This document shows, piece by piece, positions 1 through 34,341 of a stretch of DNA of 34,341 nt. Positions within the stretch are counted from its first letter, which is position 1. Every line of letters begins with the position of its first letter. The DNA is taken from IMG/VR virus record IMGVR_UViG_3300007734_000608, positions 1 to 34,341 of that record; one strand, 5' to 3'. The DNA comes from a virus. The notes under the pieces are model-generated. The model saw nothing but the letters and a program-made list of their open reading frames with translations. It ran no database searches and was not told the origin of the DNA. Position numbers and translations under genes: made by a program.

Positions 1-97
1 TAATACCAGAAAACGGCAAAGGTATTGCAGCCTGATGTTTTGAATAATAAACATCAAGCTGCGCGTTAGTTAGTTTTGAGAAGTATTCAACAGGCAT
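1..97 (-). CDS. Partial leftward gene at the window edge, unknown function
   Basis: On the minus strand an ATG at 97-95 opens a frame that stays open to the window edge (32 codons), beginning MPVEYFSKLTNAQLDVYYSK. It starts one base after the TGA stop of the upstream leftward gene, and a GGGGG run sits just before it, as expected for a coupled phage gene. I do not recognise the protein and only its N-terminus is present. The second copy of the upstream gene, at the right end of the window, is not followed by this gene. Coding status is inferred from the open frame and the spacing only. Confidence 0.45.
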   Translation of the reverse strand, partial: MPVEYFSKLTNAQLDVYYSKHQAAIPLPFSGI

Positions 98-98
98 A

Positions 99-449
99 TC
101 AACCCCCAAAAAACGCGGCCACAAGTGGGTCGCGTTTCACGACCCGTCTCTTTTGTCTACGTCTGGCAGCGTCAAAGTCTTTGTCATCGGCACTCATTTT
201 CTCGCGGTGTTTCTTGATGCGCTCTGAGCCTGGCACTGGCCCAGGCGCTATGGCATCTTCACCCTCACCCCAAGACCACAGAGGCCGCCACTGGCCATTT
301 GCATGGACCTTGGTGAATCCTGAGATATGGACCAGATCATGGCGGTGCAGATCAAACAGGATTCGCGCTGCACTGCGCCTGGCACAAAAGCACAGCTTGG
401 CCAAGTCCACATCAGAGAGATTGCCTTTCTTTTGCAGTGCCGCCTCAAT
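99..449. repeat. Left copy of a long, diverged terminal direct repeat
   Basis: Bases 99-449 align without gaps to 33991-34341. From 108 to 449 I count about 14 substitutions in 342 bases (roughly 96% identity). Four more differences sit in the nine bases just outside the A-run. All but one of the differences in the aligned coding part are synonymous (one Glu/Asp change), plus a change in the last residue. The right copy is cut by the window end, so the full repeat could be longer. Confidence 0.9.
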
Positions 450-485
450 GGCAGGCTCTACACGGGGCTTTAAGCCTCTGGCCAT
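99..485 (-). CDS. Winged-helix-like DNA-binding protein, left copy
   Basis: This 128-residue, basic, soluble protein has an N-terminal region (about residues 10-60) that looks like a winged helix-turn-helix: predicted helices around NLSDVDLAKLCFCARRSAAR, then a beta-rich stretch HISGFTKVHANGQWRPLW. The C-terminus is very basic (RRRQKRRVVKRDP) and ends in a short hydrophobic AAFFG motif. A role in DNA binding or regulation is inferred from this shape, not from a recognised named family. It is the third gene of a leftward cluster and overlaps the previous gene by 16 bases. A near-copy of the same gene, with almost only synonymous changes, lies at 33991-34341. The gene's 3' end doubles as a transcription terminator. 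Confidence 0.7.
   Translation of the reverse strand: MARGLKPRVEPAIEAALQKKGNLSDVDLAKLCFCARRSAARILFDLHRHDLVHISGFTKVHANGQWRPLWSWGEGEDAIAPGPVPGSERIKKHREKMSADDKDFDAARRRQKRRVVKRDPLVAAFFGG
108..137 (-). terminator. Rho-independent terminator inside the 3' end of the winged-helix-like gene
   Basis: Read on the minus strand, the arms AAACGCG and CGCGTTT (111-137 on the plus strand), with an inner GTGG/CCAC pairing, form a hairpin that runs straight into six Ts (113-108). The T-run is the Phe-Phe codons near the end of the coding region. The same structure is conserved in the right-hand copy at 34000-34029. Confidence 0.6.
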
Positions 486-652
486 GTGCTGGTCTCCATT
501 CGGGCTTTCAAGCGCTCCAGCATCGTTTTGACAACGAATGCGTGGGTTCTTATCTCCTGAGTGGTGGCATGGCCATAAATCTCTGGATCGACCATGGCAC
601 TGACCAGGTCAAGACAAGCCTCAAGGGCCAAAGGCAATTCTTTATCGGTCAT
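470..652 (-). CDS. Small helical phage protein, unknown function
   Basis: A 60-residue protein starting MTDKELPLALEACLDLV. I chose the ATG at 652 because GGAGAAG lies a proper distance upstream; an earlier in-frame ATG at 679 has no such site. It is mostly predicted helix, with an acidic N-terminal half and a basic patch (ERLKARME). It overlaps the preceding gene by 11 bases and the winged-helix-like gene downstream by 16 bases, so the leftward cluster is probably one transcript. I do not recognise the family. Being conserved in frame between two well-linked genes is the main support. Confidence 0.6.
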   Translation of the reverse strand: MTDKELPLALEACLDLVSAMVDPEIYGHATTQEIRTHAFVVKTMLERLKARMETSTWPEA

Positions 653-917
653 TAAACTTCTCCAGCGCAGATACTTCAATGTGGTCCACCATGGACTGCA
701 AGATCATGTGGGCAATGTCCACATCAGTGCCAGCGATGTATGCGTTATTGAGGGTCATGCACTCTTCAATATCAGGCTCATAGGGCGCGCCATAAGAGTC
801 TCTGTAGCCTTTCTCTTCTGGGCTGTATTCAAGGAAGCAGACCAGATCAACGTCTTCTACTGAGCATTCAAACTGGAACAAGTCTTTAGGGCAGGGTGGG
901 GTTGGATCGTATTTCAT
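642..917 (-). CDS. Small acidic phage protein, unknown function
   Basis: A 91-residue protein beginning MKYDPTPPCPKDLFQFECSV. The start at 917 is preferred over an in-frame ATG at 929 because it overlaps the stop of the upstream membrane peptide in the ATGA fashion. The protein is strongly acidic in the middle (VEDVDLV, EYSPEEKGY, EPDIEECMT) and contains three cysteines. No membrane segment or signal peptide is visible. I recognise no domain. It belongs to the leftward small-gene cluster that leads away from the 1010-1125 control region. Confidence 0.6.
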   Translation of the reverse strand: MKYDPTPPCPKDLFQFECSVEDVDLVCFLEYSPEEKGYRDSYGAPYEPDIEECMTLNNAYIAGTDVDIAHMILQSMVDHIEVSALEKFNDR

Positions 918-1009
918 GCTGACCACCATGCCACCAAGAGTGCGGCCATGCCAACGCCAATGGCCAAGGCAGTCAAATAATCCAAGAGGGTTTCGGTTTG
1001 CGGTTTCAT
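914..1009 (-). CDS. Tiny single-pass membrane peptide
   Basis: A 31-residue frame on the minus strand starts at ATG 1009 and ends TGA at 914-916, overlapping the next start (ATGA). It reads MKPQTETLLDYLTALAIGVG and continues with a hydrophobic, Trp-rich tail (MAALLVAWWSA). The hydrophobic stretch from about residue 13 on would make one membrane helix with the N-terminus carrying the polar part. It is the first gene of the leftward cluster. Function unknown; a small inner-membrane protein is inferred from hydrophobicity only. Confidence 0.55.
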   Translation of the reverse strand: MKPQTETLLDYLTALAIGVGMAALLVAWWSA

Positions 1010-1125
1010 CGGTTTCTTTCGTTTAAGTTGAACAGTCAAAACGATTGTGGACATAAATCAAATATGTTGCAAGAACTATTCTGTCCATGTTGTTTTTATA
1101 CATAAAGCGCAATTAGAATGCGCTG
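1010..1125. promoter_or_regulatory. Divergent control region between leftward cluster and HTH gene
   Basis: This gap separates the leftward cluster (starts at 1009) from the rightward HTH gene (starts at 1126). It contains GTTTCTTTCGTT at 1012-1023, which differs by one base from a motif found twice in the other divergent region (1907-1918 and, inverted, 1971-1982). It also contains a pair of 6-base inverted arms, TGGACA (1048-1053) and TGTCCA (1082-1087). The region is AT-rich and must hold promoters for both sides, but no clear -35/-10 pair stands out. Operator function is an inference. Confidence 0.5.
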
Positions 1126-1326
1126 ATGCAATCAATTCACGATATCAAGGCAAAGGCCAAGGCCCACAAGATCACCATGGCTGCCGTGTGCAATGAGGCT
1201 GGCATTCAGCAGTCCCAGGTGAGCCGGTGGCTGTCTGGGACTGTTGAGCCACTCTGGACATCAGTCAATCAATTGCACTTGGCGCTTGAGAAACTGATCG
1301 ACCAATCACCAGTCCACTGCGACTGA
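1126..1326 (+). CDS. Small Cro/C1-type helix-turn-helix regulator
   Basis: This 66-residue protein has a lambda-repressor-like helix-turn-helix: helix 2 around TMAAVCNEAG and recognition helix around QSQVSRWLSGTVEPLW (residues 18-44), followed by a C-terminal helix (LHLALEKLI). It has no extra dimerisation or protease domain, so it resembles Cro-like or small transcriptional switch proteins. It is the only rightward gene between two leftward units and overlaps the convergent SSB gene tail to tail by 21 bases. It probably binds operators in the flanking divergent regions. Whether it controls a lysogenic state or just early expression cannot be told; no integrase is visible. Confidence 0.75.
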   Translation: MQSIHDIKAKAKAHKITMAAVCNEAGIQQSQVSRWLSGTVEPLWTSVNQLHLALEKLIDQSPVHCD

Positions 1327-1875
1327 GGCAGCAGCTGGCGCAGAGTCTCTACCGGCCACCACGCCAAAGTCAGATGCCGCTGATGGCTTTGCACCACCGA
1401 GCGAGTCACCCTTGGCCAAGAGCATGATGTTGTTGAGGCCATACGACACACCCTTGTTGCCTGCCTGGTCATAAGCATAGGCATTCAGACTGACACGGCC
1501 AAAATCACCAGAGACTATGTCAGCACTGCCAATGATGTCATGGCCATGGGCATCCACTGCACCAGGCTTGTTGGTGCTTTTGGTGTTGAAGAAGTAATGG
1601 CCAGCGTACTCTGGACCAAGTGGTGAGCCATCGGACTTGACTTCAGTGTCGCCATCACGCAAGGGATTGCGCACAGTCTTGGGAATCTTGTCCCCGAACT
1701 TGGCAGTCAATGCGGCCTTGGCTGCCGCTTTCAATTGGTTCACAGTCTCGGTGTCTGTCTTTGGGACAAGCACCTGAGTTGAGAACTCTTCTTTTCCGTT
1801 CATCTCATTCTTGCGAGCAGTCAATGCTGAGAAATAAGAGAAGCGAACTTTACCGGTTACAACGCGAGTAGACAT
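1306..1875 (-). CDS. Phage single-stranded-DNA-binding protein (DUF2815 family)
   Basis: This 189-residue protein matches the DUF2815 family as I know it: an OB-fold, T7 gp2.5-like ssDNA-binding protein found beside DUF2800 nucleases in phage replication modules. Recognisable parts are the N-terminal TGKVRFSYFSALTARKNEMN, the middle region KTVRNPLRDGD, AGHYFFNTKS, and GDFGRVSLNAYAYDQAGNKG, where aromatic residues would stack on ssDNA. The C-terminus is Ala/Ser-rich and ends VAVDW, an acidic-aromatic tip as in many SSBs. A strong ribosome site (AAAAGGATC) precedes ATG 1875. It is transcribed leftward, divergent from the helicase gene. Confidence 0.85.
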   Translation of the reverse strand: MSTRVVTGKVRFSYFSALTARKNEMNGKEEFSTQVLVPKTDTETVNQLKAAAKAALTAKFGDKIPKTVRNPLRDGDTEVKSDGSPLGPEYAGHYFFNTKSTNKPGAVDAHGHDIIGSADIVSGDFGRVSLNAYAYDQAGNKGVSYGLNNIMLLAKGDSLGGAKPSAASDFGVVAGRDSAPAAASVAVDW

Positions 1876-1994
1876 TTTTGATCCTTTTAAGGTTTGAGGT
1901 TTTTACGTTTCTGTCGTTAAACAGAAATTGCACTTTAGCACAAATCTCAGTTAAGATGCCTGCAAGTTAAAACGACAGAAACGGAAACAGCGAA
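1876..1994. promoter_or_regulatory. Divergent promoter region with a 13-base inverted operator-like repeat
   Basis: The gap between the leftward SSB gene and the rightward SNF2-like gene carries a perfect 13-base inverted repeat: CGTTTCTGTCGTT at 1906-1918 and its reverse complement AACGACAGAAACG at 1971-1983, with 52 bases between. One arm lies close to each gene start. A one-mismatch version of the core occurs at 1012-1023 in the other divergent region. This arrangement fits a pair of binding sites for a regulator such as the neighbouring HTH protein; the binding itself is inferred. Confidence 0.6.
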
Positions 1995-3221
1995 ATGCAA
2001 CTATTCCCCCATCAGCAAGAGGCCAAGCTCTTCTTGCTGTCCAGGCGCAGGGCCATACTGGCCGACCAGCCCCGAGTTGGTAAGACGCTACCCACAGCAG
2101 CTGCTGCACTTGAAAATCTACCGGCCCTCATCGTCTGCCCAGCCATCGCCAAGACAGTCTGGGAGGCGGCTTTCAGTAAGCTAGCGCCCAATGTCTCGGT
2201 CCATGTGGTCAATGGAAAACGCGAGGCATCAGAGGTGAACAGTGCCGATGTGACCATCATTAACTATGACGTTTTGCAATACGCACAAACGAATGTGGAC
2301 AGATATAACACGCTAGTGCTAGACGAATGCCACAGAATTAAGAATCCAAAAGCGCAAAGGACCAAGGCGGCCATGCTGGCCATGAAAAAGATCGAGTGTG
2401 TCTATGCGCTCAGTGGTACGCCAATACCCAACAGGCCCATTGAACTGTGGCCCATTCTGCACGGCCTTGGCATCTACAGAGGCGGCTGGTTTGACTTTGC
2501 AGTCAGGTACGCCAAGATGTGGAATGCCCCATGGGGCTTGGATACATCAGGCGCGTCAAATCTGCCAGAACTCAAGGTGCTCATGCTGCCCCATGTGCTG
2601 CGCAGAAAGAAAGAAGACATCTTCAAAGACTACAAAGAGCCACAAGTTAGTTTGATCACCTTTGACCTACCAACCGACAAACGCGAGCAGACCTTTGATG
2701 CCGATGCCTTGATGGCAAACCCCAATGCCTTGCTGGCCTTTGAGGGTCTGGCCGAGATCATGCGCGAGGCCGGTATGCGCAAGGTCAAGGCCGCCAGTGA
2801 ATTCATCGATGACCTCTTGCAATCCAACGAGCCAGTGGTGGTCTTTGCGCACCACAAAGATGTGGTGGCCGAGCTGGAGAAACTGCTATTTGTCCACAAG
2901 CCCGTGATCGTGGTGGGTGATACATCAAGGGCCAAGCGCGACAAAGCCATTGCCGACTTCCAGTCTGGCCAGACCCAATGCATCATCGGCAACATTGCCG
3001 CCATGTCTGAAGGTGTGGACCTCTCTGCTGCCGACACGATTGTCTTTGTCGAATGCACTTGGTCCACATCAGCCCTTGAGCAAGCCTCAAGCCGAGTTGA
3101 AAATATCAACAAATCAGGCATTCCCCCCGTCATTTACATCTTGACCATCAAGGCCAGCTTGGACCATACAGTCTTGGCCAAGGTCTTGAAGAAACTGAAT
3201 ATCGTCAACCAAATCATTTAA
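1995..3221 (+). CDS. SNF2-like superfamily 2 DNA helicase/translocase
   Basis: This 408-residue SF2 ATPase has the expected order: Walker A DQPRVGKT (24-31), motif Ia region ALIVCPAI, DEAH-type box DECH (110-113), motif III SGTP (140-143), then a second RecA-like lobe with SEGVDLSAADT (338-348) and motif VI QASSRVENINKSG (363-375). This matches compact phage SNF2-like helicases, which move on duplex DNA during replication or recombination. The second arginine usually seen in motif VI appears to be replaced (Asn or Lys). It opens the rightward replication module and is followed 12 bases later by the DUF2800 nuclease. Confidence 0.85.
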   Translation: MQLFPHQQEAKLFLLSRRRAILADQPRVGKTLPTAAAALENLPALIVCPAIAKTVWEAAFSKLAPNVSVHVVNGKREASEVNSADVTIINYDVLQYAQTNVDRYNTLVLDECHRIKNPKAQRTKAAMLAMKKIECVYALSGTPIPNRPIELWPILHGLGIYRGGWFDFAVRYAKMWNAPWGLDTSGASNLPELKVLMLPHVLRRKKEDIFKDYKEPQVSLITFDLPTDKREQTFDADALMANPNALLAFEGLAEIMREAGMRKVKAASEFIDDLLQSNEPVVVFAHHKDVVAELEKLLFVHKPVIVVGDTSRAKRDKAIADFQSGQTQCIIGNIAAMSEGVDLSAADTIVFVECTWSTSALEQASSRVENINKSGIPPVIYILTIKASLDHTVLAKVLKKLNIVNQII

Positions 3222-3233
3222 CCAGGAGAAACT

Positions 3234-4241
3234 ATGCAACATGAAACCCGAAAACACGCCCGACTCTCAGCATCCCGCACGGACAGATTCATGTCTTGCC
3301 CTGGCTCATACCGGCTTGAATCCCTCATGCCTTTCGAGCCAGCCGGTGAAGCCGCTGCCATTGGCACAGCGATCCATGAACTGTCTGAGATCATTCTGCG
3401 CAATGGTGAAATACCAGCCGGAACTGATCCTGACCATCTTTCGATGGCCCAAGGCTATGCCAACTTTGTCAATACTCTGGTCGAGAATCCGCGCAAGAAG
3501 CTCATTGAAGTAAACCTAGATGAAGGCTTAAAGTCCCTGCACCCAGCGCTTGGTGGCACGGCTGATGCCATCCTGGTCGATGGCAACCATCTTCATGTCA
3601 TTGATCTGAAGACTGGCCGTGTGGCTGTCGAGGCCGAAGACAACAAGCAGCTGCTGACCTATGCCCTTGGTGCGATGCGCCAGCTCAAAGCGCCAAGCAC
3701 CATCGAATGCACCATGCACATTTTCCAGCCCCGTGTGGGCCACAGTCAGTGGACAGTGTCTGGCAACCGACTGGAGCTGCATGGCAGGCGCTTGCTTGAA
3801 GCTGCCGAGCTGGCGCTCACAAGCGATGCCCCCACTAGCCCCAGCCCCGATGCCTGCCGGTATTGCAAGGCCAAGACCATCTGCCCCAGTATGCGTGAGA
3901 AGGTCCAGATCGCTGCCAGAAGCGACTTTATGCCTGACACCACTGTCACCCCTGAGATGCTCGATGACGCGGCTCTGGTGGCCGCATGGGCCGATGCAGT
4001 GCAGGCCGCTGCTAAGGCCCAGATCACTGAAGGCAAGGCAATCACTGGTTGGACCATGCGCGCAGGCCGTAAGACAAAATTCTGGAAAGACGAAGCACTG
4101 GTCATGGAGGCATTCAAAGACAACTTGAAAGTGTGGGAGTTGAAGTCGCCCAGTGCTGTCTTGAAACTTGGTGTCGAAGTCAGCGAAGACCTAGTCGGTG
4201 AGAAGGTCGCTGCATCTAGCCTAGTCAGGGCCAAGGAATAG
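3234..4241 (+). CDS. Cas4/RecB-like PD-(D/E)XK nuclease (DUF2800 family)
   Basis: A 335-residue protein with the DUF2800 layout. Residues GTAIHE (44-49), E92, GGTADAILVD (Asp111), IDLKTG (Asp124, Lys126) and QLLTY (139-143) follow the PD-(D/E)XK exonuclease core. One N-terminal cysteine (FMSCPGS, Cys22) plus CRYCKAKTIC (Cys208, 211, 217) give the four-cysteine pattern of Cas4/AddB-type iron-sulfur nucleases. It probably trims DNA ends in phage replication or recombination with the SNF2-like helicase and the SSB. A clear ribosome site (CAGGAGAAACT) precedes ATG 3234. The C-terminal about 90 residues are a helical extension also seen in the family. Confidence 0.85.
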   Translation: MQHETRKHARLSASRTDRFMSCPGSYRLESLMPFEPAGEAAAIGTAIHELSEIILRNGEIPAGTDPDHLSMAQGYANFVNTLVENPRKKLIEVNLDEGLKSLHPALGGTADAILVDGNHLHVIDLKTGRVAVEAEDNKQLLTYALGAMRQLKAPSTIECTMHIFQPRVGHSQWTVSGNRLELHGRRLLEAAELALTSDAPTSPSPDACRYCKAKTICPSMREKVQIAARSDFMPDTTVTPEMLDDAALVAAWADAVQAAAKAQITEGKAITGWTMRAGRKTKFWKDEALVMEAFKDNLKVWELKSPSAVLKLGVEVSEDLVGEKVAASSLVRAKE

Positions 4242-4267
4242 AATCCAAACCCTGCGCCAAAAGAAAA

Positions 4268-4297
4268 GACCTGATAGCGCGTTAACACTACCAGGTC
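4268..4297. other. Imperfect hairpin between nuclease and primase genes
   Basis: Arms GACCTGATAG (4268-4277) and CTACCAGGTC (4288-4297) pair with one mismatch around a 10-base loop. No T-run follows on either strand, so it is not a standard terminator. It could be an attenuator, an mRNA-stability element or a protein site; nothing in the sequence decides. Between it and the primase start a tiny 9-codon frame (4312-4341) overlaps the primase leader. Confidence 0.35.
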
Positions 4298-4350
4298 AAA
4301 AGTCAATCTCATGGCAACTATCAATGAAACCCCAACTTAAAGGAATTTCA

Positions 4351-6492
4351 GTGCCCATCTTAACTGAAACACCCCTGCCAGATACATTTAGCCAGTCGCA
4401 GTCTGTCGCCTGCAAAATAGGCACTGTCGCGCCTGATGCAGTCTTCTGCACCTTTGCCCTACAGGGCAGTAAGAAAATCCCCTACAAGCGAAGCGGCCAA
4501 GGTGTGGCCCGTGACACTGACCCAACAGACCTTTACAACGCTGAAGACATCTGGGCCATGGAGTCATGCCCTCATGGCCAGTATTTTGGCCTGGTCCAGC
4601 AGCGCCCCATCATCAGCGCATCAGGAAACTTTCTGGTTTGCCTTGATGTGGACATGAAGCACGCAAGTGGACCCACCAATGTGGCCATCCAGCGCATGGC
4701 CAAGTACGTCAAACAAAACAAGATGCTGACCGAGGTCTCTGTCTCAGGCCGTGGCCGTCATGTCTTCTTATGGGTCTCACCACCCAAAGAAGCTGACCAG
4801 GTGCTACCCAAGTACAAGCTAGGCGGTGGCCAAGAGTTAGAAGTATTTGGCCTGCCAAACAGTGCCGGCAAGTCAGTGTTACTCAGTGGCAATGCGGTGG
4901 TCGGTGAATTCCAAGAGGCCGTGGACCTTTATGCTTTATTACAAGACTGGGGCATCATCGAGCAGCACCAGCTCCAAGAGCCAAAGCCTGCTGCACCACC
5001 CAGCCAATCATTTGACTTCACCCAATTAGGCTCAAGGATTGATGACAGCGATCTTGATCGCGCCATCAAGGCTTTGCACCATATTTCCCCAGACTGCGAC
5101 TATGAGCAGTGGATCGAACTGGGCCAAGCGCTGCATACAGAATTCGGGGAAGCAGGTCTCGGCCCATGGATGACATGGTCCATGGCTGGCCAGAAGTACC
5201 AAGGCACAAAAGACATTGAAGTCCACTGGAAGAGCTTTCACCAGGGCAAAGGCGTAGGGCTTGGCACACTCTTCAAACACGCCAAGGATTGTGGCTATGA
5301 GCCGCCAACCAAGCAGACCGAGCGCAAGTCAGCCGTGGAAGACTTTGCAGCCGTGATCAGTCAGGCCCAATCACCAGTCACAGAAGACGCGCCAGACCCG
5401 TCATGGCCAGAGCTTGCCTTAGACCTGACAAAGCTCAACTTCATCGACTACCTGATCGAAGGCTTCATGGCCCACAGCTTCTTTATCTTGGCCGGTCAGC
5501 CTGGCGTGGGTAAGACCACAGCGGTCCTGTCCATGTGCATGATCATGGCTGGGTTTAATGTGGAAGGCTGCGAGATACATTCAAAGACCAGGCGCAAGTC
5601 GATTATCGTGACTGAAGATAGTGACCAGATAATCCGAACATTATTCGCATATTCAAAGCATTACAAAATAAATAATCTGAATGACTGGTTTGTGGTTATT
5701 GATGCCAGAAGGTCTAATGTCAAAGACTTATTAAGGCTTGCCCATAATATCGAGCGCCACACTGTTAATGGCATTAAGCCATTATTAGTTTTAGACACGG
5801 CCAATGCCACCATGGATATTGATAACGAGAATGACAACTCAGAAGTTGGCAGCTTTATTGCCGCCATCAAGCAGACCATCTTCATTCAGCAAAAAGCCCC
5901 AGTCTGCATCCTGACCCACACAAACAAGACCATCAGCCGGCAAGACTCCGATGCCATGGCCCGTGGCGCTTCTGCCTTTACAGGTGACGCAACCCTGACA
6001 GGCGTGCTTTTCATGGATGAGGATAACCAGCGCTACCTAAAGCTGACCAAAACGCGCTACGAGCCACAATTCAGAGAGATCAAGTTCGACTCCATCACAT
6101 TTCCAGAAATAGTCATAACCCCAGCTGGTGATCTGCAAGAGATTATTTGCAGGGTGGCCATTCCAGCCATGTCGTCAGAACAAGACCGAATGGCCGCCAA
6201 GCAGTCCCAACAAGACAGTGCCAAAGAACAGCGCATCCAAGACAAGTGCGATGAGGTCTGCAACCATGTCCAGTCCATCATCAATGACAAAGGCAGCGTC
6301 ATCATGCGCAGAGGACCAGGCAGGCCCGTTGTGCCAAAAGAACTCCAAACCGCCTACCAACTAGACTGGACTGAGATATTCAGCAGCGTCAAAGGCTCAG
6401 ATGCAGGCTATATCCGCAAGCACATTGGCACGGCCATCTTCACCAGATTCGCGCCAAACGAGCCACTGTCAGGCTGGGTGAGACTCGCATGA
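4351..6492 (+). CDS. Primase-polymerase / RepA-like helicase fusion, replication initiator candidate
   Basis: A 713-residue protein. Residues about 25-200 form an archaeo-eukaryotic-type primase: metal-binding LDVDMK (99-104), SGRGRH (132-137) and QELEVFG (161-167). Residues about 232-315 match a PriCT_2 domain. Residues about 360-590 are a RepA/AAA_25-type hexameric helicase with Walker A GQPGVGKT (382-389), Walker B LLVLDTAN (478-485) and sensor-like THTNK (522-526). I chose GTG 4351 because AAAGGAA sits 5 bases upstream; ATG 4324 (9 residues longer) lacks a site. This layout is known from plasmids and prophage replicons. Iterons and DnaA boxes begin 6 bases after its stop, supporting a role in initiation. 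The stretch 5600-5830 is more AT-rich than the rest. Confidence 0.85.
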   Translation: MPILTETPLPDTFSQSQSVACKIGTVAPDAVFCTFALQGSKKIPYKRSGQGVARDTDPTDLYNAEDIWAMESCPHGQYFGLVQQRPIISASGNFLVCLDVDMKHASGPTNVAIQRMAKYVKQNKMLTEVSVSGRGRHVFLWVSPPKEADQVLPKYKLGGGQELEVFGLPNSAGKSVLLSGNAVVGEFQEAVDLYALLQDWGIIEQHQLQEPKPAAPPSQSFDFTQLGSRIDDSDLDRAIKALHHISPDCDYEQWIELGQALHTEFGEAGLGPWMTWSMAGQKYQGTKDIEVHWKSFHQGKGVGLGTLFKHAKDCGYEPPTKQTERKSAVEDFAAVISQAQSPVTEDAPDPSWPELALDLTKLNFIDYLIEGFMAHSFFILAGQPGVGKTTAVLSMCMIMAGFNVEGCEIHSKTRRKSIIVTEDSDQIIRTLFAYSKHYKINNLNDWFVVIDARRSNVKDLLRLAHNIERHTVNGIKPLLVLDTANATMDIDNENDNSEVGSFIAAIKQTIFIQQKAPVCILTHTNKTISRQDSDAMARGASAFTGDATLTGVLFMDEDNQRYLKLTKTRYEPQFREIKFDSITFPEIVITPAGDLQEIICRVAIPAMSSEQDRMAAKQSQQDSAKEQRIQDKCDEVCNHVQSIINDKGSVIMRRGPGRPVVPKELQTAYQLDWTEIFSSVKGSDAGYIRKHIGTAIFTRFAPNEPLSGWVRLA

Positions 6493-6497
6493 TCAGT

Positions 6498-6549
6498 CTA
6501 ATGCGGAAAGGCGGAACTAATACGGAACTAATACGGAATTCCGTATTAG
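6498..6549. repeat. Iteron cluster: four 11-base CTAATRCGGAA units, last two forming a palindrome
   Basis: Copies of CTAATRCGGAA lie at 6498-6508, 6517-6527, 6528-6538 (plus) and 6539-6549 (minus). The last two abut and make a perfect 22-base palindrome centred on an EcoRI-like GAATTC. The first copy is followed by AGGCGGAA, which is repeated after the copy at 6634. More copies lie at 6634-6644 (+), 6668-6678 (-) and 6779-6789 (+). Repeated sites right after a RepA-like gene resemble plasmid iterons; operator function is the alternative. Confidence 0.8.
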
Positions 6550-6567
6550 ACAATGGCAGGGATTGTT

Positions 6568-6601
6568 GGATAAGTAGGGTCGTTAGACCTACTTATCCAC
6601 A
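6568..6601. other. Hairpin with a DnaA box on its right arm
   Basis: GGATAAGTAGG (6568-6578) and CCTACTTATCC (6588-6598) form a perfect 11-base stem with a 9-base loop. The right arm runs into an exact DnaA box TTATCCACA at 6593-6601. No T-run follows. A structured site in the putative origin is a reasonable reading. Confidence 0.6.
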
Positions 6602-6630
6602 GACCAGTCACGGCTTGGAAGGTACTTCAG

Positions 6631-6681
6631 TTTCTAATGCGGAAAGGCGGAAAATTCCTTAAGGGCTTTCCGTATTAGAAA
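6631..6681. repeat. Long inverted iteron pair
   Basis: TTTCTAATGCGGAAAG (6631-6646) and CTTTCCGTATTAGAAA (6666-6681) are inverted with a single mismatch across 16 bases. The arms contain the 11-base iteron unit (6634-6644 and 6668-6678). The intervening 19 bases include AATTCCTTAAGG. This pair belongs to the same repeat family as 6498-6549. Confidence 0.75.
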
Positions 6682-6712
6682 CGAGCATTAGATGGTCCAA
6701 CACAAAGGAAAG

Positions 6713-6732
6713 TTATGCACAGGTTATCCACA
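6713..6732 (+). other. Two adjacent DnaA boxes
   Basis: TTATGCACA (6713-6721) and TTATCCACA (6724-6732) are exact matches to the bacterial DnaA box TTATNCACA, spaced by two bases and overlapping the start of the next gene. With the box at 6593-6601 they form the first DnaA-box group beside the iterons. Confidence 0.75.
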
Positions 6733-7035
6733 ATTATTGAAATGGTCGAAGATGAGCGCGTTTTCTGCCATCAATGCGCTAATGCGGAAATGGTAGAGCA
6801 GCGCCAGTCGATGCCAGCAGAGCAGATGGAAAGGCACAGGAAGGTCAACGCAAAGCCACTACAGTGGATGTTTGACCAGGCAAAGATTAAAGGTGGATGG
6901 GCAACCATCACATGGTCCGAACACCAGTGCGCGAAAACCGGACTGGCAGCCTTTCCGACCGATGTCAAACACCGATGCCATATGTTCCAGACCAAAGCCT
7001 CGGCAGTAGAATCCGAGGAATGGTGGTTGACTTAA
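6715..7035 (+). CDS. Cys-rich small protein, possible zinc binder
   Basis: A 106-residue protein with two Cys clusters: FCHQCANAEM (residues 18-27) near the N-terminus and CAKTGLAAFPTDVKHRCHMF near the C-terminus. The CxxC...C...CxxF spacing resembles small metal-binding proteins common in phages, but I know no assigned function. A strong ribosome site (AAAGGAAAG) precedes ATG 6715. The start codon itself lies inside a DnaA box, and an iteron copy lies at codons 22-25, so the gene's 5' end is part of the putative origin. It overlaps the following nuclease gene by 16 bases. Confidence 0.6.
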   Translation: MHRLSTIIEMVEDERVFCHQCANAEMVEQRQSMPAEQMERHRKVNAKPLQWMFDQAKIKGGWATITWSEHQCAKTGLAAFPTDVKHRCHMFQTKASAVESEEWWLT

Positions 7036-7403
7036 AGCGCAAAAGAAAAAGCATTGAACACATTGACCAGGTCAAGGTGGTCCAGCACTTCCGAGCGTTT
7101 TATCCGGATGTCATCATTGCAGCAATACCCAATGGAGGCGATAGAACGGCCTCAGAGCGCGTCAGATTGCACAGCGAAGGGGTATTGGCAGGGATGCCGG
7201 ATTTATGCGTCTTAGAGCCTAAAAACGGGTTTCATGCGTTATTTGTGGAGATGAAGACCAAGGCCGGTGTGGTTTCAAACAAGCAAAGCGCTGTAGGTTT
7301 GCAGTTAAATGCAAAAGGGTACATGGCAGTGGTCGCCAGATCAGCTGCCGAAGCAATCAAAACAATCGAGGAGTATCTGAATGGCGAGAAACACATTGGC
7401 TGA
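7020..7403 (+). CDS. VRR-NUC domain nuclease
   Basis: A 127-residue protein that matches the VRR-NUC family (PD-(D/E)XK fold, Holliday-junction-resolvase-like). Key features are IPNGGDRT, GMPDLCVLEP with the metal-binding Asp, FVEMKTKAGVVSNKQ with the E-x-K pair, and a helix with the conserved Gln. I chose ATG 7020 because the longer frame upstream (to 6897) lies inside the previous gene and looks non-native. GAGGA directly abuts the start, so initiation may depend on coupling. It probably cleaves branched or flap DNA during phage replication or packaging. It overlaps the small terminase gene by 23 bases. Confidence 0.85.
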   Translation: MVVDLKRKRKSIEHIDQVKVVQHFRAFYPDVIIAAIPNGGDRTASERVRLHSEGVLAGMPDLCVLEPKNGFHALFVEMKTKAGVVSNKQSAVGLQLNAKGYMAVVARSAAEAIKTIEEYLNGEKHIG

Positions 7404-7884
7404 AATGGCCGACCAAGGCGCTGTCAACATCTTGGCAGCACAAGCAAAGAAGGCTGAGATCAGCGTGGCCAACAAGGCCATTCACAAGTTTGGCGGTGAA
7501 GATGCCATCCTCGAATTCATTGCCAGTGGCGGCACAATCTCCGCGCTGTGCAAGGTATTAGGGGTGGGGAATACGACCTTTGACAGATGGGTCGAGAGAG
7601 GCGGTGAGGCACGCAAGGCCGCATACGCACGCGCACGCACGCGAGCAGCACAAAGTTTAGCAGAACAAACCATCGACATTGCAGACGCGGCCACCATCCA
7701 AGAGGTGCAGCTGGCCAAGCTACGCTGTGACAGGCGTGCGTGGCTAGCCAGCAAGCTCTCTGAGGAGTTCTCAGACAAGCAGCAACCCCTGGTCAACATC
7801 GACCTTGGAAGCATGGCGCTCGATGCCCTGCGCAAGCGCAGCATCGTATCAATAGACACTTTGACGGATATGAATACCAAATGA
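7381..7884 (+). CDS. Terminase small subunit
   Basis: A 167-residue protein with an N-terminal helix-turn-helix (GGTISALCKVLGVGNTTFDR, residues about 49-68) followed by a helical region (ARARTRAAQSLAEQTIDIAD, about 80-100) typical of phage small terminases that recognise the packaging site. The C-terminus is Leu/Asp-rich. It precedes the large terminase by about 1 kb, with four small genes and a DnaA-box region between them. The family assignment rests on the HTH-plus-helix pattern and the position. Confidence 0.75.
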   Translation: MARNTLAEMADQGAVNILAAQAKKAEISVANKAIHKFGGEDAILEFIASGGTISALCKVLGVGNTTFDRWVERGGEARKAAYARARTRAAQSLAEQTIDIADAATIQEVQLAKLRCDRRAWLASKLSEEFSDKQQPLVNIDLGSMALDALRKRSIVSIDTLTDMNTK

Positions 7885-7916
7885 TTCAGTCACTTTATAC
7901 AACGACCATTATGTTA

Positions 7917-8131
7917 AGTGGATAACTCGTTATCCACAGAATTAAGTGCATTAAAGTATTACAAGCCTAGTTATGCACAGGAATCTGTGGATAAGGTTGG
8001 CCAAAATCCGTGGATAACCCCGCGGTGGCCGGCTGGCGGTCGGTGGCCGCGACCCCCCCCTTGGCCGGCTTGGCGGGGGCGACTGTGGCGGCACTAAACA
8101 CCTACAAAAAAAATTTTTTAAAAAAATTTTG
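7917..8131. other. oriC-like region: DnaA-box cluster, GC-rich spacer and AT-rich block
   Basis: This gene-free stretch after the small terminase holds DnaA boxes at 7930-7938 (TTATCCACA), 7971-7979 (TTATGCACA), 7986-7994 (TGTGGATAA, minus) and two 8-of-9 matches at 7917-7925 and 8009-8017 (both minus). GTGGATAAC (7918-7926) and GTTATCCAC (7929-7937) form a perfect inverted pair. A GC-rich stretch follows (about 8020-8095), then a run of about 27 A/T bases (8105-8130), like a DNA-unwinding element. This is the classical order of parts of a bacterial chromosomal origin. Function is inferred. Confidence 0.7.
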
Positions 8132-8137
8132 CACTAG

Positions 8138-8167
8138 TTGACATAAAACGCAAAAAGCACCGACAAT
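8138..8167 (+). promoter_or_regulatory. Candidate sigma70-type promoter for the packaging/structural block
   Basis: A perfect -35 hexamer TTGACA (8138-8143) is followed 18 bases later by GACAAT (8162-8167), a 4-of-6 match to TATAAT. It sits 30 bases ahead of the first of a series of overlapping rightward genes starting at 8197, and just after the AT-rich block. A plausible promoter for the terminase and later genes. Confidence 0.5.
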
Positions 8168-8196
8168 CTAATCTCCACAAACAACGGAGCAAACCT

Positions 8197-8361
8197 ATGA
8201 AAACGAAGCAGGCGACAGTGGTCCTCAAGGGTCAGGAGTGGATTGTGATTGACACTGATGAGACTAAAGATGGGAAAGTGTTTTGCACTTTAATGAGTCC
8301 AGACGGGCAGACTGCCTGGCACACTTGGGTGGACATTAACTTAATCGTGGGGATAATATGA
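8197..8361 (+). CDS. Small conserved-looking protein, unknown function
   Basis: A 54-residue frame from ATG 8197 to TGA 8361, with ribosome site ACGGAGC 6 bases upstream. It starts MKTKQATVVLKGQEWIVIDT and looks beta-rich (alternating hydrophobics, Trp residues in AWHTWVDINL). Its stop overlaps the next start. It is the first gene after the candidate promoter. I recognise no family. Confidence 0.55.
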   Translation: MKTKQATVVLKGQEWIVIDTDETKDGKVFCTLMSPDGQTAWHTWVDINLIVGII

Positions 8362-8519
8362 ATATAGCCTTATTAACTAAAGTGCGCCAGTTATTTAATG
8401 TCGATTATGTGCCGAGAAGCACGAATAGACATAATCAGAAACAATATATTAAAGCGATTAGATTATTAGGTGATAAGTGGTTAACGCACCCACATAATAA
8501 AATTCAGAGAATACAGTGA
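8358..8519 (+). CDS. Small basic phage protein
   Basis: A 53-residue frame from ATG 8358 to TGA 8519, overlapping neighbours on both sides (ATGA and GTGA). It contains VPRSTNRHNQKQYIKAIRLL and GDKWLTHP, a pattern I recognise from small phage proteins near terminase genes (RHNQ...IR.LGDKWL), with no known role. The protein is strongly basic, so nucleic-acid binding is possible but unproved. Confidence 0.6.
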   Translation: MNIALLTKVRQLFNVDYVPRSTNRHNQKQYIKAIRLLGDKWLTHPHNKIQRIQ

Positions 8520-8716
8520 AAAGTAATTTTGTAAATAACCATGTGAGACTGAATGGCAACTGCCATGGTCATAAGTTACAGCTTTGTAATAAATGCGCTG
8601 TGATGAAGCCACCAGAGGGTGGGGTGGAGATGAGTGCAACGAGGTGGTTGTGTGCATCGTGCTGGACCAATCGGGTGACCAGTCAGAACTTGAAACAAGT
8701 GGGGATGGGCAAATGA
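8516..8716 (+). CDS. Small zinc-ribbon-like protein
   Basis: A 66-residue protein starting at GTG 8516 (GTGA overlap with the previous stop). It has two CxxC pairs, CNKC (about residues 24-27) and CASC (about 46-49), separated by 18 residues including KPPEGGVEMSATRW. This is the spacing of a zinc ribbon or treble-clef finger. Such small proteins are frequent in phage genomes; binding of DNA or RNA is inferred from the fold only. It overlaps the next gene by ATGA. Confidence 0.65.
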   Translation: MKSNFVNNHVRLNGNCHGHKLQLCNKCAVMKPPEGGVEMSATRWLCASCWTNRVTSQNLKQVGMGK

Positions 8717-8916
8717 ATGATTTATTGACAGCACTGCATTTGGAGATTGTGATTGTGGACCTGAGGGTGAAGATGCTTGAGGCTATTGAGAGTGGGTATT
8801 TCGACTTGGCCATGACCATGCATTTTTTGATTTTGGTCAGGACCGATGAGCTGGATGCGCATAAGTGGTCGATGCCTGAGAAGCAGTGGGCCATTTATGA
8901 CAAGATGCACCCATGA
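8713..8916 (+). CDS. Small helical protein ahead of the large terminase
   Basis: A 67-residue protein from ATG 8713 (ATGA overlap) to TGA 8916. It reads as nearly all helix (NDLLTALHLEIVIVDLRVKM; AIESGYFDLAMTMHFLILV) with no clear membrane segment. The frame is also open upstream to 8593, but that part overlaps the zinc-ribbon gene and looks non-native. It is directly coupled to the large terminase. Unknown function. Confidence 0.55.
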   Translation: MNDLLTALHLEIVIVDLRVKMLEAIESGYFDLAMTMHFLILVRTDELDAHKWSMPEKQWAIYDKMHP

Positions 8917-10319
8917 AAGAAAATGTTTTTGCATTGTGGGTAGAGAGGTATCAGCCTGATCCTGTCTTGTTTGTTCAAGAGGTGTTGGGGGTTGACCCTG
9001 ACGAGTGGCAGATCAAGTTTTTGAAGGCTATAGCCCGTGGTGACAGGAAAATCTCTGTGAGGAGTGGCCACGGGGTGGGAAAGAGTACGGCAAGCAGCTG
9101 GGCCATGCTCTGGTACTTTATGACTCGGTCTCCGGTCAAGGTGGTGGTGACTGCACCGACAAGCTCTCAGCTTTATGACGCGATGTTTGCAGAACTGAAG
9201 AGGTGGATTAACTCAATGCCTCTGCCATTGCAGCAGCTCTTGACTGTCAAGCAAGAGAGGATTGAATTCAATGCGGCTCCCACTGAGATGTTTATATCGG
9301 CAAGGACAAGCAGGGCCGAGCAGCCGGAAGCCTTGCAGGGGATTCACTCAGAGAATGTGATGCTGGTGGCCGATGAGGCTTCTGGTGTGCCAGAGCAAGT
9401 GTTCGAGGCCGCGGCTGGATCGATGTCTGGCCACAATGCGGTGACGCTGTTATTGGGCAATCCGGTGAGGAGTAGTGGGTTTTTCTATGACACGCATACG
9501 CGCTTGGCAGATGAGTGGACCACGTTTCAAGTGTCTTGCATGGACTCACCGAGGGTGAGCAAAGAGTACATTGATGAGATGGCCATGCGCTATGGCGAGG
9601 AAAGCAACGTCTACCGCATCAGGGTGGTGGGTGAATTCCCCAAGGGTGATGACGACACTGTCATTGCCATGGACCTACTGGAGAGTGCCTTAAATAGGGA
9701 TGTCGCGCCAAGTGAGTACGCGCCCATGATCTGGGGCTTGGATGTGGCGCGGTTTGGATCGGACAGGTCAGCGCTGTGCAAGCGCCAAGGCAATGCGGTG
9801 ACTGAGGCGATCAGGACATGGAAGAATTTGGACCTGATGCAATTGACTGGCGCGGTGGTGGCCGAGTACCAGGCGCTTGCACCGAGTGCGCAGCCGAAAG
9901 AAATACTGGTCGATTCCATTGGATTAGGCGCTGGGGTGGTGGACCGCCTCAGAGAGCTGGGCCTACCGGCCAGAGGGATCAACGTGTCAGAGTCCCCAGC
10001 CATGGGTGGGACTTACAGGAATCTCAAAGCTGAGCTTTGGTACAAGGCACGGGCATGGCTCGAAGCTCGGGACTGCAAGATGCCGCGGGATGATGTGCTA
10101 ATTGCCGAGCTGGCCACAGTGCGGTACTCATTCACCAGTAACGGCAAGATTGCCATTGAGGGGAAAGACGAGATCAAGAGGAGAGGTCTGCCAAGCCCAG
10201 ACAAGGCCGATGCCTTTGTCCTGACATTTGCAAGTGACGCAATTTCTGGAATGTACGGGTCAACGGGTAACGGCAAGTGGAGTCAGCCCCTGCGCAGAAA
10301 CTTGTCGCGGGTTGCATAA
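8913..10319 (+). CDS. Terminase large subunit (packaging ATPase and nuclease)
   Basis: A 468-residue terminase, close to the usual length. The N-terminal ATPase has a Walker A-like RSGHGVGKS (50-58), Walker B MLVADEAS (150-157) and a coupling motif region around LLLGNPV (179-185). The C-terminal RNase-H-like nuclease has Asp residues in IWGLDVARFG (Asp277), ILVDSIG (Asp334) and PDKADAF (Asp430/433). It works with the small subunit and the portal to pump and cut DNA. It starts by an ATGA overlap. Low-level similarity to bacterial ATPases is ruled out by the nuclease half. Confidence 0.95.
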   Translation: MKENVFALWVERYQPDPVLFVQEVLGVDPDEWQIKFLKAIARGDRKISVRSGHGVGKSTASSWAMLWYFMTRSPVKVVVTAPTSSQLYDAMFAELKRWINSMPLPLQQLLTVKQERIEFNAAPTEMFISARTSRAEQPEALQGIHSENVMLVADEASGVPEQVFEAAAGSMSGHNAVTLLLGNPVRSSGFFYDTHTRLADEWTTFQVSCMDSPRVSKEYIDEMAMRYGEESNVYRIRVVGEFPKGDDDTVIAMDLLESALNRDVAPSEYAPMIWGLDVARFGSDRSALCKRQGNAVTEAIRTWKNLDLMQLTGAVVAEYQALAPSAQPKEILVDSIGLGAGVVDRLRELGLPARGINVSESPAMGGTYRNLKAELWYKARAWLEARDCKMPRDDVLIAELATVRYSFTSNGKIAIEGKDEIKRRGLPSPDKADAFVLTFASDAISGMYGSTGNGKWSQPLRRNLSRVA

Positions 10320-10351
10320 TTCGGGTATTGACAAACCAATGGGGGAAACCT

Positions 10352-10540
10352 ATGAAGGCAATGAGTAAAGCGCAAAAGAAGGTCGGCAAGGTGATGGGTG
10401 AATTTGGTGCTGGCAAGCTGCACAGTGGCAAGGGTGGCCCAGTGGTCAAGAATCCCAAGCAGGCAATTGCCATTGCAATGTCTGAGGCAAAGATGCCCAT
10501 GCGCGGTCAGCGCACAGCAAAGAACAAGGCGAAAAAATAA
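10352..10540 (+). CDS. DUF6496-like small basic protein
   Basis: A 62-residue, very basic protein from ATG 10352 (GGGGGAAACCT upstream) to TAA 10540. The core KVMGEFGAGKLHSGKGGPVV and KNPKQAIAIAMSEA are the hallmark of the DUF6496 family, often found near terminase or portal genes in phages; the function is not known. The longer frame from 10277 lies inside the terminase and is not preferred. The stop overlaps the next start by one base. Confidence 0.8.
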   Translation: MKAMSKAQKKVGKVMGEFGAGKLHSGKGGPVVKNPKQAIAIAMSEAKMPMRGQRTAKNKAKK

Positions 10541-11019
10541 TGGCTACTCTAAAACGCACCATGGAACAGGTCATGGACCGAGAAGAGGGCGAGGACATGG
10601 AAAGTGGCGAGAACTGCCCCATGCCCACGCAAGACATTACCCTCAACCTAAAGAACCGCGCAAAGGCAATCACCAGCGCGGCCTATGGTCCTGAGAATCC
10701 CAAACTGCCTAATGAGGCTTTTTGGCGCAAGAAGGCTGACCAGTGGGATGTCAGCATGGATGACGCAAAGCAGAGCCTATGCGGTAACTGCGCAGCATTC
10801 AATGTGTCTGACAACATCAAGCAGTGCATTGCAGAGGGTATTGGCATGGAAGCAGACCCATGGGGCACGATCAAGCTGGCCGATCTGGGTTACTGCGAAA
10901 TCTTTGACTTCAAGTGCGCAGCCAGCAGAACGTGCGATGCATGGGTGGTCGGTGGCCCAAATACGGGCGAAGAGACTGAAGAGGGCGAGGACATGGAAGA
11001 TGAAGGAGAAGAGGAATGA
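10540..11019 (+). CDS. Cys-rich phage protein with acidic tail
   Basis: A 159-residue protein. The middle has several cysteines in a regular arrangement (SLCGNCAAF, IKQCIAEG, GYCEIFDFKCAASRTCDAW, about residues 80-137), a pattern I know from uncharacterised phage proteins near portal genes, possibly binding metal or an iron-sulfur cluster. The C-terminus is strongly acidic (GEETEEGEDMEDEGEEE). It starts within the previous stop (TAATG) and overlaps the next gene by ATGA. Function unknown; the metal-binding idea rests on the cysteines. Confidence 0.7.
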   Translation: MATLKRTMEQVMDREEGEDMESGENCPMPTQDITLNLKNRAKAITSAAYGPENPKLPNEAFWRKKADQWDVSMDDAKQSLCGNCAAFNVSDNIKQCIAEGIGMEADPWGTIKLADLGYCEIFDFKCAASRTCDAWVVGGPNTGEETEEGEDMEDEGEEE

Positions 11020-11171
11020 AACAAGGTTTGTATGCAAACATTCATGCTAAACGCGAAAGAATTGCTGCTGGGTCTAAAGAGAAAATGCGCAAGCCTGGGG
11101 CAAAGGGCGCTCCAAGCGCTTCAGACTTTAAGGCAGCGGCTAAAACCGCCAAGCCAGTGAAAAAGAAATGA
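11016..11171 (+). CDS. Small basic phage protein
   Basis: A 51-residue frame with overlaps at both ends (ATGA). It reads MKQGLYANIHAKRERIAAGS then KMRKPGAKGAPSASDFKAAA and a Lys-rich tail. This GLYANIHAKR...KPGxKGAP pattern is familiar from many phages and always sits near DUF6321 and DUF6496 genes. No function is known; the basic character suggests binding to nucleic acid or a capsid surface. Confidence 0.75.
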   Translation: MKQGLYANIHAKRERIAAGSKEKMRKPGAKGAPSASDFKAAAKTAKPVKKK

Positions 11172-11464
11172 AGACACCAGCTTGGCAGCGTAAAGAGGGC
11201 AAAAGCCCGTCTGGCGGCTTAAATGCCAAGGGTCGGGCCAGTGCCAAGGCCGAGGGTATGAACTTGAAAGCGCCAGTCAAGGCAGGCGATAACCCTAGAC
11301 GCGCCAGCTTCTTGGCGCGCATGGGCAATATGCCTGGGCCTGAGTACAAAGCAGGCGAGCCGACACGGCTGCTGCTGAGTCTCAAGGCATGGGGCGCAAG
11401 CTCCAAGGCCGATGCCAAGGCAAAAGCAGCTGCAATATCTGCGAGAAACAAGGCCAAGAAATGA
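11168..11464 (+). CDS. DUF6321-like protein
   Basis: A 98-residue basic protein carrying the family signature TPAWQRKEGKSPSGGLNAKG, NPRRASFLARMGNMPGPEY and LLLSLKAWGASSKADA. It is a well-conserved uncharacterised phage family that travels with the preceding small basic gene. No membrane or enzyme motifs. It overlaps the following glycosyltransferase gene by ATGA, so these small genes and the sugar enzymes are translated together. Confidence 0.8.
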   Translation: MKTPAWQRKEGKSPSGGLNAKGRASAKAEGMNLKAPVKAGDNPRRASFLARMGNMPGPEYKAGEPTRLLLSLKAWGASSKADAKAKAAAISARNKAKK

Positions 11465-12153
11465 TTTGTCCAATTGTCATTGCCACTGTCAAGGGCCACG
11501 GGTTGGCGGTGCTGCTTGAATCGATTAAGCAATACGCGCCAGAGTGTCCGGTGTACTTGCGCGGCCCAGAGTCGGTGATTGAGAATTACCAAGCCGATCT
11601 GAAGATTTATGGCCAGCCAAGGAACTTTGGCGAGGACTACAACGAGATCATTGAGGCAGCGCTCAAAGACTGGTCATCGTGCATTGTGGCCAATGATGAC
11701 ATAGTGCTGACCCCCACCAGCGTGAAGGTGCTGATGGAGGATGTGTCCATTGTCAGGACCATGAACAGCTACAAAGCTGGGTGGGTGGCGGCTCGAAGTG
11801 ATGCGGCAAGGTCTGGCCAGAATGTGCGCATTTGCCAGCCTGGTGAGCGATTGAGCTTCTTTAAATTCCCCTCTGAGGCTCACATCAAATTGGTCCAAGA
11901 GGTCAGCCCAATATTTGCATGGATATCAAGTGACGCATTTGGGGAGGCAAAGTTTCCCCCTCTGAATTGGTACAGTGACGATGTGCATTGTATGGATTTA
12001 ATCCAAAAAGGCTATGGCCACTATGTGAGCGCAAGCTATGTTCACCACATTGGCTCAAACACCATCGGCATGAATGCCAAGCAGCTGCATGAGGATGCGC
12101 TGCCATGGCTCAAAGAGAACAGGCCCGAATATGCGAAGGCATGGTTTGCATGA
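11461..12153 (+). CDS. Glycosyltransferase, GT-A (family 2-like)
   Basis: A 230-residue protein with a GT-A-like start (CPIVIATVKGHGLAVLLESI), and an acidic metal/nucleotide-sugar motif VANDDIVLTP (about residues 78-87) in the place of DxD. Later residues include FAWISSDAFGEAKFPP and WYSDDVHCMDLIQKGYG, reminiscent of the acceptor region. It probably transfers a sugar, perhaps to a virion protein, the host surface or DNA; the substrate cannot be told. I chose ATG 11461 for its ATGA overlap. The position between head genes is unusual for such an enzyme. Confidence 0.75.
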   Translation: MICPIVIATVKGHGLAVLLESIKQYAPECPVYLRGPESVIENYQADLKIYGQPRNFGEDYNEIIEAALKDWSSCIVANDDIVLTPTSVKVLMEDVSIVRTMNSYKAGWVAARSDAARSGQNVRICQPGERLSFFKFPSEAHIKLVQEVSPIFAWISSDAFGEAKFPPLNWYSDDVHCMDLIQKGYGHYVSASYVHHIGSNTIGMNAKQLHEDALPWLKENRPEYAKAWFA

Positions 12154-12665
12154 GTCACCAGCAACAACTTGATTTTGTGGCCGCTGTGAAGGCTGAATTT
12201 CCAGAACACTTCAGCCAGACCAAGGTTTTGGAAGTTGGCTCTTTGGACATCAATGGCAGCGTCAGGCAGTTTTTTGAGAATCCTGACAAATACATTGGCT
12301 GTGACTTGGGCGAAGGCCCAGGGGTGGACATTGTGTGCCGAGGCCATGAACTGCCATACCCAGACGGGATGTTTGATGTGGTGATCTCATGCGAGTGCTT
12401 TGAGCATGACAAACACTGGGATAAGACGTTTCAAAAGATGATTGACCTGGTGCGAGAGGGTGGTCTGGTGATTTTCTCCTGTGCCACAATAGGCAGACCG
12501 GAGCATGGCACGACCAGAACTTCACCGGCTGACGCGCCATTTACAAACGATTACTACCGAAATTTGAGGGAGGAAGATTTTAATGACTTCAAGCCTCTCT
12601 TCAAACAATACAAATTTGGTCAGTGCCTTAGACCACGCGACCTATATTTTTGGGGATTGAAATGA
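12150..12665 (+). CDS. Class I SAM-dependent methyltransferase
   Basis: A 171-residue methyltransferase of the Methyltransf_11 type. Motif I is KVLEVGSLDINGSVR (about residues 25-39), motif II is YIGCDLGEGPGVD, and FDVVISCECFEH (about 75-86) is the post-II/IV region; REGGLVIFSCAT follows. No DNA-methylase DPPY/NPPY catalytic motif is present, so a small-molecule, sugar or protein target is more likely than DNA. It is coupled by ATGA to the glycosyltransferase before and the portal after, suggesting a shared modification pathway. Confidence 0.8.
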   Translation: MSHQQQLDFVAAVKAEFPEHFSQTKVLEVGSLDINGSVRQFFENPDKYIGCDLGEGPGVDIVCRGHELPYPDGMFDVVISCECFEHDKHWDKTFQKMIDLVREGGLVIFSCATIGRPEHGTTRTSPADAPFTNDYYRNLREEDFNDFKPLFKQYKFGQCLRPRDLYFWGLK

Positions 12666-14866
12666 ACGATATTGAAAACCTGTCCACCGATGTTGCAGCC
12701 ACCGAGCCAATGGATGAGATGGAACTGCAAGCCATCATCACGCAAGACCTGACCGATGCCATCAGCTATGTGGACAGTGATCTGTCCCCCACACGCGCCA
12801 AGGGGACTGAATACTATCGCGGTGATTTATTTGGCAATGAGGTCGAAGGCAACAGTAAGGTGGTGGCCATGGAGGTGCGGGACACTGTCTCGGCCATGCT
12901 GCCAAGCCTGATGCGCGTTTTCTTCAGCTCTGAGAATGTGGTGGAATTTGCGCCCAGGGGACCCGAAGACACCAAAATGGCCCAACAGGCCACGGACTAT
13001 TGTAATTACATTTACCAGAACGACAATTCTGGGTTCTTAACGACCTATGCAATTTTTAAGGATGCACTGGTTCGCAAATGCGGCATAGCGAAATTCTGGT
13101 GGGAGGATGAAGAGAAGGTCCGGATTGAGGAGTACACCGGCCTAGACGACCAGACGCTAGAGATGCTCATGCAAGAGCCTGGTGGCGAGGTCAAGATTGT
13201 GGTCTCTTACCCAGACCCAAGCATTGACGAATTGCAGATCAGCACAGTTGACCCATTGACTGGCCAGCCAGTGACAGCGCCTCCAGCCATGGTCCATGAT
13301 GTGCAGATCAAGCGCATCACAAAGGATGGCCGAATCAGGATCATGGCCGTGCCACCCGAAGAATTGCTACTGGACAGACGCGCCAGATCGTTTGATGACG
13401 CGACCATCATTGCCCACAGGCAAATGGCCACCATGGCTGACTTGCTGGCCATGGGATATGACCAGGATGAGATTGAAGAGAATATGTCATCGACCGACTT
13501 GGACAGCAATGACGAGTATTTAGCGCGCCAGCCACTGTCCACGACATTTGGCACAAATGACGCGGCCAACCCGATGATGCGCAGAGTGCTTTACATCGAG
13601 GCTTATTCCCGCGTTGACTATGATGGCGATGGCATTGCAGAGCTGAGAAAAGTCTGCTGCATGGGTGGCGGCTATAAGGTGGTCAGAAATCTGCCGGCCA
13701 GCTACATTCCCTTTGCTGACTTTCCCTGCGATCCAGAGCCACACACAAGCCCACTTGAGGCCATGTCGATTTTCGACATTACCCGCGACTTGCAAGAGAT
13801 CAAGTCGGAAATACTCCGCAACACATTGGACAGTCTGGCCCAGTCGATCCACCCGCGCACTGCTGTGGTCGAAGGCCAAGTCAACATCGATGATGTTTTA
13901 AACAACGAGACGGGTGCAATCATTCGCATGAGAGCGCCTGGCATGGTCCAGCCTTTGACGACGCCATTTGTGGGTCAGGCTGCATTCCCGATGATGGAAT
14001 ACATGGACCAGATCAAGGAAGATCGCACCGGCATGAGCAAGGCGGCCATGGGACTGAACGCTGATGCATTGCAGTCAAGCACCAAGGCCGCGGTCAATGC
14101 CACCATCAGCGCCAGCCAAGGCCGCATTGAACTCACTGCACGCATTCTGGCCGAGGGCATGAAAAAGCTATTCAAGGGCATTTTGTTCTTGGCCACAACG
14201 CACCAGGACAAAGCCCGAATGGTCAGAATGCGCAATGAGTGGGTGCAGATCGATCCAAGATTCTGGGACACCAGCATGGATGCCAACATCAACATTGCAC
14301 TTGGCAATGGCGATACCAATGAGCGCTTGCAAGCCCTGATGATGATCATGTCCAAGCAAGAGCAAATCTTGCAACAACTTGGCCCAACGAATCCCTTGGT
14401 CACGCCCCAGCAGTTCAGCAATACCCTGCGCAAAATCGTAGAGTTGTCTGGCTTCAAAGACTCAACGAGTTATTTCCAGCAAATCCCTGCTGACTATGTG
14501 CCGCCCACACCGCAGCCAAAACCAACCCCAGAGGAAGTCTTGGCCCAAGTGCAGGCCGAGTCAATCAAGGCCGACATCCAAAAGAAGGCTGCCGAGCTTG
14601 AACTTAAGCGCCAGCAAATGATCATGGATGACGACCTGACCCGCGACAAGATGGCTCAGGATATGTACCTCAAAAAGTATGAAATTGAGTTAAAGTACAA
14701 ATCACAGATCTCTACAGCCGAAATTGATGCGGCTCAAAGTATTGATCGTGAAGCAATGCGTCAGCAGGCGCTATTGGCCCAGCAACAAGCCGCACAGTTT
14801 GTGCAGCAGCAGCCACCAGCGCCTGAGATGATGCCCCCATCAACCTTTCAAGGAATGGCACAGTAA
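12662..14866 (+). CDS. Portal protein (podovirus type)
   Basis: A 734-residue portal, of the long type seen in podoviruses. The N-terminal part (AISYVDSDLSPTRAKGTEYY, DTVSAMLPSLMRVFFSSEN) is characteristic, followed by a central clip/wing region, then the conserved segment ITRDLQEIKSEILRNTLDSL and DRTGMSKAAMGLNADAL. The C-terminus is a Gln/Lys-rich coiled coil (about residues 630-715) and Pro/Gln-rich tail, matching the barrel that extends into the capsid. I chose ATG 12662 for its ATGA overlap. It forms the dodecameric DNA-entry vertex. Confidence 0.9.
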   Translation: MNDIENLSTDVAATEPMDEMELQAIITQDLTDAISYVDSDLSPTRAKGTEYYRGDLFGNEVEGNSKVVAMEVRDTVSAMLPSLMRVFFSSENVVEFAPRGPEDTKMAQQATDYCNYIYQNDNSGFLTTYAIFKDALVRKCGIAKFWWEDEEKVRIEEYTGLDDQTLEMLMQEPGGEVKIVVSYPDPSIDELQISTVDPLTGQPVTAPPAMVHDVQIKRITKDGRIRIMAVPPEELLLDRRARSFDDATIIAHRQMATMADLLAMGYDQDEIEENMSSTDLDSNDEYLARQPLSTTFGTNDAANPMMRRVLYIEAYSRVDYDGDGIAELRKVCCMGGGYKVVRNLPASYIPFADFPCDPEPHTSPLEAMSIFDITRDLQEIKSEILRNTLDSLAQSIHPRTAVVEGQVNIDDVLNNETGAIIRMRAPGMVQPLTTPFVGQAAFPMMEYMDQIKEDRTGMSKAAMGLNADALQSSTKAAVNATISASQGRIELTARILAEGMKKLFKGILFLATTHQDKARMVRMRNEWVQIDPRFWDTSMDANINIALGNGDTNERLQALMMIMSKQEQILQQLGPTNPLVTPQQFSNTLRKIVELSGFKDSTSYFQQIPADYVPPTPQPKPTPEEVLAQVQAESIKADIQKKAAELELKRQQMIMDDDLTRDKMAQDMYLKKYEIELKYKSQISTAEIDAAQSIDREAMRQQALLAQQQAAQFVQQQPPAPEMMPPSTFQGMAQ

Positions 14867-15130
14867 GTGACAAACGAAGACCAGGTAAATAAAGGCCGAA
14901 AGGCCAAGCAGCTGCTGGAGGATGAAACCCTCAATGCAGCGATTGCAAAATTAGAAGGCGACCAACTTTGGATATTTCGATCATCGAAACCCGAAGAGTC
15001 TTCGAGGCGCGAGACAGCGTGGTGTATGTTGCAGGCCATTGACGGCCTGCGGCAAGAGTTGATCAAGATAATGGACAACGGCAAGATTGCACAGAACGCT
15101 ATCAGCAAATCACAGAAAACCTTAATTTAA
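14867..15130 (+). CDS. Small helical protein between portal and scaffold
   Basis: An 87-residue protein starting at GTG 14867 directly after the portal stop. It is charged and helical (GRKAKQLLEDETLNAAIAKL; SRRETAWCMLQAIDGLRQEL). Similar small proteins occupy this position in many podoviruses and are usually uncharacterised. It could be an assembly factor or chaperone for the portal or scaffold, but only its position argues for that. Confidence 0.6.
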   Translation: MTNEDQVNKGRKAKQLLEDETLNAAIAKLEGDQLWIFRSSKPEESSRRETAWCMLQAIDGLRQELIKIMDNGKIAQNAISKSQKTLI

Positions 15131-15139
15131 GAAATTACT

Positions 15140-16120
15140 ATGGCAGAAATACAAGCGATAAATATGGCCGATGCGGCCAGTGCTATCTCGGCAATGTTGG
15201 CCCCCGAAAAGGGACAAGCAGAACTTGACGAGACGCAGCCAGTCGAGGAATCCGAAGAGGAAACCGAGACAGCGGCTTCTGAAGATGATGACTCTGGTGT
15301 GGAAGACGCGCCAGACGAAGAGTCTTCAGAGGAACAGTCCGAAGAAGAGGAAGAGCAAGAGGAGCAAGAACAGCCACAGACTTTCACTGTCAAAGTAGAC
15401 GGCAAGGAAGTTTCTGTCACGCTAGACGAGCTGCAAAAAGGCTATTCCAGAACTCAGGACTACACTCGGAAAACGCAGCAAATTGCCGAAGTGCGAAAGC
15501 AAGTCGAGCAAGAGACCCATGCAGTCCGAGCCGAGCGTGAGCAATACGCTCAATTGTTGGGAGCATTGCAAGCCCAACTTCAGTCTTCAGAGCCTCAGAT
15601 CGATTTGGAACGTCTTTATCACGAAGACCCAATCGAGTGGGTGAGGCAAAAGGAAGTCATGCGGGAGCGACAAGAGAAATTAGGTGCTATTCAGTCTGAA
15701 CAGCAGCGACTCTCTCAAGTGGCCCAGTATGAACAGCAGCGCGCCATGGAAGCCCAACTTGCCAGCCAGCAAGAAGCTCTCTTGGCAGCCTTACCTGATT
15801 GGAAAGACCCCAAGAAGGCAAAGGCCGAAAAGGCGCTGGTGATTGAGTCTGCGAAGGCAGCAGGCTTTACCGATGAAGACTTGAAGAGCGTTTACGACCA
15901 CCGACTGGTTTTACTGCTGCGCAAAGCGGCACTGTTTGACCAGATGGTAAGTAAACGCCAAGGCATTAAGCCTGTGGTGAACAATGGCCCACGACCAGCC
16001 AAGCCTGGTGCAGCTGGTCGGGTTTCGACAACAACTGAGAGTGTGCGAGCAAAGCAGCGTCTTTCAAAAACTGGTCGCATCGATGATGCGGCTTCTGCAA
16101 TTGAACTTTTATTGAAATGA
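15140..16120 (+). CDS. Capsid scaffolding protein
   Basis: A 326-residue protein with a long acidic low-complexity segment (about residues 28-80, rich in Glu/Asp/Ser), then a short beta domain (TFTVKVDGKEVSVTLDELQK) leading to GYSRTQDYTRKTQQIAE and an extended coiled coil (about 110-225, Gln/Glu-rich). The C-terminal helical region (about 265-326) would bind the capsid protein. Gene order portal-scaffold-major capsid and the coiled-coil shape support the call. The major capsid gene follows after 7 bases. Confidence 0.85.
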   Translation: MAEIQAINMADAASAISAMLAPEKGQAELDETQPVEESEEETETAASEDDDSGVEDAPDEESSEEQSEEEEEQEEQEQPQTFTVKVDGKEVSVTLDELQKGYSRTQDYTRKTQQIAEVRKQVEQETHAVRAEREQYAQLLGALQAQLQSSEPQIDLERLYHEDPIEWVRQKEVMRERQEKLGAIQSEQQRLSQVAQYEQQRAMEAQLASQQEALLAALPDWKDPKKAKAEKALVIESAKAAGFTDEDLKSVYDHRLVLLLRKAALFDQMVSKRQGIKPVVNNGPRPAKPGAAGRVSTTTESVRAKQRLSKTGRIDDAASAIELLLK

Positions 16121-16127
16121 GGAAATT

Positions 16128-17675
16128 ATGGCTATTGTTAGCAATACATTCCTGACTTACTCTGCAAAGGGTATTCGGGAAGATTTGAGCAATGTGATTA
16201 CAAACATTGCTCCAGAAGAGACACCTTTCATGTCCAATATTGGCCGTGAAAATGTGTCTAACACTCTGTTTGAATTCCAAACAGATACACTTGCCGCAGC
16301 TGCTGCCAATGCACAGCTTGAGGGCGATGATGTCGGCACTTTTGATTCAGTGGTTGCCACTGTTCGAGTGCAGAACTACTGCCAAATCAGCCGCAAGACT
16401 ATTGTCTTGTCAGCGACTGAAGAGGTGGTAAACAAGGCAGGCCGTAGAAGCGAATTGGCGTTAACTTTGCATTGAAGCGCCCTTATTCGGTAACGAATAA
16501 AGAAAAACTAGGTGAATTGCTGGAAACCCTTGAGAGCTTGATACACCACAACATAGCCCGAAAGAGCAAGTGTGAAGGTCCAAAAAGAATCAAGATTAGG
16601 CAATCAGCAGCCAAGCGCCTTAAAAGGTGAAGGTTCAACGACTAGGGAGTAATCCCGTAGGACTAAGTGGTCCGAAGTGCCTAGCCCCAGAAATGGGTGA
16701 AGATATAGTCTGATCTTGCATGAGAGTGCAAGCCTCGAAAGAGGGTCAGGAAGATAACGAGTCCTGGCAAACAAATATGACCAAATTGCAAAGCGTGGCG
16801 CTGAAATTAAGCGCGATCAAGAATTCTCCATGCTCAATGGCGCTATCGCCAATGCTGGTGATTCTACAACTGCCCGTACTACGGCCTCTTTGGGCGCGTT
16901 TGTGAAAACAAACACCGACAAAGGCACTAGCGGTGTTGATCCATCTTACACAACGCTGCCAAACAGCGCCCGTACAGATGGCACAGTTCGCACATTTACT
17001 GAGACCATTCTTAAGAATGTGATTCAGAAGGTGTGGACATCTGGTGGTACACCTAAGATTTTGATGTGCGGTCCTGTTAACAAGCAGCGCGTGTCAGGTT
17101 TCTCTGGTATTGCTTCTAGCCGTTTCAACATTGATGGAGGTGCAAAGCCTGCAACCCTAGTGGGTGCGGTCGATATCTACGTTAACTAATGGCGTCGATA
17201 AGCAGTAATGCTTATTTGTAACTAGGTGAATTCGGTGAACCTCCTAACTGTCAAGCCGGACAAAGGACAATACCGAGCCAAGCCGAGAAATCGGAAGGTG
17301 TAACGACTAGGGGTGGGAACCCCGTAGGACCAAGCGGTCCGAAGTGCCTAGCCCCTCATAATGAGGGTGAAGAGATAGTCTGATCTACCAGGTAACTGGT
17401 AGCCTCGAAAGAGGGATGAGAAGGTAGCGAGTCTCATTTAACATTGATGCAGTGATTTCGGCAATGTGCAAGTGATTGCAAACCGCTTCCAGCGTGAGCG
17501 CGATGCGTTTGTGCTTGACCCTGACTACGCTAAGATGACTGTGCTGCGCCCTTACCAGCAAATCGAATTGGCGAAGACAGGCGATGCCGATAAACGACTT
17601 TTGATCGTCGAATTTGGATTGAAAGTGTTGGCGGAAAATGCCCATGGTCTGGCAGCAGACTTGGTTACTTCTTAA
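16128..17675 (+). CDS. Major capsid protein, split by two group I introns
   Basis: The gene is in three exons: 16128-16461, 16780-17182 and 17450-17675. Joined, they give a 320-residue protein of the SU10/DUF5309 capsid type (HK97-like fold). Exon 1 ends in SELA; splicing joins it to YQIAKRGAEIKRD, exactly the family's expected sequence. Exon 2 ends VDIYV and joins SDFGNVQVIANRF. Both junctions restore the frame, and both intron starts follow a U that pairs with G in the intron guide. Unspliced, exon 1 reads into a stop at 16475. A strong ribosome site (GAGGAAATT) precedes ATG 16128. Read separately, the exons would give three unrelated short ORFs. Confidence 0.9.
16462..16779 (+). ncRNA. Group I intron 1 in the major capsid gene
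   Basis: A 318-base intron without an open reading frame for a homing endonuclease. P1 pairs exon GGCGU with intron GCGCC (U-G at the splice site). A P2-like hairpin TTATTCG-GTAA-CGAATAA follows. The core has ACGACTAGGG, hairpins GGGA/UCCC and GGACU/GGUCC, CCGAAGTGCCTAG, and AAGATATAGTCTGATC (P7 side), as in T4 td-type introns. Hairpins CTTGCA/TGCAAG, CCTCGAAAGAGG and CAGGA/TCCTG lie near the 3' end. It ends in ATG, with the terminal G as omega-G. Confidence 0.9.
17183..17449 (+). ncRNA. Group I intron 2 in the major capsid gene
   Basis: A 267-base intron without an endonuclease frame, closely related to intron 1. P1 pairs exon AUCUACGU with intron GCGUCGAU (one mismatch, terminal U-G). The P2-like hairpin is ATAAGCA-GTAA-TGCTTAT. 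The core repeats ACGACTAGGGG, now with GGGG/CCCC and GGACC/GGUCC stems, compared with GGGA/UCCC and GGACU/GGUCC in intron 1. CCGAAGTGCCTAGCCCC and AGAGATAGTCTGATC are nearly identical. The 3' end shows CTACCAG/CTGGTAG, CCTCGAAAGAGG and ATGAGA/TCTCAT, then ends GATG. Confidence 0.9.
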
Positions 17676-17690
17676 TCGAAAGTAAACGGA

Positions 17691-17719
17691 AAGGGCCAGG
17701 GAAACTTGGCCCTTTTTTT
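17691..17719 (+). terminator. Rho-independent terminator after the major capsid gene
   Basis: Arms AAGGGCCA (17691-17698) and TGGCCCTT (17707-17714) form an 8-base stem around an 8-base loop, followed by a run of Ts to 17719. It lies 15 bases after the capsid stop, where phages often reduce transcription of later structural genes. Confidence 0.85.
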
Positions 17720-17723
17720 AAAA

Positions 17724-18041
17724 ATGATTCACAAAAGACTTTTTGACCAAAACAAAGAACAAGGCATCACACGCTACTGGCATGAGAATGCTGACACTGG
17801 CGATGTGACGATCCAAACAGAACAAGATGTGACTGCGGTGGTGGAGGCCAATAAGGCGCTCTACAACGCCACAGATGAGAAGGCCAGCTGGAATGGTGAG
17901 TGGCACTTGGTGGCATCCATCCCCGAAGCCCTTTATTACAAGATGAAGGCCGAGGGCAAGATCGATGATCAGGAATACATGAAGCGCTGGCTCAACGACT
18001 CCGACAACCAATTTTTTAGAACTAGACCTGGGAAAGTATGA
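17724..18041 (+). CDS. Conserved phage protein after the capsid gene
   Basis: A 105-residue protein starting at ATG 17724, five bases past the terminator T-run and with no ribosome site. An in-frame TTG at 17706 has AGGG upstream but lies inside the terminator hairpin, so the start is unsure. The sequence (WHENADTGDVTIQTEQDV, NGEWHLVASIPEALYYKM, KRWLNDSDNQFFRTRPG) matches a family I know only as a conserved gene following podovirus capsid genes. A decoration or head-completion role is possible but unproved. It overlaps the next gene by ATGA. Confidence 0.7.
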   Translation: MIHKRLFDQNKEQGITRYWHENADTGDVTIQTEQDVTAVVEANKALYNATDEKASWNGEWHLVASIPEALYYKMKAEGKIDDQEYMKRWLNDSDNQFFRTRPGKV

Positions 18042-18682
18042 ACTACATTGCAGTCTGCACGCCAGCGCGGGACATGGTTCACACCATGTACAGCTACGAC
18101 TTGGTGAATATGGTGGCTTATCACACACTCAATACCGAAGACGCTGTGAGCCTCAAGATCAGCCAAGGCACTCTAATTGCCAATCAGAGGGCAGAGCTAT
18201 CACTTGACGCAATGCGCGAGGGCTGCACCCATATTCTTTTCATTGACTCCGATATGCGGTTTCCACAAGACATGATCGGGCGGCTTTTAAAGCATGACCT
18301 AGATATTGTGGCCACCAACTGTGCCAGGCGCAGAATGCCCACTGGCCCGACAGCGCAGCTCTACAAAGAGAATGGCGAGAGGGAATTGGTCTGGACTATG
18401 CCAGAGTCCACCGGCCTGCAAGAAGTAGGGTCTGTGGGGATGGGTGTCATGCTGATCAAGGCCAATGTTTTTGAGGCGCTGGCCGAGCCTTGGTTTGAAA
18501 CACCTTGGCGACATGACAAAAGAGGGTACATTGGTGAGGATGTTTATTTTTGCCAAAAAGCAACGGCTGCTGGCTTTAAAATATGGATTGACCACGATGT
18601 TTCCAAAGAGATTGGACACATTGGGACTTTTGAATTCAAGCACGACCACACCTGGGTGATGAAAGAAATAGAGGCAGTCTAA
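18038..18682 (+). CDS. Second glycosyltransferase, GT-A fold
   Basis: A 214-residue protein with the GT-A features ILFIDSDMRFPQDMIGRLL (DxD-like Asp-Ser-Asp at about residues 69-71) and GYIGEDVYFCQKATAAGFKI, with the catalytic-type ED. The first part (MNYIAVCTPARDMVHTMYSY) is also typical of phage-encoded predicted glycosyltransferases. It differs from the enzyme at 11461-12153 and lies among connector genes, where such enzymes are sometimes found. The acceptor is unknown. It overlaps both neighbours (ATGA before, one base after). Confidence 0.75.
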   Translation: MNYIAVCTPARDMVHTMYSYDLVNMVAYHTLNTEDAVSLKISQGTLIANQRAELSLDAMREGCTHILFIDSDMRFPQDMIGRLLKHDLDIVATNCARRRMPTGPTAQLYKENGERELVWTMPESTGLQEVGSVGMGVMLIKANVFEALAEPWFETPWRHDKRGYIGEDVYFCQKATAAGFKIWIDHDVSKEIGHIGTFEFKHDHTWVMKEIEAV

Positions 18683-19305
18683 TGGCACTTACTACCTACG
18701 CAGAACTGAAGACATCCATTGGTGACTGGCTCAACCGAGCCGACCTGACTGCTGTCATTCCTGACTTTATCTCTCTGGCCGAAGCGCAAGTGGAACGTAC
18801 ACTGCGCACCAGGCAGATGATTGTCAGGGCCAATGCGTCTTTTGATGCGCAATATGGTGCTGTGCCTGCTGACTTTTTAGAGACCAAATCCCTCAAGCTC
18901 ACAAGCACAAACCCACAAACTCCATTGACGTTTTTGAGCATTGATGCCTTGGACAATGAGATGACCAAATTCACGGCCAGCGGCAAACCCAAATTCTTTG
19001 GCATTGTTGGTGGCCAGTTTCGATTAGTCCCAACACCTGATGCCACTTACACGACCGAGCTGACCTATTACGCAAAGTTGTCAAAATTATCAACTAGCAA
19101 CACGACCAACTGGCTTTTGACATCAAACCCCGACATTTATCTGTATGGAGCGCTCTTGCAGGCTGCACCATACTTGCAAGATGATGCGAGAATCCAGACA
19201 TGGGCAACACTCTATGAGCGAGCCTTGAACGATTCACAAACTGCCGATGATCGCAGTGCATCTTCTGGTGGTGCATTGCTCACCCGTGCAAAGACTTTTG
19301 GATAA
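18682..19305 (+). CDS. Head-to-tail adaptor protein (SU10-type)
   Basis: A 207-residue protein. The N-terminus (TYAELKTSIGDWLNRADL, IPDFISLAEAQVERTL) and middle (VPADFLETKSLKLTS, GGQFRLVPTPDATYTTELTY) match the phage adaptor family that docks on the portal in SU10-like podoviruses. The C-terminal helix (YLYGALLQAAPYLQDD, WATLYERALND) is also characteristic. It closes the head and gives the tail a binding face. Position two genes after the capsid gene agrees. Confidence 0.85.
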   Translation: MALTTYAELKTSIGDWLNRADLTAVIPDFISLAEAQVERTLRTRQMIVRANASFDAQYGAVPADFLETKSLKLTSTNPQTPLTFLSIDALDNEMTKFTASGKPKFFGIVGGQFRLVPTPDATYTTELTYYAKLSKLSTSNTTNWLLTSNPDIYLYGALLQAAPYLQDDARIQTWATLYERALNDSQTADDRSASSGGALLTRAKTFG

Positions 19306-19315
19306 GGACTAGACC

Positions 19316-19714
19316 ATGTCATCATTTACCGATTACACCGAAAACCTAGTTTTAACTTGGCTTCTGACCACAGGCTCGGCCACACGCCCCACGGCTTGGT
19401 ATGTTGGCCTCTTCACGGCTGCGCCAAGTGACACTGGTGGCGGCACTGAGGTGTCAGGCAACGCCTATGCGCGGGTGGTGACTGGCACGATCACGATCTC
19501 CGGCACAAGCCCCACAAACGCAACCAATGCAGCGGCCATTGAGTTTGCAGCTGCCAGCGGTGGTAACTGGGGATCAATTGGCTGGGCTGGCATCTTTGAT
19601 GCATCTACTTCCGGCAATCTATTAGCCTGGGCGGCACTCACAACTGCACGCACCATCAATGATGGCGATGTGCTGCGCATCCCAGCTGGCGACCTTGACG
19701 TTACCCTGACATGA
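19316..19714 (+). CDS. Gp80-like tail or fibre-associated structural protein
   Basis: A 132-residue, Ala/Thr/Gly-rich beta protein. The pattern AWYVGLFTAAPSDTGGGTEV, GNAYARVVTG and WAGIFDASTSGNLLAWAALT, then DVLRIPAGDLDVTLT, matches a family I know as Gp80-like, common near phage tail genes. It is likely a virion surface or tail component; its exact place is not known. It precedes a repeat-rich protein by one base. Confidence 0.7.
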   Translation: MSSFTDYTENLVLTWLLTTGSATRPTAWYVGLFTAAPSDTGGGTEVSGNAYARVVTGTITISGTSPTNATNAAAIEFAAASGGNWGSIGWAGIFDASTSGNLLAWAALTTARTINDGDVLRIPAGDLDVTLT

Positions 19715-19715
19715 C

Positions 19716-20477
19716 ATGGCAGCCTATGGTCTTGGCCCGTATGGACAAGGGAACTATTCCTATGGCGTAAGCCTTGGGGCAGTTACCCTCGCGGCCACCA
19801 GCACGGCTGCATTCAACGCAAAACGCATCTGCATAGGTGCGTTTTCTGTTTCTAGCACCAGCACAGAGACAGTCGCGGCCAATGTCGTCAAGACGGCCTC
19901 TTTCTCGGTTTCAGCATCTAGCAGTGCATCAGCTGCTGCACAACGCATTGCCATTGCCTCGGCCACGGCCACCAGCGCCAGCACCATGGCCGCAAATGCG
20001 GTGCGGTATGCCATAGGTGCATCGACACTCGCGGCAAGCTCTAGCGTGAGCTTTGCGGCCAGACGGGTGGCCATTGGTGCATTTGCCTCGATCGATACAA
20101 GCACCATGGCGGTGGCGGCTATCAGAGTCCCACTGATTCAAATCCTGATTGAAGACTTTGCCGTGATGACTGTGGCCACCAAGGTGGTGCTGCGCGGATC
20201 GGTGGTGATGGCAGCCACATCTAGTGTGAGCATCAACGCAACCAGACGACAAAGTTTTGCCATCAATTTCACTTGCCAGTCATCCATGACGATTGCTGGC
20301 AATCTAAAATGGGTGGCAGAGAGTGATACGGCTGAGACATGGAATGCAATCTCTGATAACTCAGAGACATGGACACCGATCACAGACACATCAGAAACAT
20401 GGACCGCAATTGGTGACAGCAGTGAAAGTTGGACACCAATTGCGGATAATAGCGAATCCTGGCAAATTGCCGCATGA
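19716..20477 (+). CDS. Repeat-rich Ala/Ser/Thr structural protein
   Basis: A 253-residue protein in two parts. Residues 1-150 are Ala/Ser/Thr-rich with a loose repeat of roughly 21-24 residues (such as RICIGAFSVSSTSTETVAAN and RRVAIGAFASIDTSTMAVAA), suggesting stacked beta strands. Residues about 203-252 are five tandem 10-residue units of the type SDNSETWTPI. N-terminal GLGPYGQGNYSYG is glycine/tyrosine-rich. I recognise no family. A tail or fibre surface role is inferred from neighbours and repeats. Confidence 0.6.
   Translation: MAAYGLGPYGQGNYSYGVSLGAVTLAATSTAAFNAKRICIGAFSVSSTSTETVAANVVKTASFSVSASSSASAAAQRIAIASATATSASTMAANAVRYAIGASTLAASSSVSFAARRVAIGAFASIDTSTMAVAAIRVPLIQILIEDFAVMTVATKVVLRGSVVMAATSSVSINATRRQSFAINFTCQSSMTIAGNLKWVAESDTAETWNAISDNSETWTPITDTSETWTAIGDSSESWTPIADNSESWQIAA
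20322..20471 (+). repeat. Five tandem 30-base units encoding a Trp-containing decapeptide
   Basis: Five in-frame 30-base units encode SDTAETWNAI, SDNSETWTPI, TDTSETWTAI, GDSSESWTPI and ADNSESWQIA. The protein pattern (acidic-SE-S/T-W-x-x-I) is better conserved than the DNA, which differs at many third positions, so the repeat is old or kept by selection. Confidence 0.85.
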
Positions 20478-20485
20478 GGTGAAAT

Positions 20486-22111
20486 ATGGCTGATACAACC
20501 ACCACGAATCTACTACTTACAAAACCCGAAGTCGGTGCATCCACTGACACATGGGGAACGAAGATCAACACCGATCTGGACTCCATTGACGCGCTGTTTG
20601 ATGCAGGCCCGTTGTTAAAAGTGACCAAGGGTGGTACTGGTGTTGGCACAAGCACTGGCTCTGGCAGCAACGTACTTGCTACATCTCCTACCCTAGTAAC
20701 CCCTATCCTTGGAACACCCACTAGCGCAACCCTAACCAACGCTACAGGTCTTCCAATCTCTACAGGCGTATCAGGTCTAGGAACAGGTGTAGCAACCTTT
20801 CTAGCGACTCCTAGTTCAGCTAACCTACGTTCTGCCTTAACTGATGAAACAGGAACAGGCTCTGCTGTTTTTGCGACTTCTCCGACATTGGTGACTCCAG
20901 TATTGGGAACACCTACAAGTGCAACCCTGACCAATGCGACAGGACTTCCATTAACTACTGGTGTGACAGGAACTTTACCTGTAGCCAATGGTGGTACTAA
21001 CCTAACATCATTCACATCAGGCGGTGTGGTTTACGCCTCAAGTACAAGTGCATTGGCTACTGGCTCTGACCTTACTTTTAGTAGCGGGAATTTAGTTTCT
21101 TCAAATTCTATGGGTGTAAATGGTGGAACTGGTTATCCAGTTTTACAACAAGCCTCAGGTTCAGCAACATTTCCATCATATGCGTTTTACAATGATAGTG
21201 GGACAGGAATGTTTAGGGCTTCAGCTAGTAACCTTGCATTTGCTGTTGGTGGCTCAGAAACCCTGCGCCTAACAAGCACATCGCTATACACCGCAAGCGG
21301 CATCAATGTGGGTATTGGGACAAGTTCGCCTAGCACTTCACTCCAAGTTGGAGATGCAAATACTTCTGGCAAAGGTATTATGTTGCGTAATGGTGGAGGG
21401 GCATCACGTACTGCATACATAACGCTAATTGGTACGACTGCGGCTTCTGCTGACCAAACATGGTATTCAGGAATAAACGTATTTGCAAGCAATGGAAGTT
21501 ATGAACTTAAAAATGCGGCAGGTAATGGATTAACACTTGATACTTCAGCCAATCTAGGTATTGGTACAAGTTCGCCTACTACAAAACTTACTGTTTACGA
21601 TGCGACAACACCACAAGTAACTTTCAATAACGGCACAAGCACTTTTATTGTTGGCAATAACTCTGGTGGCAATAACAAGATTTTGTATGGAACGGGTGCT
21701 TACCCGATGATTTTCTATACAAACGCAACAGAAGCGGCCAGAATTGAATCGTCAGGCAATTTGCTTGTGGGCTATACAAGCGCTCTAGGTATTTTATCAA
21801 ATACATCAAAAGTTGTTGGTGGAATTTTTACAACTTTAAATTCTACAACTGCCAGTCTTGCAAATGGGGCAACTGAAAACATAACAGGATTAGCATCTAC
21901 TGGAACATATCTTATAGTTTGCAAAGGTGATTCAAATACAACTACTTTTGTTGTTCACACGGCATATGTTAATGGTTCTGGAGGGGTTACTCTTGCAATT
22001 TTGTCTAGTGGAAATGGTTTTACTTTAACTAGCACATCAAATAATACAATTACTGTAACTGGATTAGTTACAACTCAAACATATACCTATTCATTAACTA
22101 GGATTATGTAA
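20486..22111 (+). CDS. Tail fibre protein
   Basis: A 541-residue fibre. The start ([34 protein letters not shown]) is the common N-terminal attachment domain of phage tail fibres. Two near-identical segments of about 33 residues, containing [20 protein letters not shown], lie at DNA 20665-20770 and 20873-20970. Later come [15 protein letters not shown] and [15 protein letters not shown], typical triple-beta-helix units. The C-terminus from about residue 440 is a beta-rich tip (ending [12 protein letters not shown]) that may bind the host. The gene, especially its end, is richer in A/T than its neighbours, as for swapped fibre genes. Confidence 0.85.
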
Positions 22112-22139
22112 TTAAACAATTAAACACAGAGGAAACAGT

Positions 22140-22439
22140 ATGACTACACAATGGACTATCTCAACTCTTGAGCGTGAAACCTCAAACGGCTTTGTAATAA
22201 CGGCTCATTGGCAGGCTACTGCTACCGATGGTGATTACACGGCATCTATTTACTCTACAGCATCTTGGGCTGATGGAACACCAGTAATCCCATACGAAAA
22301 CCTGACACAAGAAACAGTCCTTAACTGGGTCTGGGCTAATGGTGTTGACAAGCAAGCCACAGAAGATGCACTAGCCGCTAACATTGCTTTGCAGAAGAAT
22401 CCTGTTACTTCCACTGGCGTTCCTTGGAGTCAAGCATGA
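22140..22439 (+). CDS. DUF7936-like small tail protein
   Basis: A 99-residue protein from ATG 22140 with GAGGAAACA ahead. It reads WTISTLERETSNGFVITAHW and YTASIYSTASWADGTPVIPY and has a helical C-terminus. It matches a small family found after phage tail fibre genes (DUF7936-like); a fibre chaperone or assembly role has been assumed for similar proteins but is not shown here. It overlaps the next gene by ATGA. Confidence 0.6.
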   Translation: MTTQWTISTLERETSNGFVITAHWQATATDGDYTASIYSTASWADGTPVIPYENLTQETVLNWVWANGVDKQATEDALAANIALQKNPVTSTGVPWSQA

Positions 22440-22585
22440 ATCTGAATTTAGAAACAAACGAAGTCCAATTCATTTTGAATGTGTTGGGTGAGATGCCAGC
22501 CAAGTCTGGTGTGTGGCCTTTGCTCTTGAAGATTAAAGAGCAAGCTGAAGCACAAGTTCCAAAAGACGAATCAACTGTGCAGTGA
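22436..22585 (+). CDS. Small helical phage protein
   Basis: A 49-residue frame from ATG 22436 to TGA 22585, overlapping neighbours on both sides. It reads LETNEVQFILNVLGEMPAKS then GVWPLLLKIKEQAEAQ, a pattern of small phage proteins (two helices around a GxxP turn) that often lie before lysis genes. Function unknown. Confidence 0.6.
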   Translation: MNLNLETNEVQFILNVLGEMPAKSGVWPLLLKIKEQAEAQVPKDESTVQ

Positions 22586-22785
22586 CCATGGATGCCGACA
22601 CCGACAAGCGCCTAGCAGTGCATGAAGCCATTTGTGCCGAGCGATATAACTCTATCGCCAACACACTCAAAGATGGCGACAGGCGCATGACCAAGATTGA
22701 ATATCTGCTTTATGCTGCAATCTTGGCAGTGCTGCTTGGACCAGGGGTGGCTGCCGAATTCGTCAAGAAGATATTCGGGCTATGA
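22582..22785 (+). CDS. Small membrane-anchored protein, holin/XhlA-like candidate
   Basis: A 67-residue protein starting at GTG 22582 (GTGA overlap) or ATG 22588. The N-terminal 40 residues are a charged helix (DTDKRLAVHEAICAERYN, LKDGDRRMTKIEYL) followed by one membrane helix (LLYAAILAVLLGPGVAAEFV, about residues 42-61) and a short basic tail. This shape resembles hemolysin XhlA-like proteins that help holins. It opens a run of small membrane genes that leads to the endolysin. Function by resemblance and position only. Confidence 0.6.
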   Translation: MTMDADTDKRLAVHEAICAERYNSIANTLKDGDRRMTKIEYLLYAAILAVLLGPGVAAEFVKKIFGL

Positions 22786-22874
22786 GAGACTGGGCCGTGG
22801 CACTCACTGCTGCGGCTCTTTTAGTTATCACCATCATCTGGTGCTTTCTTGTCATCATTTTGTTTTGGCCATGA
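22782..22874 (+). CDS. Tiny single-pass membrane peptide
   Basis: A 30-residue frame (ATG 22782 to TGA 22874) overlaps both neighbours by ATGA. After MRDWAVALTAAA it is wholly hydrophobic (LLVITIIWCFLVIILFW), giving one membrane helix. It may be a small holin or antiholin component; nothing but hydrophobicity and place supports that. Confidence 0.55.
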   Translation: MRDWAVALTAAALLVITIIWCFLVIILFWP

Positions 22875-22993
22875 TTTATGCTCTGGTCCTATTAGCGGCC
22901 ATCGAGTACAGATGCGTCAAGTGGACATGGACTGGTGATGTCTACAACCGAAGGGTTGTCTGCATCAAGTGGGAAAAGGTAGAACGGAAATGA
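22871..22993 (+). CDS. Small membrane-associated phage protein
   Basis: A 40-residue frame from ATG 22871 (ATGA) to TGA 22993. It has a short hydrophobic start (MIYALVLLAAIEYRC) and then KWTWTGDVYNRRVVCIKWEK. The WTGDVxNRxVxC motif is one I know from small proteins of uncharacterised environmental phages, always in or near the lysis region. Function unknown. It overlaps the next gene by ATGA. Confidence 0.65.
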   Translation: MIYALVLLAAIEYRCVKWTWTGDVYNRRVVCIKWEKVERK

Positions 22994-23484
22994 TCGATCC
23001 AATCAGCGCATTAGAAGGTCTGCAAAGCGCCATCAGCATGGTCAAGAAGGCTAGCAAGGTGGCCAATGATTTAGGCGGTCTTGCCCCAATGATTGGCAAG
23101 ATGTTCGATGCCAAGAGTAACGCCACCAAGGCCCTGCTAGATGCCAAGAAAAACAAAGGCTCAAACATGGGCCAAGCACTCCAGATCGAGATGGCACTGG
23201 AGCAGGCCAGAGCCTTTGAGGAAGAGCTGAAGATGCTCTTTATGACCACTGGCAAGGTCGATGTCTGGAACAAGATCAAGGCCCGTCAGGACCAGATGGA
23301 CATCGATGACGCAAGAGAGCTGCGGTCTTTAGAGAAGGCAGAGAAGGCGGCCAAAAAGAAAGAGGAAGAGATGAACGAGCTGGCCATCATCATTGGTGGT
23401 GTGGCATTTGTTTTGTTCTTGGTAGCAATTGGAATCTATGAACTTATGGAGTTTTGTGAGACTACCAAAAGGTGTGGGCGGTGA
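22990..23484 (+). CDS. Helical protein with a C-terminal membrane segment
   Basis: A 164-residue protein from ATG 22990. It begins MIDPISALEGLQSAISMVKK, contains a helical middle with ALQIEMALEQARAFEEELKM and a basic coiled coil (KAEKAAKKKEEEM), and ends in a membrane helix (LAIIIGGVAFVLFLVAIGIY, about residues 135-154). It matches a family widespread in environmental phage lysis regions with no proven role. The topology, a large cytoplasmic or periplasmic coil on one membrane anchor, is like a spanin or holin partner. Confidence 0.65.
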   Translation: MIDPISALEGLQSAISMVKKASKVANDLGGLAPMIGKMFDAKSNATKALLDAKKNKGSNMGQALQIEMALEQARAFEEELKMLFMTTGKVDVWNKIKARQDQMDIDDARELRSLEKAEKAAKKKEEEMNELAIIIGGVAFVLFLVAIGIYELMEFCETTKRCGR

Positions 23485-23636
23485 ATGAGTACCAGAAGAC
23501 CTTTGACCTGGCACTCAAGATATTTATCTATGGGTGTGTGGCGCTATGGTTTCTAGGTTTCTTGAAGTTTCTGCCAGATGACTTATCTGACAAAATTGTC
23601 AATCTACTGCTTGGTAGGATAGGATTAGGCAAATGA
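23481..23636 (+). CDS. Small membrane protein
   Basis: A 51-residue frame starting at GTG 23481 (overlapping the previous TGA) and ending TGA 23636. It reads MNEYQKTFDLALKIFIYGCV then ALWFLGFLKFLPDDLSDK and VNLLLGRIG. The hydrophobic stretch at about residues 12-32 would span the membrane. The alternative ATG frame at 23485 closes early. It belongs to the overlapping set of small membrane genes before the holin candidate. Confidence 0.55.
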   Translation: MNEYQKTFDLALKIFIYGCVALWFLGFLKFLPDDLSDKIVNLLLGRIGLGK

Positions 23637-23824
23637 GATATTTACTGCTTCTGTTACTACTGACTGGCTGCGAAGAAAAATATCGCTACAAGTGTCAGAA
23701 CCCTGATCAATTTCATGCGCCAGAGTGCCAAAAGCCTAGATGTCTGTTTACCCAGACTTGTCCAGAATACTTGGTAGCACCAATCTTGGAGAAAAAAGTT
23801 GACGAAGTTAAACCTAACAACTGA
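23633..23824 (+). CDS. Small Cys-rich lipoprotein
   Basis: A 63-residue protein with a bacterial lipoprotein signal: MRYLLLLLLLTGCEEK, lipobox LTGC with Cys at residue 13. The rest has five more cysteines (YKCQNPDQF, PECQKPRC, TQTCPEYL), which could form disulfides in the periplasm. Similar small lipoproteins occur before spanin or holin genes in environmental phages; superinfection exclusion is another known role for phage lipoproteins. It overlaps the previous gene by ATGA and the next by 26 bases. Confidence 0.7.
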   Translation: MRYLLLLLLLTGCEEKYRYKCQNPDQFHAPECQKPRCLFTQTCPEYLVAPILEKKVDEVKPNN

Positions 23825-24308
23825 AGAGATTGAGGTCAGGGTCTGGGGCATTGTGGTCCTTGCTGTCACCTTTATTCTTTTCTTTATCGTGATTGCTTTG
23901 CTTTATTCTGTCACGTTCATAACCCAGCCAATCAAGAGTATGGCGCCAGTAGATCAGGCCTACGTTAAGATGATGAATGACATTGTCTTGCTGATTGTGG
24001 GCGGCATTGGCGGTGTGATCGGTAAACGGGCAATGACTTCTAAGCAGCAGCCACCCATGCAGCCCATGGGTCAGCCGATGTGCCAGCCCATGCCATATGG
24101 CCAGCAATACGGCTACAGCAACAATCACGGCTTTACATCTAGCACCAACGGCATCCCAAGCCAGCCATTTGGTGCAATGCCAACTTGGACTAATCCAGAG
24201 CTTGATGAGAGCTGGACACCTGGTCCACCACCCACAACGCCACCGGACCATCTTGAGGATGACCATGAGCGCATTCAACTGGCTGCGGCCAGACAGGAGG
24301 CAGAATAA
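23799..24308 (+). CDS. Two-pass membrane protein, holin candidate
   Basis: A 169-residue protein with start TTG 23799, supported by GGAGA about 8 bases upstream. Two membrane segments are visible: VWGIVVLAVTFILFFIVIAL (about residues 15-34, extending to 41) and IVLLIVGGIGGVIG (about 61-74). The remaining C-terminus is Pro/Gln/Met-rich (QPPMQPMGQPMCQP) and soluble. Its place directly before Rz/Rz1 and the endolysin makes a holin or membrane-lesion role likely, but the long Pro-rich tail is unusual for one. A structural membrane protein is the alternative. Confidence 0.6.
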   Translation: MTKLNLTTEEIEVRVWGIVVLAVTFILFFIVIALLYSVTFITQPIKSMAPVDQAYVKMMNDIVLLIVGGIGGVIGKRAMTSKQQPPMQPMGQPMCQPMPYGQQYGYSNNHGFTSSTNGIPSQPFGAMPTWTNPELDESWTPGPPPTTPPDHLEDDHERIQLAAARQEAE

Positions 24309-24784
24309 TGTTTGGCATCCCACTCCCCTATATCGCTCTGGCCATTTGCATTGCCTTGTTTGGTTCTTACCGAGGTGGCTATCACTTTGGCTGGGAAGAC
24401 AGGGACAATGACATGAAGATTGCCATTGCCAAGAAGAATGATGAAGCCAGAGCCAAAGAGGCAGAGCTTGGAACTAAATTGATCGATCAGGAAACGAAAC
24501 TCAGAAAGGCCCAAGATGATATTGTCAAGAAACAGTCTGCTATGCATGAGCTTGCTCGCACTGGCCGGCTGCGCCTCCCAGCCCCAAGTTGTCCACAAGC
24601 CAGTCCAAGTGCCACCATTGCCACTGGAAATCCACAACCCAGCGATTCCCCTGAAACCGAACTTGAGCGACAGACTATCGCAACTCTTATCGACCTCGCA
24701 GCCGATGGAGACAAAGCCATCACCAAGCTCAACGCCTGCATCAGCGCCTACGAAGAAGTAAGGAGAGTCGTCAATGGTCAATGA
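24308..24784 (+). CDS. Rz-like inner-membrane spanin (i-spanin)
   Basis: A 158-residue protein with an N-terminal membrane anchor (IPLPYIALAICIALFGSYRG, residues 4-23), a charged coiled coil (about 34-85, Lys/Glu/Ala-rich, EAELGTKLIDQETKLRKAQD) and a helical C-terminus (QTIATLIDLAADGDKAITKL). This is the Rz layout. Inside it, in another frame, lies an Rz1-like lipoprotein gene, as in lambda. The pair would bridge inner and outer membranes and finish lysis of a Gram-negative cell. It overlaps the endolysin start by 11 bases. Confidence 0.85.
   Translation: MFGIPLPYIALAICIALFGSYRGGYHFGWEDRDNDMKIAIAKKNDEARAKEAELGTKLIDQETKLRKAQDDIVKKQSAMHELARTGRLRLPAPSCPQASPSATIATGNPQPSDSPETELERQTIATLIDLAADGDKAITKLNACISAYEEVRRVVNGQ
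24516..24761 (+). CDS. Rz1-like outer-membrane spanin lipoprotein, nested in Rz
   Basis: An 81-residue frame fully inside the Rz gene, in a different reading frame. It has a lipoprotein signal (MILSRNSLLCMSLLALAGCA, lipobox LAGC with Cys at residue 19) followed by a Pro-rich stretch (HKPVQVPPLPLEIHNPAIPL), a combination typical of Rz1. A shorter start at the second Met is possible. The mature protein would sit in the outer membrane and bind Rz. The nested arrangement itself is the strongest support. Confidence 0.85.
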   Translation: MILSRNSLLCMSLLALAGCASQPQVVHKPVQVPPLPLEIHNPAIPLKPNLSDRLSQLLSTSQPMETKPSPSSTPASAPTKK

Positions 24785-25367
24785 AGCACAGCTGGCCCAG
24801 CTGCGCATTGGTCCAGAGTGGGTCGATGCGCTCAACGAGACTTTCCAGCGCTTTGACATTTCAACGCCTCTGCGCCAGGCTGCATTCATTGGCCAGTGTG
24901 GCCATGAGTGTGGCCAGTTTAAGATTCTTGAAGAGAACTTGAACTATCGCGCAGAAGCACTGCAAAAGCTCTGGCCCAAGCGCTTTGATGCGGCCAAGGC
25001 CCAGATGTGTGCCAGAAACCCAAAGCTCATTGCCAACACTGTCTACAGCAACCGCATGGGCAATCGGGATGAGGCTTCTGGTGATGGCTGGCGCTTCCGA
25101 GGAAGAGGCGCGATCCAGCTGACTGGCTCTAGCTCTTATTTTCATGCTGGCCAAGCACTGGGTGTGGACCTGATCATGCAGCCCGAGCTGGTGGCCACGC
25201 CCCAGTATGCGGCTCTCACTGCCGGATGGTTTTGGGACACCCACAAGCTCAACCAGTATGCTGACAACCAAGACTATCGGACCATGACCAAAAAGATCAA
25301 TGGCGGGTTCATAGGGCTTGACGACCGGATCAAGCACATCAACCATGCACTGTCTGTCCTGACATAA
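24774..25367 (+). CDS. Endolysin, GH19 chitinase/lysozyme-like
   Basis: A 197-residue enzyme of the glycoside hydrolase 19 type. The catalytic Glu lies in GQCGHECGQF (Glu45), followed by ENLNYRAEAL and the signature GWRFRGRGAIQLTG (about residues 105-118). The C-terminal helices (YAALTAGWFWDTHKLNQYAD; KKINGGFIGLDDR) complete the domain. It has no signal peptide, so it needs a holin. It would cut peptidoglycan glycan strands. It directly follows, and overlaps, the Rz gene. Confidence 0.9.
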   Translation: MVNEAQLAQLRIGPEWVDALNETFQRFDISTPLRQAAFIGQCGHECGQFKILEENLNYRAEALQKLWPKRFDAAKAQMCARNPKLIANTVYSNRMGNRDEASGDGWRFRGRGAIQLTGSSSYFHAGQALGVDLIMQPELVATPQYAALTAGWFWDTHKLNQYADNQDYRTMTKKINGGFIGLDDRIKHINHALSVLT

Positions 25368-25374
25368 TCAGATC

Positions 25375-26016
25375 ATGGCCACAAAGCAGCAACAACTCGA
25401 AGTCCCATCCATACCGAGTCTGGGTTTCCCCCCAGAGGCGTATGAGCGCAGGCACTTGAATGAGAACTACAGCTCTTTAAATAGTTTCTTTAGAAAACTG
25501 ACCACAACCCTTGGCTCACTGTTTGGTCCAAAGGGCGGTAAGTTTATGAACAATCCCTATGGGGCTTTTCAAAGCACTGTGGACCAAACAGCAGCAGCGG
25601 CCAACACTGCCTATGCCATGACATTGAATACGACCGACTACGCCAATGGCGTGAGTGTGGCCAGTAATTCACGGATCACAGTGGTTGACGCTGGCATTTG
25701 GAATTTGCAGTGGTCTGGCCAGTTTGAAAACCCAGACTCTCAGGACCATGACGCAAGGGTCTGGCTCAAGATCAATGGGACTGTGGTAGTTGGCTCAACT
25801 GGATTCTTTGCCGTGCCAAGCAAGCATGGCTCAGTCAATGGCCATACATTGGTTGGCTGGAATTACTTTTTGAGTCTTAACGCAAATGATTATGTTGAAT
25901 TGTGGTGGGAGACTGACAGCACTCAGGTGAGTATTCAAGCCTATGCTGCGGCTGGAAGTTATCCCTCAACGGCCTCACTTATTGCGACAATGACATTTGT
26001 CTCAAACATCACCTAA
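25375..26016 (+). CDS. Virion fibre-like protein with beta jelly-roll tail
   Basis: A 213-residue protein. The N-terminus is helical (EAYERRHLNENYSSLNSFFR, about residues 22-41) and may be a trimerising attachment part. The C-terminal about 140 residues (from QSTVDQTAAAANTAYAMTLN) form a beta sandwich of the C1q/TNF-like type seen in phage fibres (VDAGIWNLQWSGQFEN; VELWWETDSTQVSIQAYAA). It is likely displayed on the virion. I assign this from shape; no exact family name. Confidence 0.7.
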   Translation: MATKQQQLEVPSIPSLGFPPEAYERRHLNENYSSLNSFFRKLTTTLGSLFGPKGGKFMNNPYGAFQSTVDQTAAAANTAYAMTLNTTDYANGVSVASNSRITVVDAGIWNLQWSGQFENPDSQDHDARVWLKINGTVVVGSTGFFAVPSKHGSVNGHTLVGWNYFLSLNANDYVELWWETDSTQVSIQAYAAAGSYPSTASLIATMTFVSNIT

Positions 26017-26024
26017 ATACTGCC

Positions 26025-27503
26025 ATGTACATCCCACTCAAACTCCCCCCAGGCATTTACAGAAACGGCACAGAGTACCAGTCAGCAGGCCGATGGTTTG
26101 ATGCGAACTTGGTGCGCTGGTACGAGAACACTTTGCGGCCCATGGGTGGCTGGAGAAAGCGCTCATCAACTCAGATCAGCGGGATGTGCCGAGGGTTCTT
26201 GAACTGGCGCGACAATAGCGCCACTCGATGGACCGGCATTGGCACGCACACCAAGCTCTACGCCATGAGCGAGTCTGGCACGATCAAAGAAATCACGCCA
26301 AGCGGGTTTACAGCCGGCATTGCTGATGCCATTGTCAAGACGGGCTACGGCTACAGCGACTACGGCAAATTTGGCTATGGTGTGGCCAGACCAGATTTGG
26401 GTGCAATCACACCGGCCACCACATGGTCAATGGACACATGGGGCGAGTATTTGGTGGCTTGCTCCAATGCCGATGGCAAGCTCTATCAGTGGCAATTGGG
26501 TTTTTCTACACCCACCATTGCTGCGGTCATTACCAACGCGCCTACAAGCAATAAGGCGGTCTTGGTGACTGCCGAGCGCATCATGTTTGCCCTTGGTGCT
26601 GGTGGAAACCCAAGAAAAGTCCAGTGGTCTGACCAAGAGGACAATACAGTCTGGACAGCAGCAACGACAAACCAAGCAGGCGACTATGAGCTGGCCACGC
26701 CTGGCACACTTTTGGCCGGCAAGCGCGTCAAGGGCATCAATTTGCTTTTCACCGATGTGGATGTCCACACGGCCCAGTATGTTGGCGCTCCATTTGTCTA
26801 TGGCTTTGACAAGGCCGGCTCTGGCTGCGGATTGATTTCAGCCCAGTCTGTGGCTGCCATTGACACTGCTGCCATTTGGATGAGCAAGTCAGGATTTTGG
26901 ATTTATGACGGATATGTCAAGCCACTGCCAAGTGAAGTGTCCGACTATGTCTTTGGCAATATGAACTTCAATCAGTCATCCAAGGTCTATGCGGTCCACA
27001 ACAGCCAGTTTGGTGAGATTTGGTGGTATTACCCAAGCAGTGGAAGCAATGAGAATGACAGCTATGTCACTTTCAACTACAGAGAAAACCACTGGAACAT
27101 AGGCACATTGGCCAGAACTGCTGGCACTGATGCCGGAGTGTTTACCAACCCCATGGCCGTGTCCACCGATGGCTACGTCTATGAGCATGAAGTTGGCTTT
27201 GCCTATGACAGCGCCAGCGTCTATGCTGAGTCTGGTCCAGTGCAATTGGGCAATGGCGACAACATCATGTCGGTGCGCCAAGTTGTCCCAGACGAGCAGA
27301 CGCTGGGTGAGGCGGTAGTTTCATTTAAAACCCGAAACTACCCCACAGGCACACAATCCACATTTGGGCCATACACGGCAGCCAATCCCACTGATGTCCG
27401 GTTTGCGGCTCGCCAGGTCAATGTGAAGGTGACTGGTGCGGTATTGGCTGACTGGCGCATTGGGGTGATGAGGCTTGATGCCATCCCCTCTGGAAAGAGA
27501 TGA
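26025..27503 (+). CDS. P22 gp10-like tail nozzle / DNA-stabilisation protein
   Basis: A 492-residue protein with a beta-propeller-like build: repeated blade-like segments (YAMSESGTIKEITPSGFTAG; WGEYLVACSNADGKLYQW; RIMFALGAGGNPRKVQWSDQ) and later VYAVHNSQFGEIWWYYPSSG and NYRENHWNIGT. This fits the P22 gp10 / podovirus nozzle family that closes the tail tube after packaging. It begins YIPLKLPPGIYRNGTEYQSA, as in that family. It overlaps the next gene by ATGA. Confidence 0.75.
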   Translation: MYIPLKLPPGIYRNGTEYQSAGRWFDANLVRWYENTLRPMGGWRKRSSTQISGMCRGFLNWRDNSATRWTGIGTHTKLYAMSESGTIKEITPSGFTAGIADAIVKTGYGYSDYGKFGYGVARPDLGAITPATTWSMDTWGEYLVACSNADGKLYQWQLGFSTPTIAAVITNAPTSNKAVLVTAERIMFALGAGGNPRKVQWSDQEDNTVWTAATTNQAGDYELATPGTLLAGKRVKGINLLFTDVDVHTAQYVGAPFVYGFDKAGSGCGLISAQSVAAIDTAAIWMSKSGFWIYDGYVKPLPSEVSDYVFGNMNFNQSSKVYAVHNSQFGEIWWYYPSSGSNENDSYVTFNYRENHWNIGTLARTAGTDAGVFTNPMAVSTDGYVYEHEVGFAYDSASVYAESGPVQLGNGDNIMSVRQVVPDEQTLGEAVVSFKTRNYPTGTQSTFGPYTAANPTDVRFAARQVNVKVTGAVLADWRIGVMRLDAIPSGKR

Positions 27504-27868
27504 GCGACCAAGAACAATTGGAGAGGCTGCGCCACCATGTGGAGGCTGCCTTAGAATACTCTGGAGGCACACATAATTTTGACAATGTCGCTGAGATGGT
27601 CGAGGATCACAGATTACAGCTGTGGCCGGCCAAGGACTCGGTGGTATTGACAGAGATCATTGTCTACCCGCAGCTGAAGAATTTGCACTATTTTCTGGCT
27701 GGTGGCGACCTAGATGAACTCTCACGGATGAGACCATTGATCGAATCCTGGGGCAAGTCAATTGGTTGCACCAGGGTGACTTTGGCAGGCCGAAGAGGCT
27801 GGTCAAAGACATTTTTGAAAGACGAAGGATACAGCCCACAATGGACTGTAATGGCAAAGGAGATATAG
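27500..27868 (+). CDS. GNAT-like small phage protein
   Basis: A 122-residue protein. The middle and end (VVLTEIIVYPQLKNLHYFLA, LSRMRPLIESWGKSIGCTRV, RGWSKTFLKDEGYSP) have the alternating pattern of a GNAT-type fold, and similar short proteins in podoviruses are often annotated that way. The usual acetyl-CoA loop is not clear, so it may be a structural relative rather than an enzyme. It lies between nozzle and internal virion genes and could be a virion assembly factor. Confidence 0.6.
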   Translation: MSDQEQLERLRHHVEAALEYSGGTHNFDNVAEMVEDHRLQLWPAKDSVVLTEIIVYPQLKNLHYFLAGGDLDELSRMRPLIESWGKSIGCTRVTLAGRRGWSKTFLKDEGYSPQWTVMAKEI

Positions 27869-27872
27869 GCAA

Positions 27873-29585
27873 ATGGCATCAGCTGGGTTGACTTGGGCGC
27901 TGAATAACGGCATGACTGCCGATCAGTATTATCAGAACATCTTTGATTTTGTTGCACAGAATCAAGGAATGTCTGATGCTGATTTGCGCTCAGTCATGGA
28001 CCAGTATGGCATCAGTCCAACTGATGTGGCCCAAGCCACTGGAACAAAGTCAGAGGCCGTTCAGCAGCGCTATGAGGCCGTGCCAGTGGTTACACCAGAG
28101 CCTGTCTATACGCCAGAGCCTGTCTATACGCCAGAGCCTGTCTATACACCAGAGCCTGTCTATACGCCAGAACCTGTCTATACGCCAGAAGCACCACCAA
28201 GTCTTTTGGAAACAGTGCCAGAAGTCCCAGCATATGTAGCACCAGTAACAGCGCCAGTGATTGCGCCAGTGGCAGCGCCAACAGGTTTATTAGAAACACC
28301 AGTAACTACGCCAGTGGTAGCACCAGTGGCAGAATCAATAGCAGCACCAGTGGCAGCACCATCAGTAACAACGGGGTCAAATATGGCAACTTCAGCAGCA
28401 TTAAATTGGGCGCTCAACAATGGGATGACCCAAGAGCAGTATTACCAAAACATTTTTGACTATGTTGCAAAAAATCAGGGTTTGACTGATGCCCAACTCA
28501 AAAGCGAAATGACAAGGCTTGGTGTAAGTCCACAAGATGTGGCTGCCGCCACTGGAGTGCCTTTGGCCGGTGTTGAGCAACGATTCAATGCAGCAACGCC
28601 AACAACAGCAGCAGAGCTTGCTACCGAAACAAAAGCCCAAGCTGATTTACTGGCGCGTCAGCAAGAGGCTGCACGATTGGCAGCGCTTGCAGCAGTACCA
28701 GTCACAACACCAGTGGTCAAGCCACCCACTGTGGTGACTCCACCTGTAGTGACAACGCCAGTGGTTAAGCCACCCGTCACAACACCGACCACCAATACGG
28801 CATTGAATGCCCAGCTTGAAAAGGCATACAAGGATGGTGACATTGCCTTGCTCAATAGCCTATTGACACAAAATCAGGTGACATCAGCACAAGCAAAGAA
28901 TATGTTTAACCTGACCGATGCAGACCTTGCATGGATTCAGAACAATGCCGGTGGCAAGTTTTACACACCACCAACGACCACCACGCCTGGTGCGAACATG
29001 GGAATTGGTGGCTCATTCGCTAATTTTCAGTCAATCCCCATTGGCGCTCAATTTAACCCTGCCGTGACAGCTGGTGGTGCATCCCCATACTCTCAGATCA
29101 TGGGCCAGATGAAACCATTCCAAAACCCTTATCAGAACTTTGTGGCCAACACACCGATGGGTGGATATGACCCAGGACTGTATGACCGCATTGAAGCGGC
29201 CAATCTGGCAAAAGCGCAGGCCGAGGCTGAGATTGCAAGGCTTGGTGGAATACCAGTCTATGGTAGTAATGATGATGGTGGTGCGGCTGCTGCTGCTGCC
29301 GCCACAGCGGCTGACTCTGCTGCGGCATCAGCTGCAAGTGCTACTGGTACAGCACCAGGCACTTCTCCAGGCGGGGATGCTCCAGGCTCTGGCGCTGCTA
29401 TGGGTGGATTGATTACCAGTGTCTGGGGTGATAACCCACCTGGCCCAGATGATGGCGCTAAGTATTTGGACATTGGCGAATACGTGATCAGGAAGTCTTC
29501 AGTCAATAAGTATGGCCGTGGACTTCTGGACATGATCAATGAGGGCAAAGTGCCTGCCAAGAAAATTAAATCTTTACTCGGATAA
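27873..29585 (+). CDS. Modular internal virion or structural protein with duplicated domain
   Basis: A 570-residue, low-complexity protein. An about 69-residue helical domain occurs twice, at residues 1-69 (LTWALNNGMTADQYYQNIFD) and about 170-237 (LNWALNNGMTQEQYYQNIFD). Between them are five VYTPEP hexapeptides and Pro/Val/Ala/Thr-rich linkers. Further Ala/Thr/Pro-rich linkers follow. The C-terminal about 60 residues (KYLDIGEYVIRKSSVNKYGR; LLDMINEGKVPAKKIKSLL) form a small conserved domain of a type seen in phage virion-associated proteins. The long Pro/Ala-rich arms suggest a flexible linker. I recognise no exact family. Confidence 0.65.
   Translation: MASAGLTWALNNGMTADQYYQNIFDFVAQNQGMSDADLRSVMDQYGISPTDVAQATGTKSEAVQQRYEAVPVVTPEPVYTPEPVYTPEPVYTPEPVYTPEPVYTPEAPPSLLETVPEVPAYVAPVTAPVIAPVAAPTGLLETPVTTPVVAPVAESIAAPVAAPSVTTGSNMATSAALNWALNNGMTQEQYYQNIFDYVAKNQGLTDAQLKSEMTRLGVSPQDVAAATGVPLAGVEQRFNAATPTTAAELATETKAQADLLARQQEAARLAALAAVPVTTPVVKPPTVVTPPVVTTPVVKPPVTTPTTNTALNAQLEKAYKDGDIALLNSLLTQNQVTSAQAKNMFNLTDADLAWIQNNAGGKFYTPPTTTTPGANMGIGGSFANFQSIPIGAQFNPAVTAGGASPYSQIMGQMKPFQNPYQNFVANTPMGGYDPGLYDRIEAANLAKAQAEAEIARLGGIPVYGSNDDGGAAAAAAATAADSAAASAASATGTAPGTSPGGDAPGSGAAMGGLITSVWGDNPPGPDDGAKYLDIGEYVIRKSSVNKYGRGLLDMINEGKVPAKKIKSLLG
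28092..28181 (+). repeat. Five tandem 18-base units encoding TPEPVY
   Basis: Five copies of ACRCCAGARCCTGTCTAT run head to tail (28092-28181), with a partial sixth. They code TPEPVY in frame. The copies differ only at two positions, so the array is recent and probably length-variable between strains. Confidence 0.9.
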
Positions 29586-29594
29586 GGTGGCGAT

Positions 29595-30551
29595 ATGTCA
29601 AAAGGTGGAACAACTACATCAACAAGCTCCATTGATCCACAGATCAAAGAAGCATTCTTGGCCAACTTCCAGCAGGCCCAAGGGGTTGCCGGTGCATTGC
29701 CGGTCCAGCAGTTTGCTGGGTACAACCCAATGTACCAGGCAGGCGAGGAGGCTTTGGTCAACACGGCCCTCGCTGGCCCAGGCATCACTGGCACTGACCT
29801 TGCCGCGCAGATGGCGGCTTATGGCGGTGTCTATCAGCCCAGCCAGATCACAGCGCAGCAGACCAATTTGGGCATGACTGGACCAGGCTCAATTGGCTCA
29901 TACATGAATCCCTATTCAGAGATGGTGCGCAAAAACGCATTGGCTGATTTGGAATCTTCACGCCAGACTGCCATCCAGCAGATGGGTGAGCGTGCCAACG
30001 CTGCCAAGGCTTTTGGTGGATCACGCCAAGGTGTGGCCGAGAGCTTGACCAATCTTGGATTTGCCAAGCAGGCTGGCACTCTTGGCACTCAGCTGAACGA
30101 ACAAGCATTCAACCAGGCGATGGCTATGCAGCAGGCCGACATTGCACGCCAATCAGCAGCCGACATTGCCAATCAGCAAGCAGGCTTGCAAGGTGCGCAA
30201 TTAAGGCTTGGCGGTGCAAGCCAGCTAGGCAATTTGGCTGCACAGCAGCAAGCATTGCGTCTTGGTGGCGCTCAAGCGGTCATGGGTGCTGGTGGTGCGC
30301 GTCAGGCATTGGACCAGCAGCAGATGGATGCCATCCGCAACATTGGTTTGCAGCGCCTTGGTGTGGTCCAGTCTTCACTCGGTGCGCAGCCTGCCAATTT
30401 GGGGATGCAGGCCACAACGCCATATAGTCAAAACCCAGCTGCTGGCGCTCTTGGTGGAGCTTTGGCTGGTGCAAAACTAGGCAGTGTTGTGCCAGGTGTT
30501 GGCACGGCATTGGGAGCAATTGGTGGTGGCATTCTTGGCCTAATCGGTTAA
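29595..30551 (+). CDS. Internal virion / ejection protein with glycine-zipper tail
   Basis: A 318-residue protein, Gln/Ala-rich and mostly helical. It starts SKGGTTTSTSSIDPQIKEAF, has a central conserved-looking stretch (RANAAKAFGGSRQGVAESLT, about residues 133-152) and Gln-rich helices (QQADIARQSAADIANQQAGL). The end is a glycine zipper (GALGGALAGAKLGS and GTALGAIGGGILGLIG), suited to membrane insertion, as in ejection proteins that form a channel for DNA. Position after the nozzle gene supports that. The exact P22 or T7 counterpart is unclear. Confidence 0.7.
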   Translation: MSKGGTTTSTSSIDPQIKEAFLANFQQAQGVAGALPVQQFAGYNPMYQAGEEALVNTALAGPGITGTDLAAQMAAYGGVYQPSQITAQQTNLGMTGPGSIGSYMNPYSEMVRKNALADLESSRQTAIQQMGERANAAKAFGGSRQGVAESLTNLGFAKQAGTLGTQLNEQAFNQAMAMQQADIARQSAADIANQQAGLQGAQLRLGGASQLGNLAAQQQALRLGGAQAVMGAGGARQALDQQQMDAIRNIGLQRLGVVQSSLGAQPANLGMQATTPYSQNPAAGALGGALAGAKLGSVVPGVGTALGAIGGGILGLIG

Positions 30552-30561
30552 GGGGTAAAAA

Positions 30562-31953
30562 ATGGCTGAATTTAATCTTGATGGCCTTTTAGGCAATTTG
30601 TTTGGTGGCGACTCTGGAAGTGAACTTGAAAAGTTATTGACTGCCAAGCAAAAAGAACAATTGGGTTTGCAGTCAACATTAGCCGCGGCTGCCCAATTAC
30701 TTAAGGCTGGTGGCCGAAGCCCACAACGCATTGGTTTGGGCCAAGCACTTGGTTCTGCACTTGAGGCCGGCCAAGGTGCTTATGAAAAAGGTACAACTGG
30801 TGCAGTCAATCAGTTAATGCTTAATGCAAAACTCAAGCAAATGCAGCAAGAGCTTGCAGGCGATGAGGCTTGGAAAAAATATTTAACTGGTGCAGGCCAG
30901 CCAACTGCATTGACCCCAGAGCAAGCTGCTTTAGCCGCACCAACAACTGTGGCCGGCCCTGCTGGTCCAACTATGGCACGCGCTCAATTGGCATCACAGA
31001 TGCCTGCACCAACGGCAACGCCTGGTGTGCTTGGATCATTGAATCCAGAGATGCGAGCCATTATTGGCTCTATGCCACGCAAAGAAGGAATGCCAGAAGT
31101 ATTGAAATTTGGCATGGCCCAGACTGAATTTGGCAAGCCAGAGCCAATGGTAGTTAATGGCCAAGTCAAAATGATGCAATTTAATAAACTTGGCCAGTCA
31201 AAAGAATATACAGGCGCTACACCATACGAGGCCCAATCCCCTGACATTCGTGCTGTTGAGTACATCAGTGGCACGCCATTGGCTGGAACTGGCCAAGCAG
31301 GCATTGAAAATGTTGGCAAGTATCGTTCACAGATTGCACCCAAAACACAAGTCGAAGTGAAGATGCCTGGCAATCAGCAATTCTTGGCTGGTGTTGGAAC
31401 TGATGTGTCTAAAACACTCAATGAATTGACCATGGGTGCAAGGTCTGCAAACGATACATTGAGAAACATTGAACTAATGTTGCCTGCACTTGACAAGGCC
31501 ATTGTCGGACCAGGTGCGGACTATAGAACATCAATGTTGCGAATTGGTCAGCAATTAGGTGTGGCTGGTGCTGATGCAAATGAACAATTGGCAAATACTA
31601 GGATTGTGGTTCAAGGTCTTGCACAGCGAGAACTTGATGAAGCAGGGCAAATGCGTGGTCAAGGTTCATTGACTGAAGGTGAACGCGGAATTCTTAGACG
31701 TGCAGCTGCTGGTGATCAAACACTAAGCGCTGCTGAGATTAAGCAGGCATTGTCAACGGCCCAGCGGGTTGCTAGATATCGTTTGTCTACACAAGAAGAT
31801 TATTTGCAACGTGCAAGTAAATTGCCAGGCTTTGAACAGTTTGCGCCTATGTATAAAGTCACGCCTTACAGCAGTGGTGGCGGTGGTGGCAATCCATTAT
31901 TAAATGCCATTGACCAACAACTTCAATTGCGGTCTTCTGGAGGTCAAAGATGA
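30562..31953 (+). CDS. Internal virion / ejection protein
   Basis: A 463-residue helical protein, with a family-typical N-terminus (SGSELEKLLTAKQKEQLGLQ, then GGRSPQRIGLGQALGSALEA, about residues 51-70) that I recognise from podovirus virion proteins downstream of the nozzle. The central region is Pro/Ala-rich; the C-terminal half (about 280-440) is helical with SLTEGERGILRRAAAGDQTL. It ends Gly-rich (SSGGGGGNPLL). It probably leaves the virion with the DNA. It overlaps the next gene by ATGA. The gene is somewhat more AT-rich than those before it. Confidence 0.65.
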   Translation: MAEFNLDGLLGNLFGGDSGSELEKLLTAKQKEQLGLQSTLAAAAQLLKAGGRSPQRIGLGQALGSALEAGQGAYEKGTTGAVNQLMLNAKLKQMQQELAGDEAWKKYLTGAGQPTALTPEQAALAAPTTVAGPAGPTMARAQLASQMPAPTATPGVLGSLNPEMRAIIGSMPRKEGMPEVLKFGMAQTEFGKPEPMVVNGQVKMMQFNKLGQSKEYTGATPYEAQSPDIRAVEYISGTPLAGTGQAGIENVGKYRSQIAPKTQVEVKMPGNQQFLAGVGTDVSKTLNELTMGARSANDTLRNIELMLPALDKAIVGPGADYRTSMLRIGQQLGVAGADANEQLANTRIVVQGLAQRELDEAGQMRGQGSLTEGERGILRRAAAGDQTLSAAEIKQALSTAQRVARYRLSTQEDYLQRASKLPGFEQFAPMYKVTPYSSGGGGGNPLLNAIDQQLQLRSSGGQR

Positions 31954-33990
31954 GCAATGCATTAGAAGGTTTCACAACCGAAGAACTGCTCAAGATCAAG
32001 CAGGGTGATGTCTCTGGCTTATCTACTGAAAAGCTGACTATTCTTAAAGGGATTTTGTCCCAGAGTCTGGATATTGATCGCCCTGCACCAGCGCCTGCAT
32101 TGTCCCAACCACTGCCAGAAGCGCCAACCCAACGTATACGCTCAACTTTGCAGGGCGTGACCCTTGGCTCTGCTGACGAGATGGAAGCGCGTTTGCGTGC
32201 CTCTGTGACTGGCGAAGACTACAACAAAGTGCTTGCTGAAATTCAAGGCAAATTGAAGGCTTATCAGGCCCAGTCACCTTATGAAGCATTAGGTTATGAG
32301 GCGCTAGGCGGCATTGGATCAGCGGCTGCACTCACTGCGGCCACTGGTGGCACTGCTGCGCCATTGACTGGTCCACGCATGGCGGCCAGTGTCGCCCCAT
32401 TGGTTAGGGCATTGGCTGGCACTTCTGCACTTGGTGGCGCTCAAGGTGGCATCACTGGCTTTATGACTGGCGAAGGCGACTTTGCAGCCCGTGCGGCCAG
32501 AGTGCCAGTCAACAATGATGGGTGCATCTATTGCACCAGTGGTGCAGGCTGGGTTTATGGCTGCTGGTAAGGTTACAGACATGGTCCTAGACACTGCCAG
32601 ACGATTATCTGGTGGGCGGGGTGGCAAGGCAGCAGAGGCTGAGATTCAGCGACTGGCTGAACAGACTGGCCTGACCACAGACGAGCTTGTGCAGCGCATT
32701 TCCAGTGGTGAAATATTGGCCGAAAACCAAACACTTCTGCAAGCTGTGCGTGCTATGTATACCCAAGGCGGTAAGGCATCCACAACGATTCAAGGCGCTT
32801 TGTCTACACGCCCAGACACTTTGCGCAGAGAAGCATTGACAGATATGCAGCAAAAACTGGTCAGCGGTCTTAATCCCAACTTTGTTGGACCAAGGCCAAA
32901 CAATGAAAATGTTTTGCGTTTTTACAGAGCAACCAAAGATGAGGCCCAAGCGCTAGAAAACAAAGCGTATGAAGATGTATGGAAAACTGGCGGCATCATT
33001 GGTGAAGATTTGTTGGTCAGTCTTAAAGACGCGCTACAAAGATCACCAGGTGCGGCTAATGATATCAATACGATCTACACAGCCGCTACAGGCAAAAAGC
33101 CATTTTTCTCTTTTGACAAAGATGGAAATATTTTATTTTCTAGAACACCAAATCTTAAAGATGCTGAGATTATTAGACGAGGTATTAAGACTTCAATTGA
33201 TTCAGCCTATACAGGCGGCAAGCCTGAAGTTGGAATGGCCTTAAAACCCGTTGAATCTGCTTTAAGGGAGGCAATCGATGCCTCATCACCCAAGTTGGCT
33301 GCAACCCGTACTGAAGCCTCACAACTTAGAGCCGCCAAAAACGCATTTGAAGAAGGCAGCACCATCTTTAACAAGAGCGCAGACGAAGTCCAAATAATGA
33401 TGGAAGGCATGGCCAACAACCCTGGTGTTGCCAATGCGTTTAGGGCTGGCGCTATGGATGCAATACGAGGCAAGATGGGGACTGGTCGCGCCAAAAGCAT
33501 GATGGGTATTTTTAATAATCCAGAAACAAAAGAAGGCGCTATCTTGCGCACCATTTACCCTAGTGACGAACTTGACGGCATCTTGACCCGCATTGGCACA
33601 GCGGCCCAGTCGCAAGCTGCCAAGAATAAAGTGATTGGTGGTTCAGATACAGCGGCATCAATGATGCAAGCTGCAAAAATTGGCTCGACCATTACTGCTG
33701 ATGAGGTGGCCAATGCCGTTAGTGGCAACCCATTGGCTGGACTCAGAATTGTCAATAAGATGCTAGGCGAGTCCAACAAGGCAATGTCAGAAAAAGATCG
33801 TGAACGAGTGGCCCAGATTCTGATCTCACAAGACCCAGAGATTGTGCGCAAAGCATTGCGTGATGAAAGCGGCATGGCCAGATTGCAGCAGGCCGTGGCG
33901 GCTGGCGCAAGAATGCTTGGCAAGACTGTGCCTTATGGTGCAAGCTACATTGGCGAGACAATGCCTAGACCTGGTCTATTGAGCCAATAA
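31950..33990 (+). pseudogene. Internal virion / ejection protein gene with a frameshift
   Basis: Two overlapping frames make one gene. The first (31950-32570) starts MSNALEGFTTEELLKIKQGD and reads naturally to GEGDFAARAARVPVN (about 32513), then turns into an unnatural Cys/Trp tail before a stop. The second, open from 32482 to 33990, becomes natural from about 32515 (MMGASIAPVVQAGFMAAGKV). Dropping one base near 32511-32514 would give one protein of about 679 residues with helical, Ala-rich segments (AGARMLGKTVPYGASYIGET). A single-base sequencing error is likely; real mutation or programmed shifting is possible. No slippery heptamer is evident. Family: virion ejection protein by position. 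Confidence 0.7.
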
Positions 33991-34341
33991 TCACTGACCA
34001 AAAAACGCGGCCACAAGTGGGTCGCGTTTCACGACCCGTCTTTTCTGTCTACGTCTGGCAGCGTCAAAGTCTTTGTCGTCTGCACTCATCTTCTCGCGGT
34101 GTTTCTTGATGCGCTCAGAGCCTGGCACTGGCCCAGGCGCTATGGCATCTTCACCATCCCCCCAAGACCACAGAGGCCGCCACTGGCCATTTGCATGGAC
34201 CTTGGTGAATCCTGAGATGTGGACCAGATCATGGCGGTGCAAGTCAAACAAGATTCGCGCTGCACTGCGCCTGGCACAAAAGCACAGCTTGGCCAAGTCC
34301 ACATCAGACAGATTGCCTTTCTTTTGTAGTGCCGCCTCAAT
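33991..34341 (-). CDS. Winged-helix-like DNA-binding protein, right copy (partial)
   Basis: The minus-strand frame runs from the window edge to TGA at 33991 and encodes about 116 residues, nearly identical to the left copy (99-485): one Glu/Asp change (WSWGDGE against WSWGEGE) and a final Gln instead of Gly. The N-terminal about 12 residues lie beyond the window. It is convergent with the ejection-protein gene, separated by no spacer, and shares the embedded terminator of the left copy. Confidence 0.85.
   Translation of the reverse strand: MEAALQKKGNLSDVDLAKLCFCARRSAARILFDLHRHDLVHISGFTKVHANGQWRPLWSWGDGEDAIAPGPVPGSERIKKHREKMSADDKDFDAARRRQKRRVVKRDPLVAAFFGQ
33991..34341. repeat. Right copy of the diverged terminal direct repeat
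   Basis: Matches 99-449 with no gap (offset 33892). The two flanks differ: here the repeat abuts the end of the ejection-protein gene; at the left end it abuts a leftward partial gene. The copy is cut by the window end. Confidence 0.9.
34000..34029 (-). terminator. Terminator in the right copy, between convergent genes
   Basis: The same hairpin as at 108-137: arms AAACGCG and CGCGTTT around an inner GTGG/CCAC pairing, followed on the minus strand by six Ts (34005-34000). Here it stands between two convergent genes and would stop leftward transcripts before they enter the ejection-protein gene. Confidence 0.6.

Follow-up and report, generated by a model that had tools for sequence, protein, structure and literature searches.

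A probable iteron-type replication origin directly downstream of a primase-helicase gene in a tailed phage

A conserved array of short repeats directly downstream of a primase-helicase gene is very likely where a tailed phage initiates replication, and comparison of related loci suggests that it is read by that same primase-helicase in the manner proposed below. The array lies in the viral record IMGVR_UViG_3300007734_000608, analyzed over its full 34,341 nt (herein referred to as the window), a genome that carries its own portal, TerS, and TerL genes. The original prediction, made from the letters of this DNA, was of a plasmid-like, iteron-type origin in a virus. An iteron-type origin is supported by conservation of the array together with its DnaA boxes and its location, by a GC-skew minimum, and by the co-change of the repeat unit with the C-terminal domain of the upstream protein; the plasmid likeness holds in that iterons and DnaA boxes occur together as in iteron plasmids, but the closest precedent is the Rep-ori module of SaPIs and PICIs.

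In the proposed mechanism, the C-terminal domain of the initiator (approximately residues 590–722) would bind nine 10-bp sites, and binding there would assemble and self-load the hexameric helicase, after which the initiator's own primase domain would prime synthesis; host DnaA, on three boxes between and beside the site clusters, may assist in opening the DNA or giving it shape. That the helicase loads itself and the PrimPol does the priming is suggested by analogy with SaPI Rep and Cch2 (PMC7581432), pRN1 (PMC4234260), and the PrimPols of mobile elements (PMC5862659), whereas a contribution of DnaA is suggested by the conserved boxes together with the examples of RK2 and P1 (PMC4980987). From the sequence features described here, we infer that replication starts at the array.

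The initiator gene and the adjoining array

The initiator gene (4324–6492, plus strand) encodes a protein of 722 amino acids with the predicted order AEP PrimPol, PriCT_2, RepA/DnaB-like RecA-fold helicase, and C-terminal domain. Its earlier description as a primase-PriCT_2-RepA-like helicase was borne out by Pfam, which matched PriCT_2 and a RecA-fold ATPase (AAA_25), and by Foldseek, which matched NrS-1 PrimPol and RSF1010 RepA; a search of the whole protein against PDB sequences returned no match. PriCT_2 was found in all 17 rows of the primase-helicase set. The AF2 model of the whole protein averages pLDDT 69, with low values in the helicase part, and matches the phage NrS-1 PrimPol over the AEP catalytic domain (E 1.7e-9), and D108, D110, S141, G142, and H146 of this domain are invariant across the 17 rows. 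DnaB and RSF1010 RepA (1g8y, 1nlf) are matched at ranks below NrS-1, in a low-confidence part of the model.

The C-terminal domain, our proposed iteron reader (6091–6489, plus strand), is supported by its co-change with iteron class and by its model: when the last 134 residues were modeled separately, pLDDT rose to 89, and the model begins with two strands, continues through a 38-residue helix and a third strand, and ends in two shorter helices followed by a last strand. This topology is compatible with a winged helix, and the structure matches are weak (among them chains of CUL4B, TAF1, CprK, and CodY, Z 2.4–4.6; best VIA match Z 4.6). The matched stretches in these chains we take to be winged helices. 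Foldseek gave the C-terminal model zero matches at E below 0.001, and no Pfam family matched the domain; because the fold search yielded no confident relative, we regard the winged-helix fold of the model as probable.

The seven predicted copies of CTAATRCGGAA are all exact (6498, 6517, 6528, 6539 reverse, 6634, 6668 reverse, and 6779), and the 34-kb window holds no further site even when one mismatch is allowed. Seven copies were reached in none of 100 dinucleotide shuffles (mean 0.52), and a blind search of 360 bases, spanning the gene end and the sequence past it, returned AATGCGGAA as the commonest 9-mer, with nine copies against 2–3 in shuffles. The true count is indeed nine, as two degenerate copies, AAAGGCGGAA at 6507–6516 and 6643–6652, follow sites 1 and 6 with an 8-bp offset.

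The nine sites fall into a cluster of five, a cluster of three, and one extra in the next gene. Site 1 (TAATGCGGAA, 6499–6508, plus) starts 6 bases past the stop codon of the primase-helicase gene and is followed by the degenerate site 2 (6507–6516, plus), site 3 (TAATACGGAA, 6518–6527, plus), and sites 4 and 5 (TAATACGGAA, 6529–6538, plus, and 6539–6548, minus), the left and right halves of the predicted 22-base palindrome, which is perfect at 6528–6549. The second cluster comprises site 6 (TAATGCGGAA, 6635–6644, plus), the degenerate site 7 (6643–6652, plus), and site 8 (TAATACGGAA, 6668–6677, minus); an inverted pair is present here as predicted but measures 17 nt with one mismatch (6630–6646/6666–6682) rather than 16. 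Site 9 (TAATGCGGAA, 6780–6789, plus) lies within the next ORF. Site 7 was assigned from the layout in relatives, site 2 from the full unit that occupies its position in classes B–E (below), and all others from the repeat search and the layout in relatives. The next ORF (6715–7035, plus) is small and Cys-rich, gave no match in a Pfam scan, and starts inside the putative origin, where it overlaps site 9 and DnaA boxes 2 and 3.

Elsewhere in the window, two group I introns (16452–16732 and 17173–17402; Rfam RF00028, 90 and 79 bits), 79% alike across 140 nt, apparently split one head-region gene (ORFs 16128–16475, 16830–17189, and 17466–17675), and no endonuclease ORF was seen inside either. The window ends carry a 344-bp direct repeat of 96% identity (106–449 and 33998–34341), which probably means that the genome is circular and was closed with sequence of a slightly divergent co-assembled strain, or that a gene is duplicated.

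A fixed layout with changing repeat units

The origin reading is borne out and extended by approximately 110 related viral loci, 80 found by a scan with the window protein and about 35 more, forming a second group, by a scan with the MW202879 homologue. A scan of genome contigs added a single relative, L151 (CAINTF010000009.1), which carries a fifth iteron class. Its contig had been binned with an Acidimicrobium MAG but is probably a misplaced phage contig and therefore gives no host. The array stands directly past the gene in every inspected locus that covers the region. Conservation of the 11-base unit in relatives had been put forward as a check, and although the array, the DnaA boxes, and their position are kept in all inspected loci, the unit itself differs by class: TAATRCGGAA in class A (the window), TAATGCGGTA in class B, TAAASCGGTA in class C, TCGRRGATAC in class D, and TAATMCGGTW in class E.

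The geometry is shared across these classes, with offsets from site 1 of 0, +8, +19, +30, +40 (inverted), approximately +137, +145, approximately +170 (inverted), and +281 to +295. The first cluster thus consists of a pair 8 bp apart, two units at 11-bp steps, and an abutting inverted copy; a spacer of approximately 90 bp holds an inverted repeat and DnaA box 1; and the second part consists of another such pair, one or two inverted units, the DnaA box or boxes, and a final site within the next ORF. In class D, the second cluster lacks the second copy and has a second inverted copy. Nearly all sites in any one locus share one class; in class B, sites 1–4, 6, and 7 are TAATGCGGTA in 9/9 loci. 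Exceptions include the class-C-like eighth site of L045 and the mixed units of L085 and L110 in class D. In L085, L105, and L110, first-cluster units are of GGGAC, GCGAC, or GGTGG types and the second cluster is mostly GATAC, so that a single array is of mixed specificity. L026 pairs a class-B array with a class-A ninth site in the next ORF, approximately 290–310 bases past the rep gene, which marks a recombination breakpoint within the origin region.

Five phages and one plasmid were compared as distant PriCT_2 relatives. Pseudomonas phage Torfinnsbu has a 6-copy array 3′ of its primase gene, Acjo_20 and phiHSIC have 5–6-copy arrays 5′ of theirs, and the other three have no array by the gene; DnaA boxes were found near the gene in none of the six. 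The exact layout is therefore limited to the present group. The arrays of Acjo_20, phiHSIC, and Torfinnsbu advance in 8–9 bp steps and, whether 5′ or 3′ of the gene, qualify as candidate iterons.

The three predicted DnaA boxes are likewise exact, as found by box search: box 1 (TTATCCACA, 6593–6601, plus), supported by relatives and by box density across loci, box 2 (TTATGCACA, 6713–6721, plus), and box 3 (TTATCCACA, 6724–6732, plus), the latter two supported by relatives. Box 2 provides the ATG of the ORF at 6715–7035. In class A–C loci, boxes occur at 9.3 per kb in the 320 bases past the gene and at 0.02 per kb elsewhere when a second cluster (7930–8018) is set aside, a more than 400-fold difference; in class D, the values are 7.9 and 0.004 per kb. 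These conserved boxes are what suggests a role of host DnaA in the origin.

Box 1 lies on the right arm of a conserved inverted repeat between the iteron clusters (6567–6599). A hairpin carrying a DnaA box had been noted here with 11-base arms, and the overlap with box 1 holds, but the arms are 12 bp (6567–6578/6588–6599) around a 9-nt loop. Pairing is kept despite two-sided changes at 5/14 pairs, a level reached in 0/500 shuffles; evidence for a folded strand is moderate because most of these changes are one G-C to A-U change common to class B and L151. A terminator was rejected, as the hairpin is without a T-run or terminator-like site. In pRN1, a stem-loop 3′ of the replication gene is required (PMC4234260), and the inverted repeat here may, speculatively, serve strand opening or priming.

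Cumulative GC skew, another proposed check, is lowest in the window at 6466, 26 bases before the gene end. Across relatives, mean skew passes from −0.04 in the 500 bases before the gene end to +0.11 in the 500 after in A–C loci, and from −0.04 to +0.14 in D loci; the sign flips at the gene end in all groups, although the flanking genes share one direction.

These features bear on three other readings of the array. That the repeats are operators, through which a regulator (perhaps the initiator itself) controls downstream transcription while replication starts elsewhere, would suit an array that stands between two genes, touches the start of the next ORF, and contains operator-like inverted pairs; however, a promoter-like site was not found within 6300–6800, and two multi-site clusters with conserved DnaA boxes at a GC-skew minimum would be unusual for an operator, and we think this account very unlikely. 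A similarly small chance attaches to the idea that the true origin is a second DnaA cluster, with the iterons as a control or incompatibility element. This cluster, absent from the original prediction, has exact boxes at 7930, 7971, and 7986 (reverse) and two degenerate ones; its region (7930–8130), between TerS and the next genes, runs from the boxes into a GC-rich stretch and an A/T-rich tract. It is kept in most class A–C loci but absent in class D, the skew flips at the end of the rep gene rather than at +1450, and its place adjoining TerS would equally suit a packaging site or late promoter. The cluster could be a second origin, a DnaA-controlled promoter, or a packaging site, and at 7930–8018 it could take part alongside the main array. 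Finally, repeats in both orientations within one intergenic region, with terminase genes 0.9 kb and more downstream, might recall a centromere-like partition site or a packaging site, yet the candidate reader domain is fused to a primase and helicase and the array has DnaA boxes and a skew minimum, which leaves this account extremely improbable.

Coupling of unit class to the C-terminal domain

Of the parts of the initiator, the C-terminal domain is the one that follows the unit class. We counted the fewest class changes on the tree of each part for 78 loci (A 34, B 9, and C 35). The tree of C-terminal residues 615–722 needs 2, the minimum for three classes, compared with 5–8 for the helicase part and 19–24 for the primase part; neighboring genes need 17 (SSB), 21 (SNF2), 19 (exonuclease), 18 (VRR-NUC), and 16 (TerS), the small ORF past the array needs 4, and shuffled class labels average 24–32. 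Sliding windows show steps near residues 300–350 and between about 540 and 600, and primase, helicase, and C-terminus plus origin therefore act as three exchangeable blocks. Some class A and class B proteins are as much as 97% identical across residues 1–600, whereas no A–B pair exceeds 56% in the C-terminus. The class D protein is, as a whole, a lineage of its own (about 52% identity), and hence class D attests the conserved layout and no independent switch.

Such coupling is no proof of binding, because linkage alone also holds neighboring DNA together. The class and the C-terminus might have hitch-hiked in one recombining block while another protein reads the iterons: the C-terminal domain adjoins site 1, and class changes grow with distance (2, then 4–8, then 16–24). 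We nevertheless consider this unlikely. All sites switch to the same new sequence with their spacing kept, which needs a reader; among the genes compared, none tracks class so well; and SaPI Rep and Cch2 are established cases of reading by a C-terminal domain (PMC7581432). That separated sites in both orientations change together to one sequence points to a shared reader, and not linkage, as the explanation, and the comparison strongly supports a predicted binding of the iteron sites by the C-terminal domain of the primase-helicase.

Known systems and the meaning of the module

In SaPI Rep and SCCmec Cch2, a C-terminal domain binds iterons that lie 3′ of the protein's own gene (PMC7581432, citing Ubeda et al. 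2007 for SaPI), and the origins of PICIs contain two sets of iterons 3′ of rep (PMC6092414). The present module shares with SaPI/PICI Rep-ori and Cch2 an initiator helicase, sometimes primase-fused, with iterons directly 3′ of its own gene, and with SaPI/PICI Rep-ori the two iteron sets (here five and three sites plus one); C-terminal iteron reading is suggested here by exact co-change with class. It differs in its RepA/DnaB-like RecA-fold helicase, compared with the DUF927 or D5 type of SaPI/PICI/Cch2, in its three conserved DnaA boxes, in a spacer that is 50–57% AT and thus not AT-rich as in PICIs, and in its carrier, a phage whose genome includes head and packaging genes, rather than a helper-dependent satellite. 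The alpha protein of phage P4 has a helicase of another class, with ori and crr at separate places, whereas the present origin is a single compact array that includes DnaA boxes. As in the present case, primase, helicase, and origin recognition are combined in one polypeptide (P4 is mentioned in PMC6092414). Iteron plasmids such as RK2, P1, F, and pSC101 (PMC4980987) similarly unite iterons and DnaA boxes in one origin. However, their Rep is a winged-helix initiator that uses host DnaB, whereas the initiator here is itself primase and helicase, and their origins have an AT-rich DUE by the iterons, which was not found here (the highest 40-bp window in 6400–6850 is 65% AT). RSF1010 resembles the present system in its RepA-type hexameric helicase fold, its iterons, and the inverted repeats near them. 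Its functions are divided among three proteins (RepA/RepB′/RepC), of which RepC is the iteron binder, whereas here they are fused in one; no separate RepC-like initiator was found among the neighboring genes scanned. The same domain order occurs in PrimPol-PV1 AEP proteins, which have PriCT, RepA, and a C-terminal WH proposed as a possible origin recognizer (PMC5862659); that paper gives no cognate origin, whereas the present comparison supplies the sites and shows that they change jointly with the domain.

Our literature searches found no report of this origin. What is new is a putative Rep-ori module carried by a tailed phage that has head and packaging genes of its own; its helicase is of RepA type, its three DnaA boxes are conserved, and five natural specificity classes share its geometry. 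Tentatively, and as a possibility we would not yet favor, these phages may trade the C-terminal domain plus origin as a cassette, like an incompatibility type, with competition during co-infection or theft by satellites favoring new iteron specificities. If so, close relatives would replicate from mutually blind origins of unchanged geometry, and the set of loci would amount to a code, provided by nature, for how a primase-helicase initiator recognizes its sites. Hardly any uncultured phage has a known origin; here, sequence is enough to name an origin, the domain that likely reads it, and five classes, and matched and mismatched pairs make both DNA recognition by a fused initiator and the exchange of origin specificity as a cassette directly testable.

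Follow-up and report, generated by a model that had tools for sequence, protein, structure and literature searches.

Two precisely spaced DnaA-box groups in a family of uncultured freshwater phages: a possible two-part, DnaA-assisted initiation region

Is the group of DnaA boxes behind the small terminase gene of this virus a copy of a bacterial chromosome origin, or does it serve the phage in another way? A preliminary description of the locus had favored the first reading, on the ground that a GC-rich spacer and an A/T run follow the boxes. The window, that is, the whole stretch of DNA analyzed here, is a near-complete but not closed IMG/VR virus record of 34,341 bases. Treatment of the record as a closed circle was rejected because the ORF that would span the junction is missing the N-terminal part found in its homologues. 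The record end cuts through a conserved small DNA-binding-like protein (33991-34341 plus the start of the window), which indicates that the record is not closed.

A scan of both strands for the exact DnaA box TTATNCACA revealed sites at 6593, 6713, 6724, 7930, and 7971 on the plus strand and at 7986 on the minus strand, and no other in the window. A first-order Markov model predicts 1.13 such sites, so six represent an excess, and all six are confined to 1.4 kb (6593-7994). The preliminary description had placed all six exact sites in this interval against about one expected by chance, and the exact scan that it proposed bears this out, with a clustered and not a uniform distribution. One-mismatch sites showed no overall enrichment across the window (32 seen, 29 expected); the signal therefore lies in the exact, clustered sites. 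These fall into cluster 1 (6497-6789) and cluster 2 (7917-8017), the latter being the reported site. In 161 related loci, which are partly redundant, TTATCCACA was counted 511 times and TTATGCACA 112 times, whereas the counts for permuted 9-mers had a median of about 4 and did not exceed 46. It is this conservation in relatives that makes the case for a predicted DnaA-box signal. Cluster 2 and the genes before it are arranged as follows.

6897-7403, plus strand: VRR-NUC nuclease gene, between clusters 1 and 2
7381-7884, plus strand: Sf6-like small terminase gene, immediately before cluster 2
7917-7925, minus strand: imperfect DnaA box TTATCCACT, one mismatch, least conserved of the five (column identity 0.78)
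7930-7938, plus strand: exact DnaA box TTATCCACA, column identity 0.96, next plus-strand box invariably 41 bp on
7971-7979, plus strand: exact DnaA box TTATGCACA, column identity 0.95, first half of the opposed pair
7980-7985: GGAATC gap of the opposed pair, 6 bp long in all 77 cores and reading GGAATC in 66
7986-7994, minus strand: exact DnaA box TTATCCACA, column identity 0.97, second half of the opposed pair
8009-8017, minus strand: third minus-strand box TTATCCACG, one mismatch, column identity 0.88

The five boxes correspond to the three exact and two 8-of-9 matches within about 100 bases that had been described (exact at 7930+, 7971+, and 7986-; one mismatch at 7917- and 8009-). Relatives were gathered by small-terminase and primase-helicase searches, which yielded well over 100 related viral contigs. 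With one mismatch allowed per box, the order box(+), 41 bp, box(+), 15 bp, box(-) is kept in 77 of the 78 nonredundant relatives that have the cluster, and in 53 of 77 cores a third box lies at +10, +23, or +24. Mean column identity among the 78 relatives was 0.95 to 0.97 in the three core boxes compared to 0.70 between boxes. The perfect inverted pair singled out earlier, GTGGATAAC-TC-GTTATCCAC, is present at 7918-7937 of the window but is not conserved, being exact in just 9 of the 78. These results confirm cluster 2 as a real, conserved cluster of predicted DnaA boxes.

Box offsets are fixed in about 100 related contigs, with cluster 1 after the primase gene and cluster 2 after the small-terminase gene. 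The earlier observation that two DnaA groups flank the nuclease and small terminase genes thus extends across the family. In 24 complete or near-complete records, most exact boxes lie in the two clusters, with at most two or so per record elsewhere. Among 80 nonredundant loci spanning both places, exact boxes occur in both clusters in 61, in cluster 1 only in 15, and in cluster 2 only in 4; none of the 80 lacks exact boxes at both. A search for the 24-bp cluster-2 core found it in 114 stretches of IMG/VR; 98 newly added stretches were checked, of which 92 adjoin a small terminase and 6 lie beside other genes of the same phage family. The sequences thus define a family of uncultured freshwater phages that keeps two precisely spaced groups of predicted DnaA boxes. 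A cultured close relative was not found in plasmid and phage collections. Acidimicrobium was considered as a host and set aside, as this label came from one MAG contig only and was judged not reliable.

Type B relatives have no cluster-2 boxes, and four loci (L010, L040, L049, and L055) carry other iteron dialects after the primase gene and lack exact boxes at cluster 1; neither box set is therefore universally needed. Three of these four loci have the palindrome TATGCACACATATGTGTGCAT after the primase gene. Record G002 (L213, L214, and L301) has a cluster-2 core close to each of its two ends, the two in opposite orientation, which is probably an artifact of assembly.

The resemblance to a bacterial chromosomal origin depends on the sequence that follows the boxes.

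8036-8105: GC-rich element (C-run ... GGGGGCGACTGTGGCGGCACTAAACACCTAC), noncoding, possibly packaging or regulatory
8106-8130: A/T run of 25 nt, upstream promoter element or unwinding site
8138-8167, plus strand: promoter-like TTGACA-18-GACAAT, right after the A/T run

The GC-rich spacer and the A/T run are both present as described, except that the run measures 25 nt (8106-8130) and not 26 to 27. It is the longest in the window and lies inside the 30-bp stretch of lowest stability (at 8102). Every phage of the family retains the GC-rich element, with or without cluster-2 boxes. The A/T tract, too, accompanies the GC-rich block in type B relatives, where it is followed by TTGACA-16-CATAAT. The stretch just upstream of a TTGACA-like promoter is the position of an upstream promoter element. 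As the A/T run persists without the boxes and precedes a promoter-like site, it is not clearly a DnaA unwinding element. The data do not support the reading of the site as a copy of oriC in which the A/T run serves for unwinding: both blocks persist without boxes, the run lies just upstream of a TTGACA-like element, and the strongest origin signals (iterons, GC-skew minimum, and the matching C-terminal part of the primase-helicase) are at 6497-6789. In folding, the GC-rich element does not exceed its shuffled versions (z 0.7), and as it also lacks a terminator and an Rfam match, a structured RNA or terminator was rejected there. A serine resolvase gene just after the GC-rich/A-tract element was seen only in phages without cluster 2 (L160, 966-1634; G015-G017).

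Cluster 1 lies just downstream of the primase-helicase stop codon and combines iterons, two boxes in tandem, and a hairpin with a DnaA box at its end.

4324-6492, plus strand: primase-helicase of 722 aa with PriCT_2, an AAA_25 RecA-like helicase, and a probable AEP N-terminus
6498-6549: iteron set 1, CTAATNCGGAA, at 6498+, 6517+, 6528+, and 6539-
6567-6599: hairpin TGGATAAGTAGG/CCTACTTATCCA, overlapping a DnaA box
6593-6601, plus strand: exact DnaA box TTATCCACA at the hairpin end
6634-6678: iteron set 2, at 6634+ and 6668-, inside a 17-bp inverted repeat
6713-6732, plus strand: tandem DnaA boxes TTATGCACA (6713) and TTATCCACA (6724), 11 bp apart
6779-6789, plus strand: iteron inside the following ORF

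The window holds seven 11-bp iterons CTAATNCGGAA (6498, 6517, 6528, 6539, 6634, 6668, and 6779). In the genomes checked, iterons are confined to cluster 1, and the same scan detected none in cluster 2. In other phages the same places are occupied by other iteron words (GTAATNCGGTA, GTAAANCGGTA, TCGAGGATACC, and others), and the DnaA boxes are kept by most. The hairpin (6567-6601) shows compensatory changes at 3 of 12 pairs and a fold z score of -4.6 against shuffles; the DnaA box overlaps the 3' arm of its stem and reaches 2 nt past it. By these sequence features, cluster 1 looks like the main origin.

PriCT_2 and AAA_25 were found in 34 of 34 primase-helicase proteins; none of the 25 families listed for these proteins was D5/Primase_Cterm or DUF927. 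A PDB sequence search with the primase-helicase returned only marginal NrS-1 primase matches (E about 0.1). The dialect comparison was restricted to pairs more than 85% alike in the N-terminal part and more than 80% alike in VRR-NUC; in these pairs, which are not independent, identity over residues 626 to 722 was 91% when the iteron dialect was the same (548 pairs) and 54% when it differed (857 pairs). The exonuclease, N-terminus, VRR-NUC, and small terminase were equal between the two pair groups. Recognition of the iterons by the C-terminal part of the primase-helicase would predict this covariation, and the swappable repeats probably match the phage's own primase-helicase. The C-terminus and the iterons are adjacent, so they could also have been swapped together without functional coupling.

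In 18 of 22 genomes, no more than about 0.5 kb separates the cumulative GC-skew minimum from the end of the primase gene; in the remaining 4 the minimum lies inside that gene, farther upstream. In most of the 22 it is thus at or just before cluster 1 and not near cluster 2. Third-position skew in same-strand genes changes from about -0.2 in the primase to about 0 in the nuclease and small terminase and to +0.2 to +0.35 in the large terminase, and it is also negative in the SNF2 and exonuclease genes. This switch fits replication starts in the interval from primase to large terminase, and such skew can also follow transcription. A search of the 22 genomes for three domains, Bac_DnaA_C, DNA_pol_A, and DNA_pol3_alpha, detected none of them, which suggests that host proteins are needed. 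A phage-encoded DnaA was discarded as a candidate, as no DnaA C-terminal domain was found in the 22 genomes.

For these observations we propose, at roughly even odds, that host DnaA binds at the reported, conserved site, and that this site serves as the auxiliary half of an initiation region made of two parts. It is probably a helper element and not a copy of a bacterial chromosome origin. The primase-helicase would bind the dialect-specific iterons of cluster 1 (6497-6789) through its C-terminal part, and host DnaA would bind the cluster-1 boxes, one of them at the hairpin foot, helping to open the DNA and to recruit the replisome. At 7930-8017, the opposed boxes with their rigid spacing would carry DnaA in an auxiliary complex that assists or replaces cluster 1. 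Host DnaA binding, origin activity, and the auxiliary role of cluster 2 are the parts of this model that we infer. A two-part origin had been suggested before, and as a DnaA-assisted origin it is a good reading, given the two conserved groups on either side of the VRR-NUC and small terminase genes. The packaging and replication switch offered there as the alternative may also apply. A search of part of the literature for DnaA boxes and host DnaA in phage genomes gave no match.

Cluster 2 lacks iterons and lies upstream of a promoter-like site, so a role in regulation is possible, and control of the downstream late genes is a serious rival, even if we consider it unlikely on balance. DnaA at 7917-8017 would then modulate the promoter at 8138-8167, with the A/T run as its upstream element. 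The TTGACA-18-GACAAT motif directly after the run and the comparable arrangement of A/T tract and TTGACA-16-CATAAT in type B relatives agree with this, and the E. coli uvrB promoter is reported to be regulated by DnaA (PMC6015884). However, the boxes lie 120 to 220 bp upstream of the promoter, the window has a weak -10 element, conservation of the promoter stretch is poor (0.58), and the four relatives with boxes at cluster 2 but none at cluster 1 point to replication. Coupling of packaging to replication, with the boxes as part of a packaging start, would suit a site directly after the small terminase gene and a GC-rich element conserved in all types; this appears very improbable to us, because contig breaks are scattered, with none clearly at the site, and the GC-rich element is independent of the boxes.

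The opposed boxes also allow a DARS-like function, in which they would pair ADP-DnaA, release the ADP, and raise ATP-DnaA for the phage origin. The very rigid geometry and the orientation of one box against those after it, as in DARS1 and DARS2, favor this function (PMC5742627, PMC8682772). In the E. coli cores, read from MG1655, the gap measures 5 bp, the opposed boxes start 14 bp apart, and the third box follows after 12 bp. Cluster 2 has a gap of 6 bp and its third box at 10, 23, or 24 bp and not 12, and an IHF-like site with at most one mismatch was not found between 7435 and 8438. That these phages carry a DARS-like element recharging host DnaA to fire an iteron origin, itself run by a primase-helicase of exchangeable specificity, is improbable, as is the DARS-like function as such. 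If it were true, a virus would adjust the nucleotide state of the host initiator with DNA alone. Several near-consensus boxes on a would-be high-copy genome might mainly titrate DnaA away from the host origin in the manner of datA, but titration needs neither exact spacing nor a conserved GGAATC gap, and we consider this very unlikely.

The two-part, DnaA-assisted arrangement can be compared with known systems. SaPI Rep uses its C-terminal domain to bind iterons situated immediately 3' of its own gene (PMC7581432), the origins of PICIs are found 3' of pri-rep (PMC6092414), and in pRN1 the candidate origin is located downstream of orf904 (PMC4234260). The SaPI/PICI Rep or Pri-Rep systems with their origins resemble the present locus in array position, a primase-helicase or Rep helicase gene being followed directly 3' by iterons, and perhaps in iteron recognition by the C-terminal part, for which covariation is the evidence here. 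They differ in that the helicase here is RecA-like (AAA_25) and not of the DUF927 or D5/Primase_Cterm type, that conserved DnaA boxes are interleaved with the iterons, and that this is a complete phage with its own structural genes. Iterons and DnaA boxes occur together in iteron plasmids such as RK2, pSC101, and P1 oriR (PMC4980987), and in plasmid P1 the DnaA boxes form two arrays, of which one can make up for the other (PMC4980987). In contrast to these plasmids, the second box array here is 1.2 kb away across two genes, and no winged-helix Rep initiator was detected among the proteins scanned, a subset of the ORFs.

Cluster 2 shares with the DARS1 and DARS2 cores a box I opposed to boxes II and III (definition in PMC5742627) but not their common spacing, the opposed boxes lying 15 bp instead of 14 bp from start to start. 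With bacterial oriC it shares a cluster of predicted high-affinity DnaA boxes near an A/T-rich block; here, however, that block is kept independently of the boxes, and the strongest origin signals are elsewhere. The hairpin at 6567-6601 resembles the A-site of the ABC primosome (PMC6127211) in that it carries a putative DnaA box. The primase-polymerase of phage NrS-1 likewise has an AEP-type N-terminus fused to a helicase, with a marginal sequence match (E about 0.1) and no significant homology in the PDB sequence search. The nearest deposited phage, Caudoviricetes sp. ctjtQ328 (MW202879), has a primase-helicase 53% identical and a cluster 1, but no cluster 2; a serine resolvase occupies that place.

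If the two-part reading is true, these widespread freshwater phages join two initiation systems that are usually apart in phages, namely, their own primase-helicase with swappable iteron specificity and host DnaA, and phage replication would be tied to host cell-cycle control. The paired domain and iteron dialects would then provide a natural test of initiator specificity and also of the replication compatibility of coinfecting phages.

Away from the two clusters, two group I introns (16452-16732 and 17173-17402) scored above the Rfam gathering score. They lie among the structural genes, on the downstream side of the scaffold gene, and probably interrupt a capsid gene.
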